Source of the DNA: Ruminococcus sp.
Lineage (GTDB): Bacteria; Bacillota; Clostridia; Oscillospirales; Ruminococcaceae
NCBI GenBank assembly: GCA_017462565.1
Contig: JAFTQW010000026.1
Location: 1 to 64,000, forward strand
Length of the DNA: 64,000 bases
Reading direction: 5' to 3'
Made by a program: the position numbers and the translations under genes. Within the stretch, counting starts at the first letter, position 1. The number at the start of each line of letters is the position of its first letter. Below the pieces are notes generated by a model, which was not told the DNA's origin, made no database searches, and was given only the letters and a program-made list of their open reading frames with translations. Of the stretch, positions 1-64,000 are shown one piece after another.

Positions 1-158
1 GAAAATTGGCTCTCTCGCTTCTAAATCAAGCAAAATACGGTCGCCTGAGTAAAAGTAAAATGAGGTTCAAAGCTGCTCTTAATCCCGATGTCCTTTTACG
101 TATTCTTCTTTCTCGTAAAAAGTAAATGCTGTTGCCGTGATGTAATCGCCGTTGCCTA
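1..158. other. No convincing gene at the left edge
   Basis: Only short open frames are seen here on either strand, none with a ribosome site or recognisable protein family. The minus strand could carry the 3' end of a degraded gene, but its frame is closed by stops about 25 codons upstream, so no gene is called. Confidence 0.5.
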
Positions 159-187
159 TTGAAAAAATTTTTCAAATCTGTTATAAT
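159..187 (+). promoter_or_regulatory. Sigma-A promoter of the M42 peptidase operon
   Basis: TTGAAA at 159-164 and TATAAT at 182-187 are separated by 17 bases, and the first gene starts 31 bases after the -10 box. Read directly from the sequence; not tested against expression data. Confidence 0.7.
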
Positions 188-218
188 ATAACTAAAACAA
201 ATTGAAAGGATAATTTTA

Positions 219-1232
219 ATGGATATAAAAAAAACCGTTGTAAGGCTTTCGGAAGCCGCCGGAGCTTCAGGCAATGAGAGCATGGCAGCCGAGCTTGCTC
301 TTGATATGCTTAAAAAATACTGTCCTGACGCAGAAATAAAAAACGGCAATGTTATAGGAAAATTCGGCAAATTCAATGAATCTCTGCTTTCTCTTGTGCT
401 GGACGCTCATATCGACCAGATTGGCATGATAGTTACATATATAACGGATGAGGGATTTCTTAAAATAGGAAATCTCGGGGGAATCGACCGCCGTCTTCTT
501 CCGGCTCAGCAAGTCGTTATTCACGGCAAACGTGATATCAAGGGAGTAATCTGCTCTGTTCCGCCGCATCTTTCTTCAGGCAAAAACGAGGTCATTTCGT
601 TTAGCGACGCTGCGGTCGATACGGGAATGACAAAATCGGAGCTTGAAGAAATCGTTTCTTACGGCGATACGATCACATTTGACGTAAAGTGCCGCAGTCT
701 GATCGGCTCACGCATTACCGGAGGAGCTTTGGATGACAGGTGCGGAGTCGCTTCGATATTGTATGCTCTTGAACTGCTAAAGGATCAGAAAACTGCTTAC
801 AATGTAACAGTGATTTTTTCCGCTCAGGAGGAACTTGGCGAGAGGGGAGCAGCTGTTGGAGCATTTGAAATTAATCCGGATATAGCAATTGCCGTTGATG
901 TAAGTTTTGCTTTTGCTAAAGGTGAAAACGAGCAGAAATGCGGTTATCTCGGCAAAGGACCTATGATAGGAATTTCGCCTTCCCTTTCAAAAGAAATTTC
1001 GCATAAGCTTATTGATACGGCGAAAAGCAGTGAGATTCCTTATCAGATCGAAGTCATGAACGGTCTTACGTCAACCAATGCTGACCGATATTCGGTAAAT
1101 CGTGAGGGAGCTGAAGCCTGTACCGTTTCGATTCCGTTAAGAAATATGCACACTCCGGTTGAGGTTATCGACATTTCCGATGTTGAACTAACAGGAAAGC
1201 TGCTTGCAGAATTTATTAAGGAGGCGCAGTGA
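219..1232 (+). CDS. M42 family metallopeptidase (first copy)
   Basis: A 337-residue cytoplasmic peptidase of the M42 (glutamyl aminopeptidase / FrvX-like) family, which trims N-terminal residues from peptides using two metal ions in large oligomers. Likely metal ligands follow the family order: H64 and D66 in AHIDQIG, D172 in LDDRCG, E204-E205 in AQEELG, D227, and H311 near the C-terminus in NMHTPVEV. The first motif reads HIDQ where the family and the next gene have HMDE, so substrate or metal use may differ. The start follows GAAAGGA. It is first of four overlapping genes; its TGA overlaps the next ATG. Peptide specificity cannot be read from the sequence. Confidence 0.9.
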   Translation: MDIKKTVVRLSEAAGASGNESMAAELALDMLKKYCPDAEIKNGNVIGKFGKFNESLLSLVLDAHIDQIGMIVTYITDEGFLKIGNLGGIDRRLLPAQQVVIHGKRDIKGVICSVPPHLSSGKNEVISFSDAAVDTGMTKSELEEIVSYGDTITFDVKCRSLIGSRITGGALDDRCGVASILYALELLKDQKTAYNVTVIFSAQEELGERGAAVGAFEINPDIAIAVDVSFAFAKGENEQKCGYLGKGPMIGISPSLSKEISHKLIDTAKSSEIPYQIEVMNGLTSTNADRYSVNREGAEACTVSIPLRNMHTPVEVIDISDVELTGKLLAEFIKEAQ

Positions 1233-2263
1233 TGAAAGAATTGCTTAAAGAGCTTTGTCTGATAAACGGGGTTTCCGGCGATGAAAATGACGTGAGAAAC
1301 GCTGTTATTGAGAAAATCAAGGGTAAATGCGAATACAGAACAGATAATCTCGGCAGTCTTATCTGTTTTAAAAAGGGCAGGAAATCTTCCGGAAAAAAGC
1401 TTATGATTTGCGCTCATATGGACGAAGTTGGTTTTATAGTGACTGCTGTTAATTCAGACGGAACGCTCTCGTTTGATATGGTGGGAGGAGTCGATGCCGG
1501 AGTCGCTATCGGCAGACAGGTCATAGTTAAAAATTATTCTACAGGCAAATTTTGCAGCGGAGTTATCGGTTCTACTGCCGTTCATAATCTTTCAAAGCAG
1601 GAACGTGAAAAAGCTCCGGAATACAGCGGTCTTTACATTGATATCGGAGCTGAAAATAAGGAAGAGGCTGAAAAATATATAGAGCTTGGCGACTGTGTTT
1701 ACTTCGATTCCGAATTTGCCGAGCTTGGAGAAAAACGTCTGAAATCAAAAGCTATTGACGATCGTGCTGGCTGTGCTATGATGATAAGACTTATTAATGA
1801 AGAGCTTGAATACGATACTTATTTCGTGTTCAACGTTCAGGAGGAGATAGGACTGCGAGGTTCAAGAGCTTCCGCTTTTGCCGTTGCACCTGATTTTGCG
1901 ATAGTTCTTGAAGCAACTACCGCTGCTGATATTGACGGTGCTTCCGGAGCAGAGCGTGTATGCGAACTGGGAAAAGGTCCGGTTGTTTCGTTCATGGACA
2001 GAAGTACGGTTTACGATAAAGAGCTTTATCGTCTTGCCTTTGATATTGCCAAGGAATCGGATATTCCCTGTCAGACAAAAACTATGATAGCCGGAGGAAA
2101 CGATGCCGGAGCTATCCATATAAGCGGCAGCGGAGTTCGTACCATAGCTGTTTCCGTGCCGTGCCGCTATCTGCATTCTGATTCATGCGTTATTGACGGA
2201 GAAGATCTGGATAGATCATACGCTCTTGTAAAAAAACTCGCAAAAAGGATATGTGAGATATGA
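1232..2263 (+). CDS. M42 family metallopeptidase (second copy)
   Basis: A 343-residue M42 aminopeptidase with fully canonical motifs: AHMDEVG (H62, D64), IDDRAG (D176-D177), VQEEIGLRG (E204-E205) and a C-terminal CRYLHS histidine motif. ATG at 1232 is preferred over GTG at 1229 because it lies 7 bases after GGAGG and overlaps the upstream stop as TGATG. It is a divergent tandem relative of the preceding gene, so the two probably arose by an old duplication. They may form homo- or mixed oligomers; that is inference. The product is probably a cytoplasmic aminopeptidase in peptide use or turnover. Confidence 0.92.
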   Translation: MKELLKELCLINGVSGDENDVRNAVIEKIKGKCEYRTDNLGSLICFKKGRKSSGKKLMICAHMDEVGFIVTAVNSDGTLSFDMVGGVDAGVAIGRQVIVKNYSTGKFCSGVIGSTAVHNLSKQEREKAPEYSGLYIDIGAENKEEAEKYIELGDCVYFDSEFAELGEKRLKSKAIDDRAGCAMMIRLINEELEYDTYFVFNVQEEIGLRGSRASAFAVAPDFAIVLEATTAADIDGASGAERVCELGKGPVVSFMDRSTVYDKELYRLAFDIAKESDIPCQTKTMIAGGNDAGAIHISGSGVRTIAVSVPCRYLHSDSCVIDGEDLDRSYALVKKLAKRICEI

Positions 2264-3069
2264 TTAAATTAATTGAACATGAACACGAGCTTGACAGCTC
2301 GCTTCTTATGAAAACGCTTTCGGGAAAGAAAATGCTTTCGTATATGCGGGCTTATGGACCAAATTATGAATTCTGCCGATTTTATAAAATAACTGATGAA
2401 ACCGGAATCGGTTTCATGTTTATCATCAATTCAACGCTGATAATCTGCACTGACGGAAACCTTGAACCAAGCGAGGAGATCAGCTTCTTCGTCAGCATGA
2501 ATCTGCCGTTCCGAATTGAGGGCGATCAGAAAATTCTTGAGGGAATCGATATTCCCGACCGCTATCAGCAGCTTAATCGTACGATTTTTGAGCTTATTCC
2601 TGATGAAAACAGCCTTGAATCTATTGAGGAATACGTTGAATTCAATCCCAAGCTGACCGACGTTTATAGTATATTGAGCGAGGGATTTCCGAATATCGCC
2701 GATTTTTCGCTTTGGTATACAGATACTTCTCACAGATGTCGTCACGGAGTGAGCAGAGTTTTCACTTACAGAAATTCTACAACCGCTTCGGCTATGTTTG
2801 ATATCGGAAGCACAGTTCTTATCGGACAGGTTGCTACGACTGCTGCTGCAAGAGGAAGAGGATATGCGAGGGAATTTCTGAAATGGCTGGCAAAATTTTT
2901 CAACGGTCTCGGAAAACGAGCATATTTGCTGGCGCTTGATATCCGCACAAGCTTTTATGAAGAAATCGGTTTCAAAGAAGTCGGACATGAGATCGTTCTG
3001 GAACGTATTGATGTTGAAAAGGACAGCATTATGAAAGGAAAACTTGAAGATGAAGAATTTGATAAGTGA
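2260..3069 (+). CDS. GNAT family N-acetyltransferase
   Basis: A 269-residue protein with a poorly conserved N-terminal half and a C-terminal GNAT fold. The acetyl-CoA pyrophosphate-binding loop is seen in VATTAAARGRGYA around residue 200, followed by a helix and the strand SFYEEIGFKEVG typical of the last part of the domain. It transfers an acetyl group from acetyl-CoA to an unknown amine. ATG overlaps the stop of the M42 gene (ATGA), so it is translationally coupled to the peptidase operon. The substrate is not predictable. Confidence 0.8.
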   Translation: MIKLIEHEHELDSSLLMKTLSGKKMLSYMRAYGPNYEFCRFYKITDETGIGFMFIINSTLIICTDGNLEPSEEISFFVSMNLPFRIEGDQKILEGIDIPDRYQQLNRTIFELIPDENSLESIEEYVEFNPKLTDVYSILSEGFPNIADFSLWYTDTSHRCRHGVSRVFTYRNSTTASAMFDIGSTVLIGQVATTAAARGRGYAREFLKWLAKFFNGLGKRAYLLALDIRTSFYEEIGFKEVGHEIVLERIDVEKDSIMKGKLEDEEFDK

Positions 3070-4324
3070 TATTTATAATATTGACGAGCACATTCTTGAG
3101 ATTGGTAAAAAAGCCGAGGAGAATTGCCGTGAAGCTTTCAGAAGAATTGAGCAGATCGCCGAATATAACGGTGCAAAGGTACTTAAAGCGTTTTCGGATA
3201 ATCGTGTGAGCGAGCCTTGTTTTTACGGTTCGACAGGTTATGGCTACGGCGATATCGGACGTGAAGTTATTGATAAGGTTTTCGCTCAGGCTCTTGGAAC
3301 GGAGGACGCTCTTGTTCGATTTAATTTTGTTTCGGGAACTCATGCGCTTTCAGTAGCTCTTTTCGGAGTTCTCAGAACAGGCGATAAGATAGTTTCAATT
3401 ACCGGAAAGCCCTATGATACGCTGGAAGAGGTAATCGGCATAAGCGGAGAAAAGGGAAACGGTTCGCTTATGGATTACGGAGTTGAATATGGTCAGGTCG
3501 ATCTGAATTCTGACGGTTCGCCGAAGCTTGATGAGATAACAGAGGCTGTAAAAGACGCTAAAGTTGCTTATATTCAGCGTTCAAGAGGATATTCTCTCAG
3601 GGGAGCGTTTACAGTTGACGATATCGGAAAAATGATTGAAGCCGCAAAAAAAGGCAATCCTGATGTAATCGTAATGGTCGATAACTGCTACGGAGAATTC
3701 GTTGAAGAGCGTGAACCGTCCGCTGTCGGAGCAGATGTTATTATCGGTTCTCTTATCAAGAATGCCGGAGGAGGAATCGCAAGAACAGGCGGATATATCG
3801 CCGGAAGAGCCGATCTTGTCGAGCTTTGTTCATATCGTCTTACCTGCGTCGGAATGGGAAAGGAAGTTGGCTGTACTCTCGGAATGAACCGGGAAATGCT
3901 GCTCGGAATTTTCTTTGCTCCGGAGGTCGTTGCAAGTGCGATAAAGACCTCGGCTTTTGCAAGCGAACTTATGACAATGCTTGGCTTTGAATGCTCTCCA
4001 CGCAAGGACGATCCAAGAGGAGATATCATAACTGCGATAAAGCTTGGCGATGAAGAGCATCTTACGGCTTTCTGCCGTGGAATACAGAAGGGAGCTCCGG
4101 TCGATTCGTTTGTTGTTCCGGAAGCATGGGATATGCCCGGATATTCAAGCAAGGTTATTATGGCGGCAGGTGCTTTTACAAACGGAGCTTCTATCGAGCT
4201 TTCTGCGGACGCTCCTATTCGTGAGCCGTTTGCAGTCTGGATGCAGGGCGGAATCACCTACACCAGCGGAAAAATCGGAGTCATGCTTGCGGCTCAGGAA
4301 ATGCTTGAAAGCGGACTTCTTTAA
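3050..4324 (+). CDS. Methionine gamma-lyase family (aluminum-resistance type) PLP enzyme
   Basis: A 424-residue PLP enzyme of the family annotated as aluminum resistance protein or methionine gamma-lyase family (Cys/Met-metabolism fold). Visible features are FNFVSGTHALSVALFG for cofactor phosphate binding, the aspartate in VMVDNCYGEF, and the likely PLP lysine in IIGSLIKNAGGG. ATG at 3050 is preferred to TTG at 3044 because AAAGGA lies 10 bases upstream. The gene overlaps the GNAT end by 20 bases. Predicted reaction: beta- or gamma-elimination of a sulfur amino acid in the cytoplasm; the true substrate is unproven for this family. A family A repeat begins right after its stop codon. Confidence 0.82.
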   Translation: MKNLISDIYNIDEHILEIGKKAEENCREAFRRIEQIAEYNGAKVLKAFSDNRVSEPCFYGSTGYGYGDIGREVIDKVFAQALGTEDALVRFNFVSGTHALSVALFGVLRTGDKIVSITGKPYDTLEEVIGISGEKGNGSLMDYGVEYGQVDLNSDGSPKLDEITEAVKDAKVAYIQRSRGYSLRGAFTVDDIGKMIEAAKKGNPDVIVMVDNCYGEFVEEREPSAVGADVIIGSLIKNAGGGIARTGGYIAGRADLVELCSYRLTCVGMGKEVGCTLGMNREMLLGIFFAPEVVASAIKTSAFASELMTMLGFECSPRKDDPRGDIITAIKLGDEEHLTAFCRGIQKGAPVDSFVVPEAWDMPGYSSKVIMAAGAFTNGASIELSADAPIREPFAVWMQGGITYTSGKIGVMLAAQEMLESGLL

Positions 4325-4430
4325 GGGGGACGCTGTCCCCCTTTCCCCCTGCCAAAGGGGTTATTAACCCTTTGGAAACTCATTATTAAATTATCATAAA
4401 TACCCCAAAAGGGATATTTTGATAATTTGA
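4325..4430. repeat. Family A repeat, copy A1 (triple hairpin)
   Basis: Three consecutive hairpins: GGGGGAC-gct-GTCCCCC at 4325-4341, CCAAAGGG...CCCTTTGG at 4352-4375, and an AT-rich imperfect palindrome around 4388-4428. It is the reverse orientation of copies A2-A4 and starts one base after a stop codon. It may help end transcription of the M42 operon, but no U-run follows the first hairpin. Confidence 0.85.
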
Positions 4431-4481
4431 GAAAAGTCCATAGCATTAACAAGTTCATTGCATAGAATTAAGAAAATATCG

Positions 4482-4523
4482 TAAAAAAGAAACTGCCGCA
4501 GTTCAGGATGAAATGTGGCAGTT
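4482..4523 (-). terminator. Intrinsic terminator of putP
   Basis: AACTGCCGCA at 4491-4500 pairs with TGTGGCAGTT at 4514-4523 (one G-U pair). Read on the minus strand, the hairpin is followed by TCTTTTTTAC, and it lies about 30 bases past the putP stop. Confidence 0.75.
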
Positions 4524-4551
4524 TTATTATAGTTTTTTTGATATGACAGGA

Positions 4552-6090
4552 TTACTTTTTCATTTCAGCCTGAACATTTTCAAATTCCTGAATAATTTCC
4601 TTTTCAGGAGCAGGCGTTAAGAGTGAAACGATAACAATAACAGCAAGCGCAAATACGAATGCAGGGAGAAGCTCGTAAATGGCGAAAGCTCCGCCAAGCT
4701 TGCTTATGCCGAATTTCCATACAAATACCATTACAGCTCCGGCAATCATTCCGGCAATTGCTCCGTATTTGTTTGAGCGTTTCCAGAATAGAGCGGTGAG
4801 TACGACAGGTCCGAATGTTGCTCCGAAGCCTGCCCATGCGAACGATACGATCCGGAAAACAGAACTGTCCTGATTCCATGCAAGAACAACGCCGAGTGCG
4901 GCTATAACAACAAGAACTGCTCTTGCTGCAAGCATGGACTGTTTTTCGGAAATTTTTATATTGAAAACTCCTTTAAGGATATTTTCAGACATACTTGATG
5001 ATGCGGCAAGAAGCTGTGAATCGGAGGTTGACATAGTGCAGGCAAGAATACCGGCAAAAACAAGTCCGGCAATAACTGCGAGAACAACGTGCTTTTCGCT
5101 CATAAACTGAGCGATCTTGATAATGACCGTTTCGGAATTGTTTCCGTCAAGAGCTTCGAGTTTGCCAAGCTGAGTAAGTTTATTTCCGATAAAACCGATG
5201 AAAATTGCGATAGCCATTGAGATAACTACCCATACTGAAGCGATTCTTCTTGAGGTTTTAACCTTGTTTTTGTCTCCGATAGCCATGAAACGGAGAAGAA
5301 TATGCGGCATTCCGAAATATCCGAGTCCCCATGCGAGAAGAGAAGCGATAGTGAGAAGGGAATATTTATCAGAACCGCCTGTTTCAAGATTGTGGATATG
5401 TGTAAGAGAGAAATAACCGGAAATGTTTTTGGCATTGTCAACGACTTCGCCGAAGCCGCCGGCTGTGTGGATTCCGAAGCAGACTATACTGATGAGGGCA
5501 AGCGTCATAACGATACTCTGAATAAGGTCAGTAAAGCTTGCGGCAAGGAATCCTCCGGAACAAGTGTATGCGATAATGATAACCGCACTGATTATCATTG
5601 CAGCGTGATAATCCCAGTTGAAAAGAGTGCTGAACAGTTTTCCGCAGGCAGAAAAGCCGGATGCGGTATAAGGTACGAAGAAAATGAGAATTATCAGAGC
5701 TGAAATCCCCATAAGCGCTTTTTTGCTGTCACGATAACGGTTTGAGAAAAAGTCGGGAATTGTGATAGCGTTGCAGCTTGATGAATATATTCTAAGCCTT
5801 TTTGCAACGATAAGCCAGTTAAAATATGTACCGACAGCAAGTCCGATAGCAGTCCAGCCGGCTTCAGCGCCTCCTGTAAGATAGGCAACACCGGGAAGCC
5901 CCATAAGAAGCCAGCTGCTCATATCGGAAGCTTCTGCGCTCATTGCGGTAACTATCGGACCAAGCTTTCTTCCGCCAAGATAGAAATCGCCGACGCTGGA
6001 ATTCTTTTTTGAAAAAGTTATTCCGATAATCAGCATCATAGCCATGTATGCAATAATGGTGATCATGATGATGATAGTTGATGTACTCAT
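4552..6090 (-). CDS. putP: Sodium/proline symporter
   Basis: A 512-residue, about 13-helix membrane protein of the sodium:solute symporter (SSS) family, most like PutP. It couples Na+ entry to uptake of proline or a similar solute. The N-terminal segment DFYLGGRKLGP followed by AEASDMSSW is the SSS substrate/Na+ core region, and GFSACGKLF and the ACTMSTSDSQLLAASS stretch later match the family. Start ATG lies 7 bases after AAGGAG. It is transcribed alone, divergently from the first cellulase, with its own promoter and terminator. Proline as the substrate is inferred from family resemblance. Confidence 0.88.
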   Translation of the reverse strand: MSTSTIIIMITIIAYMAMMLIIGITFSKKNSSVGDFYLGGRKLGPIVTAMSAEASDMSSWLLMGLPGVAYLTGGAEAGWTAIGLAVGTYFNWLIVAKRLRIYSSSCNAITIPDFFSNRYRDSKKALMGISALIILIFFVPYTASGFSACGKLFSTLFNWDYHAAMIISAVIIIAYTCSGGFLAASFTDLIQSIVMTLALISIVCFGIHTAGGFGEVVDNAKNISGYFSLTHIHNLETGGSDKYSLLTIASLLAWGLGYFGMPHILLRFMAIGDKNKVKTSRRIASVWVVISMAIAIFIGFIGNKLTQLGKLEALDGNNSETVIIKIAQFMSEKHVVLAVIAGLVFAGILACTMSTSDSQLLAASSSMSENILKGVFNIKISEKQSMLAARAVLVVIAALGVVLAWNQDSSVFRIVSFAWAGFGATFGPVVLTALFWKRSNKYGAIAGMIAGAVMVFVWKFGISKLGGAFAIYELLPAFVFALAVIVIVSLLTPAPEKEIIQEFENVQAEMKK

Positions 6091-6128
6091 GTATTAACTC
6101 CTTTTCATAAAATTTACTCATAAAATTA

Positions 6129-6157
6129 ATTATAAACTAAAATTTAAATTTCGTCAA
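6129..6157 (-). promoter_or_regulatory. Promoter of putP
   Basis: On the minus strand TTGACG (6157-6152) and TATAAT (6134-6129) are 17 bases apart, with the putP ATG about 40 bases downstream. Confidence 0.65.
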
Positions 6158-6251
6158 TATTATTTGATAAAATTGTGAAAAAATGGTGAAAATGCTGAAA
6201 AACAGTGAGAAAGTTTGTTGAAAAAGTTTCAATCACCTTTGCATTTTTTAC

Positions 6252-6280
6252 TTGACAAATTTTATTAAATGATGTATATT
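6252..6280 (+). promoter_or_regulatory. Promoter of the first GH9 cellulase gene
   Basis: TTGACA at 6252-6257 and TATATT at 6275-6280 with a 17-base spacer, 45 bases ahead of the ATG. A second TATAAT follows at about 6289. The AT-rich gap 6091-6324 otherwise holds only the divergent promoters. Confidence 0.65.
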
Positions 6281-6324
6281 AAATAATGTATAATTATAAA
6301 TTTAACAGAGAGGGGTTATAATTT

Positions 6325-8721
6325 ATGAATTTAAAGAAAATTACTGCGGCTGTTTCGGCTCTTGCTATGTCTGTCGGAATTGCGGCATATCTTCCAGAAA
6401 AAGCTCCGGCTGCACCTGTGACTTCCGTTTCTGCGGCTGATTTTGAAGTAAACTATGCCGAGGCGCTTCAAAAATCAATGTTTTTCTACGAGGTTCAGCA
6501 GGCAGGCGAGCTTCCAGATTGGAATATGGTTTCGTGGCGTGCCGATTCAATGCTGACAGACGTTGTTCCCGGAGGCTGGTTCGACGCCGGAGATCACTTT
6601 AAGTTTGCTCTTACTAATGCTTACACTGCAAATATGCTTGCATGGGGTATTATTGAGTATAAGGACGCTGTAAAAAAAGCGGGATTATACGATCTGTACC
6701 TCAAAAACCTCAAATGGGGCCTTGATTACGTTATGGGCTGCGATAAGGGCGATAAGGTTATCGGAACTATCGGTCATCCCACAATGGATCACGTTTGGTG
6801 GGGAAGCGCCGAGCTTTACGAGCGCAAAATGAAGCTTCAGTATGATACCGATGTTCGTCCGTATGATGAGATCACCTGTACAACGACTGTAGCTGATATG
6901 GCTGCTGCGCTTGCATCCGGATATATCGTTTTCAAGGATGAGGATCCGGCTGTTGCTGAGGAATATCTGAAACACGCTAAGAGCCTTTTTGAATTCGCTG
7001 ACAAAACAAGAAGCAATGATGATCAGGGAGTTCAGAAAGGATACTATAATACTCAGCAAACCGGTAGTGACGCTGATTTTATGGACGAACTTTTCCTTGC
7101 TGCAAACTGGCTTTATAAGGCTACAGGAGATCAATCTTATCTTGATAAGGCTGAAAAGGAATATCTTCCTAACTTAGGCAGAGAGAATCAGTCTACAGAC
7201 TATAAATTTACATGGGGACACTGCTGGGATGATACCATGCAGGGCGCTATACTCCTTTATGCTCAGAATACCGGCAAACAGGAGTGGATAGATCATGTGA
7301 AAAAACATCTCCAATACTGGACTGACGGCGTTGCACAGGAATGGGGCGGCGAAAAGAAAGTTCAGTATACTCCTGACGGTCTGGCATGGCTCTTTAACTG
7401 GGGTTCGCTTCGTCATGCGGAAAATACAGCTTTTCTTGCTATGGTAGCATCAGATACTATTTTAAAGGATGACGCTGAACTCAGCAAAAAGTATACAGAC
7501 TGGGCTAAAAGTCAGATGGATTATGCCTTCGGCAACAACGACCTTGGATTGTGCTACGTTGTCGGTATGGGTGAAAAGAATCCGGTGAATATTCACCACA
7601 GAACAGCCAGCGGCGCTCACGATGATCACTGGAACGAGCTTGGAAAGCTTAATGACGACGGTACGCCATATCAGGATCCAAAGTGGCAGACTGAGTATGC
7701 GCACGTTCTTTACGGTGCATTAGAGGGCGGTCCTTCTCAGGATGGAAGCTTTAAGGATGAAAATGCATCCTACGAGCATACAGAGGTCGCTATCGACTAC
7801 AATGCCGGATTTACAGCTTGTCTCTGCGCTTTGATAGACGAATACGGCGGAGAGCCTCTTGCTGATTTCCCACCTGTAGAAACTCCTAAATGGGCGGAAT
7901 TCTTTATGAAGGCTTCTTTCAATCAGGCGACAGACAGCTACACAGAATTGAAAGCTTATGCCATGAATGATTCCGCATGGCCTGCAAGAACTATAAAGGA
8001 TTTATCATATAACTACTATTTTGATATTTCAGAGCTTGTTGAGCAGGGATTCTCTATCAATGATGTTCAGGTGAAGATCGGTACAGATCAGCATCAGGGC
8101 GATGAGGGTAAGGCTTCAATTTCAGAACCTATACAGTATGACGGAAACATTTATTATGTTAAAATTACATTCGGCGACGGAAGAGTTGTAATGCCGACAG
8201 GACAGTCTGAGCATCGTTCTGAATTACAGTTCAGAGTGGGTATTCCGGATAGCCTCAAGACCGCTGACGGCAATAAGGTCACATGGGACAGCAGCAACGA
8301 TTATTCCGCTAAAAACCTCGTTCAGGGCGGCGAGGACAGTATGATCGAAACTCCTTACATTACAATGTATGACGGCGATACTCTTATCTGGGGTACAGAG
8401 CCGGACGGAACAACTGCAAAGCCTAATGATCCGGATAATAAACCGGATAATACGACAGAAGCTCCGTCAGACAGCAAAGTTACTCTTTGGGGCGATGCCA
8501 ACTGCGATGATGATGTAGATATGTCGGATGCCGTTCTTGTTATGCAGTCTCTTTCAAATCCTGACAAGTACGGTCTCGGGGGATCGGCTGAAACTGCTAT
8601 AACTAAACAGGGACTCTTAAATGCTGATTGTTATAATAACGGCGACGGAATTACCAACAATGATGCTCTTTCAATCCAGAAATTAAAGCTGGAACTTATT
8701 CCTGAACTTCCTGAAAGCTAA
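6325..8721 (+). CDS. Cellulosomal GH9 endoglucanase, GH9-CBM3c-dockerin
   Basis: A 798-residue secreted cellulase that cleaves beta-1,4-glucan. Order: signal peptide (1 to about 37, cut near VSA-AD), GH9 (alpha/alpha)6 catalytic domain about 40-515, CBM3c-like module about 520-690, a short Asp/Asn/Pro/Thr linker, and a dockerin about 719-790. Catalytic motifs are visible: GGWFDAGDHF (D87, D90, base), HHRTASG (424-430) and YEHTEVAIDYNAGF with proton donor E487. This is the processive-type layout in which CBM3c feeds cellulose into the active site. The dockerin has two Ca-binding halves (DANCDDDVDMSDA and DCYNNGDGITNND) for scaffoldin attachment. RBS is GAGAGGGG. Confidence 0.95.
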   Translation: MNLKKITAAVSALAMSVGIAAYLPEKAPAAPVTSVSAADFEVNYAEALQKSMFFYEVQQAGELPDWNMVSWRADSMLTDVVPGGWFDAGDHFKFALTNAYTANMLAWGIIEYKDAVKKAGLYDLYLKNLKWGLDYVMGCDKGDKVIGTIGHPTMDHVWWGSAELYERKMKLQYDTDVRPYDEITCTTTVADMAAALASGYIVFKDEDPAVAEEYLKHAKSLFEFADKTRSNDDQGVQKGYYNTQQTGSDADFMDELFLAANWLYKATGDQSYLDKAEKEYLPNLGRENQSTDYKFTWGHCWDDTMQGAILLYAQNTGKQEWIDHVKKHLQYWTDGVAQEWGGEKKVQYTPDGLAWLFNWGSLRHAENTAFLAMVASDTILKDDAELSKKYTDWAKSQMDYAFGNNDLGLCYVVGMGEKNPVNIHHRTASGAHDDHWNELGKLNDDGTPYQDPKWQTEYAHVLYGALEGGPSQDGSFKDENASYEHTEVAIDYNAGFTACLCALIDEYGGEPLADFPPVETPKWAEFFMKASFNQATDSYTELKAYAMNDSAWPARTIKDLSYNYYFDISELVEQGFSINDVQVKIGTDQHQGDEGKASISEPIQYDGNIYYVKITFGDGRVVMPTGQSEHRSELQFRVGIPDSLKTADGNKVTWDSSNDYSAKNLVQGGEDSMIETPYITMYDGDTLIWGTEPDGTTAKPNDPDNKPDNTTEAPSDSKVTLWGDANCDDDVDMSDAVLVMQSLSNPDKYGLGGSAETAITKQGLLNADCYNNGDGITNNDALSIQKLKLELIPELPES

Positions 8722-8743
8722 TCAATTAATTAATTCACTGTTT

Positions 8744-8788
8744 AGCAACAAGAGAAATGAACGTTTCTCTTGTTGCTTTCGTTTTTTT
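8744..8788 (+). terminator. Intrinsic terminator after the first GH9 gene
   Basis: A perfect 14-bp stem, AGCAACAAGAGAAA (8744-8757) with TTTCTCTTGTTGCT (8764-8777), 6-base loop, followed by TTCGTTTTTTT. Confidence 0.92.
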
Positions 8789-8849
8789 GTATAAATGCAC
8801 AAAAATAACCAATTGTCATTAGAAGAATCTACGAAATTCTAAAAAACTA

Positions 8850-8940
8850 TTTACTTTTTTTCGGGAATATAATATAATATGAGTGATAAGAACAATTAAA
8901 GTGCATGGTTCGTTCGGACACGTTCTTGTCATTTTTTATA
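8850..8940 (+). promoter_or_regulatory. Promoter and terminator-like leader hairpin of the second GH9 gene
   Basis: TTTACT at 8850-8855 and TATAAT at 8873-8878 (17-base spacer) would start RNA near 8884. Exactly there a hairpin begins: TGATAAGAAC (8884-8893) pairs with GTTCTTGTCA (8922-8931), followed by TTTTTTAT. A second hairpin, CGCAATG/CATTGCG, lies at about 8950-8975. The arrangement suggests attenuation of the cellulase mRNA, or a second promoter downstream. Confidence 0.45.
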
Positions 8941-9020
8941 CGATATAATCGCAATGTATGCACTGGCATTGCGTTATAATTACATTATATTCTTTTTAAT
9001 TTTTCAGGGAGGGTATTAAA

Positions 9021-12000
9021 ATGCATAAGAAATTTTCAAAAGCGATTGTTGCAAGTCTTATGGCAGTTACAATGATCGCACCAACAGTGGCTACTGTTGC
9101 TCCTATGAGCGCTTCAGCTGGTCAGGTGCTTGGTGAATCAACCTTTGATTACAAGGCACTTCCTTGGCATACTTGTGAATCAAGTCCTGCTAAACAGGAT
9201 TTCGATGTTAAGGACGGCGCATTCCACATAACTGTTTTACAGCCGCTTGGCGCTGAAAGCTCAAAGTGGGATCTTCAGTTCAGACACAGAAACCTTAACT
9301 TCAAGGCTGGTCATACATACAAAGTAAGCTTCCAGGCTAAATCAAGCAGAAACGGAATGGAGCTTTGCTCAAAGATCGGTGATATTGGCGGAGATAATGA
9401 ATACTTTGAACTCGACGGTAATGCCGGAAATATGCACATGGGACCTCATATGGGCGGTCAGTGGGGTAGTCCTGCTAAGCTGACAACCTCCTACCAGACA
9501 TTCTCCGGTACTTTCACTCCTACAGAGGATCTCGAGGGAGTTGAGTGGGCATTCCACTATGCAGAAGACCATAACGGATACGGCGGAAACGCTCAGAAGG
9601 GCGATCAGATCTGGTTCGATAATATGTCTATCGAGTGTGTAACTTGCGGCGATACTATCGGCGAGGACTCGTGCAATGCTGATCCTTCTGAGTCTTATGG
9701 AGCTACAAACCGTGATTACAGCGCGGCAGAGCATCCTGAAATGATTGTTGACGGCAAGCTTGTAAACTTTATCTCTGTAAACCAGATCGGTTACTACTCA
9801 AATCTTGCTAAGATAGCAACTTTGGGCGATAACAACGGTGATATTCTCCATGGCGCTTCAAAAATAACACTTGACGCTTCTACATATACTTTTGAGCTTG
9901 TTGATGCAAATACTGAGAAGGTAGTATATACAGGCACAACAGGTCCGAAGACCTACGATAAGGATTCCGACGATAACGTATGCAAGATCGACTTTACAGA
10001 GTACGAGACACCTGGCAGATATTATCTCAGAATTAAAGATAAGGGCTGGAGATCTTTCGCATTCAATATCGGCGATAACATTTACACAGATAAAAGCCAC
10101 AATATGCTTACTAATGCTCTGAACTACTTCTATCAGAACCGTTCAGGTATTGATATTGAAGATAAATACTGTACATCCGGCGGTTCAGACGGCAAGGGAA
10201 CAGGAATGGGTCACCAGGGCGGTCATAAGACTGATACGGCTACAATCCAGGATGAATGGGTTCTTCAGTATTCTTCAAAGGAAGAGGCTACTTCAACACA
10301 TAAGTCCGGTACTCTTACTGCAAACGGCGGTTGGTACGATGCCGGCGACCACGGTAAGTACGTTGTAAACGGCGGTATCTCAGTTTGGACACTTCAGAAT
10401 ATGTATGAAAGAGCAATCAGCCAGGATGGTTATGAAGGAAAGTTTGATGATGGTTCAGGCACAGTTGTAATTCCTGAAGCAGGCAATAAAGTACCGGATA
10501 TTCTGGATGAAGCTGCTGTAGAGCTTGATTGGATCGCACAGATGAAGGTTGTTTCCAGCGATACTAAGTGGGGCAAGTATGACGGTCTCTACTACCACAA
10601 GCTTCATGACCATAAATGGACTGGTCTTGCTACCAAACCTTGGGATTATGAAGGCGATAAACTTGCAGACGGTGTAACAAAGGGCTGGGGAACGGTTCGT
10701 ATTGTAAAGCCTCCTACGTTCGCTGCAACACTTAACTATGCAGCTTGTGCAGCACAGGCAGCAAGACTTTGGGAGCCATATGACTCTGCAAAGGCAAAGA
10801 AGTACCTCGATAGCGCAAAGGAAGCTTATGCTGCATATGAGAAGCACTTCTATGAATATGATTCTACTAAGACTACACATCCGACACTGAATTGCGAGTG
10901 TACAAAGGAAGAAATCAATCCTGATTCTCTGTATGCTCCGATGTGGCAGGCAAAGGGCGGCGGACCTTACGGTGATGATAATGTTAAGGACGACGCATAC
11001 TGGGCAGCTTGTGAAATTTTCGTATCTGCTTCCAAAATGGGAGATGCTGATGCTGCTACATATAAGGCAAAGATTGATAAATCCAGCTATGCTTACAAGG
11101 TAGATACAAGAATGGTTGGCGGCGAAAACAAGGATGGTTCCTTCACTTCGTTCAACTGGGGCAACACTGCTTCCGCAGGTTCACTGACACTTGCGCTCCA
11201 CAGCGATCTCCTTTCAGCTGATGAAAACAGCAAGATCAAGTCTGCTATCACAGCAGCTGCTGACGAATACATTGCTTGTGAAGACGAGCAGGGCTACGGT
11301 ATTCCTTATAAGTACGACGGCAAGGGCTACAATGATCCTAACAACCTTGATCCTTCTGTTATAATCAACGGTTATGAGTGGGGTTCAAACTCCATGGCTA
11401 TCAACAACTGTATCGTTATGGCTTATGCTTACGACCTTAATAAGGACATCAAGTACATGAACGGTATTGCAGGCGCAATGAACTATCTCCTTGGATGTAA
11501 CCCGCTTTCATTCTCTTATATCACTGGTTACGGTGAATATAAGGAAAAGAATCCACACCACAGATATTGGTCTTACGAGCTTGATAAGACTCTGCCTATG
11601 GCTCCTGACGGAATCCTTTCCGGCGGTCCTAATGCAGGTCTCCAGGATCCATATGTACGTGCTCTTGGATTTGTTCCTGGTGATGCAAATAACCCGTCAC
11701 AGAGATGTTTCGTTGACTCTATCGAAGCATGGTCTACAAACGAGGTTACAATCAACTGGAATGCACCTCTTGCTTGGATCACATCATTCTTACAGGATGA
11801 AGCTGCTGATGCAGATGGCGGCGATACACCTACAGATGTACTCTGGGGTGATGCTAACTGCGATAAGCAGGTAGATATGTCTGATGCAGTTCTTATCATG
11901 CAGTCACTTTCTAACCCTGATAAGTTTGGTCTTAACGGTTCTGATCCTACACACATCACAGAACAGGGTCAGCTTAATGCCGACGTTTACGAGAACGGCA

Positions 12001-12095
12001 CAAGTGGTATCACTAACGAAGATGCTCTTCAGATTCAGAAGTATAAGCTTGAACTCGTTAAATCACTTGATCCTAAGGATTTCGTTAAGGAATAA
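9021..12095 (+). CDS. Cellulosomal GH9 cellulase, CBM4-Ig-GH9-dockerin
   Basis: A 1024-residue secreted cellulase. Order: signal peptide 1 to about 33 (cut after ASA), CBM4-like beta-sandwich about 35-205 that binds glucan chains, an Ig-like CelD_N module about 245-350 (ISVNQIGYY...FAFNIGDNIY), GH9 catalytic domain about 355-925, short linker, dockerin about 940-1013. Catalytic residues: GGWYDAGDHGKY (436-447; D440, D443), PHHR (845-848) and the donor E908 in STNEVTINWNAPL. This is the CbhA/CelK-like GH9 layout, usually cellobiohydrolase or processive endoglucanase. Its codon use is more biased (AAG, GCT) than its neighbours, consistent with high expression. It follows the other GH9 gene but has its own leader. 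Confidence 0.95.
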   Translation: MHKKFSKAIVASLMAVTMIAPTVATVAPMSASAGQVLGESTFDYKALPWHTCESSPAKQDFDVKDGAFHITVLQPLGAESSKWDLQFRHRNLNFKAGHTYKVSFQAKSSRNGMELCSKIGDIGGDNEYFELDGNAGNMHMGPHMGGQWGSPAKLTTSYQTFSGTFTPTEDLEGVEWAFHYAEDHNGYGGNAQKGDQIWFDNMSIECVTCGDTIGEDSCNADPSESYGATNRDYSAAEHPEMIVDGKLVNFISVNQIGYYSNLAKIATLGDNNGDILHGASKITLDASTYTFELVDANTEKVVYTGTTGPKTYDKDSDDNVCKIDFTEYETPGRYYLRIKDKGWRSFAFNIGDNIYTDKSHNMLTNALNYFYQNRSGIDIEDKYCTSGGSDGKGTGMGHQGGHKTDTATIQDEWVLQYSSKEEATSTHKSGTLTANGGWYDAGDHGKYVVNGGISVWTLQNMYERAISQDGYEGKFDDGSGTVVIPEAGNKVPDILDEAAVELDWIAQMKVVSSDTKWGKYDGLYYHKLHDHKWTGLATKPWDYEGDKLADGVTKGWGTVRIVKPPTFAATLNYAACAAQAARLWEPYDSAKAKKYLDSAKEAYAAYEKHFYEYDSTKTTHPTLNCECTKEEINPDSLYAPMWQAKGGGPYGDDNVKDDAYWAACEIFVSASKMGDADAATYKAKIDKSSYAYKVDTRMVGGENKDGSFTSFNWGNTASAGSLTLALHSDLLSADENSKIKSAITAAADEYIACEDEQGYGIPYKYDGKGYNDPNNLDPSVIINGYEWGSNSMAINNCIVMAYAYDLNKDIKYMNGIAGAMNYLLGCNPLSFSYITGYGEYKEKNPHHRYWSYELDKTLPMAPDGILSGGPNAGLQDPYVRALGFVPGDANNPSQRCFVDSIEAWSTNEVTINWNAPLAWITSFLQDEAADADGGDTPTDVLWGDANCDKQVDMSDAVLIMQSLSNPDKFGLNGSDPTHITEQGQLNADVYENGTSGITNEDALQIQKYKLELVKSLDPKDFVKE

Positions 12096-12107
12096 TTTAA
12101 TAAAATT

Positions 12108-12135
12108 AAAGGGATGCTCCGGCATCCCTTTTCTT
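12108..12135 (+). terminator. Intrinsic terminator after the second GH9 gene
   Basis: AAAGGGATGC (12108-12117) pairs perfectly with GCATCCCTTT (12122-12131) with a 4-base loop, then TTCTT. Confidence 0.8.
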
Positions 12136-12171
12136 ATAAAATATTGATTGTATGCATCTGTTTTTTAGACA

Positions 12172-12201
12172 AAAAGAAAACCGCTCATTATGAGCGGTTT
12201 T
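12172..12201 (-). terminator. Intrinsic terminator of the rplK-rplA operon
   Basis: AAAACCGCTCA (12177-12187) pairs with TGAGCGGTTTT (12191-12201). On the minus strand it is followed by CTTTTTGTC, and it sits about 15 bases past the rplA stop. Confidence 0.85.
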
Positions 12202-12215
12202 GTCATTGAGATAAA

Positions 12216-12911
12216 TCAAACTCCGAATTTTGCAGTTGCAACCGGAATTCCAGGACCCATAGTTGAAGTAACTGTGCAGCTCTTGAGGTAAGTACCCTTA
12301 GCAGCAGCAGGCTTAGCCTTAACGATAGCTTCCATGAGAACAGTGAAGTTTTCGTCAAGCTTAGCAGCTCCGAAAGAAGCCTTTCCAATCGGGCAGTGAA
12401 TGATATTTGTTTTATCAAGACGGTACTCGATTTTACCAGCCTTAGCTTCTGTTACAGCCTTGGCAACGTCGGGAGTTACAGTACCAGCCTTCGGGTTTGG
12501 CATAAGACCACGAGGGCCGAGAACTTTACCGAGACGTCCAACGAGTCCCATCATGTCTGGTGAAGCAACAACAACGTCGAAATCCATCCAGTTTTCCTTC
12601 ATGATTCTGTCAACGAGATCCTGTCCGCCAACGTAATCAGCTCCGGCAGCCTGAGCAGCCTCGTACTTATCTTCCTTACAGAAAACGAGAACCTTAACGT
12701 TTTTACCTGTACCGTTAGGAAGTACAACAGCGCCTCTGACCTGCTGATCAGCGTGTCTGGAGTCAACGCCGAGACGGATGTGAGCTTCAACGGTTTCATC
12801 AAACTTAGCCTTTGCATTCTTGCAAACTAAGTCAAGAGCCTCTGGCGACTCATAAAGCTTTGCATAATCGACAGCCTTAGCACTGTCAACATATTTCTTG
12901 CCGTGTTTCAT
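12216..12911 (-). CDS. rplA: Ribosomal protein L1
   Basis: A 231-residue 50S protein of the L1 stalk, which helps release deacylated tRNA from the E site and in many bacteria represses its own operon. The family signature [16 protein letters not shown] and the preceding [16 protein letters not shown] are intact, and length is as usual. ATG follows AGGAGGAAATATA. It is the last gene of the operon; the usual next genes rplJ and rplL are absent here and a terminator follows. Confidence 0.97.
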
Positions 12912-13061
12912 TATATTTCCTCCTGTTTAAGTGGTAATACCAGACGCTTATAGCAATCCGGTTAGCGGAATTTTCCTCCCACCAATGTAGCTTGTCTATA
13001 TTTAAGACAGCTCAGAGAAGTCAGAATAAGACGCAAAACGTCTGTATCTTCATTCAGTAAA

Positions 13062-13487
13062 TTAGTCAACAACTACAACGCCCATAGAACGAGCTGTTCC
13101 GGCGATCATGCTCATAGCTGCTTCGAGTGAACCTGCATTAAGGTCGGGCATTTTCTGCTCTGCGATCTTCTGAACTTGTTCCTTAGTGATGTTAGCGACC
13201 TTAGTCTTGTTAGGAACTCCTGAACCGCTGTTGATATTGCAAGCCTTCTTGATAAGAACGGCAGCGGGCGGAGTTTTAGTGATGAATGAGAAAGAACGGT
13301 CTGCATAAACAGTGATAACAACAGGGATAATCATACCGATGTCGTTTTTGGTTCTCTCATTGAATTCCTTTGTGAATGCCATGATATTAACACCATGCTG
13401 ACCGAGAGCCGGACCAACAGGTGGTGCAGGAGTAGCCTTTCCTGCTGCGATCTGAAGCTTAATGTAGCCAACTACTTTCTGTGCCAT
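13062..13487 (-). CDS. rplK: Ribosomal protein L11
   Basis: A 141-residue protein of the GTPase-associated centre of the 50S subunit, binding 23S rRNA with L10-L12. [13 protein letters not shown] and the [17 protein letters not shown] proline-rich N-terminal region are canonical. The start is set at 13487 because GGAGGTGCGAATAC precedes it and the family begins there; the frame stays open 13 codons upstream, but that part has no similarity. It is followed by a 150-base gap before rplA that has a small hairpin (AGACG/CGTCT) and no gene. Confidence 0.97.
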
Positions 13488-13577
13488 GTATTCGCACCTC
13501 CATAAATGTGGTAAATGGCGAGGCAAGAATTATTTTACCTCTCCCACGGAAACCGCTTCGGGTTTCTTTTGACCTGA

Positions 13578-14105
13578 CTAATCCTCCACAGTAACGACTT
13601 GACTTAAAGGAAGCGTTGTGGGGGTTTCACGACCGAACATTGAAACTAAAAGATCAACGCTGCGATCGTCGAGATTGATGTTCTGAACGACGCCTATGAA
13701 GCCATCCATAGCAGTACCGGAAATCTGAACCTTATCGCCGACCTTGAAGTTTACCTCAACAGAGGAAACGTCTATTCCAAAGAGCGATTTAACCTCTTCA
13801 TCTGAAAGGGGAGTTGGTTCGGATGCCGGACCGACAAAGCCTGTGCAGCCTCTGGTATTTCTGACGATATACCAGGAATCGTCCGTAACGATCATTTTGA
13901 CCAGAACGTAACCGGGATAGGTTTTGCGTTCGATCTCTTTTGTTTTGCCGTCGGTGATCTCAGTCACCTTTTCGGTAGGAACTCTAACTTCCTGGATAAG
14001 ATCATGAAGCTTACGGTTTTCGACAACCTTTTCAATATTCTGGGCAACCTTATTTTCGTAGCCTGAATAAGTGTGGATGACATACCACTTACATGCTTCC
14101 GACAT
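13578..14105 (-). CDS. nusG: Transcription termination/antitermination factor NusG
   Basis: A 175-residue protein with an NGN domain (WYVIHTYSGYENKVAQNIE... WYIVRNTRGCTGFVG) and a C-terminal KOW domain (FKVGDKVQISGTAMDGFIGVVQNI). It binds RNA polymerase, alters pausing and links to Rho or ribosomes. RBS AGGAGGATTATT precedes ATG. Normal length and the usual place between secE and rplK. Confidence 0.97.
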   Translation of the reverse strand: MSEACKWYVIHTYSGYENKVAQNIEKVVENRKLHDLIQEVRVPTEKVTEITDGKTKEIERKTYPGYVLVKMIVTDDSWYIVRNTRGCTGFVGPASEPTPLSDEEVKSLFGIDVSSVEVNFKVGDKVQISGTAMDGFIGVVQNINLDDRSVDLLVSMFGRETPTTLPLSQVVTVED

Positions 14106-14132
14106 AATAATCCTCCTTAGACTTCCTTGGGT

Positions 14133-14354
14133 TTAGCGGTAGATCAGACCCATGAGCTTTAAGAAGCCCGTATCGAGCAGACCAACGAGAACTGCTGATA
14201 AAGCGATAACGCTGACAACAACTGATGTGTTATCGAAAACAGTTTTCTTTGTAGGCCAAACCACTTTGTTGAATTCGATTTTTAAGTCCTTGAACCATTT
14301 GCGGATCTTGCCCGGCTTTTTAGACTTTTTTTCTGAAGTTGTATCCTTAGCCAT
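14133..14354 (-). CDS. secE: Preprotein translocase subunit SecE
   Basis: A 73-residue inner-membrane protein with a lysine-rich cytoplasmic start, an amphipathic helix (GKIRKWFKDLKIEFNKVVWPTKK, the family hallmark around WPT) and one transmembrane helix near residues 43-65. It stabilises SecY in the secretion channel. RBS GGAAGGAG. Sits in the standard rpmG-secE-nusG order. Confidence 0.95.
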   Translation of the reverse strand: MAKDTTSEKKSKKPGKIRKWFKDLKIEFNKVVWPTKKTVFDNTSVVVSVIALSAVLVGLLDTGFLKLMGLIYR

Positions 14355-14372
14355 AAAAAATACTCCTTCCGA

Positions 14373-14522
14373 TTACTTAGTTTCCTTGTGAAGAGTATGC
14401 TTTCTGCAGAACTTGCAATGCTTCATCATTTCAATTCTGTCGGGGTCATTCTTCTTGTTTTTCTTGGAAACATAGTTGCGCTGTTTGCACTCTGTGCAAG
14501 CTAAAGTAACCTTTACTCTCAT
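14373..14522 (-). CDS. rpmG: Ribosomal protein L33
   Basis: A 49-residue 50S protein of the zinc-binding (C+) type: two CxxC pairs are seen, CTEC and CKFC. The start at 14522 follows GGAGGTGCCGAT and gives [17 protein letters not shown], the normal family N-terminus. An upstream in-frame ATG at 14594 would add 24 unrelated residues and is rejected. First gene of the secE-nusG-rplK-rplA operon. Confidence 0.96.
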
Positions 14523-14623
14523 ATCGGCACCTCCTGATTTAGTACTTCCTCCGACTTGCGGAGGTAGGTTGTTTGCCTCCCTCGTATTGGGCATAAAAAT
14601 AAAACCCCTGCCGAGGTAAAATA

Positions 14624-14652
14624 ATTATACCACATATATCCGGAAAAGTCAA
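14624..14652 (-). promoter_or_regulatory. Promoter of the rpmG-secE-nusG-rplK-rplA operon
   Basis: On the minus strand TTGACT (14652-14647) and TATAAT (14629-14624) are 17 bases apart, about 100 bases before the rpmG ATG. Confidence 0.75.
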
Positions 14653-14780
14653 GTATATTCGGGAAATTTTTTTGAAATTTAAATTATGGAGACTCTTATG
14701 AACTTTGTCCTGAATTCACCGCTTGTTGAGGGTAAAGTTTTAGAAGGGCGGCTTTTGTGCCGCTCTATTTGCGTATAATA

Positions 14781-14809
14781 TGAAAAAGGACAGTTCCGAA
14801 GAACTGTCC
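14781..14809 (-). terminator. Intrinsic terminator of gap
   Basis: GGACAGTTC-cgaa-GAACTGTCC (14788-14809), followed on the minus strand by TTTTTCA, just beyond the gap stop. Confidence 0.88.
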
Positions 14810-14832
14810 CTTAAAACTTGTCCGGTTATAGA

Positions 14833-15870
14833 TTAACCAAGCTCAGCAAAATACTTGATAGTTCTTACCATCTGTGATGTGTAAGAATTCTCATTGTCGT
14901 ACCAAGAAACAACCTGAACCTCGTAGAGATCGTCAGCGATCTTAGCAACCATTGTCTGAGTAGCATCGAAGAGTGAGCCGTACTTCATGCCGATAACGTC
15001 AGAAGAAACGATCTGATCCTCATTGTAGCCGAAAGAAGCAGAAGCGGCAGCCTTCATAGCAGCGTTGATGCCTTCCTTAGTAACGTCTGCACCCTTAACA
15101 ACAGCTGTAAGGATTGTTGTAGAACCTGTTGGAACAGGAACTCTCTGTGCAGAACCGATGAGCTTGCCGTTGAGTTCAGGAATTACAAGACCGATAGCCT
15201 TAGCAGCGCCTGTTGAGTTAGGAACGATGTTAGCAGCGCCGGCTCTTGCTCTTCTGTAGTCGCCCTTTCTGTGAGGACCGTCAAGGATCATCTGATCGCC
15301 TGTGTAAGCGTGGATAGTGCTCATGATACCGCTCTGGATAGGAGCATAATCGTTAAGAGCCTTAGCCATAGGAGCGAGGCAGTTTGTTGTACAAGAAGCA
15401 GCAGAGATGATCTTGTCATCAGCAGTAAGAGTATTCTCGTTTACGCTGAAAACGATTGTAGGAAGATCGTTGCCTGCCGGAGCAGAAATAACAACTTTCT
15501 TAGCGCCTGCATCGATATGAGCCTGAGCCTTGTCCTTGGAGCAGTAGAAACCTGTGCACTCAAGAACAACGTCAACGCCGATTTCGCCCCAAGGAAGCTC
15601 AGCAGCGTTAGCCTTAGCATAAATTGTGAGAGTCTTGCCGTCAACTGTGATAGTACCAGCTTCGTCATCAGCCTCTACAGTGTGAAGATTTTCGCCGATT
15701 CTTCCGCAGTATCCGCCCTGAGCGGTATCGTACTTAAGAAGCTGAGCGAGCATAGAAGGCTTTGTAAGATCGTTGATTGCAACAACCTCATAACCCTCAG
15801 CATCAAACATCTGTCTGAAAGCAAGACGACCGATACGGCCGAAACCATTAATAGCAACTTTAACTGACAT
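14833..15870 (-). CDS. gap: Glyceraldehyde-3-phosphate dehydrogenase
   Basis: A 345-residue glycolytic enzyme that oxidises and phosphorylates glyceraldehyde 3-phosphate with NAD+. It has the Rossmann start [16 protein letters not shown], the catalytic cysteine motif [12 protein letters not shown], and the C-terminal [15 protein letters not shown]. Codon use is strongly biased, as for a highly expressed gene. RBS TTAGGAGG. It is a single-gene unit with its own promoter and terminator. Confidence 0.98.
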
Positions 15871-15904
15871 TGGAAAATTACCTCCTAAATAAATTTACAT
15901 ATAT

Positions 15905-15933
15905 ATTATACTCCAAACAGGAATTTTTTTCAA
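15905..15933 (-). promoter_or_regulatory. Promoter of gap
   Basis: On the minus strand TTGAAA (15933-15928), 17-base spacer, TATAAT (15910-15905), 35 bases before the ATG. Confidence 0.75.
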
Positions 15934-16147
15934 GTGGTTAGATAAAAAAATAACAGAAAATTTATGAAATGTACACATTTGACTAAAACAAGCTAAATCA
16001 AACAGAAAGTTTTAGTGAAAGTGCTATAATATATTAAATGTAATATATTTGTTATTCCATTTTTGAAAAAAATGTAGTATAATATAGATATTGCTGAAAA
16101 AAAGTATTATCGGCAATTTAATTCATAAGAAAGAAAGGCGAATCGAA

Positions 16148-16930
16148 ATGACAGATATTAAAGATTTACTTAAGTTTTTTGAAAACCCGGTTACATCCGA
16201 AATTATGGAGAACAACAAAACAATTTCAGAGATTTCTGCATCAAGAATGATGTTTATTGCAGAAATGCTCGATATTGAAGAAGACAAGGAATACGACAGA
16301 GATAATTTGAAGGAGTTAGCAAAAATTCTTCGTGAAGAAAGCAGAAGCTTAATGAGAAATGCCTGTATGGGTACTGTTCTGTCAAACAGTCCTGAACATG
16401 AGGTAGTTGTACGAGTTGATTCAATGATTGATAACATCGTTGACGGCTGCAAAAAGGTGTTTGGCGAAAGCTTCAGAATAAAAGCGATAGAACGTTCGGA
16501 CGCTTATGTTAAAATCAATGAGAAAATGCTTAAATTCTGTATAATCGGATTTATAAGAAAGCTTTGCTCTGTGGCAGAAGATACCGATTTTGAAATTCAA
16601 ATCGGCTCTCGTTCAGAAAACGGAATGGTTAAAATATTCGTATATTCTGATGTTGAAATTCCGGAGGAGGAGAAAACTCCCGGCAATGAAAATCAGATAA
16701 GCCGTCAGATTAATTATTATGACAGAAACTATGAAGCTATAAGAATGTTTTTCGATTGTAAGCTTGATCTTCAGATGAACGATGATAAGTCGTCGCTGTA
16801 TATTGTTATTCCTGAGACCGAGGTTAAAGAAGACAGCAAAGAGCTTGAATTTAAATCTCCTCTTGTTAATATGGATAAAGACGATTTTTCGGATTATTTA
16901 ATTATGCTTACAGATGCATATGAAGAGTAA
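16148..16930 (+). CDS. Unknown protein, possibly a degenerate histidine-kinase-like ATPase
   Basis: A 260-residue soluble protein not recognised as a named family. The first 110 residues are helical and begin MTDIKDLLKFFENP; residues about 120-230 can be read as a HATPase fold (helix with EKMLKFCIIGFIRKLC in the place of an N box, then strands ending SSLYIVIPETE). No phosphoacceptor histidine and no clear glycine-rich G boxes are visible, so kinase activity is doubtful. ATG at 16148 is preferred because AGAAAGG lies 10 bases upstream; the frame also opens at 16091. It stands alone between gap and the phoH operon. The ATPase reading is inference from pattern only. Confidence 0.6.
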   Translation: MTDIKDLLKFFENPVTSEIMENNKTISEISASRMMFIAEMLDIEEDKEYDRDNLKELAKILREESRSLMRNACMGTVLSNSPEHEVVVRVDSMIDNIVDGCKKVFGESFRIKAIERSDAYVKINEKMLKFCIIGFIRKLCSVAEDTDFEIQIGSRSENGMVKIFVYSDVEIPEEEKTPGNENQISRQINYYDRNYEAIRMFFDCKLDLQMNDDKSSLYIVIPETEVKEDSKELEFKSPLVNMDKDDFSDYLIMLTDAYEE

Positions 16931-16977
16931 GTTAAAATAATTTGAACAATTTACACATAAAAATCACAGGATTTTTG

Positions 16978-17006
16978 TTGACAGTATTCAAAGAAAGTTG
17001 TATAAT
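16978..17006 (+). promoter_or_regulatory. Strong promoter of the CYTH-phoH-era operon
   Basis: Consensus TTGACA (16978-16983), 17-base spacer, TATAAT (17001-17006), 38 bases before the ATG. No other promoter is evident until yfhO, so it may drive the entire 9-kb gene run. Confidence 0.85.
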
Positions 17007-17043
17007 ATAAGAGTAGATTTTTATTATTTTTTCGGAGGTCAAT

Positions 17044-17559
17044 ATGGCAAAGGATCTTGAAATTGAGAGAAAATTTCTTGTGGTGTTACCGGATCTGAAT
17101 AATCTTGATGTTAAAAGAAAGATTGAAATCATGCAAACTTATTTAAAAAGAGGCAGCAATGATTCTCAGCGAAGAGTAAGAAAAATTATCGAAAACGGCA
17201 GCGTTTTTTATACCTATACTGAAAAGGTGTTTGTTTCGCCTGTTGTTCGGGAAGAAAATGAATCTGAAATAACTGCTGACGAATATGTCCTGCTTTTGGA
17301 ACAGTCGGATAAAAGCTGTGCTCCGGTTGAAAAAATAAGGTATTGCTTCAATTATTCCGATCAGCTTTTTGAACTTGATGTTTACCCTTTTTCAAACGAC
17401 TATGCTATTATGGAACTTGAGCTTGACTTTCCGGAACAGAAAATATATTTTCCTGAATGTGTAAATGTTTTAAAAGATGTTTCTGATGATAAGCGCTACT
17501 CAAACGCTTCTCTTGCTTTAGCGGCTTCATTCCCGGAAGAAGCGTGTTCATGCAGATAA
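17044..17559 (+). CDS. CYTH domain phosphohydrolase-like protein
   Basis: A 171-residue cytoplasmic protein. The N-terminal EIERKFLV is the ExExK signature of CYTH (triphosphate tunnel) enzymes, followed by alternating charged beta strands (QRRVRKI, YTEKVF, ELDVYPF, MELELDF) that form the tunnel lined by Arg, Lys and Glu. Family members hydrolyse inorganic triphosphate or thiamine triphosphate, or cyclise ATP; the exact substrate is unknown. RBS CGGAGGT. First gene after a consensus promoter and upstream of phoH. Confidence 0.85.
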   Translation: MAKDLEIERKFLVVLPDLNNLDVKRKIEIMQTYLKRGSNDSQRRVRKIIENGSVFYTYTEKVFVSPVVREENESEITADEYVLLLEQSDKSCAPVEKIRYCFNYSDQLFELDVYPFSNDYAIMELELDFPEQKIYFPECVNVLKDVSDDKRYSNASLALAASFPEEACSCR

Positions 17560-17613
17560 CGTATGTGAAACGCCCGGATGCTTTATTTAATTATTTTGTT
17601 AGGAGTTTAACTG

Positions 17614-18585
17614 ATGTCAGAAAAATTTGTTTCTGTTGATGATCCGGAACAGCTTTCGGCTGTTTTCGGACAGCTCGACGATAATGTCAGCAGGATTCAG
17701 AAAGAATATAACGTTACCGTTGTCAGCAGAGACGGCGGAATAAAAATAATCGGCAGCGAGAAAAATGTCGACGACGCTTCAAGAGCGCTGAATTCGCTGC
17801 TTAAAATAAGCTCGGGCGGTCATACGCTGAATGAACAGACTGTTCGCTATGTAACCTCCATGGTCGCAGACGGAATTGAACAGCAGCTTGAAGAACTGGG
17901 GGGAGACGGTATATGCGTCACCGCTTCGGGAAAAATTCTTCGTGCAAGAACCATCGGTCAGAAGCAATATGTTGACGCTATAAAAAATAATACTATAGTT
18001 CTTGGTATAGGTCCTGCCGGAACCGGAAAAACCTATCTCGCCGTTGCAATGGCAGTAAAGGCTTTCCGTGAGCATAAGATCAAGAAGATAATTCTTACAC
18101 GTCCGGCTGTTGAAGCCGGCGAAAAGCTCGGATTCCTTCCGGGCGATTTGCAGGACAAGGTTGATCCGTATCTCAGACCGCTTTACGACGCTCTGTATGA
18201 TATGTTCGGAGCCGAAAGCTTTGCAAAATATATGGAAAAAGGAATAATCGAGGTCGCTCCGCTTGCATATATGCGTGGACGAACTCTCGATGAAGCGTTT
18301 ATTATTCTTGATGAAGCTCAGAATACGACCTCCGAGCAGATAAAAATGTTCCTAACACGTCTCGGAAATGAAAGCAGGATGGTCATAACCGGCGATATTA
18401 CGCAGATTGACCTGCCAGACGCTAAAAAATCCGGACTTGTTGAAGCTATAAAGGTTCTTAAAGGAATAGACGATATTCATATTCATAGATTCAGTGAAAA
18501 AGATGTCGTTCGCCATCGTCTTGTTCAGGATATCATCAAGGCGTATGAAAAGTTTAATGAAGGGAGAATGAGAAATCATGGCTAA
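17614..18585 (+). CDS. phoH: PhoH family ATPase (PhoL)
   Basis: A 323-residue cytoplasmic P-loop ATPase, probably RNA-related. An N-terminal KH-like part (about 20-90) precedes the PhoH domain with Walker A GPAGTGKT, the LTRPAVEAGEKLGFLPGD motif, and Walker B FIILDEAQNTT followed by the TRLGNESRMVITGD segment. The neighbours ybeY and era support a role in RNA and ribosome processing. It overlaps ybeY by 8 bases. Confidence 0.93.
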   Translation: MSEKFVSVDDPEQLSAVFGQLDDNVSRIQKEYNVTVVSRDGGIKIIGSEKNVDDASRALNSLLKISSGGHTLNEQTVRYVTSMVADGIEQQLEELGGDGICVTASGKILRARTIGQKQYVDAIKNNTIVLGIGPAGTGKTYLAVAMAVKAFREHKIKKIILTRPAVEAGEKLGFLPGDLQDKVDPYLRPLYDALYDMFGAESFAKYMEKGIIEVAPLAYMRGRTLDEAFIILDEAQNTTSEQIKMFLTRLGNESRMVITGDITQIDLPDAKKSGLVEAIKVLKGIDDIHIHRFSEKDVVRHRLVQDIIKAYEKFNEGRMRNHG

Positions 18586-19090
18586 ATTAAAGGTTTATGT
18601 AAAAAATAATCAGACAGAGGTTAAGGTTCCGGTCGGAATAAGACTTCTTATAAGAAGATGCTGTCAGGCTGTTCTTGCAACTGAAAAGTTTGGAAGAGAC
18701 GCAGAGGTCAGCGTTTCATTTGTAAGCAATAAAGAAATTAAGGATCTTAATAAAATTTACAGAAATAAAGACAGTGTTACAGATGTTCTCTCGTTCCCGC
18801 TTACCGGAAACGACGGAACAGTTGAGGTCAATCCCGATACGGGCGCAGCAATGCTCGGGGATGTTGTTATTTCACTTGAAACAGCCGTAAAGCAGGCTCA
18901 GAATTACGGTCATTCCCTTGAAAGAGAAGTAGGTTTTCTTACGGTTCATTCAATGCTTCATCTTCTCGGTTACGATCATGAAACAAGTCTTCTCGATCAG
19001 AGGATAATGCGTGAGAAGGAAGAATCTGTTCTGGAAAAGCTTGGAATTTCCAGAGACGCCACATTTATAGTGAACGGAGAAAAAAACTGA
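18578..19090 (+). CDS. ybeY: Endoribonuclease YbeY
   Basis: A 170-residue metalloprotein needed for 16S rRNA 3'-end maturation and ribosome quality control. The zinc motif is seen as HSMLHLLGYDH (the family form is HGxLHLxGYDH), here with S in place of G. YRNKDSVTDVLSFP, the conserved loop, is present. ATG lies inside the end of phoH, and its TGA overlaps era (TGATG), indicating tight translational coupling. Confidence 0.94.
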   Translation: MAKLKVYVKNNQTEVKVPVGIRLLIRRCCQAVLATEKFGRDAEVSVSFVSNKEIKDLNKIYRNKDSVTDVLSFPLTGNDGTVEVNPDTGAAMLGDVVISLETAVKQAQNYGHSLEREVGFLTVHSMLHLLGYDHETSLLDQRIMREKEESVLEKLGISRDATFIVNGEKN

Positions 19091-19983
19091 TGCCGAGAAC
19101 AGCTTTTGTAACCATTGCCGGAAGAACAAACGCCGGAAAATCTTCGCTTCTTAATGCGATAGTCGGCGAGAAGATAGCTTCTGTAAGCAATAAGCCGCAG
19201 ACTACACGAACCAGAATAACAGGAATCCGTAACATCGACGACGTTCAGCTTGTCTTTTTTGATACGCCCGGACTACATAAGCCCGTAAATAAGCTGAGCG
19301 AACATATGCTGAATACGGTAAAGGAATCGGTCAGCGATATCGATGCTGTTGTTTTTATGATGGACTGCACTAAAAAGATAAACGAACAGGAACTTGATAT
19401 TCTTCGTTCTATGAACAAAGCGAAAATGCCTGTTATTCTCGTTCTGAATAAGATTGACCTGCTTAAAAACAAGAACGATATTGCTCCGATCATTGCCGAG
19501 CTTACTTCAAAGGCAGAGTTTAAGGCTGTCGTTCCGGTAAGCGTTACGCAGAATGACGGTGTTGACGCTGTTATCGACGAAATTATTGATATTTCCGAGG
19601 AGTCGGTTCACTACTTCCCCGATGATATGATAACCGATCAGCCGGAAAAGGTTCTGGCTGCGGAAATGATAAGAGAAAAGCTTCTTATGCTTCTCAACGA
19701 TGAGGTTCCGCATGGTATCGCCGTTGGAGTTGAAGAGATGAAGGAGCGTGACGACAAGGATATACTCGATATATCGGCGGTTATCTATTGTGAAAAGGAG
19801 TCGCATAAGGGAATCGTTATCGGTAAGGGCGGAGCTATGCTTAAAAAAGCTTCGACTGCTGCAAGAATCGAACTGGAGGATTTTTTCCAGATAAAAGTAA
19901 ATCTTAAATGCTGGGTAAAGGTCAAGGAAGACTGGCGTAACCGTGAGGGACTTATCCGCAGCTTTGGCCTTTCAGAGAAATAA
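19090..19983 (+). CDS. era: GTPase Era
   Basis: A 297-residue GTPase that binds the 3' end of 16S rRNA during 30S assembly. G1 is GRTNAGKSS (more often GRPNVGKST), G2/switch region ends KPQTTRTRITGI, G3 DTPGLHK, G4 NKID, and the C-terminal KH domain holds VIGKGGAMLKK. All key residues for nucleotide binding are kept. It sits between ybeY and a YqzL-like small gene, a classic Firmicute order. Confidence 0.96.
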   Translation: MPRTAFVTIAGRTNAGKSSLLNAIVGEKIASVSNKPQTTRTRITGIRNIDDVQLVFFDTPGLHKPVNKLSEHMLNTVKESVSDIDAVVFMMDCTKKINEQELDILRSMNKAKMPVILVLNKIDLLKNKNDIAPIIAELTSKAEFKAVVPVSVTQNDGVDAVIDEIIDISEESVHYFPDDMITDQPEKVLAAEMIREKLLMLLNDEVPHGIAVGVEEMKERDDKDILDISAVIYCEKESHKGIVIGKGGAMLKKASTAARIELEDFFQIKVNLKCWVKVKEDWRNREGLIRSFGLSEK

Positions 19984-20040
19984 TTACCTCTTATATATCC
20001 GTTTGTTTTTGCAGAAAATAAACTGCGGAGGTAATTGGAT

Positions 20041-20157
20041 ATGTCTGAAGATGTTTTGTGGAATAAATTCGCTGAATCCGGCAAAGTTGAAGATTATCTT
20101 ATTTATTCTGAATCAAGGGATGCTGCAAATGATAATACTGGAAGGGATCGTTCTTAA
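20041..20157 (+). CDS. yqzL: YqzL-like small protein
   Basis: A 38-residue reading frame, MSEDVLWNKFAESGKVEDYL onward, with an excellent ribosome site (GCGGAGG, 9 bases before ATG). In Bacillus and Clostridia a tiny gene, yqzL, lies exactly between era and recO and encodes a peptide of the form W-x-x-F-x-x-(T/S)-G-x-(I/V)-x-x-Y-L; the same spacing is visible here. It overlaps the start of recO by about 29 bases, so recO may be translationally coupled to it. The role of the family is unknown. Identification rests on position, ribosome site and this short pattern. Confidence 0.72.
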   Translation: MSEDVLWNKFAESGKVEDYLIYSESRDAANDNTGRDRS

Positions 20158-20899
20158 AGAACGATCTGTCGGCGAACAGGATAAATTTATCGATATTTTA
20201 ACAAAAGAAAAGGGAGTTATCGAGATCTCGGTTAAAGGCGCAAAAAAGATCAACGGAAAAAACGGAAGCTCGGCTCAGCTTTTCGCATATTCAAGGTTCT
20301 GCCTTAATCAGAGAGGCGAGAAACTTTTTCTGAACAGCGCAGAGCCGATACATATTTTTTATGATCTGAGAAGTTCGCTTTCAAAAATATCGCTGGCATC
20401 CTATTTTGCGGATGTTCTTCGATTCTGCATTAATCCTGAAACACATAGCGGCGAGGTTTTGCGGCTTTTTTTGAATACGCTTCATTACCTTGAAAAGGGG
20501 CTTCGTGATGAAAAACTTCTCAAGGCTGTGTTTGAGCTGCGTCTGATGTCTGAAATTGGGTATATGCCTGATGTTTTAGCTTGCAGAGGATGCGGCAGTT
20601 TCGAGCCGGAGGAGCTTTTTTTCAGTATCAGCGACGGAAGATTTTTCTGTAAAGACTGCTTTAAAGGCAGCTCGGATTCAGACTTTATCAAGATGAAAAT
20701 CCCTGTATTAAGCGCTGTACGTCATATCGTTCTTGTCGATTTTGACAGACTTTTTAATTTCAGAGTCTCTGATAAGGTTATGGAAAAGCTTTCGGTTTCC
20801 GCCGAGAGCTATCTTATTTCTCATCTTGAAAGAAATTTTCAGACTCTGGAATTTTATAAATCATTAAACCCACACCTTTTAAATAGGAAATCAATATGA
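20129..20899 (+). CDS. recO: DNA repair protein RecO
   Basis: A 256-residue recombination mediator that loads RecA with RecR and anneals ssDNA. An N-terminal OB fold starts EGIVLKERSVGEQDKFIDIL, and the C-terminal helical part has a zinc motif CRGCG...CKDC. ATG 20129 (AAGGG 9 bases upstream) or ATG 20120 are both possible; the much longer upstream frame from 19943 lies within era and yqzL and is rejected. It overlaps mutS2 by 4 bases (ATGA). Confidence 0.92.
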   Translation: MIILEGIVLKERSVGEQDKFIDILTKEKGVIEISVKGAKKINGKNGSSAQLFAYSRFCLNQRGEKLFLNSAEPIHIFYDLRSSLSKISLASYFADVLRFCINPETHSGEVLRLFLNTLHYLEKGLRDEKLLKAVFELRLMSEIGYMPDVLACRGCGSFEPEELFFSISDGRFFCKDCFKGSSDSDFIKMKIPVLSAVRHIVLVDFDRLFNFRVSDKVMEKLSVSAESYLISHLERNFQTLEFYKSLNPHLLNRKSI

Positions 20900-23283
20900 A
20901 TAAATATCTTAAAACACTTGAACTTGATAAAATACTCGATATGCTGGCGGAGCTTGCTTCAAATGAAGCAACAAGAAAAATGGCTCTTGAACTTCGTCCG
21001 GACTGCGATTCTGAAAGAGTCCGCTATGAATGTTTGAAAACCTCACAGGCGCTTGAACTGTCGGTTCAGTTCGGAACGCCTCCGTTCAGCAATTTTAAAG
21101 ATATAACTTCAACAGCCGCCCGTGCAAAATCAGGAGCGGTCATATCGCTGCGTGACCTTATGGATATCGCCGCAATGCTGCGTCAGATAAAAGGTCTTGC
21201 CGACTGGTATAAGCACTGCGAAAATATTGAAACAGAGCTGAGTTACCTCTTTTCAAGACTTCAGCCGAATGATTGGCTTCTTGAAAAGCTGGAGCGTTCG
21301 ATAATATCCGAAAACGAAATTGCCGACGCTGCGAGTCCGGAACTTGCTGCGATAAGAAGAAAAATCAACCGTGCAGGAATGCAGCTTCGTGAAACTCTCG
21401 ACAAAATGGTGAAGAATAAAACCACTCAGCAGTATTTGCAGGAGAGCTCCGTTACCATAAGAGACGGACGTTTCGTTCTTCCCGTAAAATCGGAACACAG
21501 AGGTCAGATAAGCGGTCTTATACACGATACGTCCGCTACCGGACAGACTATATTTATCGAGCCTATGGCGATTGTTGAGGCAAATAACGATATCCGCATT
21601 CTTCAGGGAAAAGAACAGGAAGAAATCGAACGCATCATCTGTGAGCTTTGCAGAGACTGCGGCGATTATGCCGATATTCTTGCAGAAAATTACAAGGTCT
21701 GCACGGAGCTGAATCTCTATTTTGCAAAGTCTAATCTTGCAGCGAAGCTGAATTGTTCGCTGCCGGAAATTACTGATGACGGAAAAATATATCTGAAAAA
21801 AGCACGTCATCCTCTTATCGACAAAAATAAAGCCGTTCCTATCGAGCTTTCACTTGGCGAGGAGTATCAGACTCTCATCATTACAGGACCTAATACGGGC
21901 GGTAAGACGGTTGCTCTTAAAACAGCCGGACTTCTCAGCGCAATGACGATGTGCGGGCTTCTCATTCCGGTTGCAGACGGCAGCAGAATCTCGGTTTTCA
22001 GCCATATTCTTGCCGATATCGGAGACAGTCAGAGTATTGAACAGAATCTTTCGACATTTTCTTCACATACAAATAAAGTAATAGAAATTCTCGGAACTGC
22101 TGATGAAAGCTCGCTTGTGCTTCTTGACGAGCTTGGTTCGGGAACTGATCCGGTTGAGGGAGCTGCTCTTGCTATTGCAGTCATTCGCCGCCTTATGGAA
22201 AACGGAGCAAAGATCATGGTGACAACTCATTATCAGGAGCTTAAAGTTTTCGCCATAGACAGTCCCAGCGTCCAGAACGCTTCATGCGAATTTGATATAG
22301 CAACTCTCCGACCGACATACAGGCTTATTGTAGGTTCTCCGGGAAAATCAAACGCTTTTGCTATTTCGGAAATCCTTGGAATGCCGTCCGATATAATCGA
22401 GGACGCAAAGGGAAGAGTGAGCGATGCAAATACTCGACTTGAAGAAGTTATTGGAAAGCTTGAAGCAAGCCGTCTTGAACTTGAACGTGAAAAGGAACAA
22501 ATCACGAAACTTCGCATTCAGGCTCAGGAGCATGAATCTGCAGTCCGCAAAGAGCGTGAAGAGATCGAAGCTGCGAAATCTGATGAGCTTGAAAAGGCAA
22601 GGCTTCGTGCTATGACCATTATAGAACAGACAAAAGCCGAATCTAACGAGCTTCTTGACGAGCTTGAAAAGCTCCGCAAAGAAAAGGATAAAAAAGATTT
22701 CAGCAGTAATGTTTCGGGTATGAAATCGAAAACGAAGCAGAGCTTTAATAAAATGTTCGATACGGCAAATCCCGTTGATAAGCGTGATCCGAACGAGGGA
22801 TACGTTCTTCCGAGAAAGCTGAAAAGAGGCGATACGGTTTATGTTGTCGATTTACAGCGAAAGGGAATCATCTCCGGCGATCCGGACGGAAGCGAGTTTG
22901 TGTTCGTTCAGATGGGCGTTATGAAAACTAAAATGAACATCTCACGTTTGCGCCTTGAAGAGCCTGAAAAGGTTACTTATAACAATAAAAACAAGCCTTC
23001 CAGAAAAGTTGGAAGAGTTGGCGTAAAGGCTGAAAGACGTGGAAAGATGGAACTTGATATCCGTGGAAGTGCCTGCGATGACGGAATTTATGAACTTGAC
23101 GCATTTATTGATCAGGCAGTTATGTCAAATATTTCAACGGTAACGATAATTCACGGCAAGGGTACAGGACTTCTCAGAAAGGCTGTACATCAGCGGTTAA
23201 GATCACATCCCTCAGTGAAAAATTTCCGTCTCGGACTTTTCGGCGAGGGTGAGGACGGCGTTACTGTAGTTGAACTGAAGTAA
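20896..23283 (+). CDS. mutS2: Endonuclease MutS2 (ribosome-rescue ATPase)
   Basis: A 795-residue MutS-family ATPase without the mismatch-recognition domain. It has the lever and core helices (ARAKSGAVISLRDL), Walker A GPNTGGKT near residue 335, Walker B LVLLDELGSGTDP, the TTHYQELK switch, a long charged coiled coil at about 510-620, a KOW-like segment (LKRGDTVYVV), and a C-terminal Smr nuclease domain (LDIRGS...IIHGKGTGLL). Known members suppress recombination, and in Bacillus they split collided ribosomes. Length is as usual. Confidence 0.96.
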   Translation: MNKYLKTLELDKILDMLAELASNEATRKMALELRPDCDSERVRYECLKTSQALELSVQFGTPPFSNFKDITSTAARAKSGAVISLRDLMDIAAMLRQIKGLADWYKHCENIETELSYLFSRLQPNDWLLEKLERSIISENEIADAASPELAAIRRKINRAGMQLRETLDKMVKNKTTQQYLQESSVTIRDGRFVLPVKSEHRGQISGLIHDTSATGQTIFIEPMAIVEANNDIRILQGKEQEEIERIICELCRDCGDYADILAENYKVCTELNLYFAKSNLAAKLNCSLPEITDDGKIYLKKARHPLIDKNKAVPIELSLGEEYQTLIITGPNTGGKTVALKTAGLLSAMTMCGLLIPVADGSRISVFSHILADIGDSQSIEQNLSTFSSHTNKVIEILGTADESSLVLLDELGSGTDPVEGAALAIAVIRRLMENGAKIMVTTHYQELKVFAIDSPSVQNASCEFDIATLRPTYRLIVGSPGKSNAFAISEILGMPSDIIEDAKGRVSDANTRLEEVIGKLEASRLELEREKEQITKLRIQAQEHESAVRKEREEIEAAKSDELEKARLRAMTIIEQTKAESNELLDELEKLRKEKDKKDFSSNVSGMKSKTKQSFNKMFDTANPVDKRDPNEGYVLPRKLKRGDTVYVVDLQRKGIISGDPDGSEFVFVQMGVMKTKMNISRLRLEEPEKVTYNNKNKPSRKVGRVGVKAERRGKMELDIRGSACDDGIYELDAFIDQAVMSNISTVTIIHGKGTGLLRKAVHQRLRSHPSVKNFRLGLFGEGEDGVTVVELK

Positions 23284-23303
23284 CGTTGAAACGGAGGATC
23301 ATA

Positions 23304-25877
23304 ATGCTAAAAAAAATCAAAGCTTATTGGGAGAAATATCCGGACAGGACTGCTGCTGTGGTCATATTCTCGATATTCGCTGTTTTAGTTTTTGCAACAA
23401 TGATTATTATGCATAAAGGAATAGTCTGGGGTTCAAATACAGATTGGAAAAGCCAGCATTTTCCGATTCCGGAATATTTCAGAATGCGGTTTTACGAAAC
23501 GCATGATATTTTTCCCGATTTTGCATTACAGCTCGGCAGCGGACAGAATATTTATAATTTCGGTTATTACGGAATCGCAAATCCTCTTTATCTTCCGGCA
23601 TATGCGCTTCCGTTTGTTCCAATGAGCATATATATTGAGGTATTAAGTCTGTCTACAGTTATTATTTCGGCTTTGATGAGCTATGAATTTTTCAAGGGAC
23701 ATTTCAGCCGTAAAATTTCTCTTGTTCTTGCAATAATGTTCTTATGCTCCGGCGGAATTTTTTACCACAGCCATTGTCAGATAATGTTTATGAATTATTT
23801 TCCCTTTCTTCTGGCAATGCTCTTTGTTTGCAGAAAAAAAGACAGCGTAAAAAGTACGTTCCTGATGATGATACTGACTTATTGCATTATGTGCTGTAGT
23901 TTTTATTTCAGTATCGGAAGCTTTGCTGCCGTCGGACTTTATATGGTCTACCTTGAGATTGAGAAAAACGGAAAGTTCAGTCTAAAATCAGCATGGATGT
24001 CCTGCTGGAGAAAAATTGCCGGAGCTGCTTTGGGATGTCTTATTTCAGCGCATTTTTTGCTTCCGACCCTTTTCGCAATACTTTCGGGAAGAGATAAAAC
24101 AAATCAGAAATCCGCTCTCTGGAAGATGCTTATTCCGCAGATAAATTTTACAACTATACTTTACAGCGGATATTCTCTCGGATTTACTGCTGTGGGAGTT
24201 ATCGGAGCAATTTATCTTCTGAAAAACGGCAGGATACAGGATAAATTTCTTTCAGCATCGCTTCTGTGCTGCGCTGTTTTTCCAATGATAAATTATACTC
24301 TCAATGCCGGAATGTATATTGACGGAAAGGTTTTTATTCCGCTTATGCCGGTAATGCTTCTTATATGCGGAGCTTTTTTGTCATCTGAAAAGTTTATAAA
24401 AAAAGATATAAAGATATCGCTGATAATTTATGCAGTGATGATAGGAATATCAATTTTTTATATAACTACTAAGAAATATTTTATTCCGATTTATATATGC
24501 GAATGTGTAATCGTAATTGCATTAATGATCTTTGTTTTGAAGAAGAAAAAAGAATATCTGCTTCAATATTACTGCATTGCCGTGTCATTTATCATCTGCA
24601 TTTCAATAGGATGCGGAGATAATTTTATAGAAAGCTCTCAGATTAAAGATTTTTATAAAAATGAAACTAAAACCGAAGTTGCCAGAGTTCTTGATTCCGA
24701 TACGGAACTTTACCGTTTTTCTGACTGTATTCCGGATGATATTTATGTCAATCGTATTTTCAGTATGGAATATCTTTCAACAAATTCGTATTCGTCTGTT
24801 AACAATCCTTACTTCAGAGAGTTCAGACTGAAGCATTCTCTCAGCGAAAACCGTGTAAGGAACACTGCTGTTCAGAATCAGCCTTATAGTGTTGTTTTTA
24901 ACTCTTTGATGGGGTGTCGTTACAGAATAGCTCCGGCAGATATGAGGATGTATGGAGAGGATATCGTTTCAGATTCAGGAAAATACACTATTTTCAAGAA
25001 TAATTATGCCATGCCTATGGGATATGCTTCTTCTGATCTGATGAGTGAAGAAAAATTTTACGCCCTTTCCGATGAAAATAAGGCGGAGGCTCTTCTTAAA
25101 AATATAATCGTTCCGGAAAAAAATGCAGAGGGGATAATTCCTCATCTTACAGAGACGTTAGAAGCCGATATGACCGGACTTGCAAATGATCCTCATATAA
25201 CGTATGAAAATGAAACGTACACGATCAAAGCGGACGATCAGTTTGAGCTTTCAATCGGACTTGATGAACCTGTTAAGGATAAGCTCATTATTGTTCTTGC
25301 AAAGGCGGATAACAGAATAGGAAACCGTTCGCAGCAAAGAGACGTTTCGCTTACTATAAACGGAGTCAAAAATAAGCTTACTAATCCAAACTGGAAATAT
25401 AATAATAAAAATTATGACTTTACTTATGTTATATCGTCATACGATCCGATTGAAAGACTTGATATGATATTTACAAAGGGATTTTATTCTATCTCGGATA
25501 TAAGAATTTTTACGCTTGAAGCTTCCGTTCTTGATTCAGCTATGGACAATAAGGATGCTCTTGAAATAAACAGAAGCGAATCTCTTGGGGATACGATTTC
25601 CGGAAAGATAAATGTAACTTCTGATGGATGGTTCAATATGTCTCTGCCGTACGACAAGGGATTCAATATAACTGTTGATGGAAACGATACGGAATATTTC
25701 AAAACCAACACAGCATTTATCGGCTTTCCGATATCGTCCGGCGAGCATGAAATCAGGATAGAGTATGAAGCCCCTATGAAAAAAGAAGGAATAGCCGTTT
25801 CAATAACTGCGGCTGCATTGGCAGTCGTATTCTTATTAACTTTGTCGATTAATAAAAATAAACGCAAAGATAACTGA
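23304..25877 (+). CDS. YfhO family membrane protein
   Basis: An 857-residue integral membrane protein with about 12-14 helices in the first 450 residues, starting WEKYPDRTAAVVIFSIFAVLVF, followed by a large extracytoplasmic domain and a final helix near residues 830-850. The family carries a glycosyltransferase-like fold; Bacillus YfhO and Listeria relatives are linked to lipoteichoic-acid or lipid glycosylation. The start is placed at ATG 23304, 6 bases after GGAGG, rather than TTG 23286. It closes the recO-mutS2 gene run. The sugar and acceptor are unknown. Confidence 0.83.
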   Translation: MLKKIKAYWEKYPDRTAAVVIFSIFAVLVFATMIIMHKGIVWGSNTDWKSQHFPIPEYFRMRFYETHDIFPDFALQLGSGQNIYNFGYYGIANPLYLPAYALPFVPMSIYIEVLSLSTVIISALMSYEFFKGHFSRKISLVLAIMFLCSGGIFYHSHCQIMFMNYFPFLLAMLFVCRKKDSVKSTFLMMILTYCIMCCSFYFSIGSFAAVGLYMVYLEIEKNGKFSLKSAWMSCWRKIAGAALGCLISAHFLLPTLFAILSGRDKTNQKSALWKMLIPQINFTTILYSGYSLGFTAVGVIGAIYLLKNGRIQDKFLSASLLCCAVFPMINYTLNAGMYIDGKVFIPLMPVMLLICGAFLSSEKFIKKDIKISLIIYAVMIGISIFYITTKKYFIPIYICECVIVIALMIFVLKKKKEYLLQYYCIAVSFIICISIGCGDNFIESSQIKDFYKNETKTEVARVLDSDTELYRFSDCIPDDIYVNRIFSMEYLSTNSYSSVNNPYFREFRLKHSLSENRVRNTAVQNQPYSVVFNSLMGCRYRIAPADMRMYGEDIVSDSGKYTIFKNNYAMPMGYASSDLMSEEKFYALSDENKAEALLKNIIVPEKNAEGIIPHLTETLEADMTGLANDPHITYENETYTIKADDQFELSIGLDEPVKDKLIIVLAKADNRIGNRSQQRDVSLTINGVKNKLTNPNWKYNNKNYDFTYVISSYDPIERLDMIFTKGFYSISDIRIFTLEASVLDSAMDNKDALEINRSESLGDTISGKINVTSDGWFNMSLPYDKGFNITVDGNDTEYFKTNTAFIGFPISSGEHEIRIEYEAPMKKEGIAVSITAAALAVVFLLTLSINKNKRKDN

Positions 25878-25978
25878 TTTTTATATGAAAATCAATTTTA
25901 CTTTTGGGTATAATTCAAGCGTAATGATTTCATTTAATTTCTTGCTGAAGGAATTATTTCCTTCTGGGCATTCTGTCC

Positions 25979-26082
25979 TAATTATTTCCATTACCTCGTA
26001 AAGAGGTAATGGAAATAATTAATATTGGGTTTCCAAAGGGATGATATCCCTTTGGCAGGGGTTAAAGGAGACAGCGTCCCCT
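25979..26082. repeat. Family A repeat, copy A2
   Basis: Hairpin 1 has perfect 19-base arms (TAATTATTTCCATTACCTC at 25979-25997 with its complement at 26003-26021). Hairpin 2 is CCAAAGGGAT-gat-ATCCCTTTGG (26033-26055), and hairpin 3 is AAGGAGAC-agc-GTCCCCTT (26065-26082, one mismatch). Lies between yfhO and the speD leader. Confidence 0.9.
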
Positions 26083-26136
26083 TACATAATACCGCATAGG
26101 TTAAAATTAATTTCCATGATTTTTTTCAGAAATCTA

Positions 26137-26165
26137 TTGACATAAAAATATTAATATGATAAAAT
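26137..26165 (+). promoter_or_regulatory. Promoter of the structured RNA / speD leader
   Basis: Consensus TTGACA (26137-26142), 17-base spacer, TAAAAT (26160-26165). Predicted RNA start near 26172. No other promoter is evident before speD. Confidence 0.8.
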
Positions 26166-26171
26166 AATATA

Positions 26172-26430
26172 TATTGCAAAAGAAGCTTCGGTTTCAAAGC
26201 AAGATTTTGACCACTCCGTTTATGGAGTCGAGGCCATACGGACAGCCGGGTCAGATGCCGACCGCTGAATTAATTTCAGCTGGCAACTTCTGTTGCCTTA
26301 TTGATTCGATAGTGAAAACTTTTTGTTTGAACGTCGATTAAGTTTTTATAAGTTTTCATCAGCTTGTGAAAGGTCAATAAGAGTAGTAAAGGGTAGTTAT
26401 CTTGCTTATATAGACTCTGAAGCCAATATG
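26172..26430 (+). ncRNA. Large structured RNA ahead of speD, class not identified
   Basis: About 240 nt fold into a closed multi-branch structure that can be drawn by hand. The closing stem is GCTTC (26185) with GAAGC (26419), plus AAGCAAGA (26197-26204) with TCTTGCTT (26400-26407). Inside are ACTCC/GGAGT, GGTC/GACC, GCTGAA/TTCAGC, GGCAAC-ttct-GTTGCC, and CTTATTGA (26297)/TCAATAAG (26374) enclosing GAAAACTT/AAGTTTTC. No ORF is present. TTGACC (26207-26212) can also pair with GGTCAA (26372-26377), competing with the last stem. It could be a polyamine- or SAM-related leader controlling speD, or a stand-alone RNA such as a raiA-type or 6S-type RNA; I cannot decide by eye. Confidence 0.65.
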
Positions 26431-26451
26431 AAGTTTTTTTGGTATTTCATG

Positions 26452-26491
26452 CGCATACAGGCTGTATAAGTCTGTATGCGTTTTTGTTTTT
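26452..26491 (+). terminator. Intrinsic terminator between the structured RNA and speD
   Basis: CGCATACAG (26452-26460) pairs perfectly with CTGTATGCG (26472-26480), followed by TTTTTGTTTTT. It ends about 30 bases before the speD start. Confidence 0.88.
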
Positions 26492-26522
26492 AATTTGAAT
26501 TTATGTTTTTGAGGTGTGTTGT

Positions 26523-27305
26523 ATGGAAAATAAGCTGAAGCTTTACGGCTTTAATAATCTGACAAAATCATTAAGCTTTAATATATATGACGTATGCTAT
26601 GCCAGAACTCCGAAGGCTCAGCTGGATTATATTGCCTATGTTGACGAGGTTTATAACTCCGAGCGTATTACCGATATTATGACTCACCTTACGGAAATGA
26701 TAGGTGCGCAGGTTTTAAGCATATCACGTCAGGACTACGATCCGCAGGGAGCTTCGGCAACGTTTCTTATTGCTGACGATACAATGATACCTGCCGGCGG
26801 AAGCGAAACAGTGGCTCATCTTGATAAAAGCCACGTTACGGTTCATACCTATCCTGAATATCATCCCGATACTAATATCGCGACCTTTCGTGTGGATATA
26901 GACGTTGCGACCTGCGGAAAAATTACTCCTCTTACGGCTCTTGATTACCTGATAGGAAGCTTCGATTCCGATATTATTACCATGGATTACCGTGTAAGAG
27001 GATTTACACGTGATCTTGACGGTAAAAAGCTTTTTATAGATCATGATATCACGTCGATACAGAATTACGTTGATGAGACTATTCTCGATAAATACGACGC
27101 TGTTGATATCAATGTTTATCAGGCAAATATGTTCCATACAAAAATGCTTATAAAGGAGATCGAGCTTCAGAATTATCTTTTCAACACCGATGTCCGTGAA
27201 CTTTCTCCGAGGAGCAGACTTGATATCACAAACGCTTTAAGGAAAGAAATGATTGAAATTTTCAGCGGAAGGAATGTGTTCGAAAATGGCTCTTTCACAG
27301 ATTAA
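26523..27305 (+). CDS. speD: S-adenosylmethionine decarboxylase proenzyme
   Basis: A 260-residue pyruvoyl enzyme of the long (E. coli-like) SpeD class that makes decarboxylated SAM, the aminopropyl donor for spermidine. The self-cleavage site is seen as [14 protein letters not shown], with K102-S103 the predicted cut and S103 becoming the pyruvoyl group. ATG 26523 lies 6 bases after GAGGTG; GTG 26514 is inside that site. It overlaps the following decarboxylase by 20 bases. Transcription probably must pass the terminator just upstream. Confidence 0.95.
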
Positions 27306-28731
27306 TGCGCCTATTTATGAGGCTTTAAGAAGATTTCGCCGTATGCGTGTAGTTCCGTTCGATGTTCCGGGGCATAAGCGTGGCAGAGGAAACATGGAGC
27401 TTACGGAATTTCTCGGCGAGGAATGCATGAGCGTTGATGTTAATTCAATGAAACCTCTTGATAATCTTTGTCATCCTGTTTCAGTCATAAAGGATGCGGA
27501 AACTCTTGCGGCAGAAGCTTTCGGTGCGGCAAACGCTTTTTTCATGGTTGGGGGAACGACATCTGCCGTTCAGAGCATGATAATGTATGCCTGTAAAGGC
27601 GGCGATAAGATAATTATGCCGAGAAACGTTCATCGAAGCGCAATAAACGCTCTTATATTATGCGATGCGGTACCGGTTTATGTTGATCCGGATGTGAATA
27701 ACACGCTTGGAATAGCTCTTGGAATGTCGGTTTCACAAGTCGAGAAGGCTATCAGAGAAAATCCCGACGCTAAGGCGATAATGGTAAATAATCCGACGTA
27801 TTACGGAATCTGCTCCGATTTAAAAAAAATAACTGAGCTTGCCCATAAGCATAATATGCTGGTTCTGGTGGACGAGGCTCATGGAACGCATTTTTATTTC
27901 GGAGAAAATTTCCCTGTAACGGCTATGGCTGCCGGAGCAGATATTGCTTCGGTCAGTATGCATAAATCAGGGGGAAGCCTTACTCAGAGTTCATTTTTGC
28001 TTATGGGAGAAAAAATAAATTCCGACTATATGCGTCAGGTAGTCAATCTTACTCAGACAACAAGCGCATCGTATCTTTTGCTTTCAAGCCTTGATATTTC
28101 CAGAAAAAGACTTGCTCTCAGCGGACGTGAGATTTTTGAAAAAACTGTTGAAATGGCTGAATATGCACGTTCCGAGATAAATTCAATAGGAGGATATTAC
28201 GCTTATTCCAAAGAGCTTATCAACGGCGACAGCGTTTACGATTTTGACGTTTCAAAGCTCAGCGTTTTCACTCTTCCGATAGGACTTGCCGGAATCGAGG
28301 TTTATGATCTGCTTCGTGACGAGTACGACATACAGATAGAATTCGGAGATATAGGAAATATTCTCGCATATATTTCCGTAGGTGACAGAAATCGGGATAT
28401 CGAGCGTCTTATCAGCGCAATGTCGGAAATAAAGCGGCGTTTCGGCAAATCTGAAACAGGATTGCTCACGCATGAGTATATCAATCCTATAGTTGCCGAA
28501 ACTCCGAGAAAAGCCTTTTACGGCGATAAAAAATCGCTTCCGCTCGATGAATCAGCAGGATATATATGCAGCGAATTTGTAATGTGTTATCCTCCGGGAA
28601 TACCGATACTTGCTCCGGGAGAGCTTATAACGGACGAGATAATACAGTACATAAAATATGCGAAAGAAAAAGGCTGCTCAATGACCGGTACGGAAGATAT
28701 AAACATTGAACATCTCAACGTTCTTATATGA
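27286..28731 (+). CDS. speA: Orn/Lys/Arg decarboxylase, probably biosynthetic arginine decarboxylase
   Basis: A 481-residue PLP enzyme of the Firmicute aspartate-aminotransferase-fold decarboxylases (Bacillus SpeA type). Visible: PGHKRGRG N-terminal motif, [12 protein letters not shown] for cofactor phosphate, [12 protein letters not shown] with the PLP aspartate, and the Schiff-base lysine in [15 protein letters not shown]. Arginine as substrate is inferred from the agmatinase (speB) in the same locus; lysine or ornithine cannot be excluded. ATG 27286 is favoured (GGAAGGA upstream); ATG 27274 is an alternative. Confidence 0.88.
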
Positions 28732-29213
28732 AAAAGTTTATCTGTGCTTTTGCGGGAACAATTTATATAATTATTGGTCTTGTCGTCGGAGCAGCTGTAA
28801 TAGAAGATAAGAGCATCTGGTATTTCTGTCTTATAATTCTTTCGGGAATTTTATTTGCGATTCTTCTTTATCCGTGTCTTATGTTTTCTGAGAAGAAAAT
28901 GAATAAAAAATATGCCGAAGCCGATAGTATGATTTGTTCTCCTGTTATTTTTAAGGCTAATGGCAATTTTCATACCGGAAAGAGGATTCTTCATGGGAGT
29001 ATCTATATTTGTGAGGACAGGCTTTATATAGTCACTTTTAATAAAAATAGGACCGGAGTTTTCTCCATTCTGAAAAAAGATATAGTTCGGCTTGAATGCA
29101 AGATAAATAACGTTTGCGAAGTTCTTTTAGGTGTAAACGGAGAAGTATTATATGTTTTTCAGACATCTCAAGCAAGTCGGCTTGTAACGGCATTAAAAAA
29201 TTGGACTTTTTGA
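28728..29213 (+). CDS. Small membrane protein with a PH/GRAM-like C-terminal part
   Basis: A 161-residue protein of unknown function. Two transmembrane helices (about 4-24 and 30-50) are followed by a cytoplasmic domain of short beta strands and one final helix (GSIYICEDRLYIVTF...DIVRLE...VLYVF...ASRLVTALKNW), which resembles the PH/GRAM layout. Start overlaps the decarboxylase stop (ATGA), so it is coupled to the polyamine genes. No catalytic motif is seen. Confidence 0.65.
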   Translation: MKKFICAFAGTIYIIIGLVVGAAVIEDKSIWYFCLIILSGILFAILLYPCLMFSEKKMNKKYAEADSMICSPVIFKANGNFHTGKRILHGSIYICEDRLYIVTFNKNRTGVFSILKKDIVRLECKINNVCEVLLGVNGEVLYVFQTSQASRLVTALKNWTF

Positions 29214-29237
29214 AAGAAGATTTTAAAAGAGGTTGAA

Positions 29238-29687
29238 ATGATTATCAGAGAATATCATGTAACTGATTGCAAGGAATTAAGAGACTTGTTTTATAATACA
29301 GTTCATACAGTTAATGTAGTAGATTATACGAAAGAACAATTAAATGCATGGGCACCAAAACAAGTTGATTTAGGAAAATGGAATCAGTCATTTCTTGTAC
29401 ATTATTGCATTGTTGCAATTTGGGATAATATCATTGTAGGATTTGGGGATATAAATAAAACTGGGTATCTTGATAGATTATATGTACATAAAGACTATCA
29501 GAGAAAAGGCATTGCTTCCGCTATTTGCGATAAGTTGGAGAAGGCTGTTCAGGGAAAAATTATTGTTCATGCGTCTATAACCGCAAGACCTTTCTTTAAA
29601 AAGAGAGGATATGAGGTTATTCGGGAACAAAAAGTGGAGCGTAAGGGTATTTTTCTAACAAATTTCATTATGGAGAAAAATAGGTGA
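29238..29687 (+). CDS. GNAT family N-acetyltransferase (AT-rich insertion)
   Basis: A 149-residue GNAT enzyme. The acetyl-CoA loop is VHKDYQRKGIASAICDKLE and the end FFKKRGYEVIREQKVERKGIFLTNFIMEK matches the YafP/phosphinothricin-like group. Its codon use (TTA, AAA, ACA, few TCC/CTT/GCC) is visibly more AT-rich than the flanking spe genes, suggesting recent arrival between the decarboxylase and speE. RBS AAGAGG. Substrate unknown; a polyamine is tempting from context but unproven. Confidence 0.83.
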   Translation: MIIREYHVTDCKELRDLFYNTVHTVNVVDYTKEQLNAWAPKQVDLGKWNQSFLVHYCIVAIWDNIIVGFGDINKTGYLDRLYVHKDYQRKGIASAICDKLEKAVQGKIIVHASITARPFFKKRGYEVIREQKVERKGIFLTNFIMEKNR

Positions 29688-29708
29688 TTTCTGATAAGGA
29701 GGAATTAT

Positions 29709-30560
29709 ATGGAACTATGGTTTACAGAGCGACACACACCTAATGTTAAATTTTCAATAAAGGTCGATCGTCAGCTTTACAGCGGAAACAGCGAGTTTCA
29801 GAGGATAGATATTTTCGATTCAAAGGAATTTGGACGTTTCCTCACGCTTGACGGTTACATGATGCTTACGGAAAAGGACGAATTTATCTACCATGAAATG
29901 ATAACTCATGTTCCTATGGCAGTTCATCTGAATCCGAAAAATATTCTCGTTATCGGAGCAGGCGACGGAGGAGTAGTACGTGAACTGACCAGATACAGCT
30001 CTGTTGAAAACATTGATCTTGTGGAGATTGACGAGCTTGTGGTAGAGGTTAGCAAGAAATATCTGACGACTACAGCTTGCCGTTTTGACGATCCGAGAGT
30101 TCATATTTTTTATGAGGACGGAGTGAAGTTCATACGCCGCTGTGAGGACAAATATGACGTTATAATTGTCGATTCTACTGATCCATTTGGTCCGGGAGAA
30201 GGGCTTTTCACAAAGGAATTCTACGGAAGCTGCTTCAAGGCTCTTCATGAGGACGGAATCATGGTCAATCAGCATGAAAGTCCGTTTTACGACGAGGATG
30301 CGGCGGCAATGCAGCGTTCTCATAAAAGAATCGTTGAAAGCTTCCCGATAAGCAAGGTTTATCAGGCTCATATCCCGACTTATCCTTCGGGACATTGGCT
30401 TTTCGGATTCGCTTCAAAAAAATATCATCCCGTGAACGATTTCAACGGTGTTAAGTGGAGTATGCAGGAGATACGCACACGCTATTACAACCCGCGACTT
30501 CATGCAGGAGCTTTTGCCCTGCCAAATTATGTAGAGGAGCTGCTTAAAGATGTTGAATAA
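29709..30560 (+). CDS. speE: Spermidine synthase
   Basis: A 283-residue aminopropyltransferase that transfers the aminopropyl group of decarboxylated SAM to putrescine, releasing methylthioadenosine. Motifs: GAGDGGVVRELTRY for the SAM-like cofactor, VEIDELVVEVSKKYL, and the catalytic DSTDPFGPGEGLF. Small N-terminal beta domain and Rossmann domain of normal size. RBS AAGGAGG. Its last 11 bases overlap speB. Confidence 0.95.
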   Translation: MELWFTERHTPNVKFSIKVDRQLYSGNSEFQRIDIFDSKEFGRFLTLDGYMMLTEKDEFIYHEMITHVPMAVHLNPKNILVIGAGDGGVVRELTRYSSVENIDLVEIDELVVEVSKKYLTTTACRFDDPRVHIFYEDGVKFIRRCEDKYDVIIVDSTDPFGPGEGLFTKEFYGSCFKALHEDGIMVNQHESPFYDEDAAAMQRSHKRIVESFPISKVYQAHIPTYPSGHWLFGFASKKYHPVNDFNGVKWSMQEIRTRYYNPRLHAGAFALPNYVEELLKDVE

Positions 30561-31401
30561 AAATATTCAGACCTTTATTGCCTGCGACAGCGAATATGAC
30601 GATGCAAAAATCGTTCTTTTCGGTGCGGGCTTTGACGGAACAACCAGCTTTCGTCCCGGAACAAGATTTGCTCCGGCAGCAATAAGAAACGAAAGTTTCG
30701 GAATCGAGACATATTCGCCTTATCAGGATAAGGATATGCTCGACTACAGTTACTTCGACAGCGGAGATTTAGAGCTTCCTTTCGGCAGTACGAACAGAGC
30801 TGTCGCCGATATCGCCATGAGAGCGGACATGATTCTTACAGACGGAAAAATTCCGTTTATGATAGGCGGAGAGCATCTTGTAACTCTCGGTTCTGTTATG
30901 GCTGCAACGGAGAAATTCGATGAACTTTATATTGTTCATTTTGACGCTCATGCCGATCTGCGTGACGATTATCTTGGTCAAAAGCTCTCTCATGCCTGCG
31001 TTCTGAGAAGATGTCACGAGCTTGTGGGGGACGGTCATATTTTCCAGTTCGGAATAAGAAGCGGCGACCGTGAGGAATTTCTTTTTGCAAACGAACATAC
31101 TGAGATGCACAAATTTAATTTTGACGGACTTGAGGAGACTGTGGAAAAACTCAAGGGAAAAAACGTCTATCTTACGGTAGATTTGGATGTTCTCGATCCG
31201 TCGATTTTTCCCGGAACAGGTACTCCGGAAGCAGGCGGAGTCTCCTTTGACGAGCTGAGACGTGCTTTGACGCTTGTTTGCAATAAGCTGAATGTAGTTG
31301 CCTGCGATGTGAATGAGCTTAGTCCCGTTTACGACCAGAGCGGAGTTTCGACAGCCGTTGCCTGCAAGATAATAAGGGAAATGCTTCTGGCGATGTCTTG
31401 A
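30550..31401 (+). CDS. speB: Agmatinase
   Basis: A 283-residue ureohydrolase that splits agmatine into putrescine and urea using two Mn ions. Ligand motifs: GGEHLVTLG (His), FDAHADLRDDY (three Asp and His) and TVDLDVLDPSIFPGTGTPEAGG (two Asp). Agmatinase rather than arginase is inferred from the spe genes around it. Translationally coupled to speE by overlap. Confidence 0.93.
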   Translation: MLNKNIQTFIACDSEYDDAKIVLFGAGFDGTTSFRPGTRFAPAAIRNESFGIETYSPYQDKDMLDYSYFDSGDLELPFGSTNRAVADIAMRADMILTDGKIPFMIGGEHLVTLGSVMAATEKFDELYIVHFDAHADLRDDYLGQKLSHACVLRRCHELVGDGHIFQFGIRSGDREEFLFANEHTEMHKFNFDGLEETVEKLKGKNVYLTVDLDVLDPSIFPGTGTPEAGGVSFDELRRALTLVCNKLNVVACDVNELSPVYDQSGVSTAVACKIIREMLLAMS

Positions 31402-31414
31402 AAAGAGGTTTGTA

Positions 31415-32011
31415 ATGAACGGCGTAAGAATAAGAAAAGCAGAAATCAGCGATGCAGAACAGATTTTAAATATTTATTCGTATTATGTAAAAAATACTGC
31501 TGTTACTTTTGAGTATGAAGTTCCGGGCATTGAGGAATTTCGTAAAAGAATAGAGAAAACTTTGCTTAGATATCCATACATTGCTGCTGAATATGAGGGT
31601 AGAATCGTGGGGTATGCATATGCCGGCAGTTTTAATGGAAGAAAAGCTTATGATTGGTCAGCAGAGACGACGGTTTATGTTGAAAAGGATTTTTGCAGAT
31701 GCGGAATCGGACAAAAATTATATAAAGCTCTCGAAAAAATATTGGCTGATATGGGAATTACAAATCTCTATGCCTGCATCGGTGTTCCCGAAACTGAAGA
31801 CGAGTATTTAACAAGAAATAGTCTTGAATTTCACAAGCATTCAGGATTTAAGATTGCGGGCGAATTTCATAAATGCGGATATAAATTTGAACGTTGGTAT
31901 AATATGGTCTGGGCTGAGAAAATAATAGGTATACATTCGGAAAAACAAAGTAATATTATCAGTTTCAGTCAATTAATAAGCGATAAAGGATATGATTTGA
32001 ATTATGATTAA
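31415..32011 (+). CDS. GNAT acetyltransferase, phosphinothricin/PAT-like
   Basis: A 198-residue GNAT enzyme of the Pat group. RIRKAEISDAEQILNIYSYYV, TVYVEKDFCRCGIGQKLYKALEKIL (acetyl-CoA loop) and HKHSGFKIAGEFHKCGYKFERWYNMVWAEK are typical; the group acetylates small amines, amino acids or the herbicide phosphinothricin. Starts 14 bases after speB and overlaps the next gene by 8, so it is inside the operon. True substrate unknown. Confidence 0.85.
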   Translation: MNGVRIRKAEISDAEQILNIYSYYVKNTAVTFEYEVPGIEEFRKRIEKTLLRYPYIAAEYEGRIVGYAYAGSFNGRKAYDWSAETTVYVEKDFCRCGIGQKLYKALEKILADMGITNLYACIGVPETEDEYLTRNSLEFHKHSGFKIAGEFHKCGYKFERWYNMVWAEKIIGIHSEKQSNIISFSQLISDKGYDLNYD

Positions 32012-32486
32012 AACTGTTTACAGAACGAATAATCCTAAAACCGTGGGAATATTCTTCATTCTTTTTTCAATTTTATTTATAATTGTGGGAATCGTGGTTT
32101 TAATGATCCCGAAATTTAAAGCACAGAAATGTACGGAATCTGTCAGGGCTGAAGTTGTGGAAAATCTGCTTGTTGAGGGCAGTCATAGATCAAAAAACAG
32201 ACATCACAGAGCATCAGTAACGTATAAGCCGGTTTTTTCATTTACCTATAACGGAAAGGATTATCGTATTGAAAGCAAATCTTCTTCTGATCCGCCTGCT
32301 TTTCAGCAGGGAGAGATAGTTGAGCTTAAAATCAATCCGGATGATCCGACTGATTTTTATGCTCCGTCTGATAAAACTACCAGATTTATCGGCGTTATTT
32401 TTACTGCTATGGGAGCGCTTTTTCTGATTATAGGAATCGTATTGAGAGTTGTTCCCGGAAAAAATGAAAAGAGTGAAAGTTCATGA
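32004..32486 (+). CDS. DUF3592-like small membrane protein
   Basis: A 160-residue protein with two transmembrane helices (about 12-34 and 125-148) flanking an extracytoplasmic beta domain: VRAEVVENL...YKPVFSFTYNGKDYRIESKSSSDPPAFQQGEIVELKINPDDPTDFYAP. This YxPVxxFxYxGKxY pattern and the two-helix layout match DUF3592. Function unknown. Coupled by overlaps to GNAT genes on both sides. Confidence 0.78.
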   Translation: MIKTVYRTNNPKTVGIFFILFSILFIIVGIVVLMIPKFKAQKCTESVRAEVVENLLVEGSHRSKNRHHRASVTYKPVFSFTYNGKDYRIESKSSSDPPAFQQGEIVELKINPDDPTDFYAPSDKTTRFIGVIFTAMGALFLIIGIVLRVVPGKNEKSESS

Positions 32487-32974
32487 ATATAATTGTAAGA
32501 AAATACAGTGAAAAGGATTTATCTGAAATGATAAATATATGGAACGAAGTGGTTGCAGAGGGAATCGCTTTTCCGCAGGAGGAATTACTGGATGAGAAAA
32601 GCGGTACAGAATTCTTCGCATCGCAGACCTATTGCGGAGTAGCTGCCGACAATGATAACGGCGAAATTCTTGGATTATACATCCTTCACCCCAATAATGT
32701 CGGACGATGCGGACATATCTGCAATGCGAGCTATGCTGTTTTAAAGAAGAGCAGAGGTCTGCATATAGGCGAAAAGCTGGTAAAGGACTGTTTGATTCAG
32801 GGAAAAGCTCACGGCTACAGAGTGCTTCAGTTCAATGCGGTCGTGGCTTCAAATGTTCATGCACGTCATCTGTATGAAAGACTTGGATTTGTTCAGCTTG
32901 GAACGATTCCGGGCGGATTCAGGCTGAAAGACGGACGATATGAGGATATTTGTCCGTATTATCACGAATTGTAA
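32483..32974 (+). CDS. GNAT family N-acetyltransferase
   Basis: A 163-residue GNAT enzyme: IIVRKYSEKDLSEMINIWNEVV start, acetyl-CoA loop around VLKKSRGLHIGEKLVKDCL, and VVASNVHARHLYERLGFVQLGTIPGGF, the common motif of L-amino-acid or amine acetyltransferases. Third GNAT in the polyamine locus. Start overlaps the previous stop (ATGA). Substrate unknown. Confidence 0.85.
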   Translation: MNIIVRKYSEKDLSEMINIWNEVVAEGIAFPQEELLDEKSGTEFFASQTYCGVAADNDNGEILGLYILHPNNVGRCGHICNASYAVLKKSRGLHIGEKLVKDCLIQGKAHGYRVLQFNAVVASNVHARHLYERLGFVQLGTIPGGFRLKDGRYEDICPYYHEL

Positions 32975-32995
32975 ATTATTTAAGGAGAGTATAAA

Positions 32996-34198
32996 ATGAA
33001 AAAATGTATGATAATCGGCTGCGGAGGAGTAGCCTCAGTTGCAATTCACAAATGCTGTCAGAACAGCGAGGTTTTCGAGGGAATTATGATCGCAAGCCGC
33101 ACAAAATCGAAGTGCGACGCTTTGAAAGAAAAACTCCAGCCGACTACAAAAACTGTTATTGAAACAGCTCAGGTAAATGCCGACAATGTTGACGAGCTTA
33201 TCACTCTTATTGAGTCATATAAGCCGGACGTTGTTCTGAATCTTGCGCTTCCATATCAGGACCTTACGATCATGGACGCTTGTCTCGCAACGAAAACTCA
33301 CTACGTTGACACTGCAAACTATGAACCGCTTGATACCGCAAAGTTTGAGTATAAGTGGCAGTGGGCGTACCGTGAGCGCTTTGAAAAGGCGGGAATAACT
33401 GCGCTTCTCGGAAGCGGATTCGATCCCGGTGTTACCGGAGTTTTCTCCGCATACGCTATGAAGCATGAATTTGACGAGATCAACTATATTGATATCCTCG
33501 ACTGCAACGGCGGCGATCACGGCTATCCGTTTGCAACAAATTTCAATCCCGAAATAAATATCCGTGAAGTTTCTGCAAAGGGAAGCTATATCGAGGACGG
33601 CAAATGGGTTGAAACCGAGCCTATGGAGATAAAGCGTGTATACGATTTCAAGGGCGTGGGCGAAAAGGATATGTATCTGCTTCACCATGAGGAACTGGAA
33701 TCGCTCGCTCTTAACATCAAGGGAATCAAGCGCATCCGTTTCTTTATGACGTTCGGTCAGAGCTATCTTACGCATCTGAAATGTCTTGAAAATGTGGGAA
33801 TGACTTCGATCGAGCCTATTATGTATGAGGGAAAAGAGATAGTTCCGCTCCAGTTTCTGAAAGCAGTTCTTCCCGATCCTGCGTCATTAGGTCCAAGAAC
33901 GGTCGGAAAAACAAATATCGGCTGCATTTTCAGAGGTAAAAAGGACGGTAAGGACAAGACATATTATCTCTACAATATCTGCGATCATCAGGAGTGCTAT
34001 AAGGAAGTCGGTTCGCAGGCTGTTTCCTATACGACAGGAGTTCCGGCAATGATAGGTGCAATGATGATAATGACAGGTCAGTGGAATAAAGCCGGAGTCT
34101 ACAATATCGAGGAATTTGATCCCGATCCGTTTATGGAAGCTCTTAACAAGTGGGGACTTCCTTGGGAAGAGGATTTTGATCCGGTTCTTGTAGATTAA
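32996..34198 (+). CDS. Carboxynorspermidine/carboxyspermidine dehydrogenase
   Basis: A 400-residue NAD(P)H enzyme of the saccharopine dehydrogenase family. The Rossmann motif IIGCGGVASVAIHKC starts the protein, followed by LNLALPYQDLTIMDACL and GSGFDPGVTGVFSAYA, typical of the polyamine branch (CASDH), which condenses aspartate semialdehyde with putrescine or diaminopropane to carboxy-polyamine. Assignment as the polyamine enzyme rather than a lysine enzyme rests on the matching decarboxylase two genes downstream. The stop overlaps the next ATG (TAATG). Confidence 0.9.
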   Translation: MKKCMIIGCGGVASVAIHKCCQNSEVFEGIMIASRTKSKCDALKEKLQPTTKTVIETAQVNADNVDELITLIESYKPDVVLNLALPYQDLTIMDACLATKTHYVDTANYEPLDTAKFEYKWQWAYRERFEKAGITALLGSGFDPGVTGVFSAYAMKHEFDEINYIDILDCNGGDHGYPFATNFNPEINIREVSAKGSYIEDGKWVETEPMEIKRVYDFKGVGEKDMYLLHHEELESLALNIKGIKRIRFFMTFGQSYLTHLKCLENVGMTSIEPIMYEGKEIVPLQFLKAVLPDPASLGPRTVGKTNIGCIFRGKKDGKDKTYYLYNICDHQECYKEVGSQAVSYTTGVPAMIGAMMIMTGQWNKAGVYNIEEFDPDPFMEALNKWGLPWEEDFDPVLVD

Positions 34199-34515
34199 TG
34201 AAATCAGTATTTGATAGAGTCCCTGATGTAAAAGTAATTTTTCGATTTAATGGGACAAGGAAAACTCCTGTGGGCGACGGATATCGCCCTGATCATCATG
34301 TAAAAGAGAATTATCTCACCTGCGGAGTTCATCATTATGACAGTACAGGACTCATTATGCCTGATTCCTCTGTTATAGGTACGATAACTTTTATTGCTCC
34401 TGAGCATTATCCGCATTGTCTATGGATTGGGAAAATAATTAATATTCATGAGGGAGCAAGAGTTGTCGGAACGGCTGAGATTACTGAAATTTTAAATCCC
34501 ATACTGTCAATTTAG
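34198..34515 (+). CDS. EF-Tu C-terminal-domain-like small protein
   Basis: A 105-residue soluble protein. Its sequence, including RKTPVGDGYRPDHHVKENYL, GTITFIAPEHYPHCLWIGK and HEGARVVGTAEIT, resembles the third (beta-barrel) domain of elongation factor Tu without the GTPase domain. Such stand-alone relatives occur in Firmicutes with no known function. It sits between the two carboxyspermidine genes, sharing the stop/start overlap with the first. Confidence 0.65.
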   Translation: MKSVFDRVPDVKVIFRFNGTRKTPVGDGYRPDHHVKENYLTCGVHHYDSTGLIMPDSSVIGTITFIAPEHYPHCLWIGKIINIHEGARVVGTAEITEILNPILSI

Positions 34516-34571
34516 TAATGAGGAGAATTCATAAAAGATTGTTTATATTTCGATTGAAATGGAGGGATGAA

Positions 34572-35699
34572 ATGACTGATATTGCAAAATTTAAAACCCC
34601 GTGCTACGTCATTGACGAGGATAGTTTGATGCGAAACCTCGAAATACTTCACGGAGTTGAAAAACGGACGGGATGTAAAATACTTCTTGCTCAGAAAGCT
34701 TTTTCCTGCTATCATCTTTATCCTCTGATAGGGGAGTATATTTCGGGAACGGCTTGCAGCGGACTTTATGAAGCAAAGCTCGGTTTTGACGAAATGGGTA
34801 AGGAAAACCACGTTTTTTCAGCAGCCTACCGTGAGGAAGAATTTGACGAAATAATCTCATACTGCGGACATATTATATTCAATTCTTTTGCTCAGCTTGA
34901 TAAATACCGAGAGCGTGTGCTGGCTGCCGGAAAGAAGATAGGACTCCGCATAAATCCGGAATGTTCAACTCAGGAAGGACACGAGATATACGATCCATGT
35001 TCGCCTAAGTCACGTCTTGGAATAACGGACAGGAACTTTCGCAGAGATAATTTGCATGGAGTTACAGGTGTGCATTTTCACACTTTGTGCGAGCAGAATT
35101 CAGACGATCTTGAAAAAACTCTTGACGCTGTAGAGGAAAAATTCGGAGATGTTCTTTCCGGAATGGAATGGATAAATTTCGGCGGCGGACATCATATTAC
35201 CCGTCCGGATTACGATATTCAGCGTCTTGAAAACTGTATTAATCGTATGCAGGCAAAATACGGACTTGAAGTTTATCTCGAACCGGGAGAGGCAGTCGCT
35301 CTTAATGCCGGATATCTCGTAACGGAGGTTCTTGATATCATTGAAAACGATATGCCTATAGCTATCCTTGATACATCCGCAGCCTGCCATATGCCAGACG
35401 TACTGGAAATGCCCTATCGTCCGCCGCTTAAAGGTTCCGGAGAATCAGGAGAACTTGAGTATACATATCGTCTCGGTTCTCAGACTTGCCTTGCCGGAGA
35501 TGTAATGGGAGAATATTCTTTTGTTACACCTCTTAACGTTGGAGATAAACTCGTTTTCGGAGATATGGCGATATATTCAATGGTCAAGAACAATACTTTT
35601 AACGGAATGCCCCTGCCTTCGATAGTTTTGCTGAAAAGAGACGGAACTACTGAACTTTTAAGAAAATTTGGGTATGACGATTTTAAAAACAGGCTGTAA
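34572..35699 (+). CDS. nspC: Carboxynorspermidine/carboxyspermidine decarboxylase
   Basis: A 375-residue PLP enzyme of the alanine-racemase-like fold-III decarboxylases. The PLP lysine is in ILLAQKAFSCYHLYP, the phosphate-binding region follows in GVTGVHFHTLCEQ and WINFGGGHHI, and the active-site cysteine region is DTSAACHMPDVLEMPYRP. It removes the carboxyl group from carboxy(nor)spermidine to give (nor)spermidine. ATG 34572 follows GGAGGG; the longer frame from 34518 is rejected. Ends the second spermidine route. Confidence 0.93.
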   Translation: MTDIAKFKTPCYVIDEDSLMRNLEILHGVEKRTGCKILLAQKAFSCYHLYPLIGEYISGTACSGLYEAKLGFDEMGKENHVFSAAYREEEFDEIISYCGHIIFNSFAQLDKYRERVLAAGKKIGLRINPECSTQEGHEIYDPCSPKSRLGITDRNFRRDNLHGVTGVHFHTLCEQNSDDLEKTLDAVEEKFGDVLSGMEWINFGGGHHITRPDYDIQRLENCINRMQAKYGLEVYLEPGEAVALNAGYLVTEVLDIIENDMPIAILDTSAACHMPDVLEMPYRPPLKGSGESGELEYTYRLGSQTCLAGDVMGEYSFVTPLNVGDKLVFGDMAIYSMVKNNTFNGMPLPSIVLLKRDGTTELLRKFGYDDFKNRL

Positions 35700-35712
35700 T
35701 GGGAGAAATTTA

Positions 35713-36204
35713 ATGGCTGTAGTATATCTTACCTGCGGAAAAATATGCAGCGGAAAAAGTACCTTCGCAAGGAAACTCGCCAAAGAGAAAAAAGCCGTAA
35801 TTTTATCATGCGATGAGCTTACGAAGCTTTTTCCGTCTGCGGAAAATCATGAAGCGGTTCTTGAAAAGGTCGAACAGTATCTTCTTACAAAAATGGAAGA
35901 GATAATAAGCTGCGGAATAAATGTTATCCTTGACTGGGGATTCTGGACTAAGCAGAAGCGAACTGAAATGACAGTTCGTCTGGAAGGTCTTGGAATACCC
36001 TATGAATGGTATTATATCAAAGTTTCCGACAGTCAGCTCCGTGAAAATATAAAAAAACGGAACAGCGCTCTTGGCAAGTCGGATTATTTTGTTGACGATG
36101 GACTGCTTAATAAATGCCTTTCGATTTTTGAAGAGCCGGATGAAGATGAAATGAATAATTTATTTAAGGCAACATCACACAAAGATTGTGCGGCAGATGC
36201 GTAG
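35713..36204 (+). CDS. P-loop kinase-like protein (AAA/zeta type) with a repeat-derived C-terminus
   Basis: A 163-residue protein with Walker A CGKICSGKSTFARKLA near the N-terminus, an aspartate-containing ILDWGFWTKQKR segment, and a lid with LRENIKKRNSAL, as in small ATP-dependent kinases of unknown substrate. RBS GGGAGAAA. The last 12 residues and the stop codon come from repeat copy B1, which begins at 36166 inside the reading frame, so the original C-terminus was probably replaced. End of the polyamine locus. Confidence 0.78.
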   Translation: MAVVYLTCGKICSGKSTFARKLAKEKKAVILSCDELTKLFPSAENHEAVLEKVEQYLLTKMEEIISCGINVILDWGFWTKQKRTEMTVRLEGLGIPYEWYYIKVSDSQLRENIKKRNSALGKSDYFVDDGLLNKCLSIFEEPDEDEMNNLFKATSHKDCAADA

Positions 36205-36341
36205 TCAGATTTTTCGTCAGATTGTATAAAAAAGACGCAGGCATACTGTTGTATGTCAAGGAGTTTTTGTGCGATATGACGGAAAATATGCAAGCAGATG
36301 ATGTGCAAAGCCGTCAGGCGGGCTTTGTGCGGTGTTGCCTT
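36166..36341. repeat. Family B repeat, copy B1
   Basis: A 176-bp element with inverted ends: AAGGCAACATCACACAAAG (36166-36184) against CTTTGTGCGGTGTTGCCTT (36323-36341), two imperfect pairs. The middle has the hairpin CATAC-tgtt-GTATG and inner arms. It overlaps the 3' end of the kinase-like gene. B2 at 39551 is the second copy. Confidence 0.88.
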
Positions 36342-36366
36342 AAAAGGGACTGATGCAGTCCCTTTT
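36342..36366 (+). terminator. Hairpin terminator abutting B1
   Basis: AAAAGGGACTG-atg-CAGTCCCTTTT is a perfect 11-bp stem whose T-rich end could act as terminator for the polyamine operon. Confidence 0.6.
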
Positions 36367-36415
36367 GTCATATAAAGAGCATTTCAGGAATACCTTTTCT
36401 ATGGAGGCGATTTAT

Positions 36416-37207
36416 ATGGACAAAAATCAGCTTGAAAAATATAAACAGGAAATGATGAAGCTTTATGGAAAAAGTACTTCTTTACCGGAGAAGCGGGCAG
36501 TAAAAATAATATCTGAACCTGAACAATCCTCCAATTCTGAGGATGAACGTGAGGAGGTAAGAGAAGAGATAATTTCAGAAGAGATCGGAGAGGTGAATGC
36601 AAATGCTCCGGATGATACGGCATGGAGCAATCATTCAAGCGATCATGTCAGAGATCATAGCACTCATAATGATAATGTTGATGAACGTTATCCCGAGCCT
36701 GATCTGGAGCCGATAAATATTAATCTGGACAACGGCTACGAAAATGAAGAAGAATCAGAAGCTCCGCCCGAATATGTTTCAGAGGAAAGCATGGGAAATT
36801 CTATCGGATATATTCTTGTCAACGTCCGTACAGGGGATGAATCATGGGCTATAGAGAACGCAGTGGTCATGATAACTGCGATTGTTGACGGCAGACGCAT
36901 GATAATAGCTTCCGGACTTACAAATCAGAGCGGAACTACTCAGCGATTTGAAGTTCCCGTTCCCGCATTAGCCTTATCTCAGCAGCCTTTTTCTGAAACA
37001 AGACCCTATAATCTTTTTGATGTAAGCGTTACGGCAAAAGGCTTTTTCAATGAAAGAAGTGTTGATGTTCCGGTTTTCTCGGGAATTACTTCCGTTCAGA
37101 ATTTTGCTATGATTCCGGTTCCGTTTATGATGAAGGAAACCGATGAAACGGTCGTTATTTATAATCAAGAGCCGAATTTCGGAAATTCCGCAAAACAAGG
37201 AGGATAA
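36416..37207 (+). CDS. Unknown protein with disordered N-terminus and one beta-sandwich domain
   Basis: A 263-residue protein without signal peptide. Residues 1-140 are acidic, low in hydrophobics and probably disordered; residues about 145-245 form a beta-rich domain (GYILVNVRTGDESWAIENAVVMIT...GLTNQSGTTQRFEVP) similar to carboxypeptidase-regulatory or bacterial Ig-like folds. RBS GGAGG. It lies 4 bases ahead of the SpoIID/peptidoglycan-binding gene and is probably its partner, perhaps in the spore or cell envelope. That role is inference. Confidence 0.65.
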   Translation: MDKNQLEKYKQEMMKLYGKSTSLPEKRAVKIISEPEQSSNSEDEREEVREEIISEEIGEVNANAPDDTAWSNHSSDHVRDHSTHNDNVDERYPEPDLEPININLDNGYENEEESEAPPEYVSEESMGNSIGYILVNVRTGDESWAIENAVVMITAIVDGRRMIIASGLTNQSGTTQRFEVPVPALALSQQPFSETRPYNLFDVSVTAKGFFNERSVDVPVFSGITSVQNFAMIPVPFMMKETDETVVIYNQEPNFGNSAKQGG

Positions 37208-37211
37208 TATT

Positions 37212-38603
37212 ATGCTTTCAGGAACTCCTTATATTCCGGAAACTATAACAGTTCATCTTGGTACTCCAGATTCAGATGCGCCCAACGTTACCGTAAGCTT
37301 TCCCTCATATATAAAAAACGTTGCGTCCAGCGAGATTTTTCCTACATGGCCTGAAAGCGCATTAAGAGCCAATATTTATGTTATAGTCACATATGCCCTT
37401 AATCGTATCTATACCGAATGGTACAGATCGAGGGGATACGATTTCGATATAACCTCAACGACTCAGTACGATCAGAAATTCATAAACGGACGTGAATATT
37501 TTGAAAATATAAGCTATCTTGTCGACGAACTTTTTAACGATTATGTAAGAAGAGAAGGCTATGTTGAGCCGATGTTCACAGCTTTCTGCAATGGAACGAC
37601 TACAACCTGCGAGGGGCTTTCACAGTGGGGAACAGTCGATCTTGCCAATCAGGGAATGACTCCGTATGAGATATTGCAGTATTATTACGGAGATAATATT
37701 GAAATAGTGAGAAACGCTCCGGTTAAAACGGCACTGCCTTCTTATCCGGGAATTGAACTTAAACTCGGTTCAGGCGGAAACGATGTCAGATCACTTCAGA
37801 TATATCTTAACAGAATTTCAAGAAATTATCCGGCGATTCCAAAGATACCGTCGGCTGATGGAATTTTCGATGAACCGACTCAAGAGGCGGTTGAAGCTTT
37901 TCAGGAAATTTTCGGCCTTGAAGTAACGGGTGTTGTCGATCAGGCGACGTGGTATAGAATTACATATATTTATACCAGCGTTAAGCGGATAGCCGAGCTT
38001 GATTCAGAAGGAGTGCGTTGGGAAGATATTGAACTTATTTACACAGAAGATCTTAAAGTTGGAATGCAGAGTCCGGAAGTCAGCACTTTTCAGTATTACC
38101 TTGCCGTTATCGGAGCTTATTATGCGGCGGTCGAGCCTGTGGCGATAACAGGTTATTTCGGAGAGAATACCGAACGTTCGGTAAAGTCGTTCCAGCGTGT
38201 TTTCGGACTTCCTCAGACAGGAGAGATCGACCGTGCGACAAGAAACGATATTTATCGGGCATATGAGGGAATCGTGGAATCAGTGCCTCCGAGACAGACT
38301 GAAGTTGCTCTGTATCCGGGAACAGTTCTGAGAGAGGGTATAACAAGCGATTCTGTTAAAATACTTCAGGAATATCTTACATTTATTCATAATACCTATA
38401 GTGAGATTCCTGCTGTGAACAATACGGGATATTTCGGACCGCTTACAAAGCAGTCGGTAATGGCGTTTCAGAGGCAGTTTAATATAAACCCTACGGGAAT
38501 AGTTGGAGCAGTTACATGGGATAAAATTGCCGAAGTTTACTCCGATCTGCGATATGGATTTGATAAGCGTCCGTATCAGAATCCGGGATATATTATTAGT
38601 TAA
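37212..38603 (+). CDS. SpoIID-like domain protein with three peptidoglycan-binding repeats
   Basis: A 463-residue protein. The N-terminal 170 residues resemble SpoIID/LytB (IFPTWPESALRANIYVIVTYALNRIYTEWYRSRGYDFDITSTTQYDQKF, and GTTTTCEGLSQWGTVDLANQG); SpoIID trims glycan strands during engulfment. Three PG_binding_1 repeats follow at about 180-270, 290-370 and 375-455, each with a GxxVxxLQ start and FDxxTxxAVxxFQ core. No signal peptide is visible. ATG 37212 follows AAGGAGG. Similar clostridial genes are annotated as spore cortex-lytic or peptidoglycan-binding proteins. Confidence 0.82.
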   Translation: MLSGTPYIPETITVHLGTPDSDAPNVTVSFPSYIKNVASSEIFPTWPESALRANIYVIVTYALNRIYTEWYRSRGYDFDITSTTQYDQKFINGREYFENISYLVDELFNDYVRREGYVEPMFTAFCNGTTTTCEGLSQWGTVDLANQGMTPYEILQYYYGDNIEIVRNAPVKTALPSYPGIELKLGSGGNDVRSLQIYLNRISRNYPAIPKIPSADGIFDEPTQEAVEAFQEIFGLEVTGVVDQATWYRITYIYTSVKRIAELDSEGVRWEDIELIYTEDLKVGMQSPEVSTFQYYLAVIGAYYAAVEPVAITGYFGENTERSVKSFQRVFGLPQTGEIDRATRNDIYRAYEGIVESVPPRQTEVALYPGTVLREGITSDSVKILQEYLTFIHNTYSEIPAVNNTGYFGPLTKQSVMAFQRQFNINPTGIVGAVTWDKIAEVYSDLRYGFDKRPYQNPGYIIS

Positions 38604-38621
38604 GAGAAGGAGCAGATTATA

Positions 38622-39140
38622 ATGCCATATACAAATGTACAGAAAAAACAGCATATAAAAGAGATTCAGACATATCTTTATGCAATTTCAATGTTCAATG
38701 ATAAAATTCCTCAAGTAATTCCGGACGGAATATACGGAAAAGAAACCGCAACGGCTGTTCGTGCTTTTCAGCGTGAATACGGACTTCAGGAAACAGGAAG
38801 CATTAATTCAGCAACTTGGAACAAAATAGTAAGTGTTTACCGGGCATATCAGCTCTCAGCGCCATGTGCATACAACGTTTTTCCGTCTCAGGCTTATGTT
38901 GTAAAAAATGGTGACGACGGAGAGCTTGTTTATATTATACAGGCTATGCTTGGAGCGCTTGGAATGTATTACGATAATTTTCCGAAAACTACGGTTTGCG
39001 GAAATTATAACGCCGCAACAATAAATGCGGTAAAGAATTTTCAGAAACGTGTCGGGCTTCCGCAGAATGGAATAGTTGACTGCCGGACGTGGAATATGCT
39101 TGTGGGATGCTGCGAGCATACAAGCCGGACGTTACATTAA
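38622..39140 (+). CDS. Peptidoglycan-binding protein, two PG_binding_1 domains
   Basis: A 172-residue protein made of two repeats: residues about 8-78 (IQTYLYAISMF...DGIYGKETATAVRAFQREYGL) and 92-163 (YIIQAMLGALGMY...CGNYNAATINAVKNFQKRVGL). No catalytic domain or signal peptide. It follows the SpoIID-like gene after 18 bases with RBS GAAGGAG, so the three genes form a small operon likely acting on spore or cell-wall peptidoglycan. Confidence 0.85.
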   Translation: MPYTNVQKKQHIKEIQTYLYAISMFNDKIPQVIPDGIYGKETATAVRAFQREYGLQETGSINSATWNKIVSVYRAYQLSAPCAYNVFPSQAYVVKNGDDGELVYIIQAMLGALGMYYDNFPKTTVCGNYNAATINAVKNFQKRVGLPQNGIVDCRTWNMLVGCCEHTSRTLH

Positions 39141-39303
39141 GACCCTGTCCACATAGAAGATTCCGCACATCTTTTCGGAAAATTTTGCCGATTGCTACGT
39201 TGAAAAAGCTCACCATACGATAGTATGCTTTCACTTTTTCGCCTTGCCCTCGACAAAATTTTTCCGAAAATCCGCACATAATTTCTATGTGGACAGGTTC
39301 TAA
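39137..39303. repeat. Family C repeat, copy C1
   Basis: Terminal stem CCTGTCCACATAGAA (39144-39158) pairs perfectly with 39283-39297; second stem TTTTCGGAAAATTTTG with CAAAATTTTTCCGAAAA; central hairpin GAAAAAG...CATAC-gata-GTATG...CTTTTTC. Starts at the stop codon of the peptidoglycan-binding gene. Confidence 0.88.
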
Positions 39304-39378
39304 CTTTTGAAGCCAATTAGAAAATTCAGTTCCTCGAATTCTTTTCAAAAGGACGTTCATTCTATGGGCATTTTGCTT

Positions 39379-39483
39379 TAATTATTTTCATTACCTCTTT
39401 ATGAGGTAATGAAAATAATTAATATCGGGATTCCAAAGGGGATGTACTCCCCTTTGGCAGGGGGACGGGGGACAGCGTCCCCC
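39379..39483. repeat. Family A repeat, copy A3
   Basis: Hairpin 1: TAATTATTTTCATTACCTC with its perfect complement (39379-39421, loop tttat). Hairpin 2: CCAAAGGGG...CCCCTTTGG (39433-39457). Hairpin 3: GGGGGAC-agc-GTCCCCC (39467-39483). Same order as A2 and A4. Confidence 0.92.
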
Positions 39484-39550
39484 GCCAATGACGAAAATAA
39501 CTTCTTTTGGCAAGGATTTCAAGAAACAAAGTTCACATGATAAAAAGTAA

Positions 39551-39772
39551 AGGCAACACCGCATAATTATTGCCGTGCAGATGCGCCGTCAGATTGCATA
39601 AAAACGGCGCAGGCATACTGTCGTATGTCAAGGTGACTCCCCACAGTGTGGGGAGATGTCCCGAAGGGACAGAGGGGACGGTTCCCGGTTAGGGATTTTT
39701 GTGTAAGATGACGGAAAATATGCAAGCAGATGTGCGGCAAAGGCGTTAGCCGTTAATTATGCGGTGTTGCCT
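39551..39772. repeat. Family B repeat, copy B2, interrupted by a family D element
   Basis: A 222-bp element with perfect 19-bp ends, AGGCAACACCGCATAATTA (39551-39569) and its complement at 39754-39772. The core GGCATAC-tgtc-GTATGTCAAGG matches B1, but family D (39634-39694) is inserted right after CAAGG; the B sequence then resumes with ATTTTTGTG. Without the insert it is similar in length to B1. Confidence 0.9.
39634..39694. repeat. Family D repeat, copy D1 (inside B2)
   Basis: Two hairpins: CTCCCCAC-agt-GTGGGGAG (39637-39655) and TGTCCC-gaa-GGGACA (39657-39671), followed by AGAGGGGACGGTTCCCGGTTAGG. D2 at 45657 has the same layout with compensated bases. Confidence 0.9.
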
Positions 39773-39808
39773 AAATGTTGCTGCACTGAAATTTTCACTT
39801 CTGATTAA

Positions 39809-39837
39809 TTGACAAAATTTTCATAGCGTGATATAAT
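39809..39837 (+). promoter_or_regulatory. Promoter of gltX
   Basis: TTGACA (39809-39814), 17-base spacer, TATAAT (39832-39837), 61 bases ahead of the ATG. No T-box-like leader is seen. Confidence 0.85.
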
Positions 39838-39897
39838 TATACGGTATAAATATTTGTTGAGAATATTCTGATATATAAAATAAAGGATGATTTTGAT

Positions 39898-41532
39898 ATG
39901 GATTATAATGCACTTGCCAATTACCTTTTTCCAAACGTAACAGCTTCGCCGGAGGATATGGAAAAACGCTTTCCGGAGCGTTCACTTCCGGAAGGCGCCA
40001 ACGTGACCCGTATAGGTCCGAGTCCGACAGGATTTGTTCACCTCGGAAACCTTTATAACGCTATAATCGGCGAGCGTATCGCTCATCAGTCCGGCGGAGT
40101 TTTCTATCTTCGTATAGAGGATACCGACAATAAGCGTGAAGTTGAGGGAGCTGTTGAAACTGTTATCAACGCTATGAATTATTTCGGAGTTAATTTTGAT
40201 GAAGGCGCAGTTGCTTCCGGAGATAACGGAAACTATGGTCCTTATCGTCAGAGACAGCGTGAGGAAATATATCATGTCTTTGCCAAACATCTTGTTGAAC
40301 AGGGACTTGCTTATCCTTGCTTCCTTACAGCCGAGGAAATTGACGAAATCCGTGAAAAGCAGACTGCAAATAAGGAAAATCCGGGAATTTACGGCGAATA
40401 TGCTAAAAACCGTGATCTTACATTAGAGCAGATCAAGGAAAATATAGAAGCAGGCAAAGAATGGGTTCTCCGTTACAGAGGAGTTCAGACTGATGAATAT
40501 ATCTGTGTTGATGACGCTATAAGAGGAAAAGTTGAAATGCCACGCAATAATATGGACTTCGTTCTGCTTAAAAGCGATGGAATCCCGACGTATCATTTCG
40601 CTCACGTAGTCGACGATCATCTTATGCGTTCTACTCACGTTATAAGAGGAGAAGAGTGGCTTTCTTCGCTTCCTATGCACGTTGAGCTGTTTAACGCTCT
40701 TGGCTGGAAACAGCCGATCTACTGTCATACGGCAACTCTCATGAAAATGGAGGGAACAGGCAAGCGCAAGCTTTCCAAGAGAAAAGATCCGGAGCTTGCA
40801 CTTTCGTATTATCAGCAGGAGGGAATCAGCTCTGATGCAATATGGGAGTTCCTTCTCACTATTCTTAATTCTAATTTCGAGGAATGGCGAATTGCAAATC
40901 CTGAAGCTGACTACAGGGATTTTCCGTATTCTCTTTCAAAAATGTCTATTTCAGGAGCGCTTGTTGACCTTGATAAGCTCAGAAATATCTCTAAGGACGT
41001 TATCGGCAGAATGAACGCTGAGGATGTTTGCAGGGAATGGCTTAACTGGTGCGAACAGTATGATGAGAAATTTGCCGGACTTATTAAAAAATATCCTGAG
41101 CGTACCGTTGCTGCTTTAGGAGTAGGAAAGGGCGGAAACAAGCCTCGTAAGGATATTGAGACATGGAAGCAGGCTTGCAGCTTCATGAGTTTCTATTATG
41201 ACGAAACTTTTGAAATAAACGACGAAATGCCGGCAGAATGCGATGAGGAAACAAGAAAAATTTTCTTTGCAAAATATCTTGAATCATACGATCATTCCGA
41301 TGATTCCTCGACATGGTTCAGCAAGGTGAAAGCGATTACAGAAGAGCTTAGATTCGCCGCTAAACCAAAGGATTACAAGAAAAATCCAGATCAGTTCAAG
41401 GGAAGCATTGTTCATATCACAAATATGCTCAGAATAGCTCTTACCGGACGTGCTAACGCTCCGGATATTCACGAGATAAGTCATGTTCTCGGTGAAGATA
41501 TTGTAAGAGCAAGACTTGAAAAGTGGATGTAA
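39898..41532 (+). CDS. gltX: Glutamate--tRNA ligase
   Basis: A 544-residue class I synthetase that charges tRNA(Glu), and possibly tRNA(Gln) where an amidotransferase exists. HIGH is seen as GPSPTGFVHLGN and KMSKS as KRKLSKRKDPE. The protein is longer than the usual 470-490 residues, mainly through the C-terminal anticodon-binding half. RBS AAGGATGA. Its TAA overlaps an in-frame ATG of the next gene, so both are probably one transcript. Confidence 0.94.
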   Translation: MDYNALANYLFPNVTASPEDMEKRFPERSLPEGANVTRIGPSPTGFVHLGNLYNAIIGERIAHQSGGVFYLRIEDTDNKREVEGAVETVINAMNYFGVNFDEGAVASGDNGNYGPYRQRQREEIYHVFAKHLVEQGLAYPCFLTAEEIDEIREKQTANKENPGIYGEYAKNRDLTLEQIKENIEAGKEWVLRYRGVQTDEYICVDDAIRGKVEMPRNNMDFVLLKSDGIPTYHFAHVVDDHLMRSTHVIRGEEWLSSLPMHVELFNALGWKQPIYCHTATLMKMEGTGKRKLSKRKDPELALSYYQQEGISSDAIWEFLLTILNSNFEEWRIANPEADYRDFPYSLSKMSISGALVDLDKLRNISKDVIGRMNAEDVCREWLNWCEQYDEKFAGLIKKYPERTVAALGVGKGGNKPRKDIETWKQACSFMSFYYDETFEINDEMPAECDEETRKIFFAKYLESYDHSDDSSTWFSKVKAITEELRFAAKPKDYKKNPDQFKGSIVHITNMLRIALTGRANAPDIHEISHVLGEDIVRARLEKWM

Positions 41533-41549
41533 TGAAAGGACTTGAAAAA

Positions 41550-43562
41550 ATGGCAAGAAATAAAGATGGCAATAACGGAAAGCCTTTTGAAATACCACGT
41601 CCGGAATTTCCGAAAAGAGCTGTTATAACAGGCGGTATGCCCTACGGAAATAAGGAACTTCACTTCGGACACGTCGGCGGAATGCTTGTTTTTGCCGACA
41701 CATATGCTCGTTTTATGCGTGACAGAATCGGAAAGGATAATGTGATTTTTGTAAGCGGTACGGATTGTTACGGCTCTCCAATCGCTGAAAGTTGGCGTGT
41801 TAAGGTCAAAAACGGCGAATTTGAAGGTTCGCTTGAAGACTTTGTAAGCCGTAACCACGAAAAACAGAAGGCTACTCTTGAGTCTTACGGAATCTCACCG
41901 AATCTTTTTGCCGCTTCCGGACTTGGACGCTCAAAAGAGATCCACAGCGAGGTCACGGATTGGTTCATCAGCTCTCTTTATAAAAAGGGACAGCTCAATA
42001 AAATTTCCACAATGCAGTTTTTCGATGAAAAGGCGGGAGTTTTCCTGAACGGCCGTCAGGTTATCGGAAAATGTCCGGTCGAGGGATGTACTTCCGAAAA
42101 AGGCTACGCAGACGAATGCGACCTCGGTCATCAGTATATGCCGGAAAATCTCCTTAATCCTGTAAGTACGCTCACAGGAGAAACCCCTGTTATGAAGCCC
42201 GTTACCAACTGGTATTTTAAACTCAGAGATTACGAAGAGCTTATGAAAAACTGGGTTGAAGAGCTTAAAAAGCGTAAGGACGTTCGTCCGGTAGTATGGA
42301 AAACTATTGATGAATTTTTGAAACCTCCGGTAATTTACATCAAGCGTGAATTTGAGGAAAAATATTTCTCGCTTAAAGATTCGATGCCGGAGCATGAGTA
42401 CATTGAGGAAAAGAAAAAGCCGTCGTTTACGATCGAGTTCAGAAAGCTTTCAGACTGCGATGATGCCTGCCGTATATTAACTGAAAACGGAATCCGCTAC
42501 AGAACGGGAAAAACTCTCGTTCCGTTCCGACTCACAGGCAATATCGAATGGGGAGTTCCTGCACCTGTTTTAGAGGATGAAAGCGGGCTTACAGTCTGGG
42601 TCTGGCCGGAATCTCTCTGGGCGCCGATTTCCTTTACTCAGACTTATCTTGAACAGAGCGGTTCAGACCGTGAGGACTGGAAAAAATATTGGTGCAGCAA
42701 GGATTCGACGGTTTATCAGTTCATCGGACAGGACAATATTTATTTCTATGGAATCGCCGAACCTGCAATGTGGATGGCTCAGCAGGAGTCGGAGGAGAAA
42801 ACTGCTTCCCCGGCAGACGGCGAGCTTCAGATGCCGATAATCGTTGCCAATCATCATATCCTCTTCCTCGACAAAAAGGCTTCAAGCTCAGGAGCGATAA
42901 AGCCTCCCATGGCGGACGACCTTCTTGAACATTATACGCCTGAACAGCTCCGTATGCACTGGTTCGGACTCGGACTTGGACAGCGTTCGGTAAGCTTCAT
43001 GCCGAAGCCTTACAATCCTGATGCCAAACCGGAGGATGCCGATCCTGTCGTTAAAGACGGACTTCTTCTTTCAAATGTTTACAACCGTATGATACGTACC
43101 GCCTTTTATACGGCTCAGAAAGAGCTTGGAGGAATCATGCCCGATAACGCTCCGGAAGAGCAGTTCCTTGCCGACGCTAAAAAAGCCGTTCTGGAATATG
43201 AGCGGCATATGTCGAAATTTGCGTTCCACCAGTGCACATATGTGCTTGACAGCTACATCAGAAACGGAAGCAAATATATGGCAAAGGCTCTTACGGGTGA
43301 ATATTCCGATAAAGAATCGCTTTCACAGGCTCTTGCAAATCTTCTCTATATAATAAGAATAGCCGGAATTCTGCTTCACCCTATGGCTCCTTTCGGAACC
43401 GAAAAGCTTCGTGAATATTTACAGGTGGATGAGCGGATATGGTCTTGGGATACTATTTTCGAGCCTTTGAATTACTTCACCGGAACGAATCACGAACTTA
43501 AATTTCTTCCGCCGAGAACTGATTTCTTCACAAGACATGAAAGTCAGTTTGCTGCCGAGTGA
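41550..43562 (+). CDS. Class I tRNA ligase, MetRS-like, with altered signature
   Basis: A 670-residue protein resembling methionyl-tRNA synthetase. HIGH appears as LHFGHVGG (residues 38-41), a zinc knuckle CPVEGC...CDLGH is in the connective domain, and the WPESLWAPISF and HMxx-type helical C-terminal regions fit. The KMSKS position reads KKASSSG (K443-S447) instead of KFSxSR or KMSKSR. ATG 41550 is favoured (AAAGGA 9 bases upstream); ATG 41532 overlaps the gltX stop. It may be the only MetRS of this lineage or a second paralog; the window cannot tell. Confidence 0.82.
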   Translation: MARNKDGNNGKPFEIPRPEFPKRAVITGGMPYGNKELHFGHVGGMLVFADTYARFMRDRIGKDNVIFVSGTDCYGSPIAESWRVKVKNGEFEGSLEDFVSRNHEKQKATLESYGISPNLFAASGLGRSKEIHSEVTDWFISSLYKKGQLNKISTMQFFDEKAGVFLNGRQVIGKCPVEGCTSEKGYADECDLGHQYMPENLLNPVSTLTGETPVMKPVTNWYFKLRDYEELMKNWVEELKKRKDVRPVVWKTIDEFLKPPVIYIKREFEEKYFSLKDSMPEHEYIEEKKKPSFTIEFRKLSDCDDACRILTENGIRYRTGKTLVPFRLTGNIEWGVPAPVLEDESGLTVWVWPESLWAPISFTQTYLEQSGSDREDWKKYWCSKDSTVYQFIGQDNIYFYGIAEPAMWMAQQESEEKTASPADGELQMPIIVANHHILFLDKKASSSGAIKPPMADDLLEHYTPEQLRMHWFGLGLGQRSVSFMPKPYNPDAKPEDADPVVKDGLLLSNVYNRMIRTAFYTAQKELGGIMPDNAPEEQFLADAKKAVLEYERHMSKFAFHQCTYVLDSYIRNGSKYMAKALTGEYSDKESLSQALANLLYIIRIAGILLHPMAPFGTEKLREYLQVDERIWSWDTIFEPLNYFTGTNHELKFLPPRTDFFTRHESQFAAE

Positions 43563-43584
43563 TAAAAATTCATTAACCTATTGG

Positions 43585-43612
43585 ACTGCTGCAAGAAATT
43601 GCAGCAGTTCTC
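43585..43612 (+). terminator. Probable terminator after the MetRS-like gene
   Basis: ACTGCTGCAA-gaaa-TTGCAGCAGT is a perfect 10-bp stem followed by TCTCTTT, a weak U-run. Confidence 0.6.
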
Positions 43613-43641
43613 TTTACAAAACGGAGTTTTTCTGATATAAT
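43613..43641 (+). promoter_or_regulatory. Promoter of lepA
   Basis: TTTACA (43613-43618), 17-base spacer, TATAAT (43636-43641), 35 bases before the start codon. Confidence 0.7.
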
Positions 43642-43675
43642 AATAAATAAACAAATCCGGAAAAGAGGTAGAACA

Positions 43676-45478
43676 TTGGCTAACGAAAAAATAAGAAATT
43701 TCTGCATTATTGCGCATATAGATCACGGCAAATCAACTCTTGCCGACCGAATTCTTGAAAAAACCGAGACTGTTGCCGTTCGTGATATGGAGGATCAGCT
43801 TCTTGACAATATGGACATCGAAAGAGAACGTGGAATAACGATAAAAGCCCGTGCCGTAAGACTGAAATACACGGCTCAGGACGGCGAGGACTATATTTTC
43901 AATCTTATTGATACTCCCGGTCATGTCGATTTCAACTACGAAGTCTCACGTTCGCTTGCTGCCTGCGAGGGAGCTATCCTTGTGGTAGATGCATCTCAGG
44001 GTATTGAGGCTCAGACTCTTGCGAACACATATCTTGCAATCGAGCATGATCTTGAAGTCGTTCCTGTTGTGAATAAAATTGATCTTCCTTCCGCAGAACC
44101 TGAAAGAGTATGCGCCGAGGTTGAGAACGTTATCGGAATCCCTGCAATGGACGCTCCGAGGATTTCCGCTAAAATGGGAACTAATATAGAAGCCGTTCTT
44201 GAAAAAATAGTTACGGATATCCCTGCCCCCAAGGGAGATACTGAAAAACCGTTGAAAGCGCTGATTTTCGATAGTTATTACGATTCATACAAGGGTGTTA
44301 TTATTTATGTTCGTGTTAAAGAGGGTACTGTCAGAGTAGGCGACAGTATTCGTCTTATGGCGACCGGAGCTGTTTTCACCGTTGTTGAAGCAGGTTTTAT
44401 GGACGCTTCGTCGCTTGTCAACAACGGTATGCTCGAAGCAGGAGAAGTTGGCTATATTGCAGCTTCTATCAAAAGCATAGGCGATACTCAGGTCGGCGAT
44501 ACCGTAACTAATAATGACGATCCGTGCGACGAACCGCTTCCCGGCTACAGAAAGGTAAATCCGATGGTGTTTTCGGGAATTTATCCTGCCGACGGTGCAA
44601 AATACGGCGATTTGCGTGAAGCGTTGGAAAAGCTTCAGCTCAATGATGCTTCGCTTTCGTTTGAACCTGAGACATCGGTTGCACTCGGATTTGGATTCCG
44701 CTGTGGATTTCTCGGACTGCTCCATATGGAGATCATTCAGGAGAGACTTGAAAGAGAATATAATCTCGATCTTATAACGACCGCTCCATCGGTTATATAC
44801 AGAGTAACTCTTACCAGCGGAGAGGTTCAATATATCGACAATCCGACCAATTATCCCGATCCTGCGCTCATTCAGCTTGCTGAAGAGCCTATGGTCAAGG
44901 CGGACATTTTGTCGCCGTCTGAATTCGTTGGAAATATTATGGAGCTTTGTCAGGACAGACGTGGAATTTTTAAGGATATGCAGTATCTTGACGATACAAG
45001 AGTCAGTCTGCACTATGAGCTTCCGCTGAATGAAATTGTTTATGATTTCTTCGACGTTCTTAAATCAAGGACTAAGGGATATGCTTCGTTTGACTATGAA
45101 ATGCTTGGATATTCTCCGTCTAAGCTTGTCAAGCTTGATATTCTGCTTAACGGCGATGTGGTCGACGCTTTATCGTTTATCATCCACACTGATAAGGCTT
45201 ATGGACGAGCAAGAAAAATCGCCGAGAAGCTTAAAGAAAATATTCCCCGACAGCTTTTTGAAGTTCCGATACAAGCGGCTATCGGCGGAAAGATTATTGC
45301 CAGAGAAACAGTAAAGGCAATGCGAAAAGACGTTCTTGCCAAGTGTTACGGCGGCGATATCACGAGAAAAAAGAAGCTTCTTGAAAAACAGAAGGAAGGT
45401 AAAAAGCGTATGCGTCAGCTCGGAACAGTGGAAGTTCCGCAGGAGGCGTTTATGAGCGTTTTAAAACTTGATAGCTGA
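43676..45478 (+). CDS. lepA: Elongation factor 4 (LepA)
   Basis: A 600-residue translational GTPase that acts on stalled or assembling ribosomes. G motifs: [25 protein letters not shown]; then EF-G-like domains and the LepA-specific C-terminal domain ([13 protein letters not shown], VGFGxRCGFLG-type [15 protein letters not shown], and [20 protein letters not shown]). The start codon is TTG, supported by GAGGTAG upstream and the canonical [19 protein letters not shown] start. Confidence 0.97.
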
Positions 45479-45562
45479 TAAAACTGGTAATGTTGTCAAC
45501 TTAAGCAGATATGCTTCTTACACTTTTGTTAAAGAATTGTTTGCTCTGTGAACATTCTGTTC

Positions 45563-45723
45563 TAATTATTTTCAATACCTCTTTACGAGGTATTGAAAAT
45601 AATTAATATTGGGTTTCCAAAGGGTTGAATAACCCTTGGCAGGGGTGTGGGGACAGTGACTCCCTACAGTGTAGGGAGATGTCACGAAGTGACAGAGGGT
45701 CGCGGCTCCTGTTAGGAGTCCCC
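45563..45723. repeat. Family A repeat, copy A4, split by D2
   Basis: Hairpin 1 arms TAATTATTTTCAATACCTC and complement (45563-45605); hairpin 2 CCAAAGGG...CCCTTGG (45617-45639). Hairpin 3 is split: GGGGAC at 45649-45654 and GTCCCC at 45718-45723 surround the inserted D2. Confidence 0.88.
45657..45716. repeat. Family D repeat, copy D2 (inside A4)
   Basis: CTCCCTAC-agt-GTAGGGAG (45660-45678) and TGTCAC-gaa-GTGACA (45680-45694). Relative to D1, both sides of each stem changed together, keeping pairing. Confidence 0.9.
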
Positions 45724-45761
45724 GCTTAAGTTGACAACATTAATAAAACAGGAGAATTATT

Positions 45762-46211
45762 ATGATAAACTCTGTCATTCTTATATTGATAGCAGCGGCA
45801 ATGATTTTAAGTATTATAACTGCCGCAGCTGAACCGTTTTTGAAAAGAAACTCCGGAACAGGACGTTTTTTCAGAGCGATACGGATTCGTCTGAGAGAAA
45901 TTTCCCTGACAAGCTTCTGTGTGACTTCAATCCTTCTTCTTTTGTGGGGAGTTATAGTTCACGATATGGTTTTCGAGGGAATATGGACGGCAATTGTAAT
46001 GCTTTTTACAATGCTGTTCGTTCTTCATACAGAGGATATTCTTGATTTCACTAAAAGACGAAAAAAAGCAAAACTTAAAAAGCTGCTTCCGCCTGCAAAG
46101 TTAGCTGCGCTTTGTGAAATGAAAGCGAAAGAGGCTGACATTCTTCCGGAACTTACTCCAATGAAATCGTCTGAACCGGAAAATTCCGGAGAAGAAATAA
46201 CATCTGCTTAA
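45762..46211 (+). CDS. Unknown small membrane protein
   Basis: A 149-residue protein with three predicted membrane segments (about 3-24, 50-70, 72-92) and a basic then acidic cytoplasmic tail (KRRKKAKLKKLLPP...SSEPENSGEE). No known domain recognised. RBS is ACAGGAGAA. It starts the gene pair before hemW; 15 bases separate it from the zinc-ribbon protein. Confidence 0.65.
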   Translation: MINSVILILIAAAMILSIITAAAEPFLKRNSGTGRFFRAIRIRLREISLTSFCVTSILLLLWGVIVHDMVFEGIWTAIVMLFTMLFVLHTEDILDFTKRRKKAKLKKLLPPAKLAALCEMKAKEADILPELTPMKSSEPENSGEEITSA

Positions 46212-46226
46212 AAGAAAGGAAAAATT

Positions 46227-46562
46227 ATGAGCATATATACTTGTCCCCATTGCGGAGAAAAGGGATTTACTCCTATAACAAAAGCTTTAGCGGGAAAAAT
46301 GAATTCAAAGGGCAAGCCTTGTAAACATTGCGGTACGAAATGTGTGAACGGCAAGGCTGCGACAATTTTCAATGCTGTTTACAGTGTGATAGTTATTGTT
46401 TCAATTTTTGTATTATATTTTACTTCGCAGCATTATGATTTTCTTGCAATGAGAGAAATTCCGCTGATGATACTGCTTATTTTGTCGGAATTTATCGTCC
46501 CTGCTGTTGCGAATGCGTTTTTCTTCAAAATGGAGGAATCCATAAGACTTGATATTTCATGA
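46227..46562 (+). CDS. Zinc-ribbon membrane protein, unknown function
   Basis: A 111-residue protein. The N-terminus has a zinc ribbon, CPHCGEKGF...CKHCGTKC (residues about 5-36), followed by two transmembrane helices (about 48-66 and 76-98). Domain pattern is common in Firmicute membrane proteins of unknown role. RBS AAAGGAAA; its stop overlaps hemW (ATGA), so it is coupled to that gene. Confidence 0.72.
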   Translation: MSIYTCPHCGEKGFTPITKALAGKMNSKGKPCKHCGTKCVNGKAATIFNAVYSVIVIVSIFVLYFTSQHYDFLAMREIPLMILLILSEFIVPAVANAFFFKMEESIRLDIS

Positions 46563-47653
46563 AAAGTCTCGGAATATACATTCATGTGCCATTCTGCGGA
46601 AAAAAATGCGATTACTGCGACTTTTATTCAGTGAACTATTCAAAGACGGCTGTGCAGGACTATGTCGACGCAGTTCTTCGCAATATCAGGCATTATTCTG
46701 ATACAGAACAGAATGTTGATACCGTTTATTTCGGCGGAGGAACTCCCTCGCTTCTTTCTCCCTGGCAGATAGAAATGGTAATGGATGAGCTAAGCGGAAG
46801 CTTTTCCCTTGATGAGGATGCGGAAATCACTCTTGAAGCAAATCCCTCAACGCTGAATCCTGATAAGCTCTCGGGACTCCGCAATGCCGGAATAAATCGG
46901 CTTTCAATCGGAGTTCAGTCCATGATTGACAGTGAACTTGATTTCCTTGGGAGAACACATAGCGCCGAACGAGCTGAAAAAACAATTCTGGACGCTTGTT
47001 CAGCCGGATTTGAAAATATCTCCTGTGACCTTATGATCGCTCTTCCGGAGCAGACTTCATATAATATCGCATACTCGGTTAACCGCCTTTCAGCTCTGCC
47101 GATTCAGCATATTTCTGCGTATATTCTGAAAACGGAGGAGGGGACTCCTTTCGACTGCGATGATATCAAAAATCGTCTTCCCGATGATGACCAGACAGTC
47201 GCTCTTTATCTGCAAACTGTTGAACTTCTCGAGAAAAACGGATTTATGCAGTATGAGGTGTCCAACTTTGCTAAAAACGGATTTGAAAGCCGTCATAACA
47301 ACCGCTACTGGAAATGCGAGGACTATATTGGAATCGGTCCGTCTGCACACTCGTGTTATAAAGGCAAACGTTTTGCAGTCGAGCGTGATCTGAGCGGTTT
47401 TGTTTCCGGAGAATTTCAGCAGACTTATGTTACTGACAATGCTCCGTGTGGATTTGAGGAAACTGCAATGCTTCGTTTAAGACTGAAAGAAGGTTTGCTG
47501 CTGAGCGAGACTGGTTCTCACAGAAGTGAGATAGAAAAAAAATTACCCCGCCTTGAAAGGGCAGGATATATAAATTTCGACGGAGAGAGGGTATTCCTTA
47601 CTCCGCAGGGATTTGTCATGTCAAATTCCGTGATCGAATATCTGATTTTCTGA
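46559..47653 (+). CDS. hemW: Radical SAM protein HemW
   Basis: A 364-residue radical SAM protein, long annotated as oxygen-independent coproporphyrinogen oxidase but now regarded as a heme chaperone (HemW). The [4Fe-4S] motif is CGKKCDYCDFYS (CxxxCxxC; the extra cysteine of true HemN is absent), then YFGGGTPSLL and RLSIGVQS, and the C-terminal HemN domain (GFEETAMLRLRLKEG). Often follows lepA in Firmicutes, as here. Confidence 0.93.
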   Translation: MKSLGIYIHVPFCGKKCDYCDFYSVNYSKTAVQDYVDAVLRNIRHYSDTEQNVDTVYFGGGTPSLLSPWQIEMVMDELSGSFSLDEDAEITLEANPSTLNPDKLSGLRNAGINRLSIGVQSMIDSELDFLGRTHSAERAEKTILDACSAGFENISCDLMIALPEQTSYNIAYSVNRLSALPIQHISAYILKTEEGTPFDCDDIKNRLPDDDQTVALYLQTVELLEKNGFMQYEVSNFAKNGFESRHNNRYWKCEDYIGIGPSAHSCYKGKRFAVERDLSGFVSGEFQQTYVTDNAPCGFEETAMLRLRLKEGLLLSETGSHRSEIEKKLPRLERAGYINFDGERVFLTPQGFVMSNSVIEYLIF

Positions 47654-47691
47654 TATCAGGATAGTATTATTTACTTTTCCTGTTAATTATT

Positions 47692-47861
47692 AAGGGGACG
47701 CTGTCCCCTTAAACCCCTGCAAAAGGGGCATACAGCCCCTTTTGAATCCCGATATTAAATTATTATCCATACCCCTTTAAGGGGTATGGATAATAATTGA
47801 TTGTGGGTTTCCAAAGGGTGGATTCACCCTTTGGCAGGGGGAAAGGGGGACAGCGTCCCCC
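47692..47861. repeat. Family A repeat, copy A5 (mirror-image double unit)
   Basis: Two A units share one central palindrome. From the left: AAGGGGAC-gct-GTCCCCTT (47692-47710), CAAAAGGGG...CCCCTTTTG (47720-47744), central 20-base perfect arms AATTATTATCCATACCCCTT (47758-47777) with 47779-47798, then CCAAAGGGTG-gatt-CACCCTTTGG (47811-47834) and GGGGGAC-agc-GTCCCCC (47845-47861). It sits between the converging hemW and sigF genes. Confidence 0.93.
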
Positions 47862-47894
47862 TTGTAACCAACAGGAAAATTAAATGATGTTATC

Positions 47895-48554
47895 CTACTC
47901 CAAAAGCTCCGATCGCATTTGCGCAAGGAGTTTTTTTTCACGTCTTGAAACCTGAACCTGAGTCATTCCAAGTGCGGCGGCAGTTTTAGACTGCGTTAAG
48001 TTTCTGAAATACCGAAGTTCGAGAAGAGCTCTGTCGTTAGGTTCAAGTCGTGCCATTATCTGACGCAGTGCAAGAAGATCTACAATGGATTCGTCCGGCG
48101 ATTCAGAGGGGATATCTATTTGCCCCTCATCGTCATCGCTTGCAGTGAGCGACAGCGTTGGCTGGCTTACGCAAAGAGCTTCCGAAACGTCGGCTTCGCT
48201 TTCGCCAGAAAGAGCTGCAAGCTCGCTTATGACGGGTTCTCTGCCCTCCTTTTGACGAAAATCCTCGCAGATACGCTGGATTTTAAGCGAAAGCTCTTTT
48301 AAGCTCCGACTTACATGAACCGTTCCGCCGTCACGAAAAAGCCGCTTTATTTCGCCTAAGATCACAGGTACGGCATATGTTGAGAATTTTACTCCACGTT
48401 CAGCGTCAAATGCCTTGACTGCTTTAAGAAGTCCGATGCAGCCGGCTGAATAAAGTTCGTCATACTCGATTCCACGCCCTCTGAATTTGTTTGCACATAA
48501 ATGTACAAGACCGAGATTTTCTTCTGCTGTAGGCTGTTTTACGTCAGTTTTCAT
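47895..48554 (-). CDS. sigF: Forespore sigma factor SigF
   Basis: A 219-residue sigma factor, the first compartment-specific one in sporulation. Region 2 contains DELYSAGCIGLLKAVKAFDAERGVKFSTYAVPVILGEIKRLFRDGG, region 3 RSLKELSLKIQRI, and region 4 the helix-turn-helix LTQSKTAAALGMTQVQVSRREKKLL. Identity rests on the spoIIAA-spoIIAB genes immediately upstream. It overlaps spoIIAB by 11 bases. Confidence 0.95.
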   Translation of the reverse strand: MKTDVKQPTAEENLGLVHLCANKFRGRGIEYDELYSAGCIGLLKAVKAFDAERGVKFSTYAVPVILGEIKRLFRDGGTVHVSRSLKELSLKIQRICEDFRQKEGREPVISELAALSGESEADVSEALCVSQPTLSLTASDDDEGQIDIPSESPDESIVDLLALRQIMARLEPNDRALLELRYFRNLTQSKTAAALGMTQVQVSRREKKLLAQMRSELLE

Positions 48555-48981
48555 GTTTTGCCAGCCTTTTGCGCATAGTTACAGTAGTTCCTTTGCCGGA
48601 TGAACTTTTTACGCTAAGCTTGTCCATAAAGGAACTCATTACCGAGAAACCGAGACCGGAACGTTCCTCTTCGGGAGCGGTTGTAAAAAGCGGCTGCATA
48701 GCCTGTTCAACGTCCTCAATACCGCAGCCCTTATCCTTTATTCTTATGTAGACTTCACGTCCAGCCAGAAGCTTTACTACAAGCTCGATATTGCCCTTAG
48801 CATTGCGGTAAGCGTGAACAACAGCGTTGGTCACTGCTTCAGAAACTGCCGTTCTTATGTCGGAAAGCTCTTCAACAGTAGGGTCTGCCTGAATCAGAAA
48901 CGATGAAACGACTGCTCTTGCGGCGCTTTCATTTACCGAAAGCGACGGCATTGTAAATTTTATTTCATTTATAACTTCCAT
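48544..48981 (-). CDS. spoIIAB: Anti-sigma-F factor SpoIIAB
   Basis: A 145-residue serine kinase of the GHKL fold that holds SigF inactive and phosphorylates SpoIIAA. N box is RTAVSEAVTNAVVHAY, G1 DKGCGIEDV, G2 RSGLGFSVMSSF. ATG 48981 is preferred (GGAG 6 bases upstream); ATG 48993, directly after the spoIIAA stop, would add four residues. Standard length and position. Confidence 0.95.
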   Translation of the reverse strand: MEVINEIKFTMPSLSVNESAARAVVSSFLIQADPTVEELSDIRTAVSEAVTNAVVHAYRNAKGNIELVVKLLAGREVYIRIKDKGCGIEDVEQAMQPLFTTAPEEERSGLGFSVMSSFMDKLSVKSSSGKGTTVTMRKRLAKHEN

Positions 48982-48993
48982 GATATTCTCCAT

Positions 48994-49299
48994 TCAAGTG
49001 ATTTTTACGATTCTTTCGATGCCGGAAAGCTTGAGAACACGCTTTATGTATGGCTGTGAATTGCGTACTTCAAGTTTTCCGCCGCATTCTTTCATCAGCT
49101 TGCTTCTGCCCATAATTAAACCAATTCCGGAGCTGTCCATAAAGGTTATATTTTTGAAATCCATAACAAGCTCCGGCGGCTGCGCAGATATTATAAATTT
49201 ATCAAGCTGATTGCGAAGCTCTTTGGCATTATGGTGATCGATCTCGCCGCTGAGTTTTGCAATAGCAGAACCGTTTTCGGATTTTATATCTATATTCAT
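48994..49299 (-). CDS. spoIIAA: Anti-anti-sigma factor SpoIIAA
   Basis: A 101-residue STAS-domain protein. The phosphorylated serine lies in FMDSSGIGLIMGR; unphosphorylated protein binds SpoIIAB and frees SigF in the forespore. First gene of the operon; RBS GGGAGGCG precedes its ATG. A TATAAT-like box is seen near 49330-49325 on the minus strand without a good -35; a sigma-H promoter is expected from Bacillus but was not clearly recognised. Confidence 0.94.
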   Translation of the reverse strand: MNIDIKSENGSAIAKLSGEIDHHNAKELRNQLDKFIISAQPPELVMDFKNITFMDSSGIGLIMGRSKLMKECGGKLEVRNSQPYIKRVLKLSGIERIVKIT

Positions 49300-49385
49300 T
49301 TTATTCGCCTCCCTGATAAGCCAAATTATAACATGGATCAGATGCGAATCATGTCATATCTGCTGGTAAATGCAAAATAAATTTC

Positions 49386-49414
49386 TTGAAAAATATTGTC
49401 TCATATGTTATAAT
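49386..49414 (+). promoter_or_regulatory. Promoter of the flavin reductase gene
   Basis: TTGAAA (49386-49391), 17-base spacer, TATAAT (49409-49414). Transcription from here would include the whole C2 repeat in the 5' leader. Confidence 0.72.
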
Positions 49415-49432
49415 AAAATAAGCGTAAATTGA

Positions 49433-49600
49433 TTAGAACTTGTTCTCATAGGATTTGAGCGTAGATTTTCGAGCATAATTTTGTTGAGTGCAAGACGAAA
49501 AAGCGAAAGCGTACTGATGTATGGCGAGCTTTTTCAACGCAGCAATCGGCAAAATTTGCTGAAAAGATGCGTGTAATATACTATGAGAACAAGTGCTTAG
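49433..49600. repeat. Family C repeat, copy C2 (reverse orientation)
   Basis: Terminal stem ACTTGTTCTCATAG (to 49451) with CTATGAGAACAAGT (49581-49594); core GAAAAAG...GTAC-tgat-GTAT...CTTTTTC. It ends about 8 bases before the ribosome site of the flavin reductase gene. Confidence 0.86.
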
Positions 49601-49615
49601 ACCGGAGGTGAAAAA

Positions 49616-50191
49616 ATGTCAAAACAATTCTGGAAAGGAAGCGCTTTGCTTGCTCCCGTACCTGCTGCGCTCGTTACCTGCGGAACGATTGAAAATCCGA
49701 ATGTTTTAACTATCGGCTGGACAGGCATAGTATGTACTCGTCCGCCTATGACCTATATTTCAGTGCGGCCGGAGCGTTTTTCTCACGATATCATCAAGGC
49801 TTCCGGCGAATTTGTTATCAATCTTACAACTTCGTCAATGTGCCGTGAAACGGACTTCTGCGGAGTTAAAAGCGGAAAGGATACGGATAAGATATCTTCC
49901 TGCGGATTTCATCTTGTTCCGGCAAATAAGGTCGCTGTTCCTTTGATAGAGGAATGTCCTGTAAGCCTTGAATGCAGGGTCGTTAAATCTGAGCTTCTTG
50001 GCTCTCATACAATGTTTCTTGCGGAAATAGTCGGTATAGACGCCGATGAAAAATATATCGACAGCAAAGGTAAGCTTAATCTTCAGCAGTGCGGGCTTAT
50101 GGCTTACGCTCACGGAGAATATTTCGCTCTTGGAAGAAAACTCGGCGACTTTGGATTTTCTGTAAGGAGGAAGAAAAAGAAAAGGAAATAA
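49616..50191 (+). CDS. Flavin reductase family protein (FMN-binding split barrel)
   Basis: A 191-residue cytoplasmic flavoprotein. FWKGSALLAPVPAALVTCG, NVLTIGWTGIVCTRPPMTYISVRPERFSHDII and FVINLTTSSM are typical of the flavin-reductase-like / flavoredoxin group that binds FMN and moves electrons from NAD(P)H. A basic tail RRKKKKRK ends the protein. RBS CGGAGG. The physiological electron acceptor is unknown. Confidence 0.88.
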   Translation: MSKQFWKGSALLAPVPAALVTCGTIENPNVLTIGWTGIVCTRPPMTYISVRPERFSHDIIKASGEFVINLTTSSMCRETDFCGVKSGKDTDKISSCGFHLVPANKVAVPLIEECPVSLECRVVKSELLGSHTMFLAEIVGIDADEKYIDSKGKLNLQQCGLMAYAHGEYFALGRKLGDFGFSVRRKKKKRK

Positions 50192-50236
50192 CGGAATTTT
50201 TTCACAGAATTCAGATTTATATCATATATTAAATAA

Positions 50237-50315
50237 GACCAGTCTGGAAATTTTTCCGGAAACGGTCGGATTGTACCCCTATTTCAGGCTGAACTGCATG
50301 GTTCCGGTCAGGGGT
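50237..50315 (+). promoter_or_regulatory. Leader hairpins that can hide the DUF3343 ribosome site
   Basis: GACC/GGTC (50237-50240, 50264-50267) enclose TCTGGAAA-tt-TTTCCGGA. ACCCCT (50275-50280) pairs exactly with AGGGGT (50310-50315), which is the ribosome site of the next gene, with GAAC-tgcatg-GTTC between. GACC can also pair with GGTC at 50306-50309. This could be a translational switch. Confidence 0.4.
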
Positions 50316-50322
50316 GATACTT

Positions 50323-50544
50323 TTGACAGTCTGCGTTGTAGAGATGCCGTCTTACACCTATACTGTTAAAGGCGAAAAGCTTTTGAGGTCGAGAGGGTAT
50401 TCCTGTAAAATAAAAAGGAATGTCAACGTTTCGCCCGGCAGCTGCGGATTTTCGCTGTATGTTTACGGCGACGGCAGTAAGGCTGGTGAAATTTTAAAAA
50501 ACTACGCAATTCCGTATACCAAAATCGACTGCGGAGGTGCATAG
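50323..50544 (+). CDS. DUF3343 small protein (putative Se/S carrier type)
   Basis: A 73-residue protein beginning at TTG 50323, 7 bases after AGGGGTG; GTG 50314 is inside that site. CVVEMPSYTYTVKGEKLLRSRGYSCKIKRN followed by PGSCGFSLYVYG is the DUF3343 pattern, also found as the C-terminal half of YedF-like sulfur or selenium carrier proteins. The next gene is a class V aminotransferase of the group linked with labile selenium in Enterococcus, so both may act in sulfur or selenium handling. That pairing is inference. Confidence 0.75.
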   Translation: MTVCVVEMPSYTYTVKGEKLLRSRGYSCKIKRNVNVSPGSCGFSLYVYGDGSKAGEILKNYAIPYTKIDCGGA

Positions 50545-50547
50545 GAT

Positions 50548-51678
50548 ATGATAATAAATTTTGATAATGCCGCAACGACCTATCCTAAGCCGCAAGGAGT
50601 TAAAAGAGCGGTTGTTACGGCTATGGAAAAATATGGCGGAAACGCCGGCAGAGGCGGTCATCAGCTTGCTATGCAAACCTCCTCCGCATTATATTCGGCT
50701 CGTGAAACGGCTGCGGATTTTTTCGGAGCTGAACCCGAAAACGTGATTTTTACCCTTAACTGCACTTATGCCCTTAATATGGCAATACAAGGAATAATGA
50801 GCAATGGCGGGCATATTATCGTAAGCGGAATGGAACACAATTCGGCTGCACGTCCTGCGGCGGAAATGGCCCGCAGCGGAAAAATTTCAATGTCTGTCGC
50901 AAGGATTTATCCGGAGGATGAAAAAACACTTGAAAGCTTCCGGTCGCTTATCCGAAATGATACCAGAGCTATCGTCTGCACTCTTGCAAGCAATGTTACA
51001 GGACAGATCATGCCTTGGAAAAAAATCGGCGAGCTTTGCCGTGAGCGTAATATCTGCTTTATTGCTGACGGCGCACAGGCTTGCGGAATACTCGATATAA
51101 AGCTCGGCGACGGAATAAATATCCTTTGTACAGCCGGTCATAAGGGACTTTATGGAATAACCGGCACAGGGCTTCTTATCTCCGATGGAAAATATAAAAT
51201 TCATCCCACTATTCAGGGAGGTACCGGAAGCGCTTCAATGAGCCTTAATCAGCCGGATATGCTTCCGGACGGTCTTGAAAGCGGTACTACCTGTATTATC
51301 GGAGCAATGTCGGTAAAAGCCGGAATTGAGTTCATCAGAAGCACAGGTATGGATAAGATTTTCAGCCATGAGGAAAAAATATGCCGGCGCTTCATAAATG
51401 AGCTGGAAAAGGATAAAAGGATAACGATATACCGTGATCCGGGAAGTTCTTACGTTCCGATAGTTTCGTTTAATATCGAAGGGATTCCGGCAGAAGAGCT
51501 TGCGGATAAGCTTGCCGAAAGAGGCTATTGTCTCAGGGCGGGATTCCATTGTGCAGCTCTTGCTCACACTCAGCTGGGGACTGAAAAGATAGGTACGATC
51601 AGGTTTGCTCCGTCCGCATTCAGCAGCGAAAGGGATGCTGTAAATCTTGCTCATTTAATTAAAAATATATTAAATTAG
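50548..51678 (+). CDS. Class V aminotransferase, cysteine desulfurase-like (EF2568 type)
   Basis: A 376-residue PLP enzyme. It starts IINFDNAATTYPKPQ; the PLP lysine is in LCTAGHKGLYG, and the mobile active-site cysteine in RAGFHCAALAHTQLGT. This RAGFHCAPxxH-type end and overall length fit the cysteine desulfurase family typified by Enterococcus EF2568, which is tied to selenium-dependent enzymes. RBS CGGAGGTG; it lies 3 bases after the DUF3343 gene. It could also be an ordinary cysteine desulfurase or selenocysteine lyase. Confidence 0.86.
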   Translation: MIINFDNAATTYPKPQGVKRAVVTAMEKYGGNAGRGGHQLAMQTSSALYSARETAADFFGAEPENVIFTLNCTYALNMAIQGIMSNGGHIIVSGMEHNSAARPAAEMARSGKISMSVARIYPEDEKTLESFRSLIRNDTRAIVCTLASNVTGQIMPWKKIGELCRERNICFIADGAQACGILDIKLGDGINILCTAGHKGLYGITGTGLLISDGKYKIHPTIQGGTGSASMSLNQPDMLPDGLESGTTCIIGAMSVKAGIEFIRSTGMDKIFSHEEKICRRFINELEKDKRITIYRDPGSSYVPIVSFNIEGIPAEELADKLAERGYCLRAGFHCAALAHTQLGTEKIGTIRFAPSAFSSERDAVNLAHLIKNILN

Positions 51679-51697
51679 GGAAGTTGCTAAAAAACTA

Positions 51698-51725
51698 TTG
51701 AAATTATCTGAAATTGTGGTACAAT
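51698..51725 (+). promoter_or_regulatory. Promoter and leader hairpin of cdaA
   Basis: TTGAAA (51698-51703) and TACAAT (51720-51725), 16-base spacer. The leader then holds a strong GC hairpin, GCACGAGGGC-ggct-GCCCTCGTAC at 51754-51777, not followed by a U-run, about 28 bases before the ATG. Confidence 0.6.
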
Positions 51726-51804
51726 ATTATTATAATGAATAATTATGCAGTCAGCACGAGGGCGGCTGCCCTCGTACATATTCTAAGCGAAAGGATGTGA
51801 ATAA

Positions 51805-52683
51805 ATGTCCTTACATGATTTGAAAGTAGCTTTTTTAAGCATTATAAGCACTCTTGAATTTATTGATATTATTGACATTACAATTCTTGCATACGTTATA
51901 TATCTTCTGCTGAAGCTTATCCGTGAAACCCGTGCCGGACAGCTCGTTAAGGGAATACTCATTCTTGTGGCAGGATATTTTGTAAGCGTTTTTCTTGAAC
52001 TTAAAGCAATTCAGTACATTTTAAAGCAGGCTCTTGATATAGGACTTATCGCTATGATAATACTGTTTCAGCCGGAACTCAGGCGATTGCTTGAAAAAGC
52101 CGGAAGAACACGCCTTGGCGTAAGATTCTTCGGTATCGGACAAAGCACCAGCGAGCTTACTCAGATGTGGATGCCGGCTATCGAGGCTATATGCGATTCC
52201 TGCGTTGAACTTTCGGCAACCTGCACCGGAGCGCTTATCGTTATTGAACGGCAGGTTCGTCTCGGTGAGCAGATAGAAACCGGTACGGTACTGAACGCTG
52301 TTCCGAGCAAAGAAGTGTTCGGAAATATATTCTACCCCAAAACTCCGCTGCATGACGGCGCCGTTATTATGAGAGACGGAATTATACTTGCCGCCGCCTG
52401 CTTTCTCCCAAAACCTCAGAAGGATGAACAGATAGACAAAAAACTCGGTTCACGTCACAGAGCGGCTATCGGAATGAGCGAGAATTCCGACGCTATAGTT
52501 ATCGTAGTTTCAGAGGAAACAGGACAGATATCTACTGCTATGAACGGAGTTCTTGTAAGAGATTACTCAAGAGAAAAACTGAAAAATCTTCTTGAAAACG
52601 AAATTCTTGAAGAAAAAACAGAAATTACAATTCCCGGAAAAAAGCTCTTTTCCTCGCACCGTGAGAGGAGGAAAAAGAAATGA
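51805..52683 (+). CDS. cdaA: Diadenylate cyclase CdaA
   Basis: A 292-residue membrane enzyme making the second messenger c-di-AMP from two ATP. Three N-terminal transmembrane helices (about 20-90) precede the DAC domain, with its catalytic motifs LHDGAVIMRDG and GSRHRAAIGMSE. A charged tail (SHRERRKKK) ends it. RBS AAAGGATG. Its stop overlaps cdaR by 4 bases. c-di-AMP controls potassium, osmotic balance and cell-wall homeostasis in Firmicutes. Confidence 0.96.
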   Translation: MSLHDLKVAFLSIISTLEFIDIIDITILAYVIYLLLKLIRETRAGQLVKGILILVAGYFVSVFLELKAIQYILKQALDIGLIAMIILFQPELRRLLEKAGRTRLGVRFFGIGQSTSELTQMWMPAIEAICDSCVELSATCTGALIVIERQVRLGEQIETGTVLNAVPSKEVFGNIFYPKTPLHDGAVIMRDGIILAAACFLPKPQKDEQIDKKLGSRHRAAIGMSENSDAIVIVVSEETGQISTAMNGVLVRDYSREKLKNLLENEILEEKTEITIPGKKLFSSHRERRKKK

Positions 52684-54074
52684 ATATTCTTAAAAAAATA
52701 AAGCGGAGACTTGCAAAAGCAACTCAGAATAATCTTTCCCTTGCGATTTATTCCGTACTTATTGCCTGCTTTTGCTGGTTTGTTATCTCTATGACGCTTT
52801 ATCCGTCCGTTACAAAAGATATTGAAAACATAACTCTGGATATAGACATATCAGGAAGCTCCGCAGCTGAAAGCGGTTTAAGCGTTATTTCGTGCGATGT
52901 TGAAGAGGTCAATATTAGAGTAAAGGGCAGCCGAACTCAGGCGGCGGATCTTAATTCCGAAAGCTTCACTGCTTACATAGATGCTGATAATATAAGTACA
53001 TCAGGAAGAAAAACTCTTCCGATCAAAATAAGAAGCAATACAGGTATACAGTATGAAGTAGAATCAATTTATCCGCAGACAGCTTCTGTTGTTTTCGATA
53101 AGTATGATACTATTGAAGTTCCCGTTTCACCAAGGATTCCCAATATTGTTTCTGTAGACGGAAAGACGATATATCGTGATGAACTTATCTGTGAGCCTAA
53201 TGTCATTACTATAACAGGTCCGTCCGCTCAGCTTGCAAAGATAGCGAACTGCTATGCTGTTTCAAATAAAGAGCTTCAGCTCGATTCCTCATATACTCTT
53301 CAGAGCGATGAATTGCAGCTTTGTGCAGAGGATGGCACTATTATTGATCAGTCTCAGCTTTCGATAAACAATTCAACGTTTACCATAAGCATTCCGGTTC
53401 TGACTCAGAAAACAGTTGATCTGACCGTTCAGATAGTAAATGCACCGGCGGAATTTGATAGGAGCAGCCTTAAATTTGAAATGTCCGTCGATTCGCTTAC
53501 GATTGCTTCAAGAAGCAGTCAGTCTGAGATTCCGGATTCGCTTGAAATAGGAAAGATTGCTCTCAGTGACCTTGATCTCGGCTACGCTAAAACCTTTGAC
53601 ATAAATAGCGTTCTTGAAGAAAAGAATATGATAAATATGTCCGGCGTGGATTCCGTTACAGTCACTCTTGACGATTCGGAACTTGAAAAGAAAGAAATAG
53701 TTCTTGATCAGTCTAATATTCATATCAGCAATGTTCCGAACAGCAGCGAGTATGATTATACTTTGCTTACCAAGAGTCTTCGCATAAACGTTATTGGTCC
53801 GAAGGATGTTATCTCAGAGCTTACCTCGACTAATTTTATAGCTGACGCTAACCTTCTTAATGCAGAAGGACTTTCAGAACAGTTTAGTTATGATGTAACG
53901 TTTTCATGTCTTGCTTCCGCTAAAGTATGGTCGGTTACAAAAGCAGCCGTAACGATTCAGAAAACAAAACATATAACTCCTGAAAAAACAACAGATGATG
54001 AAGATAGAACGTCTGATGGACAATCAAGCGTATCAGCCGCCTCTTTCACATCTGTAAAATCAGATTCCAATTAA
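52680..54074 (+). CDS. cdaR: CdaA regulator CdaR (YbbR domain protein)
   Basis: A 464-residue protein with one N-terminal transmembrane helix (about 20-42, IYSVLIACFCWFVISMTLYP) and a large outer part of about four YbbR beta repeats, each with EVxVRxxG/VxIxGP-type strands (for example VNIRVKGSRTQ, ITITGPSAQLA, INVIGPKDVI). CdaR binds and tunes CdaA from outside. The tail is Ser/Thr-rich. The usual third gene, glmM, is absent; a terminator follows. Confidence 0.92.
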   Translation: MNILKKIKRRLAKATQNNLSLAIYSVLIACFCWFVISMTLYPSVTKDIENITLDIDISGSSAAESGLSVISCDVEEVNIRVKGSRTQAADLNSESFTAYIDADNISTSGRKTLPIKIRSNTGIQYEVESIYPQTASVVFDKYDTIEVPVSPRIPNIVSVDGKTIYRDELICEPNVITITGPSAQLAKIANCYAVSNKELQLDSSYTLQSDELQLCAEDGTIIDQSQLSINNSTFTISIPVLTQKTVDLTVQIVNAPAEFDRSSLKFEMSVDSLTIASRSSQSEIPDSLEIGKIALSDLDLGYAKTFDINSVLEEKNMINMSGVDSVTVTLDDSELEKKEIVLDQSNIHISNVPNSSEYDYTLLTKSLRINVIGPKDVISELTSTNFIADANLLNAEGLSEQFSYDVTFSCLASAKVWSVTKAAVTIQKTKHITPEKTTDDEDRTSDGQSSVSAASFTSVKSDSN

Positions 54075-54092
54075 AATATTATCAATGTTGAA

Positions 54093-54128
54093 CAGAGATA
54101 CTGCATAAATTAGTATCTCTGTTTTGCA
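54093..54128 (+). terminator. Intrinsic terminator after cdaR
   Basis: CAGAGATACT (54093-54102) pairs with AGTATCTCTG (54112-54121), followed by TTTTGC. Confidence 0.75.
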
Positions 54129-54325
54129 TATATAATTATTACACTTTTTGTTTTTTTTGCCACATTTACACAAAGTTCATAAAAAATTAACAAATGAACG
54201 GTTTAAGTGTGCTATAATTAAAATGCAGATATAGTAATGGTAAGACTGCATGGATGATCTGCACTATACTTCTGTGCCGTTTTGCCCAAAGTTCAAATGA
54301 GAAATTTATGAGAGGATGATTTATC

Positions 54326-56401
54326 ATGAGGAAAACAATCGCAAGCAGAATAAAAGTTTCTGCTGTAAGTCTTGCTATGGCAGTTTCAGCTGTTTCAACG
54401 TGCGCTCTTTCACTTACGTCCACGGCTGTAGTTGATCCTGTTATCAGCATTGCCTCACAGAAAACTGCCGATACTTTGAAAACCGATACCACAATTGAGG
54501 GAAAGCTTCCGGCAGACGGCGCTAAAAAGATTACTTTTACAATCAATTCCGACTATGAAGGACAGAGCTTTTCATACGGCTTTGGCATTGAAACTTCAGA
54601 CGGTTGGCTTGAATTATGCAAAGGAGAAGAATTTATGCCGTCAAAAGATTTGCCGGCTGATGCAGGAGCTGCAATAAAGCTGAGCAAAGGTTCAAACGAG
54701 GTAACTGTAGATCTTTCGTCAATCAGCGCAAAGCCGGGCGGAAAGTATGAATTCAGATGCTATTACTCTGCTCACTGGGATAACAGCAAGAGCGATATGG
54801 TTGACAATACTGTAACTCTTACAGGTACAACATTTAATGCTACAGGTACTGGTACAGGAGGCGGCACAGGTACAGGAGGAGGTACCGGCACAACTGTTGA
54901 GGGTAAAAATAAAAAGAGCGGCGATTGGAGCTTCGTTGATAATAAAGACGGTACTGCTACAATCTCCTCAACTGTTTCAAGACAGCTTGAAGACCTCGAT
55001 ATCACTCTTACAAAGGGCTTCGATGAAGATTATTATGCCGCTCATCCCGATGAGCTTACCGAAGATGCTCCGATAAACAGCCATAAGTTCACCTATGCTG
55101 ATTTTGGTATTACCGAAATGGCTGGAGTTACTGTTGAGTCGCTTACAGTTGTTATCGAATCCGATAAAGAATTTGATAAATTTATGTACGGCGGCGGTAT
55201 GAACGTTAAAAAGGGTTCTGATGCTGATACGGAATACGCTAAGCAGCTTGCAAATATCGAAGGTAAAGAGAATGCCGGTTACTGGTATAACGATATGGGA
55301 CCTGAGCAGCTTGAAGACTTTATATCAGCCGGAGTAAAGTTCCTTATCGACGATATCGGAACAGGTACTACTCTCGAAGGCGCAGGTTCTTATTTCGAGG
55401 CTTACTGGGAACCTCCGAAGAGCGTTCAGAAAGATATGTCAACTCAGGTTTCAGACGCAGTTTCGTTCCAGTACTGGTATGGAACTGAAAACGCTGAGGA
55501 ATACACAGAGCTTGAAACTTGTAAGATCACAAGCGCTTACCTCACATATACAATCGAGAAAACTGTTCCTTATACGTCTTCTATTTCAAATAAGGTAAAC
55601 GAGCTTATTTCTCATAAGGATGAAACAGCAAATAAGATCGAAAGAACTTATGCAGAGCTCGGAATCGAAGAGGATATGGACGTTTATGCTATAAGATTCG
55701 ATATAACTTCAGATGCTGATACTAAGAAGATAGTTTACGGATTAGGTACAGGTATCGATGATCCAAGTGTAACTGATACTGACGATCAGAGCAAATACTG
55801 GTATCAGGAATCAAAGCCTGATTATGTTGTTTTGAATCCAGGTGAAACTACAAGCGTTATGTGGATTCTTCCTGATAAAATTGCAGGCTCGAATGCCGAA
55901 ACAAATCTTATTAACGTTAAAGAGGGAACGCTTAATCTCGGCTATTATTACGGTGAGGCAGATTCAATCACTGTAAGCAACATTGAGGTATATTATAACA
56001 TTCCAGAAACAACTACTACAACCACTACAACTACGACCACTACAACAACTACAACCACTACAACAACTACCACTACCACTACCACAACAACCACTACTAC
56101 CACAACTACAAACACTACAACAACTACTACAGATGATAAAGGCGATCCTTCCAAGATTGTATGGGGCGATGCTAACTGCGACGGTAGTGTAGATATGTCA
56201 GACGCTGTTCTTATTATGCAGTCACTTTCAAATCCTGATAAGTATGGTCTTAAAGGTTCTGATCCGACTCATATAACGGCACAGGGACTTATGAATGCTG
56301 ATGTTTATGAGAACGGTTCAAGCGGTGTTACAAACGAGGATGCACTTCAGATTCAGAAGTTCAAGCTTGAGCTTATTCCGACACTTGATCCTAACGCATG
56401 A
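54326..56401 (+). CDS. Secreted non-catalytic dockerin protein with three related beta modules and a polythreonine linker
   Basis: A 691-residue exported protein. Signal peptide 1 to about 35. Module 1 about 55-168, a Gly-Thr linker 173-190, module 2 about 198-412, module 3 about 435-560, then 34 threonines, one Asn and six more Thr (562-602), then a dockerin (612-685, DANCDGSVDMSDA and DVYENGSSGVTNED). Modules 2 and 3 share YAxxGI..., a (K/D)-(F/I)-x-YG-x-G strand, a (G/K)YWY turn and a final YxYYG/YWYG...Y-T/N-I strand; module 1 is a shorter relative. No glycosidase motif is seen. It resembles DUF5620-type or CBM-like modules of Ruminococcus, so likely a binding or adaptor part of the cellulosome. 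RBS GAGAGGATG. Confidence 0.88.
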   Translation: MRKTIASRIKVSAVSLAMAVSAVSTCALSLTSTAVVDPVISIASQKTADTLKTDTTIEGKLPADGAKKITFTINSDYEGQSFSYGFGIETSDGWLELCKGEEFMPSKDLPADAGAAIKLSKGSNEVTVDLSSISAKPGGKYEFRCYYSAHWDNSKSDMVDNTVTLTGTTFNATGTGTGGGTGTGGGTGTTVEGKNKKSGDWSFVDNKDGTATISSTVSRQLEDLDITLTKGFDEDYYAAHPDELTEDAPINSHKFTYADFGITEMAGVTVESLTVVIESDKEFDKFMYGGGMNVKKGSDADTEYAKQLANIEGKENAGYWYNDMGPEQLEDFISAGVKFLIDDIGTGTTLEGAGSYFEAYWEPPKSVQKDMSTQVSDAVSFQYWYGTENAEEYTELETCKITSAYLTYTIEKTVPYTSSISNKVNELISHKDETANKIERTYAELGIEEDMDVYAIRFDITSDADTKKIVYGLGTGIDDPSVTDTDDQSKYWYQESKPDYVVLNPGETTSVMWILPDKIAGSNAETNLINVKEGTLNLGYYYGEADSITVSNIEVYYNIPETTTTTTTTTTTTTTTTTTTTTTTTTTTTTTTTTTNTTTTTTDDKGDPSKIVWGDANCDGSVDMSDAVLIMQSLSNPDKYGLKGSDPTHITAQGLMNADVYENGSSGVTNEDALQIQKFKLELIPTLDPNA

Positions 56402-56421
56402 TTGGTATAAAAATTTGATTT

Positions 56422-56450
56422 AAAAAAGGTGCTTTTATGCACCTTTTTTA
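56422..56450 (+). terminator. Intrinsic terminator after the dockerin protein
   Basis: AAAAAAGGTGC (56422-56432) pairs with GCACCTTTTTT (56439-56449) and continues into TATTT. Confidence 0.9.
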
Positions 56451-56478
56451 TTTGGTTATATCCATTTTAATCAGCACC

Positions 56479-56496
56479 GTGCAAAGCCTTCAGGCG
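56479..56496. repeat. Remnant of a family B repeat
   Basis: GTGCAAAGCCTTCAGGCG differs at one base from GTGCAAAGCCGTCAGGCG near the 3' end of B1; the rest of the element is missing. Confidence 0.5.
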
Positions 56497-56532
56497 TATT
56501 TGGTTTTATGTGAAAGCTCTAATATATTCCGC

Positions 56533-56561
56533 TTGACTTAAAGGAAGGTTTGTGATACAAT
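56533..56561 (+). promoter_or_regulatory. Promoter of the MTA/SAH nucleosidase gene
   Basis: TTGACT (56533-56538), 17-base spacer, TACAAT (56556-56561). The ribosome site CGGAGG follows at 56605-56610. Confidence 0.78.
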
Positions 56562-56619
56562 TATTATAGCATCATCTTAAAATAGGTGCATTCTGAAATT
56601 TAACCGGAGGTGTTTTGTC

Positions 56620-57297
56620 ATAAAAACTATATTAATTATCGGCGCAATGCCATCTGAACTTGCCGATATAAGAAATATTCTTGGTAAAGCCGAGGTAAAA
56701 CGTTTTTCCGGCTTTGATTATTACATTAACTTATATAAAAATAATAAGATCATCAATTCCTGCTGCGGAATAGCTAAAGTAAACGCCGCACTCTGCACAC
56801 AGACTGCCATTGATAATTTTAAACCTGATTATGTCATTAATACGGGTATTGCCGGCGGAATGAATGCGGCTGTTAAGGTATGCGATGTTGTTATTTCCAC
56901 AGAGGTCCTGCCGCATGATCTTGATCTTCATTTCCTTAACGATTATCCGCCTTATTGTGGTATTTTCAAGTCTGATGAAATGCTTATGAATATAGCGGAA
57001 AAGGTTTGCGGAGAGTTTAATGTAAACAGTTTTCGTGGAAGGATCGTTTCCGGCGAAGCTTTTATTTCCAGCAACGAGGTAAAGAAAAGTATTCAGGAAA
57101 GATTTGATCCTTATGCAGTCGATATGGAAAGCGCTGCTGTTGGTCATTGCTGTTATCTGAATGAGATGCCGTATGTCAGCGTAAGATGTATTTCTGATAA
57201 TGCAGATGACGAGGGAGCAATGTCGTTTGACGAATTCGAGAAAATCGCTGCAAAGCGTGTTGCCGAGATCGTTCTTCGCATGACTGAACTTCTTTGA
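56620..57297 (+). CDS. mtnN: MTA/SAH nucleosidase with a non-standard start codon
   Basis: A nucleosidase that cleaves methylthioadenosine and S-adenosylhomocysteine to adenine and a sugar. Motifs: IIGAMPSELADI, CGIAKVNAALCTQ, NTGIAGGMN, and the C-terminal catalytic VDMESAAVGH...RCISDNAD. The family's first beta strand (TILIIGAM) is encoded from 56623, before the first ATG at 56647. GGAGG at 56606-56610 points to position 56620, where the codon is ATA followed by AAAACT. So either ATA initiates (225 residues), or a strand-deleted 216-residue form starts at 56647. It would clear the MTA made by SpeE elsewhere in this window. Confidence 0.88.
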   Translation: MKTILIIGAMPSELADIRNILGKAEVKRFSGFDYYINLYKNNKIINSCCGIAKVNAALCTQTAIDNFKPDYVINTGIAGGMNAAVKVCDVVISTEVLPHDLDLHFLNDYPPYCGIFKSDEMLMNIAEKVCGEFNVNSFRGRIVSGEAFISSNEVKKSIQERFDPYAVDMESAAVGHCCYLNEMPYVSVRCISDNADDEGAMSFDEFEKIAAKRVAEIVLRMTELL

Positions 57298-57311
57298 AAG
57301 GAGAATTACAT

Positions 57312-58208
57312 ATGAAAAAAATTGCTGCCGCTCTTACTGCGGCAATGCTCGCATTAAGCTCAGGAACAATGTTTACCGCTTCGGCTGAGGGAGATTCTGA
57401 TTATTCGCCGTCGCTTTATTTCAAGGCTTATGATTCTGAGAATTATCAGATTCTGCCAAATGGAACAGTTTACGTTCGTATTGATAATACTAATGATTCA
57501 GTTACTTCAATTAATGCGGGAGTTTATATTAAGGATGATATGAAACAAGCCGGTCATATTATTGCAAAATGGAAATGTGAAAGCGAGTATATTACATTGG
57601 ATAGTCTTACAGATCCTATTACTGCTTGCGGACAGTCTCCTTATACTGAATTCAAAAAAGTTGCCGACATACGTTTAGATGCTGATACTGAGAATAACAT
57701 TCAGTCTGTTTCATATGCACTGGGAATGTGGTTAGATCCATTTACCGTTGCAGGAAATGCTTCAGATGATTATCCGCTTGCAGTATTTGATGCTGTTATT
57801 AATGCAGATACTCCTGCCGGAATGTATACGATTGATTTTATGACCGAGGAAACGTCAAATTTATGCGATATTCTTTATAAATACGGCGCTGATATTGCTT
57901 CTAAGGAATTTTTTCCAAGCGGAGATCAGGCACCGTCTTTAAGAATAAATATGTCAGATCGTATGCTGGGCGATGTTAATAACGACGGAGTAGTTGACGC
58001 AGTTGACGCTACACTTACTCTTAGAGCATATACTCGGATTTTATCAAATATGGACAGCGGATTGACTCTCGCAGAAGCGGCTGCGGCAGATGTTGACGGC
58101 GATGGAGCGATCACGGGAATTGATGCGACTTTGATTCTCAGATATTATACATACGTTTTATCTTATGGCGACATAGATTTTATAACTTATCTTAAAACCA
58201 ATAAATAA
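57312..58208 (+). CDS. Secreted dockerin protein with a cohesin- or CBM-like domain
   Basis: A 298-residue exported protein. Signal peptide 1 to about 25 (cut near ASAEG). Residues about 30-215 form a beta-sandwich with LPNGTVYVRIDNTNDSVTSINAGVYI at the start and VINADTPAGMYTIDFM near the end, a layout like cohesins and related carbohydrate-binding folds. The dockerin (about 222-285) has two Ca loops, DVNNDGVVDAVD and DVDGDGAITGID, of a different type from the other three here. RBS AAAGGAG at ATG 57312. It lies 14 bases after the nucleosidase, an odd partner; they may share a transcript. Confidence 0.85.
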   Translation: MKKIAAALTAAMLALSSGTMFTASAEGDSDYSPSLYFKAYDSENYQILPNGTVYVRIDNTNDSVTSINAGVYIKDDMKQAGHIIAKWKCESEYITLDSLTDPITACGQSPYTEFKKVADIRLDADTENNIQSVSYALGMWLDPFTVAGNASDDYPLAVFDAVINADTPAGMYTIDFMTEETSNLCDILYKYGADIASKEFFPSGDQAPSLRINMSDRMLGDVNNDGVVDAVDATLTLRAYTRILSNMDSGLTLAEAAAADVDGDGAITGIDATLILRYYTYVLSYGDIDFITYLKTNK

Positions 58209-58212
58209 AAAT

Positions 58213-58246
58213 AAAAACGTCTGTCTTGTTTGTGACAGACGTTTTT
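58213..58246. terminator. Bidirectional terminator between convergent genes
   Basis: AAAAACGTCTGTC (58213-58225) pairs perfectly with GACAGACGTTTTT (58234-58246); U-runs follow on both strands, serving the dockerin gene and the symporter gene. Confidence 0.93.
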
Positions 58247-58255
58247 ATTATTGTT

Positions 58256-59842
58256 TTATGCTTTAAGCGAGCTGAATGCGTTTTCAACGACTTTCTTATC
58301 AGGAGATTTGGTAAACATACTTACGAGCGGTACGATGATAAGTGAGATAATCATTGCGATAGCTCCGGCATTGATAGGAGAAAGCAGATTGAGCGGGCAG
58401 TTGAGGTCGATAACAGCCTGCTTTATTCCGTCGAAAGCGCTGATGTTCATGCTGAAAAGAAGCATATGAAGTACGCTGATTCCGATTCCTGTACAGAAGC
58501 TTGTCCAGCAAGCTGCTTTGGAAGCCTTTTTCATAAAGAGACCATAGAGGAAAGGTCCGAGGAATGCTCCTGAAAGTGCGCCCCATGAATACGACATAAG
58601 AGTTGAAATAGAAGCATTCTTGTTGCAGGCGATTATTACAGATATTACGAGGAATACTGCGATAAACACACGCATGAACGTCATTTGCTTTTTGTCGTCG
58701 AAATTCTTTACACGAGGCTTTATAAGATCGTTTGTGAGAGTTGAGCTTGACGTGAGAACAAGAGACGAAAGAGTTGAAAGCGATGCTGAAAGAACAAGTA
58801 CCACAACAAGTCCGATGAGAATATTTGGCAGTGCGGTTTTAATAAGCGCAGGAACCATAGTATCGTAAACAGGCTTGCCGTTTACTACTTCGATGAGGGA
58901 CTTGTCTGTATCTGCTGCGGAAGTTGTGCAATAAAGTCTTACGAATCCTCCCATGAAATAAGATCCTCCGGCAACTACAATGGCAAAAAATGTTGAGATA
59001 ATTGCTCCTTTTTTGATAGCGTCCTCATTTTTGATAGCATAGAATTTCTGAACCATCTGAGGAAGTCCCCATGTGCCGAGCGAAGTGAGAATTACAACTC
59101 CGAGAAGATTTATCGGATCAGGTCCGAAGAGCGAGCCGAGAGTTCCGGTTTTGCCGTTAGTACTGTCCGGAATAGCGTTCAAAGCGTCTATAGCGGCTGA
59201 AAATCCGTCTTTTTTCTGAACGGTAAGAGCAACAACAGTTGCGATTCCGATGAGCATAATAATTCCCTGAAAGAAATCGTTAAGAGCCGTAGCCTTGTAT
59301 CCGCCGAGAGTAACATATGCGGCAGAAAGAACCGCCATTGCGATAATTATGTAGGTTGCTCCGTTTTCGCCAAGATTGAAAACCATGCCGAAAAGACGTG
59401 AAAGTCCGTTGTAAACTGAAGCTGTATAGGGGATAAGGAAGATGAAAACGATTGCGGCTGAGACTGTTTTAAGAGCCTTTGAATCGAATCTATGCTCGAA
59501 ATATTCGGGCATTGTTCTTGCACCGATATGATTGGTCATAAGCCGGGTTCTTTTGCCAATGAGGAAGAATGGGATAAGACTTCCGATTATGGCATTGCCT
59601 ATTCCTACCCACGCTGCGGAAGCTCCGTACATCCAGCCGAACTGTCCTGCGTATCCGATAAAAACAACGGCTGAAAAGTATGTAGTTCCGTACGAAAATG
59701 CGGTTAACCACGAGCCGACGCTTCTTCCGCCGAGCATGAAATCATCTGAAGATTTCGTTCTTTTTGAGGTGTAAATGCCTATCCCGACCATTATTGCAAC
59801 ATAAACGGCGAGGATGATAAGGGTTGCGATTTTTGCATCCAT
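58256..59842 (-). CDS. Sodium:solute symporter (SSS family)
   Basis: A 528-residue membrane protein with about 13 helices. DDFMLGGRSVGSWLTAFSYGTTYFSAVVFIGYAGQFGW is the SSS N-terminal core, and NDLIKPR, SASLSTLSSLVLTSSSTLTNDL is the Na+-site helix region. It is related to but clearly distinct from the PutP-like protein at 4.5 kb. It probably takes up a sugar, amino acid or carboxylate with Na+; the substrate is not predictable. Single-gene unit, RBS AAAGGAGAA. Confidence 0.88.
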   Translation of the reverse strand: MDAKIATLIILAVYVAIMVGIGIYTSKRTKSSDDFMLGGRSVGSWLTAFSYGTTYFSAVVFIGYAGQFGWMYGASAAWVGIGNAIIGSLIPFFLIGKRTRLMTNHIGARTMPEYFEHRFDSKALKTVSAAIVFIFLIPYTASVYNGLSRLFGMVFNLGENGATYIIIAMAVLSAAYVTLGGYKATALNDFFQGIIMLIGIATVVALTVQKKDGFSAAIDALNAIPDSTNGKTGTLGSLFGPDPINLLGVVILTSLGTWGLPQMVQKFYAIKNEDAIKKGAIISTFFAIVVAGGSYFMGGFVRLYCTTSAADTDKSLIEVVNGKPVYDTMVPALIKTALPNILIGLVVVLVLSASLSTLSSLVLTSSSTLTNDLIKPRVKNFDDKKQMTFMRVFIAVFLVISVIIACNKNASISTLMSYSWGALSGAFLGPFLYGLFMKKASKAACWTSFCTGIGISVLHMLLFSMNISAFDGIKQAVIDLNCPLNLLSPINAGAIAMIISLIIVPLVSMFTKSPDKKVVENAFSSLKA

Positions 59843-59919
59843 TTTAAATTCTCCTTTTCTTATTACTCTACAGTTTTGAACCTGTAAAGCTTTAAATTAT
59901 TAAAGTAACGCTTTGAAAC

Positions 59920-59948
59920 ATTATACAGCATTTTTGCGCGGATGTCAA
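59920..59948 (-). promoter_or_regulatory. Promoter of the second symporter gene
   Basis: On the minus strand TTGACA (59948-59943), 17-base spacer, TATAAT (59925-59920). Confidence 0.82.
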
Positions 59949-59993
59949 TAGATTTCGTTGGATTTTTTGAGAAAATAACATAAAATACTTTTG

Positions 59994-60022
59994 TTGACAT
60001 ATTTACTGCTTTGTGTTATAAT
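59994..60022 (+). promoter_or_regulatory. Promoter of the lipoprotein gene
   Basis: TTGACA (59994-59999), 17-base spacer, TATAAT (60017-60022), 58 bases before the ATG. Confidence 0.85.
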
Positions 60023-60079
60023 TATCAAGTGGATTTATGTGAGATTTCAAGATTAATATAAATTTTAGGAGAATTATAA

Positions 60080-60688
60080 ATGAAAAAATTAATTTCTATT
60101 TTGCTTTCGTGCACGGTTATTGCCGGTGCTTTTTCTTCCTGCCGTCATCATAAAAAAGAGGATACCACGCCTCCGGCTGCTGTGGCTCAATCCGGCGAAT
60201 CTGCTGATGAGGCTTTAGCGGAGATCTATCGTGTTAATTACAGTGAAAACGGCGGCGAGGCGGTTCTTAATTATCTTTATCCGAAAGTAACGCTTGATAT
60301 TTTTAAAAGCTATAATCTTTATGATGAAATGGTTTCCAAAACCAATACCGGAATACATTCATATCTTGAACTGGCGGACAATGTTCCGGGAATGAAAGAA
60401 ATAGTGGAGAAAAATGCACTGAATGATAATCAGATTGCAGGAGCACAAAAATATTTTGTTGAAATATCCAATATAAATCTTGCTGATTCGGGAGTAAAAG
60501 ATCAGATCACTGCCGACGATATAAATGTTGTCGAGGGGTATGAGTTCAAAACAATTTTTACCGGCACAAGCGGAGCAGAAGAGGACGACGTTGAAATTAT
60601 GGTGAGAATAGAAGGCGACGGCTGGAAAAATATAGCTGTTGACGCAGAAACTCTTGAAAAATATTATAAGGGTGAATTGGAAAATTAA
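60080..60688 (+). CDS. Lipoprotein of unknown function
   Basis: A 202-residue exported lipoprotein: signal MKKLISILLSCTVIAGAFSSC with the lipid-accepting Cys21, then a short charged linker (RHHKKEDTTPP) and an alpha+beta domain of about 150 residues (LAEIYRVNYSENGGEAVLNYLYP...DDVEIMVRIEGDGWKNIAVDAETLEKYY). No named domain recognised. Single gene with its own promoter; repeat C3 follows. Confidence 0.75.
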   Translation: MKKLISILLSCTVIAGAFSSCRHHKKEDTTPPAAVAQSGESADEALAEIYRVNYSENGGEAVLNYLYPKVTLDIFKSYNLYDEMVSKTNTGIHSYLELADNVPGMKEIVEKNALNDNQIAGAQKYFVEISNINLADSGVKDQITADDINVVEGYEFKTIFTGTSGAEEDDVEIMVRIEGDGWKNIAVDAETLEKYYKGELEN

Positions 60689-60731
60689 TGCCGATTCTGA
60701 AAGAGCTGCTGCACTAAAATTGCGGCGGCTC

Positions 60732-60896
60732 TTAGAACCTGTGTTCATAGGATAAGTTGTACATTTTTTGGCAAATTTTGTTGATGACTGCATTGAAATA
60801 GTTCGTTATACGATAGTATAATTTCACTTTTTCGCTTTGTCCTCAGCAAAATTATGCTCAAAAATTCGTACATATTCCCTATGAACACGGGTTCTT
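60732..60896. repeat. Family C repeat, copy C3
   Basis: Terminal stem AGAACCTGTGTTCATAGG (60734-60751) with CCTATGAACACGGGTTCT (60878-60895), one G-U pair. Central hairpin TTATAC-gata-GTATAA (60806-60821). Between the lipoprotein gene and the zur promoter. Confidence 0.88.
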
Positions 60897-60905
60897 ATTT
60901 TTTTC

Positions 60906-60957
60906 TTGACAAAACAAAAATAATATGATACAATATGAAAATGAAAACCATTTTCAT
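60906..60957 (+). promoter_or_regulatory. Promoter and palindromic Zur/Fur-type operator of the zinc operon
   Basis: TTGACA (60906-60911), 17-base spacer, TACAAT (60929-60934), then the inverted repeat ATGAAAATG-aaaac-CATTTTCAT (60935-60957) lying over the expected transcription start. A metal-bound Fur-family repressor sitting here would block its own operon. Confidence 0.8.
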
Positions 60958-60978
60958 TTTGTTTGTCATGGAGGAAAT

Positions 60979-61401
60979 ATGAACAAGGATTCAGGATACA
61001 ATACAAGACAAAAGGAGAAACTTCTGTCTTTTCTTATTGATAATAAAGAAAAGCATACGAATGTTCAGAAAATCAGTGCTTTTTTGACCTCGGAGGGAAC
61101 TCCGGTAGGGACGACGACTATATATCGTCAGCTCGATAAACTTGTTGAACAGGGCGTCGTAAGAAAATATACGATCGACGGAAAAACGGGAGCTTGTTAT
61201 CAGTATATCGACGAAAATCAGAATTGCCGTCAGCATTTTCATCTGAAATGCGTAAGCTGCGGAAAACTTATACATACTGAATGTATGCATCTTTCCGGAA
61301 TAAATCAGCATATTCTCGAACGGCATGGATTTGCTGTTGATTCATCAAAAACGGTATTTTACGGAACTTGCTCGGAATGTTCAGGAGCTGAAGAAAAATG
61401 A
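60979..61401 (+). CDS. zur: Fur-family zinc regulator (Zur)
   Basis: A 140-residue repressor. The winged-helix DNA-binding half runs TRQKEKLLSFL...GTPVGTTTIYRQLDKLVEQGVVRKY; the dimer/metal half has HFHLKCVSCGKLIHTEC and a final CSEC, giving a structural Cys4 zinc site. Zinc rather than iron is inferred from the znuACB genes that follow. ATG 60979 lies after GGAGG; the longer frame from 60925 runs through the operator and is rejected. Overlaps znuA by 4 bases. Confidence 0.9.
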   Translation: MNKDSGYNTRQKEKLLSFLIDNKEKHTNVQKISAFLTSEGTPVGTTTIYRQLDKLVEQGVVRKYTIDGKTGACYQYIDENQNCRQHFHLKCVSCGKLIHTECMHLSGINQHILERHGFAVDSSKTVFYGTCSECSGAEEK

Positions 61402-62396
61402 GAAGAAGTCTTTTGGGAATTATTGTCGCAGCGTCAGTTGTTTTTGCATCTTTAGCAGGAGGATGCTCCATTAAAAATGAAAAAAGCGACAGGCTCTCGA
61501 TAGTCGCAACAAGCTTTCCGCCCTACGATTTTGCAAGAGCTGTTGTCGGCGATACCGCCGATATAACAATGCTTTTAAGTACAGGAGCCGAAGCTCATTC
61601 CTACGAGCCTACACCGCTTGATATTGCAAAGATTCAGAGCTGCGATGTTTTCGTTTGCATAGGAGGAGAGGACGAGGTCTGGGTCGATAAGATACTTGAT
61701 TCTATTGATACAAGCGAAATAACTGTAGTGCGGCTCTTTGATTACGCCGAGCTTCTTGAAGAGGAAGCGGTTGCAGGAGCGTCGGAATCCGGTCATCATC
61801 ACGATCATGAGCATGAGCACGAACATCATAACCATGATGAGGCGGGTGCGGATACGGTCAGCGAGGAAAATGCAGACGGTCATATCTGGACTTCTCCGGA
61901 AAATGCTATCAGATGTATTAAGGGAATCGAAGAAGCCTTATGCGGAAATTACAGTGAAAATGCGGAGATCTATTGTGAAAACGCTTCTGAATATACGGAC
62001 AGGCTTTGTAGGCTTGACGAAGAATTTGATGAAATGGTCAGAAATGCTCCGGAAAATACGATAGTTATCGGTGACAGATTTCCATTCCGTTATCTTGCGC
62101 ATGAATATGACCTCGAATATTTTGCGGCTTTCAGCGGATGCAGTTCGGAATCGGAGCCGTCGGTTTATACAATGGCTTATCTTATGGAAGAGATAGGAGA
62201 GCATGAAATGGATACCGTGTTTTATCTCGATTTTTCGGCAAGTAAGCTCTCGGAGAAGCTCTGCTCTGCAACCGGAGCAAAAATGCTTCCTCTTTATGTA
62301 TGTCATAATGTCACAAAGGACGAATTTGAAAATGGCGTGACTTACATCGACCTTATGTACAAAAATCTGAATAATCTCAGGGAGGCGCTATATTGA
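61398..62396 (+). CDS. znuA: Zinc ABC transporter substrate-binding lipoprotein
   Basis: A 332-residue cluster A-I metal-binding protein. Signal with lipobox LAGGC (Cys25), zinc-ligand histidine in GAEAHSYEPTPLDI, then a histidine-rich loop GHHHDHEHEHEHHNHDE near residues 133-149 typical of zinc binders, then HIWTSPENAIRC and a final FYLDFSASKLSEKL. It captures zinc outside the cell and delivers it to ZnuB. Translationally coupled to zur and znuC by 4-base overlaps. Confidence 0.93.
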   Translation: MRRSLLGIIVAASVVFASLAGGCSIKNEKSDRLSIVATSFPPYDFARAVVGDTADITMLLSTGAEAHSYEPTPLDIAKIQSCDVFVCIGGEDEVWVDKILDSIDTSEITVVRLFDYAELLEEEAVAGASESGHHHDHEHEHEHHNHDEAGADTVSEENADGHIWTSPENAIRCIKGIEEALCGNYSENAEIYCENASEYTDRLCRLDEEFDEMVRNAPENTIVIGDRFPFRYLAHEYDLEYFAAFSGCSSESEPSVYTMAYLMEEIGEHEMDTVFYLDFSASKLSEKLCSATGAKMLPLYVCHNVTKDEFENGVTYIDLMYKNLNNLREALY

Positions 62397-63097
62397 AGAA
62401 AATACTTGAATGCGATAAGCTTACCGCCAGCTATGACGGCGCTAATGTTTTAACAGGACTCAGTTTTGCCATTAACGAAGGGGATTATCTTTGTATTCTC
62501 GGTGAAAACGGTTCGGGAAAAAGTACGCTTGTGAAATGTCTGCTTGGAATAAAATCGCCCGACAGCGGAAAAATAGTTCTCAGCGACGGTCTTAAACAAA
62601 CGGATATAGGCTATCTTCCACAGCATACAAGCTTTGCGAACGGATTTCCTGCAACGGTTGCAGAGGTCGTCATATCAGGCTGTCTCGGAAGAAGAGGATT
62701 TCTTCCGTTTTACTCGTCAAAAGAGAAAAAAAAGGCTCAGAACGCTATGGAAAGGCTTGGAATAGCAGATCTGGCAAATCGGAGCTGCCGTGAGCTTTCC
62801 GGCGGACAGCAGCAGAGAATGCTTCTTGCAAGAGCAATGTGTGCGGCTAAGAAACTTCTGCTTCTCGATGAACCTGTGACAGGGCTTGATCCGTCGGCAG
62901 CGGCGGAGATGTACAGTCTTATCGACGAACTGAATCATAAGGATAAAATGACGATAATTATGGTCACGCACGATGTTGTTAAGGCTCTTGACTGCTCAAA
63001 CCGCATTCTCTGTCTTTGCAGCAGTGACCACAGCTTCTTCGGAACTCCCGGAGAATACGCAAATTCTCACATCAGCAGCAAATTTATAGGAGACTGA
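62393..63097 (+). CDS. znuC: Zinc ABC transporter ATP-binding protein
   Basis: A 234-residue ABC ATPase. Walker A GENGSGKST, Q-loop IGYLPQHTSF, signature LSGGQQQRMLLARA, Walker B LLLLDEPVTGLDP, H-loop VTHD. The start codon is TTG, overlapping the znuA stop. It powers the ZnuB permease. Confidence 0.94.
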   Translation: MKKILECDKLTASYDGANVLTGLSFAINEGDYLCILGENGSGKSTLVKCLLGIKSPDSGKIVLSDGLKQTDIGYLPQHTSFANGFPATVAEVVISGCLGRRGFLPFYSSKEKKKAQNAMERLGIADLANRSCRELSGGQQQRMLLARAMCAAKKLLLLDEPVTGLDPSAAAEMYSLIDELNHKDKMTIIMVTHDVVKALDCSNRILCLCSSDHSFFGTPGEYANSHISSKFIGD

Positions 63098-63099
63098 AA

Positions 63100-63936
63100 A
63101 TGGCGGAAAATCTTAAAATAATGTTCACTCCCGAATTTTTCGGGGCAATACTTCTTCCTGCTTTGATAGGAGGAATAGCAGTTACGATATGTTCGTCGCT
63201 TCTCGGAGTAACTCTCGTTTTAAAGAGATATTCGATGATCGGCGACGGACTTTCCCACATCGGATACGGAGCTTTATCAGTTGCGGCAGTAATGAATCTT
63301 GCTCCGCTTAAAGTAGCGCTTCCGGTCGTTATAATAGCGGCTTTCATATTGCTTCGTCTGAGCGAAAACAGCAAGCTCAGCGGAGATTCGGCGATCGCCC
63401 TTTTCTCAACAACGGCGCTTTCTATCGGTATTCTTGTTTCCTCAAAGGCGGGCATCACCAATGATGTAAGTCATTATATGTTCGGAAGTATTCTTGCAAT
63501 GAGCAAGAGCGACGTTATACTCAGCGTAATTCTTTCAGCTGTTTGCATTATTGCATTTCTTTTGCTGTATAACAGGATTTTCTCAGTGACTTTTGATGAA
63601 AGCTTTGCAAGGGCTACCGGAGTAAATGCCGGAATTTATAATATGATTTTTGCGGTTTTAACGGCAATAACAGTCGTTCTGGGAATGATGATGATGGGTT
63701 CGCTTCTTATTTCGAGCCTGATAGTTACTCCGACTTTAACGGCAATGCGTGTATGTAAAAGTTTCAGGGGAGTTGTGCTTACGGCAGGAGCAGTTTCAAT
63801 TGCAAGCTTTCTTATCGGAATGTTCTGCTCACTTATTTTCAACACCGCTCCCGGCGCAAGCATAGTAATTGTGAATGTGATTTTCTTCCTGTGCTTTACA
63901 TTTATCGGAGAAGTCAGCAAACGCCGTAGATCCTGA
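63100..63936 (+). CDS. znuB: Zinc ABC transporter permease
   Basis: A 278-residue membrane protein of the ABC-3 family with about eight helices. GVTLVLKRYSMIGDGLSHIGYGALS is the conserved metal-permease motif that contacts ZnuC, and FDESFARATGVNAGIYNMIFAVLTAITVV is the typical second hallmark. ATG lies 2 bases after the znuC stop. Last gene of the zur-znuACB operon; the remaining 64 bases of the window hold no recognisable gene. Confidence 0.93.
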   Translation: MAENLKIMFTPEFFGAILLPALIGGIAVTICSSLLGVTLVLKRYSMIGDGLSHIGYGALSVAAVMNLAPLKVALPVVIIAAFILLRLSENSKLSGDSAIALFSTTALSIGILVSSKAGITNDVSHYMFGSILAMSKSDVILSVILSAVCIIAFLLLYNRIFSVTFDESFARATGVNAGIYNMIFAVLTAITVVLGMMMMGSLLISSLIVTPTLTAMRVCKSFRGVVLTAGAVSIASFLIGMFCSLIFNTAPGASIVIVNVIFFLCFTFIGEVSKRRRS

Positions 63937-64000
63937 CGTCTTCCGGCTCGTTTTCACAGTCGGAAGCAGGAACGGAGCTGCTTGGTACATAAATTTTTGT

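Follow-up and report, generated by a model that had tools for sequence, protein, structure and literature searches.

RF02440, a catalogued small RNA upstream of polyamine genes, is most likely a polyamine-sensing transcriptional switch

The RF02440 RNA that lies directly upstream of speD in the Ruminococcus sp. window studied here, a term that denotes the whole 64-kb stretch of DNA analysed, is probably a cis-acting riboswitch that terminates transcription to turn genes OFF in response to a polyamine end product, most likely spermidine (probability about 0.7). It belongs to a family already catalogued in Rfam, which is reinterpreted here as most likely a transcriptional switch that senses a polyamine. 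Computation directly showed the RNA and its terminator, how far it is conserved and which genes surround it, as well as the covariation of helices P1 and P3 and that between one aptamer strand and the terminator.

The leader RNA upstream of speD

The initial annotation proposed that a promoter, a folded RNA of about 240 nt and an intrinsic terminator stand in this order before speD, and all were located as claimed. The features of the leader and of the polyamine genes that follow it are listed below.

26137..26165, + strand: sigma-70-type promoter (TTGACA, 17 nt, TG-TAAAAT; 11/12 matches)
26185..26204, + strand: 5' strand of P1 (GCTTC at 26185-26189, AAGCAAGA at 26197-26204), from fold and covariation
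26208..26261, + strand: RF02440 match with P2, P3, a CGG/CCG mini-hairpin and GCCGA (71.1 bits)
26213..26228, + strand: P3 hairpin ACTCC/GGAGT, with 5/5 pairs changed on both sides among 78 sequences
26264..26297, + strand: hairpin GCTGAA/TTCAGC followed by P4, GGCAAC/GTTGCC, from the fold and, for the P4 segment, relatives
26298..26380, + strand: P5 (TTATTGA at 26298-26304, TCAATAA at 26374-26380) and the part it encloses; 98.9% of cells paired, nearly invariant
26344..26371, + strand: P7 helix (26344-26354 with 26361-26371); 99.1% of cells paired in 78 sequences, also in the free fold
26360..26368, + strand: aptamer strand CAGCUUGUG, proposed partner of the terminator arm, from duplex and family covariation
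26400..26423, + strand: 3' strand of P1 (TCTTGCTT at 26400-26407, GAAGC at 26419-26423), from fold and covariation
26451..26489, + strand: intrinsic terminator, a 13-bp stem (26451-26481) and then a T tract
26456..26464, + strand: UACAGGCUG, part of the terminator 5' arm and loop and proposed antiterminator partner, from duplex and family covariation
26523..27305, + strand: speD, S-adenosylmethionine decarboxylase, ATG at 26523 (TIGR03331, 395.5 bits, cut-off 255.8)
27286..28731, + strand: Orn/Lys/Arg decarboxylase (PF01276, 251.9 bits)
29709..30560, + strand: speE, spermidine synthase (TIGR00417, 340.3 bits)
30550..31401, + strand: speB, agmatinase (TIGR01230, 279.9 bits)

Two other ORFs separate the Orn/Lys/Arg decarboxylase gene from speE. 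At 25975-26100 lies a dispersed repeat in intergenic DNA, about 110 bp long and with an inverted repeat on its 5' side. At least 55 matching pieces occur in the same genome, some of them one place on both strands, and at least four further copies lie within the window.

The promoter is the top of seven promoter-like sites in 25500-27800. Shuffled versions of this region average 6.8 such sites, so the site by itself is weak evidence. Relatives of the RNA have a promoter-like site directly 5' in 112 of 138 loci, as against 30 of 138 mononucleotide-shuffled sequences. Between 26165 and speD the + strand has no further promoter-like site at the same threshold, in agreement with the earlier remark that no other speD promoter is evident.

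The sequence from 26137 to 26523 folds with an energy of -113.8 kcal/mol (z -5.56), which none of 100 shuffles equals. The minimum-energy fold is closed by the two stems originally proposed, GCTTC/GAAGC and AAGCAAGA/TCTTGCTT, which together form P1. The GCTGAA/TTCAGC hairpin is present in a minority of relatives, and many relatives have P6 and P8 hairpins that are absent or altered in the window, as they also are in locus L144.

Family membership and gene context

The core of the leader aligns end to end to the model of RF02440 (SpF59_sRNA, or ldcC RNA) and scores well above the gathering score of 37.2 bits. This is the sole Rfam match across the window, and the genome carries the RNA in one copy. 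Comparison with Rfam covariance models had been suggested as a way to recognize a housekeeping RNA, raiA, 6S or a SAM riboswitch. A permissive search of 26100-26530 (E up to 1) returned nothing beyond RF02440. No SAM family matched, and neither did raiA, 6S, T-box, ribosomal leader or other catalogued RNA models. The housekeeping RNA, SAM switch, raiA and 6S identities were rejected on these grounds.

The Rfam model is 54 nt long and is typed 'Gene; sRNA', whereas the conserved RNA described here spans about 250 nt. The closing stem, the coupled terminator and the downstream polyamine genes all lie beyond the model. The label 'ldcC RNA' shows that this RNA had been noticed earlier, and no priority is claimed.

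Under strict filters, and with the window's own genome counted, RF02440 occurs in 29 of 119 genomes of the same GTDB family and in 18 of 398 genomes of the phylum. A core-pattern scan of named genomes, and thus a sample selected by that pattern, yielded at least 118 loci. They include Faecalibacterium, Blautia, Acidaminococcus and Phascolarctobacterium, and also Bacillus, Neobacillus, Paenibacillus, Kurthia and Lactococcus. Also in the sample are one MAG record labelled Synergistaceae (L118) and one labelled Spirochaetes (L082), for which Rfam scores of 58 and 54 bits, respectively, confirm the match. Three pattern matches inside protein genes (L052, L076, L117) were left out of the terminator, pairing and context counts, and five duplicates were removed from the last; a first tally of gene context still assigns L117 to potA.

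Among the matches listed, 150 non-identical loci have enough downstream DNA to be judged, and in 148 of them a polyamine gene lies on the same strand no more than 900 nt downstream. The genes counted are speD, Orn/Lys/Arg decarboxylase, a potA-like importer and a carboxynorspermidine-synthase-like dehydrogenase, and three added speD loci (L026, L160, L162) are included. Sorted by the first recognised gene within 900 nt downstream, 153 non-identical loci comprise 52 with speD, 47 with the decarboxylase, 24 with potA and 22 with the dehydrogenase; six loci have too little downstream DNA, and two precede a C39-peptidase-like lipoprotein. Gene labels rest on tblastn hits, within 900 nt, to six reference proteins; for each kind, a single protein was also compared with family libraries. 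The dehydrogenase from L046 scores 418 bits, below the NCBIfam carboxynorspermidine synthase cut-off of 800. Six retained potA labels have 51-58% identity.

Some arrangements depart from the simplest case. In L099 (1557-1892), an ORF for a P-II-like nitrogen regulator is first after the RNA and potA is second. In two Lactococcus loci (L112, L123) the RNA is directly before potA, which is followed by two permease-like ORFs; the gene on the other side of the RNA is one that we take to be murB-like. The window's own genome has a potA homolog above the family cut-off (L179, contig C50) yet only the single RNA copy, and this importer seems to have no RF02440 leader.

Homologs located away from polyamine genes had been named as observations that would speak against a speD-linked switch. 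Only two of the 150 loci are of this type, and both are divergent (L028, 1501-1575; L029, 1501-1554). The L029 RNA falls under the gathering score, and its P2 differs but is self-complementary (GACUUC/GAAGUC). These RNAs are perhaps a variant with another ligand. A regulon around the C39-like lipoprotein was considered and rejected, as the RNA core is upstream in only two of eight genomes with a homolog.

Conserved structure, terminator and candidate antiterminator

Pairing was assessed with an alignment of 78 hand-picked aptamers out of 107. Across these sequences, 97.9% of cells in 35 core pairs are standard, with 134 double-change cells (shuffles give 40) and a covariation score of 0.178 (0.091 for shuffles). 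P3 accounts for 99 of the 134 double changes and the first P2 pair for 32. The other P2 pairs, together with P5 and P7, hardly vary, which speaks neither for nor against these helices; P7 has no double change in the 78 sequences. P1 was misaligned by MAFFT and was hence tested by duplex energy. Its strands pair at -21.8 kcal/mol with their own partners and at -17.1 kcal/mol when permuted within classes (z -15.4; 0/2000). Because of the same misalignment, a helix reported by RNAalifold in columns 287-314 is likely spurious, and it was omitted from the pair test.

Pairing tests on loci with terminators kept 123 of 140 after redundancy was removed. The P4 segment is present in 113 of these 123 loci, in 106 distinct sequences with a mean z of -4.47, and a segment containing P6 and P8 was found in 91 (mean z -1.39, slightly better than shuffles). 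A conserved, covarying structure in the 5' leader, as expected of a riboswitch, is present.

The initial annotation looked for a switch in a pairing of TTGACC (26207-26212) with GGTCAA (26372-26377). The letters are there, and the pairing is not conserved: 81.6% of cells are paired, as against 81.7% when shuffled, no double change occurs in 78 sequences, and two of the six pairs are broken in about half of them. The pairing with which it would compete, CTTATTGA/TCAATAAG, is conserved, with 98.9% of cells paired and almost no variation. A riboswitch-type alternative pairing would lie in a different place, between an aptamer strand and the terminator.

A strict scan finds terminators in 103 of 134 relatives. 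When bulges are allowed, a terminator-like hairpin is found in 140 of 144, a scan that 12 of 36 dinucleotide shuffles also pass. The four exceptions (L073, L082, L096, L119) may act on translation. Two of them, L073 and L096, are speD leaders. In L073, CAAGUUA lies shortly before the ribosome-binding site and is complementary to the aptamer strand UAACUUG, so that this leader is perhaps a translational version.

Complementarity links the 5' arm of the terminator to the aptamer strand around CUUGUG. Arms and strands from the same locus pair at -12.62 kcal/mol, as against -11.03 kcal/mol (sd 0.19; 0/2000) when permuted within classes, a procedure that leaves relatedness in, so its z is not to be read as a probability. 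Two control pairings in this test gave z values of 0.8 and -1.5. The gain for own pairs is present in the speD, potA and decarboxylase classes; the dehydrogenase class of seven loci has none (-15.01 own, -15.03 swapped). Upstream, the arm pairs best with the CUUGUG strand in 61 of 88 loci and, within 12 nt, in 82 of the larger non-redundant set of 123, where another segment is better in 41. A duplex of -8 kcal/mol or lower that uses at least four of the six CUUGUG letters can form in 113 of 123 loci, a count without its own control.

In the window, UACAGGCUG (26456-26464) and CAGCUUGUG (26360-26368) can form a 9-bp duplex of -12.0 kcal/mol. The corresponding arm and strand are GCAGGUGAUG and CAUCGCUUGU in L023, and GCAGAUGAUGU and ACAUCAUCUUGU in L142. 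Since the CUUGUG strand is the 3' side of P7 in the aptamer, P7 and the candidate antiterminator are mutually exclusive. The antiterminator and the terminator have the 5' arm in common.

Exclusivity between the expression platform and part of the aptamer is thus indicated by complementarity and covariation, and the nested energy model is unsupportive in the window. For a transcript cut at 26466, this model gives -88.1 kcal/mol with P7 and -75.5 kcal/mol with the antiterminator, favouring P7 by about 12.6 kcal/mol. However, the antiterminator crosses P1 and P5, and a nested model cannot combine it with them, so the energies are a caution and no refutation. A forced-terminator energy of -69.2 was left unused; it conflicts with the free fold of -107.7, which has nearly the same pairs, and was taken as a constraint artefact.

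A further pairing, between the 5' leader and the 3' arm of the terminator, gives a weak family-wide signal (z -3.1; 2/2000) and is kept as a lead. At some speD loci the same 5' leader extends P1 rather than pairing with the arm. In speD-class leaders such as L014, L018 and L136, the sequence CAUGUGAUAUGAG just 3' of the likely start site is the one able to extend P1 or to pair with that 3' arm.

Proposed mechanism and alternatives

The sensor would be the RNA of about 250 nt closed by P1. Ligand binding would stabilise the folded RNA and keep the strand at 26361-26371 in P7. The terminator at 26451-26481 could then form, leaving speD and the later polyamine genes untranscribed from the leader promoter. 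When ligand is absent, the 3' strand of P7 would pair with the terminator 5' arm (26360-26368 with 26456-26464), the terminator would fail and RNA polymerase would read through. In this way a polyamine would halt its own synthesis or import.

We infer that the RNA senses a ligand, that this ligand is a polyamine and that control is OFF. The steps catalysed by speD and by the decarboxylases have different precursors, decarboxylated SAM plays no part in the carboxynorspermidine-type route, and the Pot system brings in the polyamine product. A polyamine end product is the only compound common to the speD route, the carboxynorspermidine-type route and import. Of the three ligands suggested initially (SAM, a polyamine or arginine), a polyamine therefore fits best.

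Control in the opposite sense is unlikely. Here the ligand would stabilise a pseudoknot between strand and terminator, block the terminator and turn the genes ON. Such a bound state is compatible with a pairing that crosses P1 and P5, and the energy model gives termination as the default; the product would, however, induce the genes for both its synthesis and its import, which is unusual logic. It is similarly improbable that the RNA is a trans-acting sRNA that merely lies beside polyamine genes, as the initial annotation had also considered. The RNA does have its own promoter and terminator, and its Rfam type is 'Gene; sRNA', although a terminated riboswitch transcript would equally be detected as an sRNA. 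The same-strand polyamine genes close downstream at nearly every locus disfavour an independent RNA, as do the terminator arm that covaries with the aptamer and the rarity of promoter-like sites between RNA and gene (only 13 of 138 loci).

Least likely of these readings is that a protein, or the translation of a leader peptide, controls the leader in place of direct ligand binding. The RNA is large for a sensor, and the window leader contains open frames, the longest of 55 codons from a TTG at 26174. These frames overlap covarying stems, however, and no ribosomal-leader or T-box model in Rfam matches. The preferred reading, a switch linked to speD as initially proposed, is supported by the conserved RNA, the polyamine gene context and the covariation between arm and strand.

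In purine-type transcriptional OFF riboswitches, a P1 strand competes for the 5' arm of the terminator. RF02440 RNAs likewise set an aptamer strand against this arm, but the strand belongs to the internal helix P7 rather than to P1, so that the antiterminator crosses P1.

The available portion of one report describes a rare spermidine riboswitch, a SAM-I variant, that precedes speE, speB, speD and ldcC genes and acts as an OFF switch through an intrinsic terminator (PMC10853860). Placement before polyamine genes and the OFF terminator proposed here are alike, as far as that portion goes; its aptamer has the SAM-I fold, unlike the RNA described here, which matches no SAM family (PMC10853860). 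RNA motifs named potE, odc1 and speF have been proposed near polyamine genes, according to the accessible parts of two other papers (PMC8632094, PMC11477304). They are described there as other motifs, in other bacteria or contexts (PMC8632094, PMC11477304). The comparison of sequences made here extends to the Rfam scan, in which RF02440 was the only match. A literature search, with subscription papers and preprints mostly outside its scope, found no report of the RF02440 RNA as a switch. 'SpF59' in the accessible text of PMC12211059 refers to unrelated strain names, PMC8946176 appears from its available part to be an unrelated review, and the portions of PMC11109978 and PMC13273304 at hand contain none of the sought terms.

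The available text of PMC10853860 regards the earlier case for polyamine riboswitches as unconvincing and presents a single rare class. On balance, RF02440 appears to be a widespread polyamine riboswitch class filed as an sRNA. It would be unrelated to SAM-I variants, occur mainly in Bacillota and in the single MAGs labelled Synergistaceae and Spirochaetes, and control two synthesis routes as well as import. If this reading is true, the expression platform is precise enough for a test by changing one helix. If a polyamine is sensed, RF02440 would commonly regulate both the synthesis and the uptake of polyamines among Bacillota, with gut Ruminococcaceae and Lactococcus as examples.
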